51,631 nt of DNA, taken from NCBI GenBank assembly GCA_031279085.1, contig JAITJD010000004.1:1-51631 (forward strand), in the 5' to 3' direction. The DNA is from Rickettsiales bacterium. Its GTDB lineage: Bacteria; Pseudomonadota; Alphaproteobacteria; Rs-D84. Positions within the stretch are counted from its first letter, which is position 1, and every line of letters begins with the position of its first letter. A program made the translations under genes and the position numbers. Below the pieces are notes generated by a model. That model saw only the letters and a list, made by a program, of their open reading frames with translations. It ran no database searches and was not told the origin of the DNA. Positions 1 to 51,631 of this stretch are shown in pieces.

Positions 1-59
1 TATTCTTTTCTTATAAACAAAAAAAAGAAGAAATATTCTTTTACTACTCAAACAAAAAT

Positions 60-255
60 CTCCCCGAAAAGCTAGGGTCGCTTGGCTGGCGCAAGCTCCC
101 AGCTTTTCTCCCCTCTTTACCAAGAGGGGCATGTCCCAAGCTCGGATTCCACTCCTTTATCAAGAGGGGCATGTCCCGAGCTCGGATTTGTCCCTCTTTA
201 TCAAGAGGGGCATGTCCAAGTTTACTCTTTGTTCTCCTCTTTATCAAGATGGGCA
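60..255. repeat. Cluster of CCCCTCTT-GATA-AAGAGGGG hairpin repeats
   Basis: About three and a half tandem units of roughly 40 bp occur near 110, 151, 190 and 234. Each contains the self-complementary core CTCTTTATCAAGAGGGG followed by CATGTCC and often GAGCTCGGATT. A larger inverted repeat (CCCCGAAAAGCT and AGCTTTTCTCCCC) precedes them at about 63-113. The same core recurs near 8830 and in the cluster at 29103-29690, so this is a dispersed family. No credible gene lies in the first 375 bases. Confidence 0.75.
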
Positions 256-341
256 CAACTCCCCCCGCAAGTCTGGTCTTTATTTTCTATTATTATTTGC
301 TCAATCTCATTTTTCTTATGAAATCTGCCATAAAAATCTGA

Positions 342-371
342 TATAATGCATTTGCATCAAACAAGTATAAT
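342..371 (+). promoter_or_regulatory. Possible promoter of the PH-domain gene
   Basis: There are two perfect TATAAT boxes, at 342-347 and 366-371, ahead of the start at 399. Neither has a convincing -35 box, so the call rests on the -10 sequences and position. Confidence 0.4.
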
Positions 372-398
372 CACTTGCATAAATCAAAAGGATTTGAA

Positions 399-902
399 AT
401 GAATTTTATGAACACAAACTGGCGCACTTATTTGAAGTCGGGCGACAAGGTTTTCTCGCATACTAAAGTCAATAAGTCAATCAGTCTTTGCCAATCGTTT
501 TTGAGAGCTGCTATTGTTGCGGCGCTTTTGAGCGCATGGGTGATTGCTTATGGCCTTCAAACGGAACAAGTCATGAGTACTGTCGCAATTATTTCCATTT
601 TAGCCGGTGTTTTTTCCTACGCGCATCGTCAAAGCTTCCATTTCATTTTGACGCACAGCGGCGTTTATTCTATCGGCGGCTTGATTTTCAAGACAGTGAA
701 ATTTGTGGCATACACGCGAATAACCGACGCGACAATTCAACGCGGAATTTTTGAGCAGATTTTCAACCTGGGCTCTATCGGAATAAGCACGGCCGGCGGA
801 ACGAAGTCTTATGGCGGACATTCCCAGCCATACGAGATAGTCATCAGCAGTGTTTCGGAATATCAGAAAATACGCCAAGAAATTTTCAAGAAAATGAAAT
901 AA
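399..902 (+). CDS. PH-domain (bPH2/DUF304-like) membrane protein
   Basis: A 167-residue protein. One or two hydrophobic segments lie at about residues 32-75, followed by a C-terminal domain with the pattern YTRITDATIQRGIFEQIFN and then LGSIGISTAGG. That pattern is typical of bacterial PH (bPH2) domains in small membrane proteins of the YdbS/YdbT type; their biochemical role is poorly known. The start was taken at the ATG with an AAGGA ribosome site 6 nt upstream; a TTG at 375 in the same frame has no such site. It is convergent with efp, 40 bp away, with no clear terminator between them. Confidence 0.75.
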   Translation: MNFMNTNWRTYLKSGDKVFSHTKVNKSISLCQSFLRAAIVAALLSAWVIAYGLQTEQVMSTVAIISILAGVFSYAHRQSFHFILTHSGVYSIGGLIFKTVKFVAYTRITDATIQRGIFEQIFNLGSIGISTAGGTKSYGGHSQPYEIVISSVSEYQKIRQEIFKKMK

Positions 903-942
903 TTTTCAGCATGGTTTCCAGCGCGTCAAGACTTGCCGCTTG

Positions 943-1512
943 TTATTTCGCGCGCTCCACATATTCAAGAGTTTCGGTGTTTACGACGATTTTCTCGCCT
1001 TGCTCTATGAACACTGGAACCTGAACGCGGACGCCGTTGTCCAAAATCGCGGGCTTGCCGCCGCTGCCGGTCACGGTCTGGCCTTTCAGCGACGGTTCGG
1101 TTTCTTCCACGGTTGCGACAACGGTTTTGGGCAGAGTGATGGATATCGGCAGGCCTTCTACAAAATTCGCCTTTACAATCATTTCAGGCTTCAAGAATTT
1201 TGTCTGCTGGCCCAATGAAGTGTCCGGCATTGTGAACTGCTCGTAATCTTTCAGGTTCATGAAATAGGAATCAGTTCCGTCGGAGTACAAGAACTGGCAC
1301 TCCACATCTTCGACCATTAATTTTTCCACTTTGTCTTCGGCGCGCCAGCGGTCGCCGCCTTTGTTTCCGGCATCAATGTCGCGCAAGTCCGCCTGGACAA
1401 ACGCGCCGCCCTTGCCGGGCTTTACCTTTGTGATTGATGTTATCGTATAGCGGCGGCCGTTGTGAGAAATCGCCCATCCGACCCGCATGTCGTTCGCTGT
1501 GTATGATGCCAT
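943..1512 (-). CDS. efp: Elongation factor P
   Basis: EF-P enters the ribosome and promotes peptide-bond formation at polyproline stretches. The 189-residue length is normal. The N-terminal KOW-like domain holds the loop VKPGKGGAF; its lysine, residue 34, matches the modified Lys34 of E. coli EF-P. Two OB-type domains follow, ending in the usual GEKIVVNTETLEYVERA. A good ribosome site (AAAGGAGC) precedes the start. It lies 32 bp downstream of ppa on the same strand, so the two are probably co-transcribed. Whether this organism uses the EpmAB modification route cannot be told from the window. Confidence 0.96.
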   Translation of the reverse strand: MASYTANDMRVGWAISHNGRRYTITSITKVKPGKGGAFVQADLRDIDAGNKGGDRWRAEDKVEKLMVEDVECQFLYSDGTDSYFMNLKDYEQFTMPDTSLGQQTKFLKPEMIVKANFVEGLPISITLPKTVVATVEETEPSLKGQTVTGSGGKPAILDNGVRVQVPVFIEQGEKIVVNTETLEYVERAK

Positions 1513-1544
1513 ATTTTGCTCCTTTATGTCGCTGATTTGAATCT

Positions 1545-2078
1545 CTAAGCTTTTATCTTTTGATATTTGCGTATGCTTTTCATGATTATTTTATCCGCCG
1601 CCGCGCGGTCTGCCCAGCCCAGAATTTTAGACCAAGACTTAGGCTCCAAATCCTTGTAGTGTTTGAAAAAGTATTCTATTTTTGACCGCAGAATGGCGGG
1701 CAGGTCTTCTATGAACGAAGTGCCGGTATGAAAAGGATCCACTTTGTCGGTCGGGACGCAGATGATTTTTTCATCGCCGCCGGCCTGGTCTTTCATAAGC
1801 AGGGCGCCGATTGGGCGGACTTCTATCAGAACGCCCGGACGCAGCGGAGAATTGCATACGACAACGCAATCCAGCGGGTCTCCGTCGTCGCCCAAAGTGC
1901 CGGGAAAATACCCATAGTTCGCCGGATACGCCAGCGGAGTGTGCAAAATCCTGTCCACTTTCAGCAATCCCGTAGCTTTGTCGATTTCATATTTGACGGT
2001 TCCGTTTTCCGGCACCTCTATGATGGCGTTCATTTTTTTCGGCGGCTCTTTTCCGGCCGAGATTTCTTCAATTGTCAT
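1545..2078 (-). CDS. ppa: Inorganic pyrophosphatase (family I)
   Basis: This soluble enzyme hydrolyses pyrophosphate to phosphate and pulls biosynthetic reactions forward. At 177 residues it has the normal bacterial family I length. The metal-binding signature GDDGDPLDCVVV is at about residues 63-74, and the C-terminal region has the expected FFKHYKDLEP motif. The ATG start is preceded by an AAGGAA ribosome site. It sits between dnaN and efp in the same direction. The dnaN terminator separates it from dnaN, so ppa-efp probably has its own promoter within 2080-2210. Confidence 0.96.
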   Translation of the reverse strand: MTIEEISAGKEPPKKMNAIIEVPENGTVKYEIDKATGLLKVDRILHTPLAYPANYGYFPGTLGDDGDPLDCVVVCNSPLRPGVLIEVRPIGALLMKDQAGGDEKIICVPTDKVDPFHTGTSFIEDLPAILRSKIEYFFKHYKDLEPKSWSKILGWADRAAADKIIMKSIRKYQKIKA

Positions 2079-2211
2079 GCATGATTCCTTGCTTGCTGGC
2101 GAATATTATCACAAATTTGCCGATTTGCAAAAGAAATCGGCGAAACCTTGGGGAAGAAGCGGAATATTGTAGAAACAAAGTTAGGCCAGGCAAATCAAAT
2201 ACAAGAAATAA

Positions 2212-2236
2212 AAAAACGCGCCATTGGCGCGTTTTT
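2212..2236 (-). terminator. Terminator of dnaN
   Basis: A GC-rich hairpin, AACGCGCC paired with GGCGCGTT around a tiny loop, is flanked by A and T runs. Its arm abuts the dnaN stop codon. It could work in either direction. Confidence 0.8.
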
Positions 2237-3353
2237 ACATTTTCAGCGGCATCAGGATAAACAATGCGTCGGTTTCTTTGTCCGTAGACTTTATAATTGT
2301 CGGGAACATCGAGTCCTGCATTTCCATCTGAAATTTGTCCCCGTCAACCTGATTGGCTATATCCAGCAAGAACTTTACGCTGAACAAAATCGTGAAAGTG
2401 TCGTCGCCGTTGTATTCTATGTCTAATTCCTGGGTGGCGGTGCCCGCATCGGGGCTGGACGCGTTGATGACCAGCTTGTTCATTGAAAAGGTCAGCTGCA
2501 CCGACTTGGTCTTGTCCTGGCTGGCGACGGAAACCAAGTCCACGGCCGAAACAAATTGCTTTCGGTCGAAAATGGCGATTTTATCATTGCCTTTGGGTAT
2601 AACGACGCGATAGTTCGGATACTGGGCGTCGACCAGCTTGCTGGTCATGGTGGCCGCGCCGACTGTAAAGCGCGTCTTGGTGTCGGACAGTTCAACCAAA
2701 ACATCGTCGACGGTGGCGTCCTCTAAAAGCTTTGACAGCTCGCTGATGGCGCGGCGCGGCAGAATGACGGATGGCATTTCAGCGCTGCCGGAGGGGGCCG
2801 GCATTTCGCAGAGAGCCATGCGCTGGGCGTCGGTCGCGACGGCGGTCAGCATTTTGTTTTTGCCGTTTTCGGTAATATGTAAATATATTCCGCCCAGGTT
2901 ATAGCGCACATCGTCCACCGGTATAGCGAATTTTGTCTTGTTGACCAGACGAGCCAGATCGCCCGTGGTCATTTGGAACTTGGTGGTCAGGTTTGAGCCC
3001 GCCATCGCCGGAAAAGTTTCAGCCGGCAGGGTAGGCAGGCGAAAAACGGCGCGGCCGCTGCTTACGACCAGCTGGTCGCCGGTCTGCTTGAAGCTGATTT
3101 CTGCGTCATCGGGCAGCTTGCGGACGATATCGTAAAGCATCTGCACCGGTATCGTGGTCTTGCCCGGCAGAGTGATATCTGCGGCAACATGCTCAATTAA
3201 TTCCAGATCGACATTGGTCGCGGATAAAATCAAGTCTTCGGCCGCCTCAATCTTGACATTCATCCAAATGGGCAAAGTGGCGCGTTTTTCAACGATCGAC
3301 TGCATGTGCCCCAATGTGCGTATCAAAACTTGGCGAAATACTGAAAATTCCAT
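2235..3353 (-). CDS. dnaN: DNA polymerase III beta subunit (sliding clamp)
   Basis: The ring-shaped clamp tethers replicative polymerase to DNA and is a docking site for repair and recombination proteins. The 372-residue length fits three repeated clamp domains of about 120 residues. The C-terminus, ALFILMPLKM, matches the conserved final strand (YVIMPMRL-like) of bacterial clamps. No dnaA or recF is adjacent, so the classic dnaA-dnaN order is lost here, as in many alphaproteobacteria. The start is the first ATG of an otherwise canonical N-terminus (MEFSVFRQVLIRTL). Confidence 0.96.
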   Translation of the reverse strand: MEFSVFRQVLIRTLGHMQSIVEKRATLPIWMNVKIEAAEDLILSATNVDLELIEHVAADITLPGKTTIPVQMLYDIVRKLPDDAEISFKQTGDQLVVSSGRAVFRLPTLPAETFPAMAGSNLTTKFQMTTGDLARLVNKTKFAIPVDDVRYNLGGIYLHITENGKNKMLTAVATDAQRMALCEMPAPSGSAEMPSVILPRRAISELSKLLEDATVDDVLVELSDTKTRFTVGAATMTSKLVDAQYPNYRVVIPKGNDKIAIFDRKQFVSAVDLVSVASQDKTKSVQLTFSMNKLVINASSPDAGTATQELDIEYNGDDTFTILFSVKFLLDIANQVDGDKFQMEMQDSMFPTIIKSTDKETDALFILMPLKM

Positions 3354-3523
3354 AATAAGCTCCTCATTATTTAATATCTATAACCCACACTCTTATATGC
3401 ATCTCTGGGAGAGTTTAGCAAAAAATGCCGATTCGGCGCAAGAGCAAATATTATCAGATTTGCCAGCTGATTTTAATACGCCCGCGAATAACGGCGGGCT
3501 GGATAATATATGATGTTCAAAGC

Positions 3524-3551
3524 TTGATTTTTGCAGAAAATTAACTATAAT
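3524..3551 (+). promoter_or_regulatory. Promoter of the large coiled-coil gene
   Basis: TTGATT (3524-3529), a 16-bp spacer and TATAAT (3546-3551) form a good sigma70-type promoter. TTGATT recurs as the -35 box at several other promoters in this window. Confidence 0.7.
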
Positions 3552-3578
3552 GTATATATAAAGCAAAAGGTGTTTTTT

Positions 3579-5990
3579 ATGGCAGATAAATATACTGATT
3601 TTATCTTTGATTATGCGAAGAAATTCAGAATTCGTAATATGGAAAATGAGCATTTGTCGACACTTAAGAAAATGCGCGGCCCAGAGGTTCCGCCAGGCAG
3701 CGGAATCTACCCCGAAGATGTTCGTACAAAAAATCAGAAGGGTTGGAACGAGAATGCTGATTTGCCCGATGGAATGGCAAAGCTGGAAGAGGACCAATGG
3801 CAGGAATTATACGAAAGTTTTCAAAAAACATTCCGCAGTATGCATGCCAACCGCGAGTCTTTTGAAAACAATGCTGCGGCAATAAAATATCTTGATTCTT
3901 ATTACGGCCAAGGAAAACTTTTCTCTGGTTCCGTTATCACGCCATTTGGAATAGATGCCGAGGCAGAGATTAAAAGAGTCCGCGACTTTCTCAAAGAATT
4001 GAAAGACTCTGGTTCTTCTGGTTCTAAGGTGCTGATAGGTAATCTCATCAGAGAGAATGCCGGTTTCAAAAGCTGGGATGAACTTATATCGGCTATAAAC
4101 TCCGAAAAATATAACGAAGAAGATAAAGACAATACGCGCGGTAAGATTCGTAAGTTTATTTATTATTTAAGAAATAAAAAAAATGATCTTCTAAAAGAAA
4201 AAATAGACGACGGAGAAAATAATGACGATTATATCTCAAATCCCACTTTGCAGCAAAAACTTAAAGACATAAATTTTAACGTTATTGACTCCGGATTCGA
4301 ACAGGAAGAACCAAAAGCGACATCCCAACAAATTCAAGACTTTCAAGATGTTTACGATGTCGGGCTGTTGCAGCCGCTGATACTTAACGAGAAACTGCGC
4401 GGCGTCTTTAAAGAAAATAATGGCGGAGAAATCACCGCCCCGATAGAAAAAGCCATCGGTCAAACGGATTTTAAAAACAAAGAAAGCGCGGATTATGTCG
4501 CGGAAAGCGAAAAAGACAAACTGAATTCATGGCAGCAATTTACCGAAAATGTGAAGAAAAATGCCGACGATACGATACTGAAACTTCGAAATCGCGCTCT
4601 GCGGGATAAATATATGCTGCCCGCGACCAGCAAGCCAATTGCGGTCGATGCCTATTCCAAAGGATTCAATCCGAAAGACGGATTGGCGAAGTTTTTGGAA
4701 ATACTACCGAAACTGGAAGGAAAATACAAAGGAACAAATCCAGAGGTTGCCAAAGCTCTGAAATTCATGAAAGAAGCCTTGGAATATTGCAAAGATAAAA
4801 TGCCGAAAGCTTTTGAGGGGGCATTGAAAAACGGCGAACAGGGACTGGCCATAGATATGGCCATCGCGCGATACGGCATTCGGAATGATAAATCTGACAA
4901 TGAAATAAAAACCGCCTTTGAAGTCATATCGAAACTTCGCTGGGGGTATGCGACATCATCAAAACGTGACGCATTGTTCAAAGATAATTTGACGATTTTT
5001 AGCGACAAAGGGTTGTCTTGGAATAAACATGAAGGTCTGCAATTCATATCAAAAGCTTTCGACAAGACGATTCAATTTGGCGCGCGCGGGATTTTTGAAA
5101 TTGCGAATATGGGCGTGAATGCGGTGCGGCAACGGGGCAAATATTATAAACCAGGCGATCCGCGCGCCAGCCAGGGCGAAAACCCCGAAAAAGATCTTAT
5201 TAAAAAAAAGCAGAAGCAGGCAGAGGCGCGCCGCGATCAGATAAAACTGCCGGATGGATTTGACAAGCAGCAATATGAGGAGAATAAGAAGGAGCTGGAA
5301 CAAGAAAAGAGGGAACGGGAAGCAGAAAAACAAGAAAAGCTGTCAAATAAGGCATATAAGGAGCTGGTAGATGATATGAATCAAAAAATCGCCAAAAAAG
5401 ACGATTTGATTGAATACAAAAACAGAATGGATTATTACGATGATCTATTTCAAAAGGCGACTGATGCGGGTACAAAAACTCAGATAGACAGGGAAAGGGC
5501 TGAGCTAAAAGTAGAGTTGGCGCAAAAATATGATATATCGGATCAAAAACTTTATGAGGTTATCGAGAAGAATATAGAAGATTTGGGCAAGGAAATCGAT
5601 GCCATTGAAAATGATAATATGGTTGTGCAAACAACAAAGCAAGAAGTAGATAAACTGGACAAGAAAATAACCGATATCGATAAAAAGATAGAGCCATTTC
5701 AAACCGCATTGGCGGATAATGACAACATTGAAGCTTTGAATAAGCAGATAAATGGCTATGACGAAGAGCTGAGGACTTGGGACGATAAGCACAGGGACAG
5801 ATTTGAAAGCCTTATGGCGTTTCGTAATCTTGTGAATGGCCAGGGCGGATATGTCAAAGACAGCAAAGTCGAACTATTCTTACGCGGTCAGAAAAAGGTT
5901 CAGGAAAAATTTAACGCAAACAAGCAAGCGCTGATAGGGCAATATATGGGTCGATATTGGTCTGGCTCGAACGTTGGCATCGCCGCTTGA
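3579..5990 (+). CDS. Large charged coiled-coil protein, function unknown
   Basis: An 803-residue soluble-looking protein with no signal peptide and no membrane segment. I do not recognise the family. The first 500 residues are mixed and highly charged. A linker rich in Gly, Pro and basic residues (about 500-535) leads into a long coiled coil of Glu, Lys, Gln and Asp at about 535-735, and the protein ends in GRYWSGSNVGIAA. The start was taken at the ATG behind AAAAGGTG; an in-frame TTG at 3531 is less likely because it overlaps the promoter. It precedes a tail-fibre-like gene but no other phage gene is near. It could be a domesticated virion-type structural protein or a cytoskeletal or effector protein. 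Base composition is somewhat more AT-rich than its neighbours. Confidence 0.8.
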   Translation: MADKYTDFIFDYAKKFRIRNMENEHLSTLKKMRGPEVPPGSGIYPEDVRTKNQKGWNENADLPDGMAKLEEDQWQELYESFQKTFRSMHANRESFENNAAAIKYLDSYYGQGKLFSGSVITPFGIDAEAEIKRVRDFLKELKDSGSSGSKVLIGNLIRENAGFKSWDELISAINSEKYNEEDKDNTRGKIRKFIYYLRNKKNDLLKEKIDDGENNDDYISNPTLQQKLKDINFNVIDSGFEQEEPKATSQQIQDFQDVYDVGLLQPLILNEKLRGVFKENNGGEITAPIEKAIGQTDFKNKESADYVAESEKDKLNSWQQFTENVKKNADDTILKLRNRALRDKYMLPATSKPIAVDAYSKGFNPKDGLAKFLEILPKLEGKYKGTNPEVAKALKFMKEALEYCKDKMPKAFEGALKNGEQGLAIDMAIARYGIRNDKSDNEIKTAFEVISKLRWGYATSSKRDALFKDNLTIFSDKGLSWNKHEGLQFISKAFDKTIQFGARGIFEIANMGVNAVRQRGKYYKPGDPRASQGENPEKDLIKKKQKQAEARRDQIKLPDGFDKQQYEENKKELEQEKREREAEKQEKLSNKAYKELVDDMNQKIAKKDDLIEYKNRMDYYDDLFQKATDAGTKTQIDRERAELKVELAQKYDISDQKLYEVIEKNIEDLGKEIDAIENDNMVVQTTKQEVDKLDKKITDIDKKIEPFQTALADNDNIEALNKQINGYDEELRTWDDKHRDRFESLMAFRNLVNGQGGYVKDSKVELFLRGQKKVQEKFNANKQALIGQYMGRYWSGSNVGIAA

Positions 5991-6015
5991 TTTTTATACG
6001 GATTTATGGTATAAT
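5987..6015 (+). promoter_or_regulatory. Promoter overlapping the previous stop codon
   Basis: TTGATT (5987-5992) spans the end of the coiled-coil gene; after 17 bp comes TATAAT (6010-6015). A terminator hairpin starts only 13 nt after the -10 box, so most transcripts would stop unless read-through is allowed. Confidence 0.65.
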
Positions 6016-6028
6016 CTTAACAATTAAG

Positions 6029-6055
6029 ACGTCGCGGCTTCAGCGACGTTTTTTT
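6029..6055 (+). terminator. Terminator or attenuator before the tail-fibre-like gene
   Basis: ACGTCGC pairs with GCGACGT around GGCTTCA and is followed by seven Ts. It ends the coiled-coil transcript and lies inside the leader of the next gene. Confidence 0.85.
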
Positions 6056-6098
6056 ATAGTTATCATATCGCTCTCATCACCAACCACAAGGAACAAAC

Positions 6099-6686
6099 AT
6101 GACACGAATCTTGCAAATTCGCCGCGGCACGTCCGCGCAGAATAATAACTTCACCGGACTGCCCGGCGAGCTTTCATTCGACACCCAGGACAAAATTCTG
6201 CGCGTGCACGATGGCCAGACTTTGGGCGGATTTGCGCTGGCGCGCGCCGACCAGATTCCTGCCGGCGGCGGGGGCGGAGCCGGATCGGATTTTGACATAA
6301 GCTCCGTTCCGGCGGAATTCTGGCAAGGCATAATTGCGGCATACGCGCCGGCGCGTATGCAGGTCATGCTCAGCGGGCTTTCCGCAATTGGAAATGTCAG
6401 CTATATCGAATATGTCCTGAACCTTTCCGCGCCCGCGAAATTCGCGCAATGTTTTTTGGTATGCCAAACGCCTGAGGCCGGATATTCCATAGGAGATGTT
6501 GTCGCGGCATTCGGCATCGGCGCGCGCGCGAATCCGCTGCCTAATACATTTTCGGATTCAGACGGGCTGCATGTCCGGCTGATGGTCGGCGGCGAAAATT
6601 TCTGGGTTTCGCACAAAACCGACGGCGCGACCGCTCAGATTACAAATTCCAAATGGAAAGCGCGGTTTGCAGTATATTGTCAATAG
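6099..6686 (+). CDS. Phage tail-fibre-like protein with Mtd-type N-terminus
   Basis: A 195-residue protein. Residues 1-50 (ILQIRRGTSAQNN, then TGLPGELSFDT and LRVHDGQTLGGFALA) match the N-terminal domain found in phage tail-fibre and major-tropism-determinant proteins, where it joins the fibre to the baseplate. A Gly-rich linker follows at about 65-75, then an unrecognised C-terminal domain that would be the receptor-binding part in a phage. There is no signal peptide. A good ribosome site (AAGGA) precedes the start. No capsid, portal, terminase or tail genes flank it, so it may be a remnant or a domesticated adhesin partner of the upstream coiled-coil protein; that link is inference. Confidence 0.7.
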   Translation: MTRILQIRRGTSAQNNNFTGLPGELSFDTQDKILRVHDGQTLGGFALARADQIPAGGGGGAGSDFDISSVPAEFWQGIIAAYAPARMQVMLSGLSAIGNVSYIEYVLNLSAPAKFAQCFLVCQTPEAGYSIGDVVAAFGIGARANPLPNTFSDSDGLHVRLMVGGENFWVSHKTDGATAQITNSKWKARFAVYCQ

Positions 6687-6720
6687 CCGATAGCGCTGAT
6701 TGCCGCGGGCTTGATGACTG

Positions 6721-6749
6721 TTGACTATCCCGCTTTCTTATTGTAAGAT
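6721..6749 (+). promoter_or_regulatory. Promoter of lrgAB
   Basis: TTGACT (6721-6726), a 17-bp spacer and TAAGAT (6744-6749) lie 26 nt ahead of the lrgA start. Confidence 0.6.
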
Positions 6750-6774
6750 TTTTAAAAACATGGGCGGAGACGAG

Positions 6775-7146
6775 ATGAAGTACATATATCAATTTTGCAT
6801 AATTATGATTTTTGTGCTGATTGGCGAAGCATTGGGATATCTGATACCTCTGCCGATCGCGGGCAGCATTTACGGGCTGATATTGCTGTTTCTGGCGTTG
6901 GCATTCAAAATAGTGAAATTATCATGGGTTGAGGATGCGGCGGATTTTCTGCATGGAGTGATGGCTTTGTTTTTCATCGCGCCCGCGGTTGCGGTTATCG
7001 AGATATGGCCGGAAATATCAAATGTGTGGTGGATGCTGGTCATATTGCTGGTCGCGGCTTATCTGGCGACTATGGCGGCCACGGGCTTGGTTGCCGACGC
7101 TCTTATCAAAGATAAAAAAGCGAAAAAAACAAAGGCGGCCGGATGA
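6775..7146 (+). CDS. lrgA: LrgA/CidA-family holin-like membrane protein
   Basis: A 123-residue protein with about four hydrophobic segments and the LrgA pattern LIPLPIAGSIYGLILLF near residues 22-38. Family members are holin-like proteins of the inner membrane, linked to control of murein hydrolases and, in some bacteria, to pyruvate or other metabolite transport. The chosen ATG has GGAG 6 nt upstream; the in-frame TTG at 6721 is part of the promoter. Its stop codon overlaps the start of lrgB (ATGA), the usual translational coupling of this pair. The C-terminus is lysine-rich (KKAKKTKAAG). Confidence 0.88.
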   Translation: MKYIYQFCIIMIFVLIGEALGYLIPLPIAGSIYGLILLFLALAFKIVKLSWVEDAADFLHGVMALFFIAPAVAVIEIWPEISNVWWMLVILLVAAYLATMAATGLVADALIKDKKAKKTKAAG

Positions 7147-7838
7147 TAGAATTTTTGTCTTCAAATTTGTATTTTGGCATTGCGCTGACTTTGGCGATGT
7201 TCTGCCTGGCTGTCATGTTTAATAAAAGATGGCCGAGTCCTTTTACGACGCCGTTGTTTTTAGGAACGGTTTTTGTCGTGATAATTCTGCTCTTGTTAAG
7301 AATTCCATATTCCGCGTATAACGAAGGCGCAAGATATCTGACTTATTTTCTGGTTCCTGTGACGGTTTGCTTTGCGGTGCCGATGTACAGGCAGCTGCCG
7401 CTGCTGAAAAAGCACGGCGCGTCCATTTTGCTTGCCATGTTGGTCGGCGTGGTAAGTTCGGTGTTTTCCGTGGCTTTGATATGCGTTTTGTTCGGGTTGG
7501 GCGATGTTTTTGCCAAGTCCTTGGTTTCTATATCCGTGACAACCGCGATAGCGGTCGGGATTACTGAAAAGCTGGGCGGCATTATCGCCATAACGACATC
7601 AGCGGTTATTATAACCGGCGTCCTGGGCGCGTCGGTCAGCGATTTGGTGTGCCGCATTCTGGGCTTAAAGAATCCGATTGCGCGCGGATTGGCCATCGGC
7701 AACGCATCGCATGCGGCCGGCACGGTCAAGGCGATGGAAATGGGGCGGGTTGAAGGCGCGATGAGTTCGCTGGCCATCGTCCTGTCCGGACTGATGACGG
7801 CGATAGTCGCGCCCTTGGCGATATATTGGCTGTTTTGA
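7143..7838 (+). CDS. lrgB: LrgB-family membrane protein
   Basis: A 231-residue polytopic membrane protein of normal LrgB length. Recognised by the segment SVTTAIAVGITEKLGG followed by GASVSDLVCRILG and then GNASHAAGTVKAMEMG, all typical of the family. It acts with LrgA in the inner membrane; the physiological role is lysis control or metabolite export, depending on species. The 4-bp overlap with lrgA indicates one transcript, ended by the hairpin at 7857. Confidence 0.9.
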   Translation: MIEFLSSNLYFGIALTLAMFCLAVMFNKRWPSPFTTPLFLGTVFVVIILLLLRIPYSAYNEGARYLTYFLVPVTVCFAVPMYRQLPLLKKHGASILLAMLVGVVSSVFSVALICVLFGLGDVFAKSLVSISVTTAIAVGITEKLGGIIAITTSAVIITGVLGASVSDLVCRILGLKNPIARGLAIGNASHAAGTVKAMEMGRVEGAMSSLAIVLSGLMTAIVAPLAIYWLF

Positions 7839-7856
7839 TACAATCCGCGCTAAAAG

Positions 7857-7882
7857 AAAAATCCCGCCCGGGCGGGATTTTT
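7857..7882. terminator. Bidirectional terminator between lrgB and the SIMPL gene
   Basis: A perfect palindrome built on AAAATCCCGCCC with A and T runs on both sides. It serves the two convergent genes. Confidence 0.88.
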
Positions 7883-7883
7883 G

Positions 7884-8657
7884 TCATCGCAGATAAAAGG
7901 TTATCGTTGACACGACGCGGACTTTTTTATCAATTGACTGCTTTTCATCATTTGACCATCTGTCGGTCGGGTCGCGAGATTCTATGCTGAACACGCCTTG
8001 GTTCGCGCTTTGGATTCTGCCCAGCTTTGCTCCGGCGTCCTTTGCGAATTGCCGGCCGGCGTCGGTTGCGTTTTTTGTCGCCTGCTCAATCATCGACATT
8101 TTTATGTCATTCAGTCCGTTGAATACATATATCGGGCCGGAGTAATCTTCGGTGATGGTTATTCCCTGGCGCACCAATTCGCCCAGTTTTCTTGATACGA
8201 AATCAACCAGCTTGACATTCGCAGACCTGACAATCACGCCGGTTTCGATTACATAACGGCCTTCGTTTTTCTGAGACTTTGATTCGCCGTCCGAATATCC
8301 GGTGGATTTGTCGCGCACTTGGATTCTGCTGTTTTGAATATCTTCTTCTGAAAATCCCGAAGATTTGAGAAATCGTTTTATTTTATCAATATCTGAATCG
8401 ACGCCCGTCTGCAAAGCCGCCAGATCCCCGCCGACACGGTTGATGTTTATATTCCAGATAGCCATGTCCGCGGCGACATTTTGCTCCGCCAGGCCTTTGA
8501 CGGTTACGGTGCGCTTGGCGATTGATTGATATAGTCCGCTTCCGATGAAATATCCGCCCAAGGCAAATCCTGCGGACAGAATCAGGCTGATCAGCACGGT
8601 TCCGGCTCCGGTTCCTAAATTGAATTTGAAAGACTTAATCTTTTCGATGATTTTCAT
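7884..8657 (-). CDS. SIMPL-domain (DUF541) periplasmic protein
   Basis: A 257-residue protein with one N-terminal membrane anchor (about residues 16-42, rich in Gly, Ala and Leu) followed by a SIMPL domain starting VTVKGLAEQNVAADMAIWNI. The family occurs in the bacterial envelope and outer membrane, and some members are linked to oxidative-stress tolerance, but the molecular activity is unknown. An AGGAG ribosome site precedes the start. It is transcribed alone and ends at the bidirectional hairpin. Confidence 0.85.
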   Translation of the reverse strand: MKIIEKIKSFKFNLGTGAGTVLISLILSAGFALGGYFIGSGLYQSIAKRTVTVKGLAEQNVAADMAIWNININRVGGDLAALQTGVDSDIDKIKRFLKSSGFSEEDIQNSRIQVRDKSTGYSDGESKSQKNEGRYVIETGVIVRSANVKLVDFVSRKLGELVRQGITITEDYSGPIYVFNGLNDIKMSMIEQATKNATDAGRQFAKDAGAKLGRIQSANQGVFSIESRDPTDRWSNDEKQSIDKKVRVVSTITFYLR

Positions 8658-9005
8658 GATATTCTCCTGTGGTAAAATGTTTGCTTAGTAGGGCAGTTCA
8701 TAATTAAAAAACGACGCGGCATAAATACTGCGACATAACTGCTATTTGCAGATAATTATTACATATTTTTGCCAGATTTGCAAATAAAAGTTTTTAGGAT
8801 TTGTGGTTAATACTATTAGTTAAAAAGAAATCTCCCCGTTTTATCAAGAGGGGCTATATCACAAAAGTTTCTGATAAAAACAAAGAAGTTGGAAATAGGC
8901 TTAACCTGGCTCGGGACAGCTGGACACACTTAGAACTCTTCACAAAATATTTCATGGTTTTTCGCGAATTACCACCATTTGATTAACTTAAATAATCAAT
9001 TTGTT
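8658..9005. other. Intergenic stretch with a dispersed repeat and a tRNA-end-like sequence
   Basis: No gene is supported. It holds one degenerate copy of the hairpin repeat (CTCCCCGTTTTATCAAGAGGGG, about 8832-8853) and the 15-bp sequence TGGCTCGGGACAGCT at 8907-8921. The latter resembles the 3' end of tRNA-Asn (opposite strand) and is repeated exactly at 11364-11378. Confidence 0.6.
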
Positions 9006-9034
9006 TTGACTTTTTTCATATATTTTGATATGAT
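9006..9034 (+). promoter_or_regulatory. Promoter upstream of the ATPase-nuclease pair
   Basis: TTGACT (9006-9011), 17 bp, then TATGAT (9029-9034). A hairpin terminator begins 14 nt downstream. A second TATAAT at 9077-9082 without a clear -35 box may drive the genes directly. Confidence 0.6.
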
Positions 9035-9048
9035 GCTATCATTAACTA

Positions 9049-9072
9049 ACCGCTTTTTTGGCGGTCTTTTTT
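9049..9072 (+). terminator. Short hairpin terminator or attenuator in the leader
   Basis: ACCGC pairs with GCGGT around TTTTTTG and is followed by CTTTTTTG. It stands between the promoter and the ATPase gene, so it could limit expression. Confidence 0.7.
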
Positions 9073-9140
9073 GTGATATAATTAGTTGAAAGTATATATT
9101 CTAATGCTATTATGCATAGTACATATTGGAGTGTTTGTCA

Positions 9141-10508
9141 ATGGAAATAAAATTAAATAATGTTGGCGCTATTAATAATGCATCTGTTAATTTAACAGGT
9201 TTGTCTGTAATTGCTGGTCCAAACGGTTCTGGGAAAAGTACAGTAGGAAAGACGGCGTATGCAATTATAAAGGCAATCAATGATAAAGATAATATCATTA
9301 AACAAATTATGATTGATGATGCTAATGATATTTGCAGATCAGTTTTTTTCACTATTCAAAATAGTATAAGTAATACAAAAATAGCAGCAGGTGATGCAGA
9401 GCTTACTGGCAATGATACGAAGATATTATTGGAGAATTTCAATTATGGCACATTTGTATCAGACTTATTCCAACTTATTAATTCAGATGATCTGGGCGCT
9501 GCGAAAAATATGGTTCAGTCACGGATAAAAATGATAGATTCATTTTCTAATTTTGTTGAAGATAAAGCTAAAACGATGGCAAGAAACAGCCTTAGTTTAT
9601 TAATTGAAAAATTTAATAAACAAAACAAAGAAAATAACATAAGTCAATCACTGGTTTTTATGTATGAAAAAATATTTAAATGGCAGGTTAATAACCTGGT
9701 ATCACATGAGAAATCAGAGATAAGCTTTGGAGACTTATTGACATATTCAGTGTCAAATAATGCAAATACCTTATCTTTTTCGGATAGGTTGAAAATTGGT
9801 AATTTTGATCCTAGTGTAGATCAGCGAATATTTCCAAAGGTTACTTTTATTGAGACACCGTTATTATTACAGTTGGAAAATCATACAGATAAAGACGGCG
9901 TTATTCCATTTTATTGGAAGGATTTATTAAATAAATTAAAACCAAGGGAGTCTGTTGATGTTATTCCATGTTCATATAATGAAATATATGAAAAAATTAC
10001 GAATATACTTGGTGGTAATTTTGAATATAATATAGAACGTCGTAGATTTGAATTTATTAAAAATAATTTCAATGATGAAGCTAATTTATTTGTAAATAAT
10101 ATGGCTTCTGGTGAAAAAATGCTTGGCATTTTCCAGCAAATGGCAAAGCTTGGTTTGTTTGGACCGGATCATTTGTTAATTTTGGACGAACCAGAAAACC
10201 ATTTGCATCCACAATGGCAGATTTCTTTGGCTGAGGTTCTTGTAAACCTTGCGGCGGCAGGTTGCCCTATATTAGTTGCCTCACACAGTCCAGACTTTAT
10301 ACAAGCTTTGAAGTTTTTTACAGATAAAAAGCAATTTAAAGGCACTAGATTTTATTTGGCTGATGAAAAAACAAAATCTTTTCATGATAAGACTGATAAA
10401 GTGTATGAAATATTTAATAATCTATCAAAACCAATGAATGATATCTTCAAAAGCATGATATCTAAACATCATAAAGAGTCTAAATCGATTAATAATAATG
10501 ATAATTAA
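9141..10508 (+). CDS. ABC-type AAA ATPase, candidate anti-phage component
   Basis: A 455-residue cytoplasmic ATPase of the AAA_15/AAA_21 (OLD-like) group. Walker A is GPNGSGKST at residues 26-34, the signature is ASGEK at 322-326, Walker B is LLILDEP at 345-351 and the switch histidine is in ASHSPDF near 382; all catalytic motifs are present. The middle (about 50-300) is a long helical insertion, as in SMC-like defence ATPases. No TOPRIM domain is fused. The ATG is preceded by GGAG; an in-frame TTG at 9126 is less likely. The next gene begins 2 bp after the stop, so the two are coupled. The composition is strongly AT-rich compared with the core genome. The defence role is inferred from domain pairing and location. 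Confidence 0.82.
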   Translation: MEIKLNNVGAINNASVNLTGLSVIAGPNGSGKSTVGKTAYAIIKAINDKDNIIKQIMIDDANDICRSVFFTIQNSISNTKIAAGDAELTGNDTKILLENFNYGTFVSDLFQLINSDDLGAAKNMVQSRIKMIDSFSNFVEDKAKTMARNSLSLLIEKFNKQNKENNISQSLVFMYEKIFKWQVNNLVSHEKSEISFGDLLTYSVSNNANTLSFSDRLKIGNFDPSVDQRIFPKVTFIETPLLLQLENHTDKDGVIPFYWKDLLNKLKPRESVDVIPCSYNEIYEKITNILGGNFEYNIERRRFEFIKNNFNDEANLFVNNMASGEKMLGIFQQMAKLGLFGPDHLLILDEPENHLHPQWQISLAEVLVNLAAAGCPILVASHSPDFIQALKFFTDKKQFKGTRFYLADEKTKSFHDKTDKVYEIFNNLSKPMNDIFKSMISKHHKESKSINNNDN

Positions 10509-10510
10509 AA

Positions 10511-11011
10511 ATGCCCACATATAACTTAAAATCATATTGCAATTGTTGTGATAATTATAAAAAATGTTCATTGGGACTTAAATTAGATACACATCAACAG
10601 TGTAAACTTGCTTTTATCCACTGGGAAGAAGTAATGACTGGTGCGCACTCAAGCAGTCCAATGTGTGATGCTATATATCACGACAGTGATAATAATGCTT
10701 ATTTTATAGAGTTTAAAAATATTGACTGGTTTATTGATACAATAACTGATGAATTCAAGGATGTTCAGGTTATAGGAGATGAGCTTTGCAAAAAGTTTCA
10801 AGGTTCCTTTAATAGATTCAAAAAAGATGGGAACTCTATATTAGCACATTATTTTATTTTTGCTTTTGATGTAAATGTTTGTCATGAAGGAAATACCAAT
10901 AAACCGCGAGAAGATTTGTTGCGACATATAAATATCAGATATGTGTCATATTTGGATAGTATAAGCATAATCGCAGCTGATTGTGGAACTTGTTTTTATA
11001 TAATTCCATAA
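10511..11011 (+). CDS. Small Cys-rich protein with PD-(D/E)XK-like motif
   Basis: A 166-residue protein, translated right after the ATPase with no ribosome site of its own. The N-terminus holds clustered cysteines (C10, C12, C13, C19 and C31) that could bind metal. The segment MCDAIYH followed by AYFIEFKN gives Asp53 and Glu67-x-Lys69, the spacing of a PD-(D/E)XK nuclease core. It may be the effector nuclease controlled by the ATPase, as in other two-gene defence modules. I do not recognise a named family, and the nuclease assignment rests on this one motif. Confidence 0.6.
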   Translation: MPTYNLKSYCNCCDNYKKCSLGLKLDTHQQCKLAFIHWEEVMTGAHSSSPMCDAIYHDSDNNAYFIEFKNIDWFIDTITDEFKDVQVIGDELCKKFQGSFNRFKKDGNSILAHYFIFAFDVNVCHEGNTNKPREDLLRHINIRYVSYLDSISIIAADCGTCFYIIP

Positions 11012-11022
11012 TAATTATTTTT

Positions 11023-11181
11023 ATGAATAAAATTGATGTTTCAAAAAGAGAAAAAATGGCACATCAAAATATTAAAAAATTCACAATTTTAGAAATAAAA
11101 AAATTGGTAGAACAATTTGGTTCCAGATTTACTGGCAGATGGATTGGAAGAAGAAAGTCAAAGATTAAAAACCTCATTTAG
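11023..11181 (+). CDS. Small basic protein, hypothetical
   Basis: A 52-residue Lys/Arg-rich reading frame beginning 12 nt after the nuclease-like gene. It has no clear ribosome site and no recognised domain. It may be a third small member of the module or a fragment of an older gene. The following 160 bp up to the junction repeat is AT-rich and shows nothing else. Confidence 0.35.
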   Translation: MNKIDVSKREKMAHQNIKKFTILEIKKLVEQFGSRFTGRWIGRRKSKIKNLI

Positions 11182-11337
11182 ATATAGCACAAATCTTAAG
11201 AGAATAGAAATACAAAGGAACTGTGGCAATGCGAAAAATCAAAGTGCAAATAATAAGTTCAAAATATTGGTGTTTTTTGTGATTTATTTCTAATAAATTT
11301 AGAACTATCGATATTTACACATAAATCCTAGAATTCT

Positions 11338-11444
11338 GGGGACAGTACTAAACCTGTCCAATATGGCTCGGGACAGCTTGCAATTATCGAACTGAGAATA
11401 GTGATGAATTCGCTGAATTATTAAAATACATTAAGCAGTTTAAA
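11338..11444. repeat. Partial cassette junction (copy E)
   Basis: Contains a hairpin (GGACAG at 11339-11344 and CTGTCC at 11354-11359), the tRNA-end-like TGGCTCGG at 11364, TTATCGAAC 20 bp later at 11384, and a tail from 11379 that reads on the plus strand as CNYRTENSDEFAELLKYIKQ. The palindromic half of the module is absent. TGGCTCGGGACAGCT matches 8907-8921 exactly. Confidence 0.75.
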
Positions 11445-12020
11445 TTATCTGCCCAAGTCTTTAACCCATGTTGTTAAGTTTGTAATCTTTGGGTTTCTTT
11501 TTGATGTGGGAACACTGTATTCAACTTTCTCTATTTCATAATTATTGCGTTTTAATAAATTTTCAGATCTGATATTCCCGTCTGCCGTTTTTGCATACAG
11601 TGAACTTAATCCCTTTGCATCAATGGAGTATTTTTCCAAAACATTTATCATTGTACTGGCGATACCACGGCCTTCGTTTTCTTTTGTTACTAAATACCAG
11701 AATTCTGAATCTTTTTTTGTATTATCAATGTTATCAAGGCCAATCATGCCAACAATTTTATTGTCCATCATAGCAAAAAATTGTTCATCATATGGCTTTT
11801 TATTATCAAGAATATTCATAAGTTTCTTGCGTTTTGTATCAAGTATGTAAAGTGTAACAAAAACGATTGTTTTACGTAAATTTGGGGTTGTTTTCTCGCC
11901 CATCCACCAAAACCAAGGCGATAAACGCGCACGGTTATTGTTAATAATATCATATAATTCACGCACTTTTGGCAAAGCGGTTCGAAATCCCATCTTCTTT
12001 AATTCAATTTTATAAGGCAT
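11445..12020 (-). CDS. GNAT-family acetyltransferase (RimJ/RimL type)
   Basis: A 191-residue GNAT protein that would transfer an acetyl group from acetyl-CoA to an amine. Motif A is NEGRGIASTMINVLEKYS, with the R/Q-x-x-G-x-A acetyl-CoA loop. The core strands KIVGMIGLDNID and EFWYLVT precede it, and the C-terminus resembles RimJ/RimL enzymes that modify protein N-termini or small molecules. The substrate cannot be predicted. A strong ribosome site (AAGGAGGGC) and its own promoter make it a self-contained cassette. It is AT-rich and oriented like tRNA-Asn. Confidence 0.82.
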   Translation of the reverse strand: MPYKIELKKMGFRTALPKVRELYDIINNNRARLSPWFWWMGEKTTPNLRKTIVFVTLYILDTKRKKLMNILDNKKPYDEQFFAMMDNKIVGMIGLDNIDNTKKDSEFWYLVTKENEGRGIASTMINVLEKYSIDAKGLSSLYAKTADGNIRSENLLKRNNYEIEKVEYSVPTSKRNPKITNLTTWVKDLGR

Positions 12021-12044
12021 TTTTCTGCCCTCCTTATAACCAAT

Positions 12045-12072
12045 ATATTAATACAAATATTAAAATTGTCAA
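12045..12072 (-). promoter_or_regulatory. Promoter of the GNAT cassette gene
   Basis: On the minus strand: TTGACA (12067-12072), a 16-bp spacer and TAATAT (12045-12050), 25 nt ahead of the start. Confidence 0.6.
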
Positions 12073-12157
12073 GAATATATTTTAATATCAAGATGCATTG
12101 GACTCAATTTGTTTGCGTTGGCACTACTGCGTGATTCGCTGTGGCGAAATTTTAAAA

Positions 12158-12332
12158 AAGGTTGGGTTTCTAAGTTTTTTCACCAAAACAGTTCGATAAT
12201 GGCGAAAAAACTTGTCCTTTATAAAGGACAAGTTATCGAACACTTTCGAACCCGTCCGAAGTCAAGGTGGTAAAGAAAAACACCGTCCCGTGGGGGACGC
12301 TGGTAATCTTGGCTCGGGCAGCTGGACTCGAA
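12158..12332. repeat. Cassette module copy A
   Basis: GTTCGATAA starts at 12191. A perfect 24-nt palindrome (half-site ACTTGTCCTTTA) is at 12210-12233 and TTATCGAAC is at 12233-12241. A hairpin based on CCGTCCC is at 12283-12300, and at 12310-12332 lie the last 23 nt of tRNA-Asn (including CCA) in complement. It is identical to copy D through the tRNA T-loop TTCGA and then diverges. Only about 50 bp separate it from copy B, so it marks an empty cassette. Confidence 0.88.
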
Positions 12333-12351
12333 TAAAGGCAGGATTTTGAGA

Positions 12352-12584
12352 AAAGTTGGATTTGCAAGGCTTTTAATAAAAACAGTTCGATAATGATGAA
12401 AAAACTTGTCCTTTATAAAGGACAAGTTATTGAACTGTTTCGAAATCGTCCGAAGTCAAGGTGGTAATGAAGAAAGACCCTTTTTCAAGGGTCTTGGTCA
12501 TCTTGGCTCGGCCTACTATGCAATTATCGAACCAATTATTCACAAGATCTTGCTGATTTAGCAGTCCATATTAAACAATTTAAG
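12352..12584. repeat. Cassette module copy B with coding-like tail
   Basis: GTTCGATAA at 12385, palindrome at 12404-12427, TTATTGAAC at 12427, a different hairpin (AGACCC/GGGTCT) at 12475-12494, TGGCTCGG at 12504 and TTATCGAAC at 12524. The tail reads CNYRTNYSQDLADLAVHIKQ on the plus strand from 12519, related to copy E. Confidence 0.88.
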
Positions 12585-13260
12585 GAACAATACCAAGGTC
12601 AATAGGTTGTATTTTTAAATTATCAAAATCACCACGACTGTTTGGCACCGATTTTATATATTCTGGCGTGCCCATCATGTCTTCGATAATTAATCGCTGG
12701 CTGCGATAATGACCTTCACCAAAGACGGCCAGAACTACATCATATTTATTCAATGCCGCCATAATATTATTAATCATAAATGGGTCCCGGCCATACATAT
12801 TAAGCTGATGAGACAATAAACTATATTCACCCTTTTTCGTGCTGGGGCCGCCGGCGGTTAAAACTTTATTTAAATCATCAATTGTAAATTTCCGACCAGG
12901 GTTTTGTTTATTTAATACATCTATATTATCATCATCTGATAAATCTGCGAAAACAACAGGAGTGTTGTGTTTTGTTGCAACCGCCGCCGCATATACCAGA
13001 TTATTATTTTGAATCATATTTGGATTTATTTTTCGTCCAGAATTTTCAAATTCAACCACCGCAATTTCTGGTTTTGCGGGCGACTTTTCTGAAAAACAGA
13101 AATCTGTCATATCAAATGATTTATTATCACCATGTTTTTCTGCTATATATAACAATGTTTTTGCATTTTTCCTGAAAACAGCTAAATATGGTGGACGATA
13201 AACTTTTTCAGAATCTTCCCATGGTTTGTATAAATCAAAATTTGGTTTAAACATTTTCAT
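12580..13260 (-). CDS. Cassette protein, possibly TraB/ChaN-like, unknown function
   Basis: A 226-residue protein without signal peptide. Elements such as LLYIAEKHGDNKSF near the N-terminus, EIAVVEF in the middle, RDPFMINNIMAAL near residue 170 and VVLAVFGEGHYRSQRL near 190 recall the TraB/TIKI/ChaN-like fold, which has a His-containing first loop, a central RD and a late G-x-GH motif. This is a pattern-level guess and not a firm family assignment. A TATAAT box about 10 nt before the ATG on the minus strand gives it its own promoter. It is AT-rich, oriented like tRNA-Asn and flanked by modules B and C. Confidence 0.55.
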   Translation of the reverse strand: MKMFKPNFDLYKPWEDSEKVYRPPYLAVFRKNAKTLLYIAEKHGDNKSFDMTDFCFSEKSPAKPEIAVVEFENSGRKINPNMIQNNNLVYAAAVATKHNTPVVFADLSDDDNIDVLNKQNPGRKFTIDDLNKVLTAGGPSTKKGEYSLLSHQLNMYGRDPFMINNIMAALNKYDVVLAVFGEGHYRSQRLIIEDMMGTPEYIKSVPNSRGDFDNLKIQPIDLGIVP

Positions 13261-13332
13261 CTTTTTAAGTATTATATCAAATAATTCATAAAATGCTATG
13301 AAATTTGGTTTTAAGTTTAGTTAAATGTGGTA

Positions 13333-13549
13333 AAAGGCTGGATTTCTAAGACTTTTCCATAAAAACAGTTCGATAATGGCGAAAAAACTTGCCCTTTATA
13401 AAGGACAAGTTATCGAACACTTTCGAACCCGTCCGAAGGCAAGGTAGTAAAGAAAAACAGGCTGTCTTGCGACAACCTGTCAAACTTGGCTCGGCACAAT
13501 ATGCAATTATCGAACCGATTATTCTGAAGACTTTTCTAACCTTTCAACT
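13333..13549. repeat. Cassette module copy C with coding-like tail
   Basis: GTTCGATAA at 13368, the palindrome (one substitution) at 13387-13410, TTATCGAAC at 13410-13418, a 10-bp hairpin (ACAGGCTGTC/GACAACCTGT) at 13457-13480, TGGCTCGG at 13487 and TTATCGAAC at 13507. The plus-strand tail from 13502 reads CNYRTDYSEDFSNL and overlaps the end of the next minus-strand gene. Confidence 0.88.
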
Positions 13550-14255
13550 TACCTTCGTGCATTTTTGCTTTGAAAATACCATAGTCCATCATCATTTTTT
13601 TTACTGCACCCGGTAAATCATTTTCAATGGCATGTTTAGTTATGTAATTGTTTGCAAATGAGTTTTCAAACATTGGTCGAACTGGCTTGCCAAAATATTC
13701 AAAACCTATGATATCAACAATTCTTTCTTTTAAATCTTGGGGGACATTATATTTTTGAATTATTGATTGTTCAATCAATAAATGTATAAATTCATGTTGC
13801 AACAGACCAACCACTGCTTTTGAATTATAAACATGCTTTCGAAACATTCTAAGAATTATGAGTGATTTTTCATTCCAATAATATGAACCACCGGAACCAT
13901 AAGTTGTTTGTATTTCTAGAATGTTTGGTAATTGGAGGCCCCATTTTTTCGCCATTGGTGCCAATGTGTCGACAACAGATTGTAAAGCAGGAACAGAATC
14001 GGTTTGCAATATATGATCTAATTCTTGCAGGTTTTTGACATTATAAATTTCATTCATAAAAATGTTACGATATTTTTCGATTTGTTCAGAGGTCAGTTCT
14101 TCAATATCGTACATTTCGTACATAGCCAGATGATTTGGAATAAACATATCATATTCATATCCCAAATGTTTTAATCGTGAATGATAAGAACGATGTTTAC
14201 GTTCGATGAAGCCCCAAGCTTCTTCAGCGGTCATTGGCCTGTATGTAATTTTCAT
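13536..14255 (-). CDS. HExxH protein, putative zinc metallopeptidase in a cassette
   Basis: A 239-residue protein without signal peptide. The motif LLQHEFIHLLIEQ (His154, Glu155, His158) is a zinc-peptidase HExxH on a predicted helix, and acidic residues in ERIVDIIGFEYFG about 20-30 residues later could give the third ligand. The substrate is unknown; it could be a toxin, an anti-phage effector or an ordinary peptidase. The start has TACAAT 6 nt upstream with TTGGAT 17 bp further, so the mRNA is probably leaderless. It is AT-rich and the last cassette before tRNA-Asn. Confidence 0.6.
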   Translation of the reverse strand: MKITYRPMTAEEAWGFIERKHRSYHSRLKHLGYEYDMFIPNHLAMYEMYDIEELTSEQIEKYRNIFMNEIYNVKNLQELDHILQTDSVPALQSVVDTLAPMAKKWGLQLPNILEIQTTYGSGGSYYWNEKSLIILRMFRKHVYNSKAVVGLLQHEFIHLLIEQSIIQKYNVPQDLKERIVDIIGFEYFGKPVRPMFENSFANNYITKHAIENDLPGAVKKMMMDYGIFKAKMHEGKLKG

Positions 14256-14261
14256 AATATC

Positions 14262-14290
14262 ATTGTATCACAAGCATAATCAAAATCCAA
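14262..14290 (-). promoter_or_regulatory. Promoter of the HExxH cassette gene (leaderless)
   Basis: On the minus strand: TTGGAT (14285-14290), 17 bp, TACAAT (14262-14267), then 6 nt to the ATG. Confidence 0.65.
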
Positions 14291-14339
14291 TAGAATTTAT
14301 AATCAATTCGTTGAATCCGAGCCGAGACAGATTATTAAA

Positions 14340-14494
14340 AAAGTTAGGTTTCTAGCCTTTTTTACGAAAACAGTTTGATAATGGTGGAAAAACTTGTCCT
14401 TTATAAAGGACAAGTTATTGAACTGTTTCGAACCCGTCCGAAGTCAAGGTGGCAAAGAAAAACACCGTCCCGTGGGGGACGGCGGTAATCTTGG
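14340..14494. repeat. Cassette module copy D, directly behind tRNA-Asn
   Basis: GTTTGATAA at 14373, the perfect palindrome at 14392-14415, TTATTGAAC at 14415, a perfect CCGTCCC/GGGACGG hairpin at 14465-14482, and TGGCTCGG at 14492 as part of the real tRNA. This is probably the resident ancestral site from which the other copies derive. Confidence 0.88.
14454..14482 (-). terminator. tRNA-Asn terminator
   Basis: On the minus strand, CCGTCCC and GGGACGG form a stem right after the tRNA, followed by TGTTTTTCTTT. Confidence 0.85.
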
Positions 14495-14567
14495 CTCGGG
14501 CAGCTGGACTCGAACCAGCGACATACGGATTAACAGTCCGTTGTTCTACCGACTGAACTATGCCCGA
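14492..14567 (-). tRNA. tRNA-Asn(GTT)
   Basis: A full cloverleaf on the minus strand: acceptor TCGGGCA/TGCCCGA, anticodon loop CTGTTAA (anticodon GTT), T-arm GCTGGTTCGAGTCCAGC, discriminator G and an encoded CCA. Its 3' end and T-loop are the sequences copied in the cassette junctions. Confidence 0.96.
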
Positions 14568-14713
14568 ATAACTTTGCAGCCCTGCCACTTTACAACATAT
14601 TTTTCCATTTTTCAAGAAGAATTATTCTCAGTGTTTTTTTAATTATTGCGGTCGTCGGGTTTTGATGCTATATTCCAACCCGTCCAATCAAATGCTAGCA
14701 AAAGGAAGGCAAA

Positions 14714-15523
14714 ATGTTATTGAAAGGAAAAAAGATTTTAATCACCGGCGTTGCCAATGATTTCTCCATGGCTTGGGCCATTGCAAAGCGCGCAGCCGAG
14801 CAGGGCGCCGAAATCGCCATGCCGTTCGGCAGCGACCGCGTGGAAAGGCGCGTCCGCCCGCTGGCCGAATCCATCGGCGCGAAATTCGTCCAGCCGTGCA
14901 ATGTCCAAGATGACGCCCAGATGGACGCTTTATTCGGCGCGATTGAGAAAGAATGGGGCGGGCTGGACGGAATGCTGCACGCCATCGCTTTTTCCGACAA
15001 AAGCGAGCTTGTCGGCCGCTATGCTGACACCAGCCGCGAAAACTTCAAGAATACCATGGATATTTCCGCTTATTCATTGGTTGATTTGACCCGCCGCAGC
15101 GCCAGGCTGATGAAAAACGGCGGCAGCATAATCACACTGACATATTACGGCGGCGAAAAATCCGTCCCGAACTATAATGTGATGGGCGTCGCGAAAAGCG
15201 CGCTGGACAGCAGCGTCCGATATCTGGCCGCGGATTTGGGCAAAGACGGAATCCGGGTAAATGCAATCAGCGCGGGGCCGATAATTACATTGGCGTCCAG
15301 CGGCGTGGGCGGGTTCAAGTCCATGCTGAAAATGAATTCGCGCATCACTCCGCTGCGCCGGAACATGACATTGGAAGATGTCAGCGGCGCCGCCTTGTAC
15401 CTGTTCAGCGACCTATCCGGCGCGGTCACGGGCGAAATACATCATGTTGATTGCGGATATTCCACAACCGGCATGGTGCCTAACGAATTGCAGGAATTGA
15501 TTTTGAATAATATCGGCGAGTAA
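14714..15523 (+). CDS. fabI: Enoyl-ACP reductase (NADH), FabI
   Basis: Catalyses the last reduction step of each fatty-acid elongation cycle. A 269-residue SDR-fold protein of typical FabI length. The nucleotide loop is TGVANDFSMAWAIA (residues 11-24), and the catalytic Tyr-x6-Lys is Tyr154 and Lys161 in YNVMGVAKSA; an additional Tyr pair sits at 144-145. The C-terminus has the family pattern VTGEIHHVDCGYSTTGM. A clear ribosome site (AAAGGAAGG) precedes the start. It is monocistronic, ending at a strong terminator. The target of triclosan-type inhibitors is this enzyme class. Confidence 0.95.
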   Translation: MLLKGKKILITGVANDFSMAWAIAKRAAEQGAEIAMPFGSDRVERRVRPLAESIGAKFVQPCNVQDDAQMDALFGAIEKEWGGLDGMLHAIAFSDKSELVGRYADTSRENFKNTMDISAYSLVDLTRRSARLMKNGGSIITLTYYGGEKSVPNYNVMGVAKSALDSSVRYLAADLGKDGIRVNAISAGPIITLASSGVGGFKSMLKMNSRITPLRRNMTLEDVSGAALYLFSDLSGAVTGEIHHVDCGYSTTGMVPNELQELILNNIGE

Positions 15524-15524
15524 G

Positions 15525-15550
15525 AAAAATCCGGCATCCGCCGGATTTTT
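15525..15550 (+). terminator. fabI terminator
   Basis: An 11-bp perfect stem (AAAAATCCGGC with GCCGGATTTTT) around ATCC, directly after the stop codon. Confidence 0.92.
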
Positions 15551-15638
15551 TATTTTTGCTTTTTGAATTATTATTTCTTGATGTTTAAGAAATGGCATCA
15601 CCGGATGCCCGTTTTGCGAGTAATTTTCTTAATATTAA

Positions 15639-19425
<3,787 letters not shown>

Positions 19426-19428
19426 AAA

Positions 19429-20040
19429 TCAATATGAGTAATAGCATGTCGAAGTTAGTTCATATCGGCCGATGCTGTCGGAAAATGTGTATCCGGGATC
19501 GACTTGGCATGATTTTGTGCTGCTGTCATACACGGCTCTGTCCACGCCGTTTATATCTTTTATCGGCGGGCAAGTGCATGTGGAATAGTCCATGTAAAGG
19601 CCATATCCGTGCGTTGTGAATCCGCCGCACGAACAAGTGCCGCCTGTTTTGACTTTATCCGGATTATCGGCGCAGTTGCATTGTGTTTTTGAATAACATT
19701 TGCCCTGGTATGCGCCTTTTTGCAGCCTCTCCTCCAATTGCTGAGCCGTCCATACGAAATCGCATATTTGCAGGATTGAGTCATACATGAGGCGCGGCAG
19801 GTATATTCCCATGCCGCTGTGCTCAAAAGGAGGGCAGAATTCCAGATGAGGCCCGGAATAATCGCATACATAAAAGCTGGAGCTGTCTATTTTGTTTTCC
19901 AGTAATGCGCCGGTGCCTTTTGCTTGGCATTCATCAACGGCATACTGATAGGCCTCGTCATAGGAGTATTCCTTTGAAAAACCATCGGAACATAAAAGAG
20001 AAATGTTCAGAATTGTCAGTATTAAAAAATATTTCTTCAT
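19429..20040 (-). CDS. Secreted Cys-rich protein with C-terminal CYY motif
   Basis: A 203-residue exported protein. A signal peptide (MKKYFLILTILNISLLCSDGFS) is followed by a Cys-rich body with about 14 cysteines, including CNCADNP and CSCGG, as in disulfide-rich surface proteins. The end, PGYTFSDSIGRYELTSTCYY, is closely related to the end of the protein at 43399-44145, although the rest differs. I do not recognise a named family. The shared tail could be a sorting or anchoring signal; that is inference. A structured leader with a terminator-like hairpin lies upstream. Confidence 0.75.
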   Translation of the reverse strand: MKKYFLILTILNISLLCSDGFSKEYSYDEAYQYAVDECQAKGTGALLENKIDSSSFYVCDYSGPHLEFCPPFEHSGMGIYLPRLMYDSILQICDFVWTAQQLEERLQKGAYQGKCYSKTQCNCADNPDKVKTGGTCSCGGFTTHGYGLYMDYSTCTCPPIKDINGVDRAVYDSSTKSCQVDPGYTFSDSIGRYELTSTCYYSY

Positions 20041-20127
20041 TTTTCCATGCCTTTTTTAAAACAGCTGGAAAAATCCCATTTAAGAGCCGTGCCAGCTTTT
20101 GCGCAAATGTTATGTTTTATGTCCCGC

Positions 20128-20270
20128 AAAAAACCGGCCAAGCGGCCGGCCGGCAAAATTGCGAACGTTATCGCTCCGGCAATTTGCTTTCTTTAAAGCA
20201 TGACGCGATTCTTAACACGCGCTGCTTGCATAAGGGGTTTTTCCATACCCCAACGAATAGATGGGGTATA
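20128..20270 (-). promoter_or_regulatory. Structured leader with terminator upstream of the Cys-rich gene
   Basis: Read on the minus strand: a stem (AAATTGC 20179-20185 with GCAATTT 20156-20162) contains an inner stem GAGCG/CGTTC that needs a G-U pair only possible on this strand. It is followed by CCGGCC-GCTT-GGCCGG and six Ts (20128-20149), a textbook terminator 88 nt before the start codon. A possible promoter is TTTACT, 17 bp, TACAAT near 20288-20317. A second inverted repeat, ATACCCC/GGGGTAT, lies at 20245-20269. Confidence 0.55.
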
Positions 20271-20365
20271 ATTCATTTATATGAAAATATTGTAAGGCGA
20301 AATACAGATTAAGTAAAGAGATTTTTTAGAGAAATAAATTTATTTTTTCCAGCTCTCATTTATGG

Positions 20366-20371
20366 TATAAT
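20366..20371 (+). promoter_or_regulatory. -10 box for a leaderless barrel-protein mRNA
   Basis: TATAAT lies 6 nt before the ATG at 20378. No ribosome site fits in between, so the transcript probably begins at the start codon. Confidence 0.6.
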
Positions 20372-20377
20372 CATTGC

Positions 20378-21361
20378 ATGATGAAATTAAAGTTCTATGC
20401 CATTCCAGCGATTATTTGCGCCATATTTGCCGCGACTGCGGCGCGGGCTGGCTGGCAATATCCCGGAGATTATCTGGGCGACGGGTGGTATCAGGATGAT
20501 GGAATGCGTTTTATAATATCCGTCCGCGGCGGCGCGTCGATCAGGCGCGGTTCCGTCAATAATGAAATCAGCTCTTTGACAAACGGGTACTATGTAAATC
20601 CGGCGGACAATACGGTCGTGTCGGTCGCATATTACGAGGACTGCGTAGGGGAAGGCCTTTGCACGGATTATTTGTACGCGGGCATCGGCGATATTTCAAA
20701 GCTTCCCGCCGGCAAGAATTTTTCAGCATTTTCTTTCGCGGCCGGCGCCAGCATCGGCTGGACCGTGCCAAACTTGCCGCAATGGCGAACGGAAATCGGC
20801 TGGGACCATATATCAGCGAGCGAATACAACGCATCGCCTTTGTTCGAGGGGGACCTTGAATTGCAGGGCGGGCAAGTAAGCGATGTTGTCGCGCATGTGC
20901 AAAGCGGCGGCGCGCATTCCAGCGCGACCACAGATATTATCAGCGCGATGGCTTTCTACGATTTCTTTGACGGAATTCGCAAGCCTGTTCATGAATTCAT
21001 ACCGTATGTCGGTCTGGGCATAGGCTATTCGGACACCAAAACGATATTGAATTTGTCTGATTTGTACGGCGACTTGTCTTTGTCGGTTGATTTGCAGAAT
21101 TACGGCGAATTAGACGAATACCTGGTATTGCAATTTTACAAATCCGAACATTCGAATTCGAATGTGGCCGGATTGCTGGCGCTGGGTTTTTCTTATGGTT
21201 TGAGCGAAAACGCGTTTCTGGACTTTGGCCTGAGGGTCGCGTATGTGCCGAAAATAAAGTGGGTGCTGTCAAGCGAAGACGGCAGCCGTCATCGCAATTG
21301 GTTTTCGGCGACAAATCTGATATATACCAATTTGATGCTTGGCGTGCGGTTTGAGTTTTAA
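20378..21361 (+). CDS. Outer-membrane beta-barrel protein
   Basis: A 327-residue protein with a signal peptide (to about AARA at residue 24) and a body of alternating aromatic and polar strands with Gly turns. The last residues, TNLMLGVRFEF, form a beta-signal with terminal Phe, as recognised by the BAM complex. Acidic periplasmic turns and extracellular loops vary in length. It resembles Msp4/OMP surface antigens of alphaproteobacteria, but I cannot name the member. Its promoter appears leaderless. Confidence 0.82.
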   Translation: MMKLKFYAIPAIICAIFAATAARAGWQYPGDYLGDGWYQDDGMRFIISVRGGASIRRGSVNNEISSLTNGYYVNPADNTVVSVAYYEDCVGEGLCTDYLYAGIGDISKLPAGKNFSAFSFAAGASIGWTVPNLPQWRTEIGWDHISASEYNASPLFEGDLELQGGQVSDVVAHVQSGGAHSSATTDIISAMAFYDFFDGIRKPVHEFIPYVGLGIGYSDTKTILNLSDLYGDLSLSVDLQNYGELDEYLVLQFYKSEHSNSNVAGLLALGFSYGLSENAFLDFGLRVAYVPKIKWVLSSEDGSRHRNWFSATNLIYTNLMLGVRFEF

Positions 21362-21384
21362 ATGACCTCGGATCGCCGTCGGTT

Positions 21385-22893
21385 TTAAAATCTTCCCATT
21401 TTTGTCGGGCGGTAAGACAAGGCTTCGGCCAGGTCGGGCATTTCGATTTTGTCCGCGCCGCGCAAATCTGCAATCGTCCGCGCGATTCTTTTTATCCGGT
21501 TGTATCCGCGCGCGGACATTCCCATTTTTTCGGCCGCGGTATTCAGAAAGTTTGTCAGCTGGCCGTCCAGCGGGGCATGCTGTTCCAAGTCTTTGCCGTC
21601 AAGACATGCGTTTGTCTTTCCCTGGCGGCTCAATTGCCTGTCGCGCGCGGCGATAACACGGCTGCGGATTATCGCGCTGCAATCCCCGGTGCTTTTGTCT
21701 TCATTCATTTCCCATGGATTCACCGCATCCACATCTACATGCAGATCGATTCTATCCAGCAATGGGCCGGAGATTTTATTCTGATAGGTTTCCGCGCATC
21801 TGGGCGCGCGCGAGCAGGAAAGAGCCGGATTGCCCAAGTGCCCGCAAGGGCACGGATTCATCGCGGCAATCAGCTGGAACCGCGCCGGATAAGTCGCCGC
21901 GCGGCGGGCGCGGTTGATTGTTATTGCGCCGGCTTCTATCGGCTGGCGCAGTATTTCCAGAGTAGCGCGGCTGAATTCGGGCAGCTCGTCCAAAAATAAA
22001 ATCCCGTTGTGCGCCAGTGATATCTCGCCCGGCTTTGCATCCGCGCTGCCGCCGGCCAATGATACCGGGCTGGCCGTGTGATGCACGGCGCGGAAGGGGC
22101 GCGACGACACCAGGCTTTGCGAATTCAGCTGTCCGGCTATGGAATATATCACCGAAGATTCCAAAATTTCATCCGCCGTCATTTCAGGCATGATTCCGGG
22201 CAGCCGCGAAGCCAGCATGGTCTTGCCCGAACCCGGCGGCCCGACCATCAGCATCGCATGCCCGCCGGCCGCCGCGATTTCCAAAGCGCGTTTGGCCGCA
22301 GCCTGGCCTTTGACTTCCGCCATATCTCCCGCCGGATTCGCATTTCCGCACGGATTCAGCAAAGGCGGCACGGGCAGTACTTGAGTGCCCTTGAAATGAT
22401 TTATCAAATCCAGAATATGATTCGCCGCCAGAATATCCGAATGGCCGGCCCATCGCGCCTCGCATCCTTGGGCACCGGGGCAGATTATCCCCATTTCGTT
22501 TTTGTTTGCCCATCGGCTTGCGGGCAGAACTCCGTTGGTTTTAGTAATCGCGCCGTTTAATCCGATTTCGCCCAGAATCAGATACTTTGACAGCTCGTTT
22601 TCCGGCAGTATGTTCAGCGCGCACAAAATCCCGCATAAAATCGGCAGGTCGAAGTGAGAGCCCGATTTCTCCACATCCGCCGGCGACAGATTCACTGTCA
22701 GCCTTTTTGACGGCAATGACAGGTTCAAAGCCATCAAAACATTTCTGATTCTTTCGGCGGATTCCTTGACCGCGCGGTCCGCCAGTCCGATGATGTTGAA
22801 TTCTGGTTTTGACAAGCCGGAGGAAAGCTGGATCTGAACATCGATTTTCGTCGCGTCCAATCCGTTGAAGATTATCGAATTCAAAGATATCAT
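21385..22893 (-). CDS. comM: YifB/ComM-family AAA ATPase (Mg-chelatase-like)
   Basis: A 502-residue protein of normal length. The N-terminal ChlI domain starts MISLNSIIFNGLDATKIDVQ and continues GLADRAVKESAERIRNVL. The AAA core has Walker A GPPGSGKTML near residue 220 and Walker B LFLDELPEF near 300, followed by the Mg-chelatase C-terminal domain with the usual Cys-rich loop NPCPCGH. ComM is a hexameric helicase that drives branch migration during natural transformation. The gene is monocistronic and divergent from lepB. Confidence 0.94.
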   Translation of the reverse strand: MISLNSIIFNGLDATKIDVQIQLSSGLSKPEFNIIGLADRAVKESAERIRNVLMALNLSLPSKRLTVNLSPADVEKSGSHFDLPILCGILCALNILPENELSKYLILGEIGLNGAITKTNGVLPASRWANKNEMGIICPGAQGCEARWAGHSDILAANHILDLINHFKGTQVLPVPPLLNPCGNANPAGDMAEVKGQAAAKRALEIAAAGGHAMLMVGPPGSGKTMLASRLPGIMPEMTADEILESSVIYSIAGQLNSQSLVSSRPFRAVHHTASPVSLAGGSADAKPGEISLAHNGILFLDELPEFSRATLEILRQPIEAGAITINRARRAATYPARFQLIAAMNPCPCGHLGNPALSCSRAPRCAETYQNKISGPLLDRIDLHVDVDAVNPWEMNEDKSTGDCSAIIRSRVIAARDRQLSRQGKTNACLDGKDLEQHAPLDGQLTNFLNTAAEKMGMSARGYNRIKRIARTIADLRGADKIEMPDLAEALSYRPTKMGRF

Positions 22894-22967
22894 GACGGCA
22901 TATTAAAGCTTGCATAAATATTTTTCAAGTTATAAGATGTTCCGCATGAGAAAAAGGATAAAAAAAT

Positions 22968-23846
22968 ATGCCGAAAAAAAATAAAAATATTGCTCGCGAA
23001 TGGTTTGACACCCTGTTTTACGGCGCGCTGATAGCGATAATTTTCAGAAGTCTTTTATTAGAGCCCTTTAATATCCCGTCAGGCTCGATGATACCGACCC
23101 TGCATGTGGGCGACCATATATTTGTTCAAAAGTGGTCTTACGGATATTCGCGCTATTCGTTCCCGTTCGGATCGTGGAGATTATGGAACGGACGCTTCTT
23201 GTCCAAAGAGCCCGAAGTCGGCGATGTGGTCGTCTTTCGCAATCCGGCGAACGAATCTTTGGATTATGTAAAGCGACTGATTGCAAAACCCGGCGACACC
23301 GTTCAGATGATTTCGGGCCGGCTGCATATAAACGGAAAGCAGGTGGAGCGCAAAGAACCCCGCCCCTACATCGTGGCGATTTTGCGCAAGTCTCTGCGCG
23401 GCGTCGGATATTACAAGGACAACATATCGGTAAAGGGAAACAAAATATGGATGGACAACGCGCCGGTCGGATTCAATTACACAATCGAATACAAAAGCGA
23501 TGAATTCTGCGACAGGCATCCGAACGAATGCGATGTGTTCGGCGCCACGGAATACACAGAGGTATTGCCGAACGGATTGCAGCACAGCATAATAGAAATG
23601 TCCGACAGCGCAAAATACGACGACACTCAGTTGTTCACCGTCCCGTCCGATCATTACTTCTTTATGGGCGATAACCGCGACAACAGCGGCGACAGCAGGG
23701 CGGATGTCGGGTATGTCCCGCGCGACAACCTGCTGGGCAAGGTTTGGTCTGTATGGTATTCGCACAATTATTACGCGCCGATGCTGATGATTTGGAATTG
23801 GGGCGGCAAGATGCGCTGGGACAGATTCGGACTGGGGATAAACTAA
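22968..23846 (+). CDS. lepB: Signal peptidase I
   Basis: Cleaves signal peptides of exported proteins at the outer face of the inner membrane. A 292-residue protein with one N-terminal membrane segment (about 14-32). The catalytic serine is Ser40 in NIPSGSMIPT, the general base is Lys102 in DYVKRLIAKPGD, and the late box FMGDNRDNSGDSR is near 230. AAGGA precedes the start. A 12-codon reading frame (22946-22984) overlaps the start out of frame. It is followed 16 bp later by rnc, the common alphaproteobacterial order. Confidence 0.95.
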   Translation: MPKKNKNIAREWFDTLFYGALIAIIFRSLLLEPFNIPSGSMIPTLHVGDHIFVQKWSYGYSRYSFPFGSWRLWNGRFLSKEPEVGDVVVFRNPANESLDYVKRLIAKPGDTVQMISGRLHINGKQVERKEPRPYIVAILRKSLRGVGYYKDNISVKGNKIWMDNAPVGFNYTIEYKSDEFCDRHPNECDVFGATEYTEVLPNGLQHSIIEMSDSAKYDDTQLFTVPSDHYFFMGDNRDNSGDSRADVGYVPRDNLLGKVWSVWYSHNYYAPMLMIWNWGGKMRWDRFGLGIN

Positions 23847-23862
23847 TTGAAGGCCGCTTTTT

Positions 23863-24501
23863 ATGAAAAAGCTTGGATATGATTTTAAGAATCCTGAATT
23901 GCTTGCGCTGGCTCTGACGCAATCCGGCGCGGACGCCGATAATAATAACGAGCGTCTGGAATTCGTCGGCGACCGCGTGCTGGGGCTGGCTGTCGCGCTG
24001 CTGCTGTTCGATATGTTCGGAAAAGAATCCGAAGGCGAGCTTGCGCGCCGTCATGCAGTCTTGGTTTCAACGGAAACTTTGGCTTCTGTCGCGATGGAGC
24101 TGGGGCTGGACAAGAAAGTCCGCCACGGGCACATGACCGGCGGCCGGCGGCGGCATATTCTTGCGAATGCAATGGAGGCTGTTCTGGGCGCCGTTTTCAT
24201 TGACGGCGGATTTGATGCCGCGCAAAATGTCATAGCCGCCATTTGGCACGATATCGCGGCCGCAGTTCCGGTTGCGCCAAAAGACCCAAAGACCGCATTA
24301 CAGGAATTTGTCCAGAAAAAAGACAGCGGCGCTTTGCCGGTTTATGAATTTCTGGATTCAACCGGCGCGTCTCATGACCCCGTGTTCAATGTTTCCGTAA
24401 CGGCGCTGGGCAAGACGGCGAAAAGCAGCGGCGCATCCAAAAAAGCCGCCAGTATCGCCGCCGCCGCCGCATTGCTGCGCATGTTTGATGAACTGTTATG
24501 A
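23863..24501 (+). CDS. rnc: Ribonuclease III
   Basis: Cuts double-stranded RNA in rRNA processing and mRNA turnover. A 212-residue protein with the signature NNNERLEFVGDRVLGL (Glu33 and Asp37 bind metal), a second acidic site around AMEAVLGAVFIDGG, and a C-terminal double-stranded RNA-binding domain (about 145-210). It is slightly shorter than E. coli RNase III. Co-transcribed with lepB. The usual next gene, era, is instead 14 kb away. Confidence 0.95.
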   Translation: MKKLGYDFKNPELLALALTQSGADADNNNERLEFVGDRVLGLAVALLLFDMFGKESEGELARRHAVLVSTETLASVAMELGLDKKVRHGHMTGGRRRHILANAMEAVLGAVFIDGGFDAAQNVIAAIWHDIAAAVPVAPKDPKTALQEFVQKKDSGALPVYEFLDSTGASHDPVFNVSVTALGKTAKSSGASKKAASIAAAAALLRMFDELL

Positions 24502-24563
24502 AATTTCTTGCAATTTTGGCGTCGGGCGGCTAGAATCACATCCGTAATCAAAGGATATATTTT

Positions 24564-24872
24564 ATGTTTTCAATATTGCTTGTCTTGCTGGTGATAGTGG
24601 CGATTTTCATGATAGGGCTGATTTTATTGCAAAAATCCGAGGGCAGCGGCATTTCCGGCTCTTCGGCGGCATCAATGTTTGGCGGCGTTCTTACGGGGGC
24701 GTCGGCGGGAAATTTCCTGACCAAGATGACGGCGTGGCTGGCCACTTTGTTTTTTATTATTTGCGCTTTGCTGGCTATTATTTCTTCCAAGTCCGATATC
24801 GAAACGCGGCAAAGCGGGCTGCGCGGCGAATTAATGCAGACGGAACAGCCGGTTCAAGCCCCGCAAAATTAA
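24564..24872 (+). CDS. secG: Protein-export membrane protein SecG
   Basis: Small third subunit of the SecYEG translocon. 102 residues with two membrane segments, the typical internal loop GILLQKSEGSG-type sequence (here LILLQKSEGSGISG) and a Gly/Ser/Ala-rich stretch before the second segment. A clear ribosome site (AAAGGA) lies 10 nt upstream. It ends at a strong hairpin. Confidence 0.92.
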   Translation: MFSILLVLLVIVAIFMIGLILLQKSEGSGISGSSAASMFGGVLTGASAGNFLTKMTAWLATLFFIICALLAIISSKSDIETRQSGLRGELMQTEQPVQAPQN

Positions 24873-24881
24873 TGTTATGAA

Positions 24882-24904
24882 AAACGCCGCTGTTCGCGGC
24901 GTTT
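24882..24904. terminator. Bidirectional terminator after secG
   Basis: AAACGCCGC pairs with GCGGCGTTT around TGTTC, with T and A runs on both sides. It serves secG and the convergent membrane operon. Confidence 0.85.
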
Positions 24905-24906
24905 GT

Positions 24907-25287
24907 TTATTTTACTTTATTAAATTCATTATTTATATAGGTATCCAAAGGGCCGCCTTTGAGACGCGCCTTGATAAGCCTGCTTCCGTAATACATAAGC
25001 GCCATGCCGAACAGCAGGCTCGGCGTGTGCGCCGATTCCAGATTTGCAAAGAAAACCAAGGCGCCGAGCCCGCCCGCAAGAATGCCGGCGCCTTCGTTCT
25101 GGTCTCTATTGTGGCATAAATGCCGTTTAAATTTATAATTTGCCTTGCGATTGAATTTAGTATATTTTTCGCAGATGTTATAGTTGGCGCGAGCCCGCCA
25201 TGACATTTCGTCAATATTTTTTAATTCACCTTTGTGCTTTACAAAGAGGATTTTATCGCCAGGTTTATAATTTTTATTTTTTTTCAA
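24907..25287 (-). CDS. Small membrane protein, unknown
   Basis: A 126-residue protein. A basic cytoplasmic N-terminal half (residues 1-65, rich in Lys, Arg and Asn) is followed by two hydrophobic segments, about 66-85 and 88-105. No family recognised. Its start overlaps the end of the preceding gene by 14 bp, so it is translationally coupled and third in a minus-strand operon. Confidence 0.6.
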   Translation of the reverse strand: MKKNKNYKPGDKILFVKHKGELKNIDEMSWRARANYNICEKYTKFNRKANYKFKRHLCHNRDQNEGAGILAGGLGALVFFANLESAHTPSLLFGMALMYYGSRLIKARLKGGPLDTYINNEFNKVK

Positions 25288-25489
25288 TTTTATTCACTTT
25301 TGTTTTTTTATTGTATTCCTTGTACAGTTTCTCAATGCAAATATAAACGATAAGGGCGGATACGGCGGTAATCAGTCCGGCCAGCAGCCCATCGGAAAAT
25401 ATCGCGAACAAAGCAATAGAAATCAGCATTATGACCGTATAGCTCAAATTGTTCGCCATTATGTTCAGTATTTTGTTAAAAGTCTTCAT
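25274..25489 (-). CDS. Small two-helix membrane protein, unknown
   Basis: A 71-residue protein with two hydrophobic helices (about 16-33 and 36-53) and a Lys-rich tail. No family recognised. Middle gene of the three-gene operon; it starts 16 bp after the beta-helix-like gene. Confidence 0.6.
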   Translation of the reverse strand: MKTFNKILNIMANNLSYTVIMLISIALFAIFSDGLLAGLITAVSALIVYICIEKLYKEYNKKTKVNKIEKK

Positions 25490-25505
25490 TTTTTCCTTCC
25501 TTTGT

Positions 25506-26249
25506 TCAGAAAATCACATGCCCGCCCAATCTCGATGTTCTGGGGATTGGCCCGAACGAGGAATTGCGGCTGACATAAATGTTTCCTGTGATTATAAAGT
25601 CTCCGCAAAATTTCAGCATTTCGACATTGCGCAAAAACAAGCTGCCATTGATTCGCAAATTGCAGGGCAGTGTGAATCTGCGCATATTTTGCAGATACAG
25701 ATTGCCTTGGATAGTGGTTCCGCATGGCAATTTGCCGCCCGTCAGCATTCCGTCAATAATGACATCGCCGCGAGATTTGCATTCTTTCGCCTTGACTGTT
25801 TTAAGTGTATCAAATCTGCATCCGCTTTTCATCTCTTTTTTCAACGGCAGAGAAATTCTCTTTTCCGGCTTGATTTCCCGCGTTGTTATTTTTACGGGTT
25901 GTGCGGGCGTCGGCATTTTAATTTCCGCCGCTGCTGTTTTATCTGCGGCAATTTCAGGAACCTTGTCGGATGCGACAAATACAATCGGCTGGCGGCGGCA
26001 CTTTACAATGTCGATAATCAGCATGGAAAACAGAACGATTATAGCGCTCAGCAGGGTAGTATTGACCAAGCCTATCAAATCGATGCGGCATATTTGACGC
26101 CATATTTTTCCGCACAAGGCAAAAAGCGCGCGCAAAGGCCAGGAAATAATATTCCATGCGGCGGCGGCGCCCGTTTCGCGCTTTGCGTTTTTCTGCTTGC
26201 CGCTTTCGATGCGGCTTGCGGCGGTCTTTAATTTCATTCGTTTAAACAT
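25506..26249 (-). CDS. Membrane-anchored protein with repeat domain resembling a bactofilin-like beta-helix
   Basis: A 247-residue protein. A basic cytoplasmic N-terminus precedes one membrane helix (about residues 63-83), then a Pro/Lys linker. The C-terminal 100 residues show regular short beta repeats: GDVIIDGMLTGG, IQGNLYLQN, LRINGSLFLRN, FIITGNIYVSR and LGGHVIF. Such G-x-[IL]-x-[IV] spacing suggests a small solenoid similar to bactofilins or polymer-forming proteins; this is an inference from pattern. The start was set at the ATG behind AAAAGGTT. It opens the operon. Confidence 0.6.
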   Translation of the reverse strand: MFKRMKLKTAASRIESGKQKNAKRETGAAAAWNIISWPLRALFALCGKIWRQICRIDLIGLVNTTLLSAIIVLFSMLIIDIVKCRRQPIVFVASDKVPEIAADKTAAAEIKMPTPAQPVKITTREIKPEKRISLPLKKEMKSGCRFDTLKTVKAKECKSRGDVIIDGMLTGGKLPCGTTIQGNLYLQNMRRFTLPCNLRINGSLFLRNVEMLKFCGDFIITGNIYVSRNSSFGPIPRTSRLGGHVIF

Positions 26250-26426
26250 TTTATTAACCTTTTGGGGATATTGTAGTGCTAAATTTAAATTTGTCAAGTA
26301 TCCCTATAAAAAAAACTTAACATTGGGTTCAGCTCTGAAAGTCTTAATACCATTAACGAAAGCGATTTTGCTGAAATTTATTCCTTGGCCGCAATGCGAA
26401 GCATGTAAAATAGGCATTAATTGAAC

Positions 26427-26448
26427 ATCCGCATTTCTGCGGATTTTT
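26427..26448 (+). terminator. Orphan terminator upstream of tRNA-Arg
   Basis: ATCCGCA pairs with TGCGGAT around TTTC, followed by five Ts. No supported gene ends here. The 26298-26426 stretch may therefore be a small RNA, but I see no recognisable family. Confidence 0.7.
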
Positions 26449-26539
26449 ATTTATTTTGACATTTCGGTCTGCTGAGTGTGCAATTGCCGAAAATTATATC
26501 TTGCAATTTGAGTAATTTGATATAAAATAAAAAACCATT

Positions 26540-26616
26540 GCGCCCATAGCTTAACTGGATAAAGCATCTGACTACGGATCAGAAGACTGAGAGTTCGAAT
26601 CTTTCTGGGCGCGCCA
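26540..26616 (+). tRNA. tRNA-Arg(ACG)
   Basis: Complete cloverleaf: acceptor GCGCCCA/TGGGCGC, anticodon stem TCTGA/TCAGA with loop CTACGGA (anticodon ACG), T-loop GTTCGAAT, discriminator G and an encoded CCA at 26614-26616. Confidence 0.96.
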
Positions 26617-26770
26617 ATCTGTTTTTTCGGTCATTTTAACAAACTCATCAAACGGAATTTTTAAGTCAAAACAAAGAGTTCCGTCTTTTAAAATCAAAGT
26701 TCGGAAGATTGATTTTATTATGCCTCGCCGGTGGGGTACTTCCGAACTTTCTATAAAATCATCCGCCACG
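26572..26770 (-). pseudogene. C-terminal fragment of a site-specific recombinase
   Basis: On the minus strand a reading frame carries RGIIKSIFRTLILKDGTL followed by FDLKIPFDEFVKM and runs into the complement of tRNA-Arg, where it stops. This K-D-G-x-L plus KxPFD pattern is typical of the extreme C-terminus of large serine recombinases, and many integrases end inside their target tRNA. Everything upstream (N-terminal catalytic domain) is missing, so it is a remnant of an integrated element. The family assignment is moderately sure. Confidence 0.55.
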
Positions 26771-26798
26771 CACGCCGCCGCAGTGAAAATCTGAATAA

Positions 26799-27887
26799 TT
26801 GTATCATTTTGAAGATGACAATGAAAAACTGGCAAACCAGATAAGGAATACGGTGCAACGCGTCAGCATAAAGCGTGAAGCGGGATATAGCGCCGCGCAG
26901 ATAAAGGAAGCTGATACACGGGCCAAAATACAAGCCAGAACGGACAAACGAACCCAGGTCGCGAATGCGTCTGATTTGTTGTATCAACCCGAAGCCGGGC
27001 TAGTGGCACGGTTAACAGGCAGTGAATTGGGCGAACATTCAGATATAAAACAATTGCGTTCATCTGCGTCCGATTGGTATAAAAATAATTTGCTTGGCAA
27101 GATAATTACGCGGCCGGAAATAGGCGATATTCATTTTTATAATCGCGGACTGAAAGAATTTCGTTCATACGGTGCAAATCCTATTAAGTTAAAATCAGTA
27201 GTTGCAATTCCTGATTTAATAAAAAACGGGCAATATACCGGATTTGTTAAAAGCTATAAAAACCGAAAATATGGAATAGTTGGATTTCATCATTTTATCG
27301 GGAATATTAATTTGAATGGGGAATTTATATCTGAAGAAGTATTGGTCGCACAGGATAATCAAGGAAATTTGTTTTATCAATTAAAGATGCCTGAGGGGGA
27401 TACCGAATTCCAAATCCGGGCCCCGTCAGGCTTCTTAAATCAGACTATACCTAATTTCGATGATGAAGTCAACATAAAAATTGTCAAGCAGAATAACCCG
27501 CAAGGCACGGCAACCGACCGTTTTCGCGCGGCGTATTCGCCGGCGCTGCAAAAGATAATATTCAAGCCCAACGCGGATATAACAAGCATAGTTCACGAAT
27601 TCAGCCATCTGTTTATGGACAACTATTTCAAATGGATGCGGTCGGGACAGGCAAGCGAATCATTCCGCCAGCGCTGGGGCGCGGTGGAAGAATGGGCGGG
27701 CATGCTGGGACATGCAGAGTTCGGAACTTGGGGGATAGTCGCCTTGATTGCCGCCGCTGCGCTGTTTGCGGTATTGCTGATGATAATACCGCTGCTGAAA
27801 TTCTTGCGGGAAAACTTCGATATATCCTTTGATAAGGAAAACGGATTAAAAGTGAGCGAGCAGCACCAAGACGATACGATGAATTAA
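26799..27887 (+). pseudogene. 5'-truncated polyvalent protein with LPD3-like and HExxH domains
   Basis: An open frame of about 362 codons that begins just after a stop codon with only a TTG and no ribosome site; the first internal Met is past residue 190. Residues 97-150 (GKIITRPEIGDIHFYNRGLK and onwards to VVAIPDLI) resemble the nuclease-like domains of large phage and conjugative polyvalent proteins (Barnase/EndoU/ColE5 type). A metallopeptidase-like motif, IVHEFSHLF, follows near 268, then a hydrophobic segment near 307-330. It is probably the C-terminal part of a much longer mobile-element protein, truncated together with the adjacent integrase remnant. Confidence 0.6.
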
Positions 27888-27893
27888 AAAAAC

Positions 27894-27935
27894 ACGGTGC
27901 TAAATCTCCGCTATCCAGCAGTGGTTTAACACCGT
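27894..27935. repeat. Imperfect inverted repeat after the polyvalent remnant
   Basis: ACGGTGCTAAA and TTTAACACCGT form an 11-bp stem with one mismatch and a 20-nt loop. There is no T run, so it is not a standard terminator. Confidence 0.5.
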
Positions 27936-27955
27936 ATGAGGGCATTATAAGACAA

Positions 27956-28348
27956 TTATCGTTTCAAGTCAAGGATTTTATGATTTTTTGTGATTATTAT
28001 AATACGTCGCATTTTGCCACTGTGCTGTAATGAGAGTTCTCGCTTTATTTTTGATATAGCAATTTGTTCATTCAGCCTAATTCGTCGCAAGTCAAAAATA
28101 ATATTTTCAGATTGTTTCTGAGCTTTTCTGAAATTATTCTCGATTGTCCGCTTGCTGTTGCCGCATGGAGATTTTATCTCCCATCTGCACCCGTCTATTA
28201 AAACATCAGGCGAATATATGCCCTTGGTATAGCTGGGGGCTAGAAATTCGACATCTTTGCCGAGTTCTGCAAAAAAATTTGTGGTTTCAAGTTCGTGCTT
28301 TTCGGGAATGACGCCACAGGGAATGATAATCTTGCCGTATTTGTTCAT
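27956..28348 (-). CDS. Orphan CdiA-CT-like nuclease toxin domain
   Basis: A 130-residue stand-alone domain. Asp48 in SPDVLIDG and Glu57-x-Lys59 in WEIKSP give a PD-(D/E)XK core, and the following ENNFRKAQKQSENIIFDL and RIIIITKNHKIL match the layout of CdiA C-terminal tRNA-nuclease toxins. In contact-dependent inhibition this domain is attached to a huge secreted CdiA protein and neutralised by a CdiI immunity protein; neither is visible here. The ATG lies 6 nt after a TATAAT box with TTGTAA 16 bp further, so it has its own leaderless promoter. It may be a mobile-element nuclease or toxin remnant; part of the tRNA-Arg island. Confidence 0.62.
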   Translation of the reverse strand: MNKYGKIIIPCGVIPEKHELETTNFFAELGKDVEFLAPSYTKGIYSPDVLIDGCRWEIKSPCGNSKRTIENNFRKAQKQSENIIFDLRRIRLNEQIAISKIKRELSLQHSGKMRRIIIITKNHKILDLKR

Positions 28349-28506
28349 GGGCGGATTATACGACAATAATAACAAATTACAAGGTGAAATTATGAAGCCC
28401 CGACCGTATCGCAATCTTATCAATCAGCCTGGCACCAGTATTTCAGACGCTGGACGAAAATGTATATGTTATCGCCGGTAAAATTGAAATCGATTTAGGT
28501 TTTTTA

Positions 28507-28535
28507 TTGACAACAGTCTGAAAACAGCGCATAAT
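28507..28535 (+). promoter_or_regulatory. Promoter of the Cys-rich gene at 28646
   Basis: TTGACA (28507-28512), exactly 17 bp, CATAAT (28530-28535). A leader of about 100 nt follows, with a direct repeat ATGCCTAATC at its middle and at the start codon. Between 28349 and 28507 I see only a 29-codon frame with a fair ribosome site (28392-28481) of unknown value. Confidence 0.7.
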
Positions 28536-28645
28536 GTGGCTATAAAAGTTCTATAAAACTATGCCTAATCTAAACCACCGTTTATTTTCGGCATTTTTTT
28601 ATTTTTTAAAATCCCTGATTTCTGCGACATTTTAATCCCCCCGAT

Positions 28646-29098
28646 ATGCCTAATCCAAAGGGTGGTTTGTTATGTGCACTCTTGGGCATGATTATGGCTG
28701 TATCAGTCAATACGGCAGAGGGAGCAACGGGCTATGCGTGTTATTCTTCGACGCCAATAAGTCCGACTTCATGTAGTAGTTCTGCATACACCGACTTCAC
28801 AGGCGGCTGGGCTGTTTTTGGCTGCACCGGCAGCAATGTCAAATTATTTTACGGTGCCAGCGGTTGCTCTGCTACATCTGGAAGTGTTGCTGTTGCAGGA
28901 AATCCAACATTTAGTTCCATCGGCGGACAGTATTGCTGGTGCAAGATGTACGGGACAGATTTGGGTACTGTGTCGCGTTCGTGGGTCGGCGGCGGCGATT
29001 ATAGTTCCGCGTCTGAGTGCGCGTACGGTTGTGTTATCGACTGCGGGTACATCGCCCAGTACGATCCCGACCTTCGGTTGGCGCTGTTTTCTAATTAA
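28646..29098 (+). CDS. Small secreted Cys-rich protein
   Basis: A 150-residue protein with a signal peptide (to about NTAEGA near residue 27) and ten or more cysteines. The pattern GGQYCWCKMYG, then SASECAYGCVIDCGYI suggests a compact disulfide-bonded extracellular domain. I do not recognise a named family, though the composition resembles the other two Cys-rich exported proteins of this window. No ribosome site is visible before the ATG. Confidence 0.65.
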   Translation: MPNPKGGLLCALLGMIMAVSVNTAEGATGYACYSSTPISPTSCSSSAYTDFTGGWAVFGCTGSNVKLFYGASGCSATSGSVAVAGNPTFSSIGGQYCWCKMYGTDLGTVSRSWVGGGDYSSASECAYGCVIDCGYIAQYDPDLRLALFSN

Positions 29099-29102
29099 AA
29101 AT

Positions 29103-29690
29103 GGGGGGACAAATCCGAGCCTGGAACATGCCCCTCTTGATAAAGAGGGGAGGTTTTCCGAGCAAGCTTGCTTGCCGGAAAAGCGGGGAGATTTCTTTTT
29201 AATTAACATCTAGAAACTTAAACCATAAATTCTATTAGTGCCAACCTTCAACCAGAAATCCCCCAAGAGTTGCTAGCTTCGCCTATGGCTCAGCAAGCCA
29301 ACTCTGTCCCCTTTACCAAGGGGGACAAATCTGAGACCGAATTCTTGCGCCAGGTTTTGAGCTTGGGGGGACCTCTTTATCAAGGGGGACAAATCCGAGC
29401 ACGGGGTTAAGCCCCTCTTGATAAAGAGGGGAGGTTTTCCGAGCAAGCTTTGCTTGCCGGAAAAGCGGGGGGATTTGTGGTTAATTATTAGAGAAAGATT
29501 TTTATTTATTAATAATAAGTTTTTTGCATTTTTTAAATAATAGCTATTAACCGCAAATTCAAAATATAATTATTAATACCACCCCCTAACCACAAATCCC
29601 CCAAGAGTTTCTAGGCTCGTTGCACTCGCCAATAAACTCTGTCCCCCTTTACCAAGGGGGACAAGCCAAGACCGAATTTGCGGGGTCGTC
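29103..29690. repeat. Cluster of dispersed hairpin repeats
   Basis: No gene. At least four hairpins: CCCCTCTT-GATA-AAGAGGGG at 29131-29150 and 29412-29431, and GTCCCC(C)TTTACCAAGGGGGAC at about 29305-29326 and 29641-29662. Two are followed by the same roughly 45-bp block (GGTTTTCCGAGCAAGC, then GCTTGCCGGAAAAGCGGGG), itself an inverted repeat. Units are flanked by AAATCCCCC and GGGACAAATC stretches. This is the same family as at 60-255. Confidence 0.8.
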
Positions 29691-29713
29691 CTCGCCAAGC
29701 TCAGTTTATATTT

Positions 29714-30643
29714 CTACATGCTTTCCAGTCTTTTTATGCGTTCGGAGACCGGCGGGTGAGTCGCAAGCAAGTTGCTTGCGAATTCTTTCATATCTCCTGG
29801 ATTTGCAATGCACATCGCAGACATTGATTTTACTTTATCCAAGCATTCCACCCGCGAATCCGCAGATATCTTTCGCAGCGCGGATGCCAGAGCCCGGGGG
29901 TTGCGCGTAATCTGCGCGCCGGTCGCGTCGGCTGCAAATTCTCGCTTTCTGGAAATCGCCATGCGCAGCAGCGGGCTTATTATCCAATTAAACACTATGA
30001 ACGCCAGCCAGACCATCAGCAAAATCGCGCCGGAATTGTTTTTGTCGTTATTGCTGTTATGGCCTCCGCGCAATGCCATGCGCAGGATTATATCCGACGC
30101 GAAAACAGTCACGCCTACGCCGGTTATCAGCAGCATGTCCAAGCGAATGTCGCGGTTGCCTATATGCGACATTTCGTGCGCGATGACGCCTTCTAATTCC
30201 AGCTTGTCCAGCTTTTTGATTATGCCGCGCGTCAGCGCGATGCTGGCGTCTTTCGGCGTGCGGCCGGTGGCGAAGGCGTTCAATGATTCGTCTTCTATCA
30301 CATAAACGCGCGGGCTGGGCAGCCCCGCCGCCAGCGCCACATTTTCAACGTTTCGAAATATCTCGCGGTATTCTTTTTCGTCCGCGCGAATCTCGCGCGC
30401 GCCCGCAAAAGACAGCATCATTGAATCGCCGAACGCCCATGACACCGCCAGCCATACCAGGCATGCCCCGATTGTCGGAACCGCGACCATCGCGGTGGTT
30501 TCCAGCGCGCTTTGCAAAGGCGCCGCCATCCAGACGAACAAAAACACGATCGCGATGAACAGCAGCGGAAAGGCCGCGACTAAAATCGCGGTTTTGATGT
30601 TGTTGCTTTTTATATGGTCATAGACGGTTCTGATTTTTTTCAT
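29714..30643 (-). CDS. htpX: HtpX-type M48 membrane metalloprotease
   Basis: Degrades damaged or misfolded inner-membrane proteins. A 309-residue protein with two N-terminal membrane helices (about 18-40 and 50-72), the zinc site HEMSH at 156-160 followed by GNRDIRLDML, two further membrane helices, and the third ligand in KREFAADATGAQITR. Length and layout are normal for HtpX. Its start overlaps the upstream region of the divergent barrel gene. Confidence 0.93.
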   Translation of the reverse strand: MKKIRTVYDHIKSNNIKTAILVAAFPLLFIAIVFLFVWMAAPLQSALETTAMVAVPTIGACLVWLAVSWAFGDSMMLSFAGAREIRADEKEYREIFRNVENVALAAGLPSPRVYVIEDESLNAFATGRTPKDASIALTRGIIKKLDKLELEGVIAHEMSHIGNRDIRLDMLLITGVGVTVFASDIILRMALRGGHNSNNDKNNSGAILLMVWLAFIVFNWIISPLLRMAISRKREFAADATGAQITRNPRALASALRKISADSRVECLDKVKSMSAMCIANPGDMKEFASNLLATHPPVSERIKRLESM

Positions 30644-30703
30644 AGCAAATGCTTCCTATTAAATTTTATCTTCGGCGCTTATATCATAGCAAAAAAGAAA
30701 GAA

Positions 30704-31822
30704 ATGGAAATGAAAAATATTTTCCGAATATTTCCGGCCGCCGCATTTTGTCTGCTTGCGTCCGGCCGGCATGCGGTCGCTGTCCCCGCGTATTTGTCGG
30801 CCGCTGAGAGCGCGTGGCTGACAGTGGCGTCCGGCGGCATGGGGCCTCAGGCCGCGCTGGCCTCGCGTTTGCGGGACAGTCATGCGTCGAATATCGCGAC
30901 TTTTCAGGATATTGTTTCGGTAATTGCCTATAACGAAAGCCCGCTGACGATTTTCGAAGTTATCCAGCATGTCGGCAATGCGTTTGCGGATATTTCGAAT
31001 CCGCCCGCTTCGCGGGGCGCCCAAGGCATGCGGGTGGTTTTAGCCGGAAATGCGTTTGGCGGAATGTCGGAATTTGAATCCGAACAAAACGGCGATTTTA
31101 AGACAAAACGCGCCGGACTGCATGCCGGCGCGATGGGTTATGCGTCGGACAGGCTGGCGCTTGGTCTGGGATTTACAAGAAATTCGACTGATTCCGAAGA
31201 CAAAAGAATTCATATCAACGCCGTCGCCAACAGCATCACATTGTTTGCGCAATATTCGGCGCCCGGCGGCGCGTTCGCCAATGCGGGATTCAATATTGGG
31301 CGAATAAATTGGAGCGGCGACAAGCTTGTTCAAAACATTTCCGATTCTTCTAATTATGACACCGACTTTCTTGCGGCGCAATTATCGGCCGGCGCAAGAT
31401 TCGGCGGCGCGGCATTCCTTGTTCCGCAGCTGGGCGCGCGGTATGTTTATCTGTCGTCTGAAAAGCACACCGATCAGGCGGTTCAGTCTTTTGACGACTG
31501 GTCTTACGGGTCTTTCGGCGGGTTTGCCGGAATTCGCGCGGGCACGGAATTTCCGGCGGACGATTTTTATTTTGTCCCCAGCCTTTTTGCGGGCGGAGCT
31601 TACACTTTTTTCAGCCATGGTAATGAGTATATTCGAACGGAATTGATAAACGGCCAGACATATTATGCGCCGGTTGAATCCGGCGCAAGGCTTGCGCTGA
31701 ATATCGGCGCGGGCTTTGGCATAAAAAGCGCTTCGTTTTCTGTTGATTTGGAATATAAATTTGATTACAGGCAGGAATTTGCAGCGCATGTCGGATTTTT
31801 AAACTTGAAGCTTTATTTTTAA
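30704..31822 (+). CDS. Outer-membrane autotransporter-type beta-barrel protein
   Basis: A 372-residue protein with a signal peptide (AVAVPA near residue 25) and a C-terminal half of amphipathic strands typical of the autotransporter beta-domain (GLHAGAMGYASDRLALGLGF, then LAAQLSAGARFGG). It ends FLNLKLYF, a beta-signal with terminal Phe. The passenger part is short (about 100 residues), so it is a barrel with little or no secreted cargo. The start was set at the ATG after an A/G-rich ribosome site; an ATG 6 nt later is possible. Confidence 0.8.
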   Translation: MEMKNIFRIFPAAAFCLLASGRHAVAVPAYLSAAESAWLTVASGGMGPQAALASRLRDSHASNIATFQDIVSVIAYNESPLTIFEVIQHVGNAFADISNPPASRGAQGMRVVLAGNAFGGMSEFESEQNGDFKTKRAGLHAGAMGYASDRLALGLGFTRNSTDSEDKRIHINAVANSITLFAQYSAPGGAFANAGFNIGRINWSGDKLVQNISDSSNYDTDFLAAQLSAGARFGGAAFLVPQLGARYVYLSSEKHTDQAVQSFDDWSYGSFGGFAGIRAGTEFPADDFYFVPSLFAGGAYTFFSHGNEYIRTELINGQTYYAPVESGARLALNIGAGFGIKSASFSVDLEYKFDYRQEFAAHVGFLNLKLYF

Positions 31823-31853
31823 ACGTTATAATAAACAACAAAAGGAAGAGAAC

Positions 31854-32537
31854 ATGGCAAAAAAAATCAAAATTATTAAAAACGGGCCTTATGAAGTTTC
31901 AGGCGGAATACCTTTGTCAAAAAAGGAAATCGCAATGACGAATCAGGGCGTTCTGGGCTTGAAAAAGATAAAAGATTATCAGCCGGAAAATCCTGAGACT
32001 TATCACCTTTGCCGATGCGGCAGGTCAAAGACCGCGCCTTTTTGCGACGGTTCTCACACGCATGGATTTGAAGGAACCGAGGTCGCGGACAGAAGAAAAT
32101 ACGACCAGCGCGCGGAAGTGCAAAAGGGGCCCGATTTGGATTTGCAGGACGACAACAGATGCGCCTTTGCAAGATTCTGCCACCGCCAGCGCGCCGAGGT
32201 CTGGACTTTGACCGCGCATTCCGATGACCCGGAAAACCGCAGGGAAGCCATCGAAGGCATAACGGAATGCCCGGCCGGCCGGCTGGTCGCGCGCGACAAA
32301 GACGGAAACATAATCGAAAAGCATTTCGAGCCGGAAATAGAAATCGTCGAAGACCCGCAGCGGAATTGCAGCGCCGGAATTTATGTAAAGGGAAATATTC
32401 CCATAGAATCGGCGGACGGAAAAATGTACGAGGTCAGAAACAGGGCCGCGCTTTGCCGATGCGGGCATTCCAGAAACACTCCTTTCTGCGACGCGACGCA
32501 TGTCGGCATGGAATTTGACGACGAAGAGCAAAAATGA
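31854..32537 (+). CDS. CDGSH-type iron-sulfur protein
   Basis: A 227-residue protein with two CDGSH zinc-finger-like motifs that hold 2Fe-2S clusters: YHLCRCGRSKTAPFCDGSH near residues 45-63 and ALCRCGHSRNTPFCDATH near 198-215. Between them lies a divergent 4Fe-4S-like domain (NRCAFARFCHR and ITECPAGRLVARD). Such fused proteins are probably electron-transfer or cluster-handling proteins; the exact partner is unknown. A good ribosome site (AAGGAAGAG) precedes the start. Confidence 0.88.
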   Translation: MAKKIKIIKNGPYEVSGGIPLSKKEIAMTNQGVLGLKKIKDYQPENPETYHLCRCGRSKTAPFCDGSHTHGFEGTEVADRRKYDQRAEVQKGPDLDLQDDNRCAFARFCHRQRAEVWTLTAHSDDPENRREAIEGITECPAGRLVARDKDGNIIEKHFEPEIEIVEDPQRNCSAGIYVKGNIPIESADGKMYEVRNRAALCRCGHSRNTPFCDATHVGMEFDDEEQK

Positions 32538-32539
32538 CT

Positions 32540-32569
32540 TTGATTTGCGGGAAAATATTATGATATAAT
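32540..32569 (+). promoter_or_regulatory. Promoter for a leaderless peptidase mRNA
   Basis: TTGATT (32540-32545), 18 bp, TATAAT (32564-32569), and 7 nt to the ATG at 32577. Confidence 0.7.
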
Positions 32570-32576
32570 ATTTTTC

Positions 32577-33509
32577 ATGAAGTGTCCCAACGTTTTGTTT
32601 CTTGCGTTTTTGCTGTCGCCAGTCTTGTGCGCGAATGCTGCGGACAAGGGTTTTCTGACCGCGCAGTCTTTCCCGGGAACTTTCAGCGATTTGTCCTTTG
32701 TGGAAAGAATGAAGGTTTTAAAAGAAGGGTATGAGCCGTTTGAAACCAAGTATGACGAAGACGGCTTCTGCATTTCCGGATGCGCTTTTCAAGGCATGAG
32801 ATTGGAAGACGCGGAAGATTATTACAGGCGGCAGGCAGAAATCGCCGCCGTGAAAGCAGAAGCTGTGCGCGCCCTGCATCCCGAATGGTCGGACAGTCAA
32901 CAGCCGCAGGCGCCGATTCATTCCAATGCATCGCAGACCGTTCCTTTGCCGCCCGCGTATCAGCCGGCCGTGTATCAGCCGGCCGCTGATGCGTCCTCGG
33001 CGCGGGCGGCATGCCCTGTGCGCTCGCCCAGCAAGGAATCCATTCCGGCGGCTCAAACAATTCCCACTTGGTATCCGCTGAATGGCGCGGTGCATGTAAA
33101 TTCATCTTATGGAAAAAGAAACGCGCCGGCGACTAAAAACGGCAGGCGCGGAACCAGCTGTCATCATGGCGTCGACCTGCGCGCGGCGACCGGAGATCCG
33201 GTTTTCGCGACCGTTGCGGGCACGGTTGTTTCCGCCGAATACAGCGGGGATTGCGGAAATTTTGTAAAAGTCAAAAGCTTGGACGGATTTTCGGTCGGAT
33301 ACTGCCATCTTAGCCGGATTATGGTGAAGAAAGGCGATGTTGTCGCAGCCGGATGCGTTGTCGGGCAGGCAGGCAATTCCGGAAACAGCGGCGGCGCTCA
33401 TTTGCATTATATTGTCTATGATGAAAACAATGCGCAGATATGTCCGGAAAAATTCATGCCGTCCCACCAGAATATCAGCGGAAAGCCCGCATGCTCGACG
33501 CCGTGTTAG
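32577..33509 (+). CDS. M23 (LytM) peptidoglycan endopeptidase
   Basis: A 310-residue exported protein. The signal peptide ends at CANAAD near residue 21. A Gln/Pro/Ala linker with the repeat YQPA lies at about 100-140. The C-terminal M23 domain has CHHGVDLRAATGDPV (zinc His and Asp) and GGAHLHYIVYD (the HLH ligand pair), so it looks active. It would cut peptide cross-links in the periplasm. The start appears leaderless. The convergent Smr gene ends 7 bp away. Confidence 0.88.
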   Translation: MKCPNVLFLAFLLSPVLCANAADKGFLTAQSFPGTFSDLSFVERMKVLKEGYEPFETKYDEDGFCISGCAFQGMRLEDAEDYYRRQAEIAAVKAEAVRALHPEWSDSQQPQAPIHSNASQTVPLPPAYQPAVYQPAADASSARAACPVRSPSKESIPAAQTIPTWYPLNGAVHVNSSYGKRNAPATKNGRRGTSCHHGVDLRAATGDPVFATVAGTVVSAEYSGDCGNFVKVKSLDGFSVGYCHLSRIMVKKGDVVAAGCVVGQAGNSGNSGGAHLHYIVYDENNAQICPEKFMPSHQNISGKPACSTPC

Positions 33510-33516
33510 TTTTTTT

Positions 33517-33933
33517 TTAAGTCAGATTGCCGGCAGTCGTCCGGTCGTTCCGTTTTTTTAACCGTATTTCAAAAGAGCCGTTGTTCAGCGGCTTGCAAGA
33601 TGAAATGTATGGCGCGATGATGCTGGTTTCGGCCCATTCTTGGAATTTCTTTTTCAATATTCCGCTGGCGCCAGTTATTACTTGAATTTTTCGCGCGGCG
33701 CCCGCGCCACCAGCGGCGCATTCGCCGATTGCCGCGACAATTTCCCGCCATGCCTCTTCGGCTGTTTTTCCATGAAAATCCAATATGATGCAGCATGGCG
33801 GGGGACTTGGAATTTCAGGAATCAGCCGGCTCAGCTTTAATTCGGCGCGGACTTGTTTTTTTACGACAGCCTCGTCCGGCGCAAAGTCCGCGTCTTGCAT
33901 TTTTTCCAAATCAAATTCAGACAATTGTTTCAT
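33517..33933 (-). CDS. Smr-domain protein
   Basis: A 138-residue protein. The Smr domain (LDFHGKTAEEAWREIVAAI, then VITGASGILKKKFQEW) is the C-terminal domain of MutS2, a nicking endonuclease or RNA nuclease fold; in this stand-alone form the role is unclear. The usual HGxGxG loop is altered to TGASGI. The N-terminal 50 residues are charged and variable. Confidence 0.85.
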   Translation of the reverse strand: MKQLSEFDLEKMQDADFAPDEAVVKKQVRAELKLSRLIPEIPSPPPCCIILDFHGKTAEEAWREIVAAIGECAAGGAGAARKIQVITGASGILKKKFQEWAETSIIAPYISSCKPLNNGSFEIRLKKRNDRTTAGNLT

Positions 33934-33975
33934 GGCCGGTTAAAATTATGCAATATTTGGCATTGGTTATTAAAT

Positions 33976-34005
33976 AAAAAAACGCGCCGAAAGGCGCGGT
34001 TTTTT
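33976..34005. terminator. Terminator after the RlpA gene
   Basis: CGCGCC pairs with GGCGCG around GAAA, with A and T runs on either side. It lies at the end of the minus-strand rlpA gene. Confidence 0.8.
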
Positions 34006-34846
34006 AAATGCTGTCGGCGTTTATCCATTTGCCGTTTTTCAACAATCCGGGCGCCATGCCCTCGCTGCTGCGCAATGTGTCGATAATACTGCGCGCTTTC
34101 GCCGAATCCAAGCCGGTTATGCGGACTTTATACATATCATTTTCATTTATAATGCTTACATTGCCGTATTGCTTCATTCCCTGCGCCAGGTTGGTCGCCC
34201 TGTCTTCCGCATAAAATGCGGCCACTTGGACGCTGTATTCGCCATCGGCGGCGGAAACGGGCGAGTATGATTCAACCGGTGTTGCGGCGGACGAGCCTAA
34301 TGTCGCATTTTTTACCGCAATGCTTTGGTCAGCCAGCACCTGAACTTGAACTTTTGATTGTCCGGTTATGCCAAGCTTGCCGGCGGCCGCAGGCGACAAA
34401 TCCATGATGCGGGTATTTACAAAAGGCCCGCGGTTGTTAACGCGAACAATCGCAGATGTTCCGTTATCCAAGTTTGTTATGCGCGCGATTGTGGGCAGCG
34501 GCAGAGTTTTGCTGGTGGCGACCATCTGGCTGGCATCAAATGTTTCGCCATTGCTGGTTTTGGAACCGTTCAGTTCCGCAGGGATAATTCCCGCGATTCC
34601 CGTTTGGTTATAGTTCATATCTTCCGTCGGGGTGTATTGGACGGTTTCCACCTTATAAGAACTGCCGATATAATATTTTGGCGCGGCGGCCATCAGATAA
34701 GCATCGTTCAGCGACTGGTCAGCCGACAGGTTTTCTTCGGCAAAGCCTTCGGTTCCGTATCCGCTGAAATTATTGTCAGAAGCGCCCTTATCCCCGCACG
34801 CGGCCAGCAAAGCCGTTAAAACTGCCAATGATATAAATTTCTTCAT
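34004..34846 (-). CDS. rlpA: RlpA-family lipoprotein (DPBB plus SPOR)
   Basis: A septal lipoprotein that in some species is a lytic transglycosylase for denuded glycan strands. 280 residues. The lipobox LAAC puts the lipid on Cys17. The double-psi beta-barrel domain covers about 80-170 (SNGETFDASQMVATSKTLPL and IVRVNNRGPFVNTRIMDLS), and the SPOR domain, which binds denuded glycan at the septum, about 205-280. The first conserved motif is divergent (AGIIPAELNGSKTSNGE). Followed by a strong terminator. Confidence 0.9.
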   Translation of the reverse strand: MKKFISLAVLTALLAACGDKGASDNNFSGYGTEGFAEENLSADQSLNDAYLMAAAPKYYIGSSYKVETVQYTPTEDMNYNQTGIAGIIPAELNGSKTSNGETFDASQMVATSKTLPLPTIARITNLDNGTSAIVRVNNRGPFVNTRIMDLSPAAAGKLGITGQSKVQVQVLADQSIAVKNATLGSSAATPVESYSPVSAADGEYSVQVAAFYAEDRATNLAQGMKQYGNVSIINENDMYKVRITGLDSAKARSIIDTLRSSEGMAPGLLKNGKWINADSI

Positions 34847-34934
34847 GTGGAACTCCTTGCATTCTTGTAATGCATTATATCATATAAAAAAGCAGGTTTC
34901 AAGAAAAAGGTTTGAGGTTTTAAGAAACCGCCCG

Positions 34935-36407
34935 CTATTTCAAACCTTGAACTTTTTTATTGATAATCCATGCGGACGGCAGGTACAGCGCGGCAAATCC
35001 CGCGATTGCGATACCCAGGTGTAAAATGCCGCTTATCGGGACAAATAAAAGCCCCGCGCCCAGCAGAGCCGACAGAACGCCGAAAGCGACGGACGCAATG
35101 ACTGTACGTTTTTCAAGACGAAACAATCCCCGCCGTTTGCAAGTCCTGGCCAGCAGGTGGTTTTTCAAATAGCCGCTGGCCACCACGCCGATGGGTATCG
35201 CAAGGTATCCGGCAATCGGGAATAATGCCAGATATAATACGGTCGCCGCCGCCAGCGACATAATGCTGGTCTTTACCGGCGTCTTGACATCCTGGGCCGC
35301 CAGCAGAGTCTTGCTGTAAACCTGGCTGATTGTCATTGCCGGCAGGACAAAAACCTGAATCATAATCGCAATCGCCACCGCGTTTGTTGATTCCGGCGAC
35401 CAGGCCCCGTATTCGAACAAATGCTTGATTATTGGCCTGGCTAAAACAAACAGGCCGGCGACGGCGGGCAATGTCAGCATAAGGGAGTGTCTGATAGATG
35501 AGTTCTGCTGGATATGCACCTTGCGCATGTTTTTGTCCGCAATGGCGTCCGACAGCGATGACAGCAATACCGTTCCGGCCGCCAGGCCGATCATGGCAAA
35601 AGGCAGCTGGACGATGCGGTCTGAATAATAAAGCCATGAAACCGCGCCGCTTTGAAAGCTTGCGACCAGAGTTCCGACAATGATGGTTATTTGATAAAAT
35701 CCGCTGCCGAATATGCTGACGCCCAGTCTTTGGAACATCTGCTTTATCTTTGGCGTCCATTTTGGAACGATCAGCCGCAGTCCGAAATGTTTTTTTCTTA
35801 TGCGCAGCCATAGAACGGCTGTTTGGATTATTCCGCTGGCTACCACCGTCGCCGCCATGATGTATAGAATGGCTCCGCTGAAATGATAGCCGCCCAGCAG
35901 CAGGGCGCCGATAAGCATGATGTTCAGCAGCGCCGGCATGAACGCGGCCAGCGCGAACTTGGAAAAAGCGTTCAGTATCGCGGACATGAAAGCCGACAGG
36001 CATACGAATATGACATAAAAGAACATTATCCTGGATATCAGGACGGTCAGCTCCATTTTCCCCGGGTCGTCGGCAAATCCGGGCGCCAGCATCCAAATCA
36101 GAATAGGCATGAATATCTCGCAGGCCAGTGTGATGCCCAGCAAGACCAGCGCCAGCCAGGAAAAAACATTTTCCGCAAAGCCCTTGTCTTTTTTCTGGTC
36201 CGCGAACATTGGGACGAATATGCTGGAAAGAGCGCCTTCGCCCAGCAGGTCGCGGAACAGGTTCGGCAGCTTGAAAGCGGCCAAGAATATGTCCGAAAGC
36301 CGTCCGGCGCCCAGAAAGCGCGCGATCAGCATGTCGCGGGCAAAACCGAATATGCGCGAAAGGCCGGTCATTGCTCCGACGTTGAAAATATGTTTGCCTA
36401 GTTTCAT
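34935..36407 (-). CDS. murJ: Lipid II flippase MurJ (MviN)
   Basis: Moves lipid II across the inner membrane for peptidoglycan synthesis. 490 residues with about 14 membrane helices. The N-terminus (VGAMTGLSRIFGFARDMLIARFLGAG) is the MurJ signature with conserved Arg residues, and the helix with DLLGEGALSSIFVPMF follows. Length normal. Divergent from bamD, 40 bp apart. Confidence 0.95.
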   Translation of the reverse strand: MKLGKHIFNVGAMTGLSRIFGFARDMLIARFLGAGRLSDIFLAAFKLPNLFRDLLGEGALSSIFVPMFADQKKDKGFAENVFSWLALVLLGITLACEIFMPILIWMLAPGFADDPGKMELTVLISRIMFFYVIFVCLSAFMSAILNAFSKFALAAFMPALLNIMLIGALLLGGYHFSGAILYIMAATVVASGIIQTAVLWLRIRKKHFGLRLIVPKWTPKIKQMFQRLGVSIFGSGFYQITIIVGTLVASFQSGAVSWLYYSDRIVQLPFAMIGLAAGTVLLSSLSDAIADKNMRKVHIQQNSSIRHSLMLTLPAVAGLFVLARPIIKHLFEYGAWSPESTNAVAIAIMIQVFVLPAMTISQVYSKTLLAAQDVKTPVKTSIMSLAAATVLYLALFPIAGYLAIPIGVVASGYLKNHLLARTCKRRGLFRLEKRTVIASVAFGVLSALLGAGLLFVPISGILHLGIAIAGFAALYLPSAWIINKKVQGLK

Positions 36408-36447
36408 GGATTGAATTATACTCCCATTAAAATAGGAAAATCAAGTG

Positions 36448-37173
36448 ATGAAAAAAATAGCTGTTTTATCTTTGCTGCTTGCTCTTTGCGCGTGCGCCGG
36501 CGAAGAAGTAATGACAGAGCAGACTCTGCCGGAAATATATGAGGCCGCCTATGCGGAAGCTGGCAAAAAAAACTATGAAAAGTCCGCTGCGGAATTCCTG
36601 AAAGCCGAAGGACAATTCCCGTCCAGCCCGTGGGCGGCCGACGCTTTGATAATGGCGGCTTATTCCCAGTATATGGATAACGACTTTGCGGGCAGCCTGC
36701 TGACGGCCGACCGGTTCATGCGGTTTCACCCCGGGCACAGGGATGTCCCATATATTCTGTATCTGCGCGGAATGTGCTATTACCGCCAGGTCAGCGATGT
36801 GCGGCGCGAGCCCGGTATGTCGGCCCATGCCTTGCAGCAGTTCCAGCAGCTGGTCGAAAGGTTTCCGAATTCGGAGTATGCGGAAAACGCCAAAAACAAA
36901 ATCATGATTTTAAAGAATTATATCGCGGGCAAAATCATGTATTCCGCGCGCGGCGACATGGCCAGGCAAAACTGGCCCAGCGCGATAAACCGGCTGCAAT
37001 CGGTGGTGGCCGGCGCCCAAGAAACTGTCATGACGGCAGAGGCGATGTACCGCCTGACCGAGGCTTCTGCGGCCATCGGCCTGATTGAACAGGCCGACGG
37101 CTGTGCGGCGATGCTGCGGCTGAATTTTCCAGACAGCGAATGGGCCAAGAAATTATCGAAATTAAATTCATAA
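36448..37173 (+). CDS. bamD: Outer-membrane assembly lipoprotein BamD
   Basis: Essential lipoprotein of the BAM complex that inserts beta-barrel proteins such as the two in this window. 241 residues with a signal peptide; lipidation probably at Cys16 (LCAC). Five TPR-like repeats follow, beginning LPEIYEAAYAEAGKKNYEKS and ending FPDSEWAKKL, as in the YfiO/ComL family. Start set at ATG; a GTG immediately before is equally compatible with the AGGA ribosome site. Confidence 0.92.
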   Translation: MKKIAVLSLLLALCACAGEEVMTEQTLPEIYEAAYAEAGKKNYEKSAAEFLKAEGQFPSSPWAADALIMAAYSQYMDNDFAGSLLTADRFMRFHPGHRDVPYILYLRGMCYYRQVSDVRREPGMSAHALQQFQQLVERFPNSEYAENAKNKIMILKNYIAGKIMYSARGDMARQNWPSAINRLQSVVAGAQETVMTAEAMYRLTEASAAIGLIEQADGCAAMLRLNFPDSEWAKKLSKLNS

Positions 37174-37203
37174 AAATAATCCGGCGCGCGCCGGATTATT
37201 TTT
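37172..37203. terminator. Bidirectional terminator between bamD and dcd
   Basis: AAAAATAATCCGGC pairs with GCCGGATTATTTTT around GCGC. Confidence 0.9.
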
Positions 37204-37927
37204 ATTTCTGTTTCTGAATCGCTTCCCTATACATTTCATTGGAAATCTCGGCCGCGGGTGTGGGCCCCTTCTGACCATTATAATGGCTGTTTGGGTTTTC
37301 ATTGTACGGTTTTCGGTCGCCGATAAATTCTTCGTAGTAAATTTGACCGAACGGCATCAATGGAAAAACCATGGTCGGATACAGCACCTGAATCTCCAAC
37401 GTCCATGTGCCGCAGAATCCGTCGTCTCCGCGTCCGGCCGTGTGATGATTCAGAATGAAATTCCGGCCGGTGGAAGATTTTCCGTCGATTTGCGGGAACA
37501 AGCGGTATGTTTCCGTCCATTCTTCGGTAGAGCCCAAATATCCGATTCCTGGCAGCAAAATCAATCCGCTTTCCGGAATTTCCAGGTCTATCGTTTCTTT
37601 TTTCCTGTCGCGCGGGTCGATAAAATATTTCGGATTTCTTATGTCGTATTTGCTGCGGTCAAGCAAGTATCTCAGATAATATCCAAAAGAGGTAAAATTA
37701 TCGCGCATTGAATATTTTTTGCCTTCTGTATATTTGATTGCCGGCGTCATGCCCTTGGGCAATGTTCTGGTATAAACTTTCAGCATTTTGTTCAAATGCA
37801 AGTCATAACTGTTGCTGCCCAGGGAATTTGGGTCAAAAGGCTGTATGATGATATCTGGTTTCCCGTTCGGATTATCGGGATTTGGGGTGGACATTCTATT
37901 TAGTATCTCTGGGCCGCTAAGCTGCAT
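37202..37927 (-). CDS. dcd: dCTP deaminase-like protein with an insertion
   Basis: Member of the dCTP deaminase/dUTPase fold, probably making dUTP (or dUMP) for thymidylate synthesis. 241 residues, about 50 longer than standard Dcd. The conserved core is present: NSYDLHL, then IDGKSSTGRNFILNHHTAG, then GDDGFCGTWTLEIQ with the Glu that corresponds to the catalytic base. The extra length lies at about residues 48-110 (YTRTLPKGMTPAIKY to YFIDPRDRKK). Whether it deaminates, dephosphorylates or both cannot be decided from motifs. Confidence 0.82.
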   Translation of the reverse strand: MQLSGPEILNRMSTPNPDNPNGKPDIIIQPFDPNSLGSNSYDLHLNKMLKVYTRTLPKGMTPAIKYTEGKKYSMRDNFTSFGYYLRYLLDRSKYDIRNPKYFIDPRDRKKETIDLEIPESGLILLPGIGYLGSTEEWTETYRLFPQIDGKSSTGRNFILNHHTAGRGDDGFCGTWTLEIQVLYPTMVFPLMPFGQIYYEEFIGDRKPYNENPNSHYNGQKGPTPAAEISNEMYREAIQKQK

Positions 37928-38013
37928 GACAAATTCCTTTGTTTTTATTTGTCATTCTCTCGTTGGGGGAGATTAATATATTTTTTAGACAAATTCAAGA
38001 ATTTTGATTCGCC

Positions 38014-38033
38014 ATTCCCGCACAGGCGGGAAT
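38014..38033. repeat. Short GC hairpin repeat
   Basis: ATTCCCGC-ACAG-GCGGGAAT, a perfect 8-bp stem, lies upstream of era. This is the widespread type of extragenic hairpin; there is no T run. Confidence 0.6.
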
Positions 38034-38079
38034 CTATCGTATAAAAACATTTTTTTGTTCATTTTTGATTTTTGCGTGC

Positions 38080-38085
38080 TAATAT
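38080..38085 (+). promoter_or_regulatory. -10 box for a leaderless era mRNA
   Basis: TAATAT is 6 nt before the era ATG; there is no ribosome site. A TTGTTC 19 bp upstream may be the -35 box. Confidence 0.5.
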
Positions 38086-38091
38086 CGGGCC

Positions 38092-38985
38092 ATGACTAAG
38101 ACTTACTCTGGCTTTATTGCTATTATCGGGCCGACAAACGCCGGAAAAAGCACTCTGCTGAACCAAATAATGGGGCGCAAGGTGTCAATCGTATCGCACA
38201 AGGTGCAGACAACGCGAACCCGCTTGCGCGCGGTGAAGATGGCGGGCGACCGCCAGCTGATTTTCGTGGATACGCCCGGGGTGTTCAAGCCGGCGCGGCG
38301 ACTTGATCGCGCTATGGTTTCCGCATCAATGAACGCGATTTCCGAAGCCGATGCGGTGCTGCTGGTGATTGACGCCACGCACGGGATTACCGCGACAGTT
38401 CGCGAATTGGCGAATAAGGCGGCCGCCCAGAAAAGCCCCGTCTTTGCCGTTATCAACAAAACCGACGCGGTGCGCAAGCAGGACTTGCTGCCGATTGCTG
38501 CGGAATTATCCGAACTGGCCGATTTCCGCGAGATATTCATGATTTCCGCGCTGAAAAACGACGCGGTTGAAAAAATGCTGGAATCTTTGGCGGCGGCAAT
38601 GCCCGAAGGCCCTTATTTGTTCGAGCCGCGCGATCAAACCGATGTTCCGGACGAACTGTGGCTGGCGGAAATCACGCGTGAGAAAATATATAAATTCGTG
38701 CATCAGGAATTGCCTTATAAAATTCATGTGGCCACGGAAAAAGTCGAAACAGACCCGGAAGGAGTTCTGGAAATCTGGCAGAAAATCCTGGTTCGTTCGG
38801 AAGCTCACAAGAAAATAATCGTGGGCAAAGGCGGCGCGCAATTAAAGCAAATCGGCACCGCCGCGCGGCATGAGATTCAAGACCAGTGGGAGGTTAACGC
38901 GCGCCTGCATCTGTTTGTCCGCGTAGAGCCCGACTGGGAGGAAAAACGCGAGAATTACGAAGATCAGGGTCTTGAATTCAAATAA
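38092..38985 (+). CDS. era: GTPase Era
   Basis: Essential GTPase that binds 16S rRNA and helps mature the 30S subunit. 297 residues. G1 is GPTNAGKST at 13-21, G3 is DTPG near 60, G4 is NKTD at 122-125, and the KH domain (KIIVGKGGAQLKQIG) is near 240-255. Normal length. It begins an operon era-queA-M16 protease-tgt with short gaps. In many alphaproteobacteria era follows rnc; here it does not. Confidence 0.96.
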   Translation: MTKTYSGFIAIIGPTNAGKSTLLNQIMGRKVSIVSHKVQTTRTRLRAVKMAGDRQLIFVDTPGVFKPARRLDRAMVSASMNAISEADAVLLVIDATHGITATVRELANKAAAQKSPVFAVINKTDAVRKQDLLPIAAELSELADFREIFMISALKNDAVEKMLESLAAAMPEGPYLFEPRDQTDVPDELWLAEITREKIYKFVHQELPYKIHVATEKVETDPEGVLEIWQKILVRSEAHKKIIVGKGGAQLKQIGTAARHEIQDQWEVNARLHLFVRVEPDWEEKRENYEDQGLEFK

Positions 38986-38988
38986 GCG

Positions 38989-39999
38989 ATGAAAACATCA
39001 GATTTTGATTTTGAACTGCCCGAAAAGCTGATAGCTTCGCGTCCGCTGGAACGGCGCGACGCCAGCCGCATGCTGGTTGTGCCCGGAAACCATGACAAAT
39101 GTGTCCGCGATTTCTTGGATTATATGCAGCCGGGCGATGTCGTGGTGTTTAATGATTCCAAAGTCATTCCCGCGCGATTTGATGCGGCTGCCGCCGGCGG
39201 GGCAAAATATGAAATTACTTTGCATACATCAAAGTCGGAGAAAATCTGGTTCGCCCTTTGCAAGAAATTCAATAAATTAAACATCGGCGATATTTTGACT
39301 CTGAGCGACGGGACGGAAGTGGAAATCTTGGATAAAAGCGACGCCAGCGGATTGATGGTGAAATTCCATTGCGAAGATGTTTTCGCGGTTTTGGATAAAG
39401 TCGGCAGAATGCCGCTGCCGCCGTATATGAAGCGCGAAGAAGAAACCCGGGACCGCGATCGCTATCAGACGATTTATGCGAATATTCCCGGCAGCATGGC
39501 GGCGCCGACGGCCGGCCTGCACTTTACGCCGGAACTGATTGCCGCGATAAAAGCGGCCGGCGCGCGCGTTGTGAACATAACTCTGCATGTCGGCGCGGGC
39601 ACTTGGATGCCCGTGAAGTCAGAGGATTTGTCGCGGCATAAGATGCACGAAGAATGGGGCTGCATAACGGCGGAGCAGGCGGATGTCATAAATTCGGCGC
39701 GTCGCGTGATTGCGGTTGGCACCACAAGCCTGCGGCTGTTGGAAAGCGCCGCGCAAAAATCCGCAGGCAAAATAAAACCATTCTGCGGAACGACGGATAT
39801 TTTTATAACCCCCGGGCACGAATTCAAAGCTGCGGATATTCTGCTGACTAATTTTCATCTGCCAAAGTCGACTTTGTTCATGCTGGTGTCCGCATTCGCG
39901 GGCGTTGATGAAATGCGCGCCGCATACGCTCACGCGATGCTTGATAAATACAGATTCTTCAGTTATGGTGATTGTTGTCTGCTATTTAAAAAGGATTGA
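38989..39999 (+). CDS. queA: S-adenosylmethionine:tRNA ribosyltransferase-isomerase
   Basis: Converts preQ1 in tRNA to epoxyqueuosine, the step after Tgt in queuosine synthesis. 336 residues with the family start FDFELPEKLIASRPLERRDA, VVFNDSKVIPARF near 50, and the central AAPTAGLHFTPEL. It begins 3 nt after era. tgt lies two genes on, so both queuosine steps are in one operon. Confidence 0.95.
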   Translation: MKTSDFDFELPEKLIASRPLERRDASRMLVVPGNHDKCVRDFLDYMQPGDVVVFNDSKVIPARFDAAAAGGAKYEITLHTSKSEKIWFALCKKFNKLNIGDILTLSDGTEVEILDKSDASGLMVKFHCEDVFAVLDKVGRMPLPPYMKREEETRDRDRYQTIYANIPGSMAAPTAGLHFTPELIAAIKAAGARVVNITLHVGAGTWMPVKSEDLSRHKMHEEWGCITAEQADVINSARRVIAVGTTSLRLLESAAQKSAGKIKPFCGTTDIFITPGHEFKAADILLTNFHLPKSTLFMLVSAFAGVDEMRAAYAHAMLDKYRFFSYGDCCLLFKKD

Positions 40000-40001
40000 A
40001 T

Positions 40002-41279
40002 ATGAAGTTTGAACCGACTTTGCACAAGCTTTCAAACGGAGCCACGATTTTGCTGGACCCGATGGATATTGAAACGGTCACTATGAAAATCCGCGTCAAC
40101 GGCGGAACGCGGGTTGAAAAGCCGGACGAATACGGAATAAGTCATTTCTTAGAGCACATGCTGTTCAACGGAACCGCAAAGTATCCGACAACCAAGGCGA
40201 TTCGCGATGTTATTAATGACAGCGGCGGGGTACTCAGCGGCTTGACCGGAATCGAGCGCACCGTGTACTATGGCAGAATTCTGGCGGAAAATTTTCATGT
40301 GCTGCTGGATGTTTTGTCTGATATAGTGCTGAATCCGAAACTGGCGCAGGAAGATGTTGATATAGAGCGCGGTGTCGTGAATCAGGAAATAAAACGTTCG
40401 CAGGCCGATCAAGTCAGACAGTTCAACGGACTGGTTAGAAGTCATTTGTTCGCCGGCTCTTACCTGGATAGGTACGACGGCCTGGGCAGCCCCGAAAATC
40501 TGGAATCTTTCACTTCCTCGGTTTTGGCGGATTACAAAAGAGCCAAGTACACCGCGAATAATATTATCATCGGAATTTCCGGCAAGCTTGGCGACAAGGA
40601 TAAAATATTAAAGGATTTGGAAACTTTATTCGGCGACGTCAAAAGCGCTGAAAATGTTTCGGCAGAGCCGGGGAAAGTTAATCCGTCCGTTGTTTATGAT
40701 GTTCGCAACGACAAAAAGCAGACAAAAATTTTTATCGGTTTCGAAAACGGATATCCTGATGAAAGCAAATATTACTATGAAACGATGTGCCTGGGGGTTT
40801 TTGCGAACAGCCTGGCTAAAAGACTGGTTGAAGAAATAAGAGACAAGCGCGGGTTGGTTTACAACTTCACCGACACCGGCTATGGCGACAGATTTCTGAA
40901 TGTCAACGGATTTATGACTTCTTTGTCGCCCGGGAAATTAGTTGAAATGATTTCTTGTCTTGCGTCGGGCTGCTATGACATGCTGCGCCGCAACCCGGTT
41001 GCATCGGAAGAATTGAATCGCAGGAATATAATGGCCAGGCTGGCGCGCGCGAATTTTTTTGAATCATCGGCGCAAAGGCGCGACAAATTGATTAGTTTTT
41101 ACGCGGATCACGGCTATTTGTATAATCAGGCGGAATTTGATGAAATGCGCGCCAGAATCACCATCGATGATGTTATGAAATATTCCGCCGATTATTTTTC
41201 GGCTCCGCTGAACATAATCGCCCAAGGCCCGAAGTGCGACATTGACATGCGCGCGGTTTGGGATGAGAATTTTAAATAA
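40002..41279 (+). CDS. M16 zinc protease (processing-peptidase type)
   Basis: A 425-residue M16 peptidase of the mitochondrial-processing-peptidase group, common as a single gene in alphaproteobacteria. The inverted zinc site HFLEH is at 48-52 and the third ligand is in ERGVVNQEI near 123; both look intact. The C-terminal half contains the RGLVYNFTDTGYGD-type loop. The ATG is behind AAAAAGGA and starts 2 nt after the queA stop; an in-frame TTG 6 nt upstream is less likely. Confidence 0.92.
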   Translation: MKFEPTLHKLSNGATILLDPMDIETVTMKIRVNGGTRVEKPDEYGISHFLEHMLFNGTAKYPTTKAIRDVINDSGGVLSGLTGIERTVYYGRILAENFHVLLDVLSDIVLNPKLAQEDVDIERGVVNQEIKRSQADQVRQFNGLVRSHLFAGSYLDRYDGLGSPENLESFTSSVLADYKRAKYTANNIIIGISGKLGDKDKILKDLETLFGDVKSAENVSAEPGKVNPSVVYDVRNDKKQTKIFIGFENGYPDESKYYYETMCLGVFANSLAKRLVEEIRDKRGLVYNFTDTGYGDRFLNVNGFMTSLSPGKLVEMISCLASGCYDMLRRNPVASEELNRRNIMARLARANFFESSAQRRDKLISFYADHGYLYNQAEFDEMRARITIDDVMKYSADYFSAPLNIIAQGPKCDIDMRAVWDENFK

Positions 41280-42404
<1,125 letters not shown>

Positions 42405-42432
42405 AATTCTCTTCATTATCAAGGAGATTCTT

Positions 42433-43374
42433 ATGAAAGACAAACAAATAGAAGTAATCGACCGCGGCGGCGCAAAGACCGTTGCGCGCAAAACCAGCTG
42501 GGTGCGCCGCGTAAAGATGTTTTTCTGGGGCTTTTCAATATTGTGGCTGGCGTTTGCCGCTTATGCTCCGCTGTATGTGAAAGCCGAATATTCCGGCCCG
42601 ATAAAAAAATCCATCGTCGTGTCCATGTTCTTTGACTTGCAGCGCAACATTGCGGCGCAGTATGAAAAGCTGCTGGACGGAATAAAAAAATCCATCGACT
42701 TGGAAAAGCCGATAGGCGTCGCGATTTCCAAAGTGAAAATGGCCGGCGGCGCGGCTGATAAAGTTTCGGACGCCGCAGCTTCTGCCAAAAACGCAACGGA
42801 CAACGCGAAAAAGCTGACCGGAATCGCGGGCAGGCTGGGCGTGAAAACCGGCGGCATCGAAAATGCGGTCGACAAAGCTGGCAGCGCGGCCGCCAAAGTC
42901 GACGATACCGCAAAGCTTGTGAACGGCAAGCTGGACAGCATTGAAAAAGAATTGGTAAAGATTTCTCAGACCGAGGTCGACAAGATGATAGATGAAGCCA
43001 TAAAGCATCAGCTGGACAAGAATTCCGGCGGGCTGGGGACGACTTTGCTGACCAATTACGGCATCAAGCATGTTTATCCTTGGCGCCCGTCGTCATGGCC
43101 GACCGCGGTGAAAATCTATAACGATTTGGAAAAGTCCGATGTGGGCGTCGTGCAAATCCTGACCGGCACGGTTGACAAGTATTTCGGCTATGTCGCGTGG
43201 GGTCTTGTAATCGCCGCATGGCTGATTGGGCTGATTGTTTGGGTCATGACGTTCAAAAAAGTCAAGATGTTGATATCGCCTTTTATCGTGTGCCCGCGCT
43301 GCGGCAACGCATTCGCGGACAAGCGCACGGCATACGGCCTGTTGAAAGCATTAAAGCCCTGGACATGGCTGTGA
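42433..43374 (+). CDS. Two-pass membrane protein with coiled coil and zinc ribbon, unknown
   Basis: A 313-residue protein. One helix at about 32-50 and one near 260-282 bracket a periplasmic, Ala/Lys/Asp-rich region that is predicted helical (about 90-190). The C-terminal tail contains CPRCGNAFADKRTA, half of a zinc ribbon. No family recognised. An excellent ribosome site (AAGGAG) precedes the chosen ATG, so the earlier in-frame start at 42355 is unlikely. It follows tgt by 28 bp and may share the operon. Confidence 0.7.
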   Translation: MKDKQIEVIDRGGAKTVARKTSWVRRVKMFFWGFSILWLAFAAYAPLYVKAEYSGPIKKSIVVSMFFDLQRNIAAQYEKLLDGIKKSIDLEKPIGVAISKVKMAGGAADKVSDAAASAKNATDNAKKLTGIAGRLGVKTGGIENAVDKAGSAAAKVDDTAKLVNGKLDSIEKELVKISQTEVDKMIDEAIKHQLDKNSGGLGTTLLTNYGIKHVYPWRPSSWPTAVKIYNDLEKSDVGVVQILTGTVDKYFGYVAWGLVIAAWLIGLIVWVMTFKKVKMLISPFIVCPRCGNAFADKRTAYGLLKALKPWTWL

Positions 43375-43398
43375 TGAAATTCCGCGCGGTCAGCTTGG

Positions 43399-44145
43399 CT
43401 AATAATAGCAATTGGAAGTGAATTCGTACGTGCCGTGCGAATCATTAAAATTATTCCCGGGGCCGATGAAGCATTTCTGAATGGAATCGTGATAATGAGC
43501 TTGATTGCCTTGTGTGGTTCCAGGTTCCGGGCATTGCGCGCAATATGAGCCGTAATAGTTAGAATATTCCTTGTATGTTCCATCAGGGCAAACATTGCAG
43601 GCGCAGCTTTTGCTATACAAATCGTCCATAGTCCATACGAAATTTCCGGTCAGGCCATAGCCTGGTTCGCAATCGCAAAAGAAAACAGATGAATAGATAG
43701 AACCCTCGGAAGAGGAAGCGTCAGCAATATAGAAGCTGGCGCTGTAAGTTATCGCACCGGGGACATAGGCTTCGTTATAAAGGCCGTTAAGGCCGTATAG
43801 TTGGACATTTTGGCAATAACCCAGCGATTGCGCGATATCGCTAGGCGAGCTGTTATAAGCTAATATCATGTCCAGTATATCCGGTATGCTTCGTATCAAA
43901 AAATCACACAAATTTCCCGGAAAATTAGCGCATAAGTCTGCGCAGTCTTGGCGGGTCTTGTCGCTGCATAGCGCGGCGAGGGTTTCTTCGTTCCAGGATA
44001 GAAGCGGCTGGGTATATAGCAGGCTAATTTGCGTTATTGCGTGTAGCATGGCCTTGCATTCTTGGTCATAAGCCGCCTGGATATTTCCTATCGATGTAAT
44101 GAATATTGAAAACGCGGCGATAAAAAGACGCGGATTTTTCATCAT
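43399..44145 (-). CDS. Secreted Cys-rich protein with C-terminal CYY motif
   Basis: A 248-residue exported protein with a signal peptide (to about GNIQAA near residue 24) and 15 or more cysteines. The last 20 residues, PGNNFNDSHGTYEFTSNCYY, match the tail of the protein at 19429-20040. The middle shows EGF-like CPDGTYKEY and CAQCPEPGT repeats, as in Cys-rich extracellular proteins. Function unknown; probably at the cell surface. Preceded by a long structured leader with a terminator-like hairpin, and by GGGGA as ribosome site. Confidence 0.78.
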   Translation of the reverse strand: MMKNPRLFIAAFSIFITSIGNIQAAYDQECKAMLHAITQISLLYTQPLLSWNEETLAALCSDKTRQDCADLCANFPGNLCDFLIRSIPDILDMILAYNSSPSDIAQSLGYCQNVQLYGLNGLYNEAYVPGAITYSASFYIADASSSEGSIYSSVFFCDCEPGYGLTGNFVWTMDDLYSKSCACNVCPDGTYKEYSNYYGSYCAQCPEPGTTQGNQAHYHDSIQKCFIGPGNNFNDSHGTYEFTSNCYY

Positions 44146-44170
44146 ATTATTCCCCTTTTTGTTTTGAATG

Positions 44171-44383
44171 AAAAACCATCAATGGAAATTGATGGTCGGG
44201 AAGTTAGAAAAATCAATCGTTGAATGATCTCGCAATTTTCGGACGAAGCCTGTTTTATAATCGCGACAACCCGACCATAGGTCGGGAATAACAGCGCGAG
44301 AGCGCCATTACCGGAACATGACGATGCGATGCACCGCAACGATTGGGATTTTCTAAGTCCCGAACTCGCTTCCTGCAAGTTCG
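44171..44383 (-). ncRNA. Candidate structured leader RNA or small RNA
   Basis: About 210 nt between a good promoter and the Cys-rich gene. On the minus strand: 5' hairpin CGAACT/AGTTCG (44361-44383); a long-range 9-bp pairing CAACGATTG (complement at 44337-44345) with CAATCGTTG (44214-44222); inside it the stems TAACAGCGC/GCGCCATTA (44289-44310) and CCCGACC-ATA-GGTCGGG (44270-44286); and at the 3' end ACCATCAA/TTGATGGT (44175-44196) followed by five Ts, a terminator. I do not recognise 6S, SRP, RNase P, tmRNA or a known riboswitch. It could be an attenuating leader or a free small RNA. Confidence 0.6.
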
Positions 44384-44388
44384 TTAAG

Positions 44389-44417
44389 ATTATAAGAAAA
44401 TATTGTTGGTTTTACAA
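44389..44417 (-). promoter_or_regulatory. Promoter of the structured RNA
   Basis: On the minus strand: TTGTAA (44412-44417), exactly 17 bp, TATAAT (44389-44394); the RNA would start near 44382. Confidence 0.7.
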
Positions 44418-44484
44418 GAATTAAAAATTGGAAAATAAAAGAAACTTCGGTGGAATTATTCTTTTAATTTTAAAGCGCATGTAT

Positions 44485-44490
44485 TAAAAT
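44485..44490 (+). promoter_or_regulatory. -10 box for a leaderless ogt mRNA
   Basis: TAAAAT is 6 nt before the ATG at 44497, with no ribosome site between. Confidence 0.45.
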
Positions 44491-44496
44491 GCGGGC

Positions 44497-44808
44497 ATGA
44501 AGAATAATAAAATCGATATCGCCGGATTATCGGGCACGGATTTTCAAAAGGATGTCTGGCGCGCGCTGATGGAAATTCCGCGCGGCCAAACCGTGTCCTA
44601 CAAGCGGCTGGCAGAAATGGCGGGCCATTCAAAGGCAGTCCGCGCGGTCGCCAATGCCGTCGGCAGAAATCCGATGCCGCCGGTTATTCCCTGCCATCGC
44701 GTCATCAGGTCTGACGGCGGCATCGGCGGCTATTCCGCGCCGGGCGGAATCGCGGTCAAGAAAAAATTGCTGGCGATGGAAAAATCCGCGCCGCGCGTTC
44801 ACATCTGA
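44497..44808 (+). CDS. ogt: Methylated-DNA-protein-cysteine methyltransferase (short form)
   Basis: Repairs O6-alkylguanine by transferring the alkyl group to itself. 103 residues: only the DNA-binding and active-site domain, starting FQKDVWRALMEIPRGQTVSY. The active Cys66 is in PPVIPCHRVI, so it is a true transferase and not an alkyltransferase-like protein, which would carry PWHRV. The N-terminal domain of full-length Ogt/Ada is missing. Its end overlaps the convergent M23 gene by 10 bp. Confidence 0.9.
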   Translation: MKNNKIDIAGLSGTDFQKDVWRALMEIPRGQTVSYKRLAEMAGHSKAVRAVANAVGRNPMPPVIPCHRVIRSDGGIGGYSAPGGIAVKKKLLAMEKSAPRVHI

Positions 44809-46046
44809 ACGAAAAGACGGGGATTTTCCGCCAAAGTGTTTATCGTATTGTCAACCAATTCTCTGATTTTTAGAAATTTCTTCTTATTCTCGGAATCCAG
44901 GTTGCTTATCGCGGGCAGCTTTACGGTCATCGGATTGACATGATGGCCGTTCTTGATAATCTCATAATGCAAATGAGGCCCCGTTGACAATCCAGTGGAG
45001 CCGACATATCCGATTGTTTGTCCCTGGCGCACAGAAGTTCCGACATTCACCCCTTTGGCGAATTTCGACATGTGCGCGTATAATGTTTCATAAGCTCCGT
45101 TGTGCCGCACCCTGATAAAATTCCCGTGCCCCTTGTTGTATCCGCGCGCGACTATGCGCCCCGCGCCCGCGCTGGGTATGGATGTGCCGTGCGCCGCGCG
45201 AAAATCAACACCTTTATGCGCGCGCGTATAGCCCAGCACCGGATGCCGGCGCTTCAAATTAAAGCTGCTGCTGACGCGAGCATTGTTTATAGGCGTGCGC
45301 TTCAAAGACTTTATCGCGCCGTTTCCGTCTTCGTCATAATAGCCGATCGCGCCGTCCGATTTGCGGAATCGGTACATATTCACCTGGCCGCGCAGCGCTT
45401 GGAACGATACCGCGATCACGCGGCCGCTGTCGATTTTTTCGCCTTGGGAATAATTTTCCTCGTACAGGACGAAAAAGCTTTGCCCGGCGCGGACATCGCG
45501 CTCAAAGTCCATTTCAAAAGCCAGCAAATCGTAAACATCCGCCAGTATGCCGGCGGGGATTCCCGCGCGCGTTCCGGCTACATAAAAACTGTCGCCGTCT
45601 TTGATTTCGCCTTTTTTGTATATCAGGCGGGTATCTCTTTCTATGTCAATCGTGCGGACAAGCCAGCTGCCGTCGCCGCAGGTAAGCTCCACCTGGCGCC
45701 ACGGGCTGGGTATCAGGACAATCTTGCTGATGGGCGCGTCGTCTGCCGGACGCGAGAATATTATCTTGTCCGAATCGGCCCGCAGGCTGGAAATTCCGGC
45801 CTGGGATTTCAAAGCTTTTGCAATCGTGTCTACATCGCCGGCCGATAGCCCCTGGCCAATCAGCAGCTTTGACAAAGTGTCGCCGGCGCTGACCATTACA
45901 TGCGATGTGCATTCGGAAACGCCCGACATTTGGCGCGCGGGCTTTATCAGAAGCATCGCTGCCGCGACAGTCGCCAGCAATAAGGCCAATAATATTGCAA
46001 TTTGCGCGATGCGGTTTGCGCCGATAATAGTTTTTGATTTTTTCAT
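44799..46046 (-). CDS. M23 peptidase with LysM-like N-terminal region
   Basis: A 415-residue protein of the MepM type: a signal anchor (about 12-33), a LysM/OapA-like region starting VMVSAGDTLSKLLIGQG, a middle domain, and a C-terminal M23 domain with HKGVDFRAAHGTSI and GPHLHYEI. Zinc ligands are present, so it is probably an active DD-endopeptidase that opens the sacculus for growth. The start was set at the ATG 7 nt after a TATAAT on the minus strand; a longer version from 46082 has no support. Overlaps ogt at the 3' end. Confidence 0.9.
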   Translation of the reverse strand: MKKSKTIIGANRIAQIAILLALLLATVAAAMLLIKPARQMSGVSECTSHVMVSAGDTLSKLLIGQGLSAGDVDTIAKALKSQAGISSLRADSDKIIFSRPADDAPISKIVLIPSPWRQVELTCGDGSWLVRTIDIERDTRLIYKKGEIKDGDSFYVAGTRAGIPAGILADVYDLLAFEMDFERDVRAGQSFFVLYEENYSQGEKIDSGRVIAVSFQALRGQVNMYRFRKSDGAIGYYDEDGNGAIKSLKRTPINNARVSSSFNLKRRHPVLGYTRAHKGVDFRAAHGTSIPSAGAGRIVARGYNKGHGNFIRVRHNGAYETLYAHMSKFAKGVNVGTSVRQGQTIGYVGSTGLSTGPHLHYEIIKNGHHVNPMTVKLPAISNLDSENKKKFLKIRELVDNTINTLAENPRLFVQM

Positions 46047-46082
46047 AGAGGGCATTATAATGGTTATATGGCGACAAATCAA
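46034..46082. promoter_or_regulatory. Divergent promoter with overlapping palindromic -10 boxes
   Basis: Plus strand: TTGATT 46034-46039, 16 bp, TATAAT 46056-46061, start of prmC 6 nt later. Minus strand: TTGATT 46077-46082, 17 bp, TATAAT 46054-46059, start of the M23 gene 7 nt later. The two -10 boxes overlap in ATTATAAT, so the polymerase can load in only one direction at a time. Confidence 0.75.
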
Positions 46083-46898
46083 GCTTTTGAAATTCTTCGC
46101 AAGGCCGGCGGCGTCCGCGCCGCGCGAATCGTGCTGGCGTATATGGAGAACAAAGAAAAAAGAATAAAAAAAGAATTTTTATTCGGCCGGTTTTTCTTTG
46201 CCGTTTATTCTTTTTTCTTTGTTCGGTCCGCCAAGCGGCTGCTGCGCAAAGGCGTGCCGGTCGCAAAGATAATCGGAGAGAAATGGTTTTACGGGCTGCC
46301 TTTTTGCACGAATAAATGGACGTTGGATCCGCGGCCGGACAGCGAGGCTTTGGTCGGCGCCGTGATTGCGGAAAATGCGGGACACTCGCCGTTGCGAATT
46401 CTGGATTTGGGAACCGGAACGGGTTGCCTGATATCCGCTATCGCCGCAAACCTGCCGAATGCGGCCGGCGTCGGAATCGACAAGTCTGCCCGCGCCGCGC
46501 GCGTCGCCAAAAGAAATGTCGAAAATCTGGGGCTGGCGGACAGGATAAGAATAATGCGCGGCGATTTTGAATCCGGTTTGGCTGTCGGAAAATTTGACAT
46601 CATCGTTTCAAACCCGCCATATATTGCCGCCGGCGATGCGCGGCTGAATATCGGCGCGCGGCATGACCCGAAAATCGCGCTTTATGCCGGCGACGGCGGC
46701 TTGGCGGCTTATAAGGCCATAGCAAGAAACGCGCGGGCATGGATAAGGCCGCATGGAAAAATTTATTTGGAAATAGGGCGGGGCCAGGGCGACGACGCGC
46801 GGGATATTTTCGCGCGAATGGGGTGGGCTTTTTTAAAAAGCTGGAATGATTTGGCCGGAATCGAGCGCGTTTTGTCTTTTAAGCGGCTTGCTAATTAA
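46068..46898 (+). CDS. prmC: Release-factor glutamine methyltransferase PrmC
   Basis: Methylates the Gln of the GGQ motif in RF1 and RF2. 276 residues. The SAM site ILDLGTGTGCLISAIA near 110-125 and the catalytic NPPY motif (IIVSNPPYIAAGD near 180) are intact; the N-terminal helical domain is present but somewhat divergent (KEFLFGRFFFAVYSFFF is unusually aromatic). The mRNA looks leaderless. Confidence 0.92.
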   Translation: MATNQAFEILRKAGGVRAARIVLAYMENKEKRIKKEFLFGRFFFAVYSFFFVRSAKRLLRKGVPVAKIIGEKWFYGLPFCTNKWTLDPRPDSEALVGAVIAENAGHSPLRILDLGTGTGCLISAIAANLPNAAGVGIDKSARAARVAKRNVENLGLADRIRIMRGDFESGLAVGKFDIIVSNPPYIAAGDARLNIGARHDPKIALYAGDGGLAAYKAIARNARAWIRPHGKIYLEIGRGQGDDARDIFARMGWAFLKSWNDLAGIERVLSFKRLAN

Positions 46899-46925
46899 GC
46901 TGTTGCTTTTTTAGAAAATTTTATT

Positions 46926-46931
46926 TAATAT
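46926..46931 (+). promoter_or_regulatory. -10 box for a leaderless glycosyltransferase-like mRNA
   Basis: TAATAT is 7 nt before the ATG at 46939, with no ribosome site in between. Confidence 0.4.
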
Positions 46932-46938
46932 TCCCGCC

Positions 46939-47754
46939 ATGGTGCTTAAAAAGAATTACATTATCATCGGGCTGACTACATTTAATACCGAATTCCTGCG
47001 GATTTCAATTCCGGCAATATCCAAGTTGAAACAGAAAATTTATCTGATAGCGCACAATGACAACCCGAACGCGCGGGTCGTCAAATCGCAAATTCGCCGG
47101 CTGGGGTACCGCGGGCCGCTGCATATTATAAACAGCGCCGTCAATGGCGGCCCGATGCGGGCGCGCCTGAATATTCTGTCCGCGATTGAAAAGCTGAATA
47201 TAAAATCGGATTGGATGATTTTCGTTGATGACGACGACCTGCTGATTGACATCGATGTTCCCGCTGTAAAGCCCGGCAATTTTGCAATCATGCAGAACAT
47301 GGCTTTTATAAAGCGCCGTCTGCTGGATTTGCTGCGCGTCATGGACAATCCGAAAAATTATGCCGTGGACGAAGCGAACATCACGGCGGAGCGGCCGCAT
47401 ATCGGCATAGTCGGGACTTTGCTGCGCACGGGGCTTATGGTTCGGCTGGGCGCTCAGGTTCAAAAAATCATGCCTCAGATAATGCGGATAGATGCGGAGC
47501 TGGGCTGGCGCGCGCCCGAAGATGTCGTGATGTGGTTTTATCTGCAAATTTATGCCAAGCGCCAAGATCCGGCGGCCGGGGCGATTTACATGGACAAAAT
47601 CAATTACATCGCGACCAGCCTGGATTCTTCGCCGCAGAAATACGGGCTGAATCAGATTCCGCGCGACCAGCCGCAGGAATGTTATGACCGGATAATGCAA
47701 AAATACTGCGATTTGTTTGAAGAGCTTTTGAATTCAGAAGCCGCCGGCGAATAG
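46939..47754 (+). CDS. GT2-like glycosyltransferase
   Basis: A 271-residue protein with an N-terminal GT-A type Rossmann-like start (IIIGLTTFNTEFLRISIPAI), GGPMRARLNILSAIEK near 75 and the metal/nucleotide site MIFVDDDDLL near 95. There is no signal peptide or membrane segment, so it is cytoplasmic. Acceptor and sugar are unknown; no other glycan genes lie nearby. Composition is like the core genome. Confidence 0.7.
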   Translation: MVLKKNYIIIGLTTFNTEFLRISIPAISKLKQKIYLIAHNDNPNARVVKSQIRRLGYRGPLHIINSAVNGGPMRARLNILSAIEKLNIKSDWMIFVDDDDLLIDIDVPAVKPGNFAIMQNMAFIKRRLLDLLRVMDNPKNYAVDEANITAERPHIGIVGTLLRTGLMVRLGAQVQKIMPQIMRIDAELGWRAPEDVVMWFYLQIYAKRQDPAAGAIYMDKINYIATSLDSSPQKYGLNQIPRDQPQECYDRIMQKYCDLFEELLNSEAAGE

Positions 47755-47825
47755 CCAAGAACATGCTTGCAAAGCATTTAATTTTATTCTAAAATTTTTC
47801 AGCCAAACAAATAAGGAAATTTAAA

Positions 47826-49607
47826 ATGACTTCTCGCGAGCTGAGGCAGCTTTATATTGATTTTTTCGTAGAGCGCGGACACCGGCAAGTCCCGTCCGCG
47901 TCCCTGATTCCTGAAAACGACCCCAGCGTTCTTTTCACCACCGCCGGCATGCATCCGCTGGTGCCTTATCTGCTGGGCCAGCGGCATCCCCTTGGAAAAC
48001 GGCTGGTGGATTTTCAGAAGTGTCTGCGCACCGGCGATATAGATTCTGTCGGCGACGCGTCGCACCTGACTTTTTTCGAGATGATGGGAAATTGGTCCTT
48101 GGGCGATTATTTCAAAAAAGAATCAATCGCGTTCAGCCATGAATTTTTGACGAAATATCTGAAAATCCCGCAGGAGAAAATATCCATCACATGCTTTGCG
48201 GGCGACGAATCCGCGCCGCGCGATACGGAAAGCTCGGAAATATGGGAAAGCCTGGGCTATCCGAAAGACCGCATTTTCTTTTACGGAAAAGAAGACAACT
48301 GGTGGGGGCCCGCCGAAATCACAGGGCCTTGCGGGCCGGATACCGAGATTTTTTATGACAACGGCCAGCCAAAGTGCGGCCCGGACTGCGGCCCGGCATG
48401 CCGATGCGGAAAGTACACCGAAATATGGAACAATGTCTTTATGCAGTACAACAAGGACTCTGACGGAAATTACAATCAGATGGCGCAGAAGAATGTCGAC
48501 ACCGGCCTGGGGCTGGAACGCGCGCTGGCTGTCATGAACAATGTCAAAAGTGTTTTTGACACGGACTTGTTTCAGCCTATTATTAAAAAAATAGAGGAAT
48601 TGACGGGCGCCGAATACAAGCCCGAAACATTCCGCCAGTACCGAATAATCGCCGACCATCTGCGAGCGTCGACATTTATTCTCGGCGATGATAAAGGCGT
48701 GGCGCCCGGCAATGTCGATCAAGGCTATATTCTGCGGCGCTTGATTCGCCGCGCTTACAGATATTTGTCGCAGATGAATGCGCCGGCAAAAACCATGGCC
48801 GCTGTCGCGCAGCTGATAATTGACGATTACAAGGATGTTTATCCGGAGTTAGAGCGAAATCAGAAATTCGTCATCGCCCAGATGAACCGCGAAGAAGAAT
48901 TATTCAGCCGCACATTGTCGGACGGCATGAAGCTGGCGCTGAAATACTTGGACAAGTCCGACGGGAAACTATTGGCCGAAGATGCTTTCCGGCTTTATGA
49001 CACCTATGGATTTCCGCTGGAATTCACGCAAGAGCTGGCGGCCGAGCGCGAAATTGCGGTCGATGCGGACGGGTTTCGCAAGCTGTTTGCAATGCACCAG
49101 GAAAAATCCCGCGCCGGCGCGGCGCAAAAATTCAAGGGCGGACTGGCCGACAATAGCGAGGAAACCACCAAGCTGCACACCGCCGCGCATCTTATGAACG
49201 GCGCGTTGCGGCGCGTTTTAGGCGATGCTGTTTTCCAGCGCGGCAGCAACATCACGGCCGAGCGCCTGCGTTTTGACTTTTCATTCGACCGCGCCATGAC
49301 CGCAGAGGAAAAAACCGAGGTAGAGCGCATAGTAAATGAAGCCATTGCGGCCGCGGTGCCTGTCGCATGCGCCGAAATGTCCGTCGCCGACGCCAAGTCC
49401 GCCGGCGCAATCGGCGTTTTTGACAGCAAATACGGCGACATGGTGAAAGTTTATTCAATCGACGGATATTCCAAAGAAATCTGCGGCGGCCCTCATGCCG
49501 GCAATACCGCAGAGCTGGGCGCGTTCAAAATATTGTCCGAAGGCAGCAGCTCGGCCGGCGTCCGCAGAATCAAAGCGGTCATAGGTGATGCGGCCAAGGC
49601 TGCATAA
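47826..49607 (+). CDS. alaS: Alanyl-tRNA synthetase, short form
   Basis: Charges tRNA-Ala and edits mischarged Ser and Gly. 593 residues against about 870 in typical bacteria: catalytic, tRNA-binding and editing domains are present, but the C-terminal C-Ala domain is missing. The catalytic part reads TTAGMHPLVPYLLGQRHPLG and LTFFEMMGNWSLGDYFKK, which is unlike the usual proteobacterial HHTFFEMLGNFSFGDYFK and resembles short AlaRS of other lineages. The editing zinc site is intact (HTAAHLMNGALRR, then CGGPHAGNTAELG). A good ribosome site (AAGGAA) precedes the start. Confidence 0.93.
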   Translation: MTSRELRQLYIDFFVERGHRQVPSASLIPENDPSVLFTTAGMHPLVPYLLGQRHPLGKRLVDFQKCLRTGDIDSVGDASHLTFFEMMGNWSLGDYFKKESIAFSHEFLTKYLKIPQEKISITCFAGDESAPRDTESSEIWESLGYPKDRIFFYGKEDNWWGPAEITGPCGPDTEIFYDNGQPKCGPDCGPACRCGKYTEIWNNVFMQYNKDSDGNYNQMAQKNVDTGLGLERALAVMNNVKSVFDTDLFQPIIKKIEELTGAEYKPETFRQYRIIADHLRASTFILGDDKGVAPGNVDQGYILRRLIRRAYRYLSQMNAPAKTMAAVAQLIIDDYKDVYPELERNQKFVIAQMNREEELFSRTLSDGMKLALKYLDKSDGKLLAEDAFRLYDTYGFPLEFTQELAAEREIAVDADGFRKLFAMHQEKSRAGAAQKFKGGLADNSEETTKLHTAAHLMNGALRRVLGDAVFQRGSNITAERLRFDFSFDRAMTAEEKTEVERIVNEAIAAAVPVACAEMSVADAKSAGAIGVFDSKYGDMVKVYSIDGYSKEICGGPHAGNTAELGAFKILSEGSSSAGVRRIKAVIGDAAKAA

Positions 49608-49728
49608 CGAATGCCGGCCGGTGATTTTGCAAAACTTATCCCGGGTATTATTTTGGGAATTATATACAGAGCTAGCCAATTAACCCAAAATAAGACATTA
49701 TCTATGGCAGAATGACAGAAAAAAGTGT

Positions 49729-49734
49729 TATAAT
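49729..49734 (+). promoter_or_regulatory. -10 box of the restriction-modification gene
   Basis: A perfect TATAAT 22 nt before the start; no clear -35 box. Confidence 0.5.
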
Positions 49735-49756
49735 ATAGGGAACGAGGACAAGGGGC

Positions 49757-51631
49757 ATGACAAAAGAGAAAATGACCGATGATTTCATTGCAAGCCTGCT
49801 TAGAGAAGCAGATATTGAATATGTTCGCGATGACGGGATCAATAAAGAAGTGCAAAATGCTTTGAGGACTGCCAGCAAACGCGGAACTGGTAAAGCCGGG
49901 TTCCCAGAATTTACAGCGCAGGTTGATAACTTTCTTATTGTTATAGAAGACAAGAAAAAGTTATCCGACCATGTAAAGTATAAAGATGACGAAGAAACAT
50001 TAGCAACGGATACCAAATCAATCACAGATTATGCAATGAATGGAGCAGCGCATTACGCTTCGCACATCGCCAAAGAAACTAACTTTAATAAGATATTTGC
50101 CTTTGGTTGTTCCGGTGATAAAAAACATTGCAAAATTACCCCCATGTTTGTTAGCAAGGCGGGTATAAAAATCCTACAAGATATAGACAACTTCCAAAAT
50201 TTTACTATAGAAAATATAAACAGGTATTATCGCGAACAAGTTTTAGGCGAGACTCCTCCGGAACAAGTAGAATTAAAAGAGATTTTAGATAAGGCGAAAG
50301 AACTACATGAAGCATTGCGAAATTATGGGGCATTGGGTGAAACAGAAAAACCGCTTGTTGTTTCAGCTATATTGCTTGCACTCTCAGATTCCAAAAATTT
50401 CAATATAGATATGCTGACCGGTGATTCTACTAGAACTGACGGAGAAAAGATTTATAATGCTGTTGAAACATACCTTGAAAAAGTCAAAGTTAGTCCCCGC
50501 GTCAAAAAAGATAAGGTTTTAGCACAATTCATACTTATTAAAACCAATACAAAATTAAATAAAATTGATAAACGTCTTGGCAAAACGCCTTTACGTTATT
50601 TTGCTGAATATATTGACACCAATGTTTTACATCAAGTTGTTGAAAATTCCCCAGAAGATGTTTTAGGTCGTTTTTATGGCGAGTTTATAAAGTATAGTGG
50701 CGGCGACGGTAAAGGGCTTGGTGTTGTCCTCACGCCACGTCATATTACAGAACTATTTTGTGATTTAGTCGATATAAAACCAGACGATATGTTGTTTGAC
50801 CCTTGCTGTGGTACTGGTGGCTTTTTGATTGCAGGCATGTATAGAATGCTTTCTTTGACCGAAGACAAAGAGCAAAAAAATAAAATAAAGCGCGAACAAA
50901 TACATGGTATAGAAATTAGGCCAGATATGTTCGCAATCGCCACAACGAATATGATTTTACGTGGAGATGGCAAAAGCAATCTCGAACCTGCTGATTTCTT
51001 GGAACAACCGCTTAAAGAGTTAAAAGCCAAGAAATTTACAATTGGCTTTATGAATCCGCCATATTCGCAGGCTAAAACCAAAGATACCCAACATCTTTCG
51101 GAAATCAACTTTGTAGAGCATTTGTTGAATTCTATGGCTCTGGATGCGCGAGTTGTAGTTATAGTACCGCAATCAACTATGGTCGGGAAAACCAATGAAG
51201 ACAAAGCAGTCAAAGAGTCTATATTAAAAAATCACACATTGGAAGGTGTTATAACGTTAAATAAGGAAACCTTTTATCGGGTTGGGACAAATCCATGTAT
51301 AGCTGTATTTACTGCTGGTGTGCCGCATTCAAAGGATAAGTTCGTTAAATTTATAAATTATGAAGATGATGGTTATGTTGTAAATAAACACATTGGACTT
51401 GTCCGTTCGGAACGTGCAGTAGCGCAACACCAAAAACTTATGGACGTTTGGCGCAACGGTGGAGACGCAGAAACTAAATTCATAGTAAAATCAAGAATAG
51501 AAGCAAGCGACGAGTGGCTACACTCTTTCTATTACTTTAATGATGAAATTCCAACGGAAGCAGATTTTGAAAAAACGATGGCGGACTTTCTGACTTTTGA
51601 ATTCAAAATGATAGCACAAGGACGCGGGTAT
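49757..51631 (+). CDS. Type I/IIG-like restriction-modification protein with N-6 adenine methylase (3' end outside window)
   Basis: An open frame of 625 codons that runs off the window. Near the N-terminus, PEFTAQVDNFLIVIEDKK shows an Asp and an E-D-K as in type I HsdR or type IIG nuclease domains. A helical region follows, then the N-6 methylase: motif I LFDPCCGTGGFLIAG near residue 345 and motif IV MNPPYSQ near 433. Nuclease and methylase in one chain suggest a type IIG enzyme, in which a specificity domain would lie beyond the window. AT-rich compared with alaS, consistent with recent acquisition. A ribosome site AAGGGG and a TATAAT precede it. Confidence 0.82.
   Translation, partial: MTKEKMTDDFIASLLREADIEYVRDDGINKEVQNALRTASKRGTGKAGFPEFTAQVDNFLIVIEDKKKLSDHVKYKDDEETLATDTKSITDYAMNGAAHYASHIAKETNFNKIFAFGCSGDKKHCKITPMFVSKAGIKILQDIDNFQNFTIENINRYYREQVLGETPPEQVELKEILDKAKELHEALRNYGALGETEKPLVVSAILLALSDSKNFNIDMLTGDSTRTDGEKIYNAVETYLEKVKVSPRVKKDKVLAQFILIKTNTKLNKIDKRLGKTPLRYFAEYIDTNVLHQVVENSPEDVLGRFYGEFIKYSGGDGKGLGVVLTPRHITELFCDLVDIKPDDMLFDPCCGTGGFLIAGMYRMLSLTEDKEQKNKIKREQIHGIEIRPDMFAIATTNMILRGDGKSNLEPADFLEQPLKELKAKKFTIGFMNPPYSQAKTKDTQHLSEINFVEHLLNSMALDARVVVIVPQSTMVGKTNEDKAVKESILKNHTLEGVITLNKETFYRVGTNPCIAVFTAGVPHSKDKFVKFINYEDDGYVVNKHIGLVRSERAVAQHQKLMDVWRNGGDAETKFIVKSRIEASDEWLHSFYYFNDEIPTEADFEKTMADFLTFEFKMIAQGRGY

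Follow-up and report, generated by a model that had tools for sequence, protein, structure and literature searches.

A multi-copy structured RNA leader related to sRNA-Xcc1 and probably working like phage C4 RNA in an order of gut Alphaproteobacteria

The leader RNA and its downstream gene

In this study, the window, namely the whole stretch of 51,631 nucleotides from contig JAITJD010000004.1 of a Rickettsiales bacterium (assembly GCA_031279085.1), was analysed around a structured RNA encoded on the minus strand. The RNA is the complement of about 44385-44171, with approximately 215 nt between the promoter and the end of the terminator, and is followed by an open reading frame. The features of the locus, in transcript order, are as follows:

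44417-44389, minus: sigma-70-like promoter TTGTAA-17-TATAAT, 10/12 consensus matches
44362..44382, minus: P0, 5'-terminal hairpin; 5/7 pairs with two-sided changes, 84% of cells paired
44345..44361, minus: H1 hairpin GGGA[CUUAGAAAA]UCCC, its loop an a1-like segment; the loop pairs with a' (PK1), two pairs covary
44337..44345, minus: b1-like segment, 5' strand of P2 (the 9-bp pairing); 5/6 P2 pairs covary, own partner preferred
44322..44336, minus: P3 local hairpin; 5/6 pairs covary, 94% paired
44288..44311, minus: P4 local hairpin; 7/8 pairs covary
44270..44286, minus: P5 hairpin CCCGACC-UAU-GGUCGGG, alternative to P6; 99.3% of cells paired
44186..44276, minus: 3' antisense domain P6-P7-P8, related to sRNA-Xcc1 / RF02221; full-length match at 31.7 bits, E 0.0007, cut-off 53
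44270..44276, minus: P6 5' strand GGUCGGG; 6/7 P6 core pairs unbroken in all 25 aligned sequences
44231..44265, minus: P7 stem with conserved internal loop UAUAMAACAGG...CCGAAAA; 5/7 pairs covary
44212..44228, minus: P8 hairpin; 94% of P8 cells paired
44222-44215, minus: b' (CAACGAUU) in the P8 loop, 3' strand of P2; z -38 against its own b1
44204..44212, minus: a' strand UUUUUCUAA; pairs with the H1 loop (PK1) or, more weakly, may pair with the ribosome-binding site (RBS) region
44194..44200, minus: P6 3' strand CCCGACC; its final bases are common to the terminator
44171..44197, minus: intrinsic terminator, 10-pair stem-loop (stem 44197-44174) then a U-run; 5/5 tested stem pairs covary
44150..44157, minus: Shine-Dalgarno (SD) region AAGGGGAA; partly complementary to the UUCCC adjoining a', -7.7 kcal/mol in the window copy
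43399..44145, minus: downstream ORF, 248 aa, with a signal-peptide-like N-terminus and 15 Cys

A preliminary description, made from the letters of the window alone, had proposed a well-spaced promoter followed by an RNA of about 210 nt with strong local stems, a 9-bp long-range pairing and a terminator shortly before the next start codon, and each of these elements was recovered. The promoter boxes are present at the expected spacing. The folding energy of the window RNA was -84.3 kcal/mol relative to a shuffled mean of -56.2 (z -6.5), and none of 200 shuffles folded as well. The long-range pairing joins 44345-44337 (CAAUCGUUG) with 44222-44214 (CAACGAUUG) on the minus strand, and the ATG at 44145 lies 26 nt past the terminator. 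The 248-aa protein had no match in Pfam, NCBIfam or PDB sequences. The ORF list also contains a 78-aa frame within the window RNA, which was set aside because the conservation falls on the RNA pairs.

The description had further recognised no known RNA family. In the Rfam search of the window RNA, no family reached its gathering score, known riboswitch models gave no match, and, RF02221 apart, matches below threshold were no better than chance. RF02221 aligned over its full length (positions 1-87) at 31.7 bits here and exceeded its curated cut-off in two relatives, and the claim holds for the window copy at the gathering score and requires qualification for the family.

Covariation, copy number and downstream genes

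Twenty-five copies were aligned, and covariation was counted as base pairs with changes on both sides, in comparison with shuffles. In this alignment, 89.6% of cells were paired and two-sided changes occurred in 37 base pairs relative to 24.4 in shuffles, with no shuffle of 500 as high. The signal was lost when the partner strands were slid, a control that somewhat favours the structure because the structure was drawn from the same 25 sequences. The paired arms thus covary in relatives, and the lack of conservation that the preliminary description had named as speaking against its proposal was not found.

Two helices of the pseudoknot type, PK1 and P2, were identified. PK1 is formed between the H1 loop and the strand after P8, with 97.5% of cells paired and with replacements of A-U by C-G and of G-C by A-U; P2 is formed between a 5' strand after H1 and a 3' strand in the P8 loop, with compensatory changes in five of the six pairs. 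P5 (CCCGAC with GGUCGGG) showed zero two-sided changes, so it is argued for by conservation rather than by covariation. P6, in which the same GGUCGGG pairs with the downstream CCCGACC, is about as conserved as P5. Given that both are conserved on one GGUCGGG strand, P5 and P6 are alternatives. When the 3' part was folded alone from GGUCGGG on, P6, P7 and P8 formed and the terminator was reduced to six pairs; when the whole leader was folded, P5 and the full terminator formed.

The window RNA is one member of a multi-copy family (up to 65 per genome) and not a single locus. A second copy with 73% identity is present in the window genome, and plain blastn gave matches in 70 of the 142 genomes of the family. 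A covariance model of 229 positions, R1, was built from the 25-copy alignment. R1 gave hits in each of the 59 genomes drawn from the family. In the order, which comprises relatives of Candidatus Enterousia with genomes near 1 Mb, 190 of 201 genomes had a hit, and in the class 23 of 289 sampled genomes did. At E up to 0.01, the window genome holds at least 16 copies; two further species have 32 and 50, and a genome of 1.1 Mb has 65. The named source records were Candidatus Enterousia and gut and termite-gut Alphaproteobacteria. Scores were split between strong copies, above about 85 bits, and weaker ones at about 25-75 bits; on this split, the lower-scoring copies may be a distinct subfamily. 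In four genomes (G064, G002, G035 and G000), the leaders of hits at 25-75 bits are shorter and their loops read differently, as in GGGGUGUGGAAACCCC with UUGUUUCCAACC.

The copies are scattered over the genomes, which ruled out an integron array. At one locus (L320, G639:C23:3533-3742 and 5268-5478), two near-identical units of RNA plus an 80-aa HTH gene lie 1.7 kb apart, and this pair is a recent whole-unit duplication. Two hits in the plasmid collection were records of 2.2 and 4.9 Mb (Neisseria gonorrhoeae and Aeromonas caviae), which look like chromosomes filed as plasmids. The Enterousia form was found neither in viral contigs (searched with one exact pattern) nor in phage records (searched by blastn).

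One alternative is that the hairpins act as DNA and that the RNA-plus-gene unit is a mobile cassette or selfish element spreading by recombination. The high and variable copy number would agree with this, as would the most widespread integron cassette of Xanthomonas, in which sRNA-Xcc1 precedes symE and is co-oriented with it (PMC12444791). However, the copies are scattered rather than arrayed, and the conserved promoter, terminator and G-U-tolerant compensatory changes are those expected of a transcript; we regard this alternative as very unlikely.

A gene usually follows the RNA immediately. Among 99 copies, most have a start codon about 15-25 nt past the end of the R1 model, and 77 retain the -10 box, compared with 13% of random windows. 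These observations, together with the covarying arms, bear out the part of the preliminary description that suggested a conserved structured RNA leader. A signal-peptide-like start, assigned by a simple hydrophobicity rule, was present in 80 of the 99 downstream proteins relative to 24% of background ORFs, and the median Cys content was 6.3% relative to 1.4%; both contrasts are approximate because a simple script was used to call the starts as well as the background ORFs. Pfam matches among 68 downstream proteins included glycosyltransferases, LicD, outer-membrane beta-barrel, HTH regulators, C5 DNA methylase, Stealth and RgpF, and the majority of the 68 had no Pfam match.

Two side observations were made on these genes. 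At five loci (L041, L050, L052, L057 and L059) whose genes encode glycosyltransferase or LicD-like proteins, the stretch separating the RNA from the start codon contains an extra element, UGUUUGAACRUCCRCC (GGCGGCUGUUUGAACGUCCGCC in L041), about 130-165 nt beyond the switch strand; this element may resemble the ops/JUMPstart signals of polysaccharide operons. At L101 and L112 (1208-1397), the RNA copies precede XRE/Cro-type repressor genes, and these loci could be prophage remnants that hint at the origin of the copies.

Relationship to sRNA-Xcc1 and to C4 RNAs

The curated cut-off of RF02221 is 53 bits, and copies in two other species exceeded it (56.4 and 55.5 bits), with up to 27 matches per genome; therefore, the family as a whole is related to RF02221. 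The closing stem, P7 with its internal loop, P8 and the U-rich strand occur in the same order as in RF02221, and the helices covary. Across the phylum, RF02221 was detected in 62/398 genomes, of which 39 had matches above its cut-off. sRNA-Xcc1 was mapped as a discrete 88-nt RNA with ends determined by RACE (PMC2996969). Judging from the sequence around 30 RF02221 loci, the 88-nt RNA as published seems to be just the 3' portion of a leader. An upstream hairpin with a loop such as CCGAAAA is followed by a segment such as CAACAAG, and the RNA bears CUUGUUG...UUUUCGG; in L175, the RBS repeats CCGAAAAGGAGCAACAAG before the ATG. In these other Proteobacteria, the RF02221 RNA paired with its own RBS at -20.9 kcal/mol and with swapped RBSs at -15.2 (z -9.9; reversed control z -2.1), and pairing with its own 5' region gave z -10.8. 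The full set of complementary segments, a1b1, a'b' and a2b2, is clear in these leaders.

The genes after RF02221 RNAs include those for Bro-N, KilA-N, P22_AR_N, pRha and SymE proteins. Unlike the Enterousia form, the RF02221 form is present in both viral contigs (at least 92 with the exact core motif) and phage records. Phage Rac-SA53 has the RNA 37 nt ahead of 'ant', an Acinetobacter phage has it before a KilA-N gene, and in a Vibrio phage record it is already labelled sRNA-Xcc1. Examples of such phage or prophage leaders include loci L146-L175 and phage record KU052037 (L309). The window family and sRNA-Xcc1 have the same 3' domain stems end to end; in both, a co-oriented gene follows and the antisense strands are present. 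The window family differs in having the described 5' mimic domain with covarying pseudoknots and a terminator after the antisense domain; the genes behind it encode secreted proteins, whereas those behind RF02221 encode antirepressors or SymE.

The same arrangement is known from phage C4 systems. In phage P1, the annotated order is a1, b1, C4, a2, b2, icd. The leaders analysed here share with C4 and c4-a1b1 of P1/P7 (RF01695, RF03163) the order of promoter, 5' targets a1 and b1, antisense domain, RBS and gene. They also share a three-stem antisense domain closed by an acceptor-like helix, and antisense segments whose complements, a1 and b1, lie upstream on the same transcript. P1 and the RF02221 leaders both place a GCGGUAUUUUUGUG-type hairpin between b1 and the antisense domain, and RF02221 leaders in phages precede antirepressor genes as C4 does. 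In contrast, the core sequence is different, only a' takes part in RBS pairing in this order, a terminator sits between the antisense domain and the RBS, and the copies here are followed by genes for secreted proteins, glycosyltransferases and others and not by a phage antirepressor operon.

The Rfam C4, c4-a1b1 and isrK models gave no match on these loci (C4 and c4-a1b1 even at E 10), and RF01695 (cut-off 45 bits) gave none in the window genome. In the Rfam table consulted, RF02221 is assigned to no clan, and C4 and c4-a1b1 are both in CL00128. By the model test, the window RNA is not a C4 member, yet judged by the arrangement of its segments it appears to be built to work like a C4 leader. 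C4 RNA is trimmed by RNase P at GG, and its a' and b' contact the target and its RBS (PMC5320573). The GGUCGGG...CCCGACC helix followed by ACC-like bases is compatible, by analogy, with an RNase-P-type 5' end at GG. In Acinetobacter baumannii, C4-type copies were reported to be numerous on the chromosome, to vary in a specificity segment and, apparently, to be trimmed at a GG site (PMC5320573). The Group 1 C4-like sRNAs of that species resemble the family described here in copy number and variable segment; they differ in that they match Rfam C4 whereas the core here is RF02221-like, and the copies here are more numerous in a 1-Mb genome and precede secreted-protein genes. A literature search, conducted mostly outside subscription journals, found no publication naming sRNA-Xcc1 as C4-type, so the relationship may be noted elsewhere.

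Antisense pairing and the proposed mechanism

The pairing between segments was evaluated by comparing own partners with swapped partners, using permutation statistics that ignore descent. The antisense strand paired with its own a1b1 at -15.4 kcal/mol compared with -6.1 when swapped (z -41), and the own partner was the best of 98 in 64 cases. Among 14 sampled copies of the window genome, the b' loops were all different, and the own a1b1 was the best partner in 12. For the window copy, the fit to a1b1 was strong (-16.7) and that to the RBS was weak (-7.7). Over 86 copies, a' plus UUCCC paired with its own SD-AUG region at -10.4 kcal/mol compared with -8.5 when swapped (z -8.6); the reversed-strand control gave z -3.4, and composition therefore accounts for part of this signal. 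The value was z -7.0 when each distinct a' was counted once. The UUCCC extension was picked after the pattern had been seen in class-level copies, and the shorter a' gave z -5.0. For the whole switch strand against RBS regions, hardly any difference between own and swapped was obtained, in a comparison with short target windows that was dominated by P8. Pairing of b' with the RBS in this order was rejected, as b' showed no fit to its own RBS in the duplex test. Overall, a' seems to match the SD-to-AUG stretch of its own gene by a modest margin, evident across the family and weak in the window copy.

These pairings bear on a reading of the RNA as an independent trans-acting sRNA, as sRNA-Xcc1 has been annotated, in which nearly all transcripts would end at the terminator, other mRNAs would be controlled by way of a' and b', and the downstream gene would hardly be involved. 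Its own promoter and strong conserved terminator fit such a product, sRNA-Xcc1 itself is a discrete RNA, and a' is nearly constant in many copies, so shared targets are possible. Against this reading stand the constant placement, in nearly all copies, ahead of a start codon that has an SD, the strong gene-class bias and the better fit of a' to its own RBS than to the RBSs of other copies, and we consider it unlikely.

A ligand-binding riboswitch would combine a pseudoknotted aptamer with an attenuator, termination being set by a metabolite or ion through its stabilising effect on P6 or on the P2/PK1 core. The elaborate conserved pseudoknotted fold, the invariant loop letters (AUAMAACAGG, CC.AAAA), the P5/P6 exchange adjoining the terminator and the many copies before functionally related genes agree with this idea. 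However, the variable strands are copy-specific, as for antisense pairs and unlike a binding pocket, the related phage RNAs precede antirepressors and SymE rather than metabolic genes, and up to 65 copies in 1.1 Mb is extreme for a metabolite switch. We therefore hold a riboswitch to be quite unlikely.

The reading we favour, and think probable on the complementarity and arrangement of the segments, is a C4-type antisense leader that was amplified into a chromosomal regulon in this order. The leader would alternate between two folds. In the first, a1b1 would hold a'b', and P5 and the full terminator would form, yielding a short RNA and little mRNA. In the second, P6 would displace P5 and take bases of the terminator foot, and the C4-like domain would fold, such that the exchange of P5 for P6 would set the strength of the terminator. 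The a' strand of the C4-like domain could cover the RBS in cis, or do so in trans if the domain were set free; as in C4, this release may be made by RNase P, with 44276 as the new 5' end. Overall, genes for surface and secreted proteins would be silenced unless some signal shifts the balance. The assignment of the ON state to one of the two folds is the least certain step and, like the trigger, is a guess.

What is new here is the heavily amplified chromosomal form of what is probably C4-type leader logic; the logic itself is known from phage C4. An improbable extension is that the leaders form one network, in which a' and its targets are near-constant, b and b' are copy-specific, and RNAs set free at one locus act in trans to silence others. 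If such a network exists, it would amount to a genome-wide choice of secreted and surface proteins, and RNA-based surface variation would have arisen from a phage immunity device. On the favoured C4-type reading, sRNA-Xcc1, described from a plant pathogen as trans-acting, would be re-read as the 3' portion of an antisense leader resembling C4. The device would have been multiplied up to 65 times in 1.1 Mb in a genome-reduced order of gut bacteria and tied to secreted Cys-rich proteins and glycosyltransferases. The complementarity between the a and b segments would thereby offer a concrete rule, testable by mutation, for the control of surface proteins in these uncultured bacteria.
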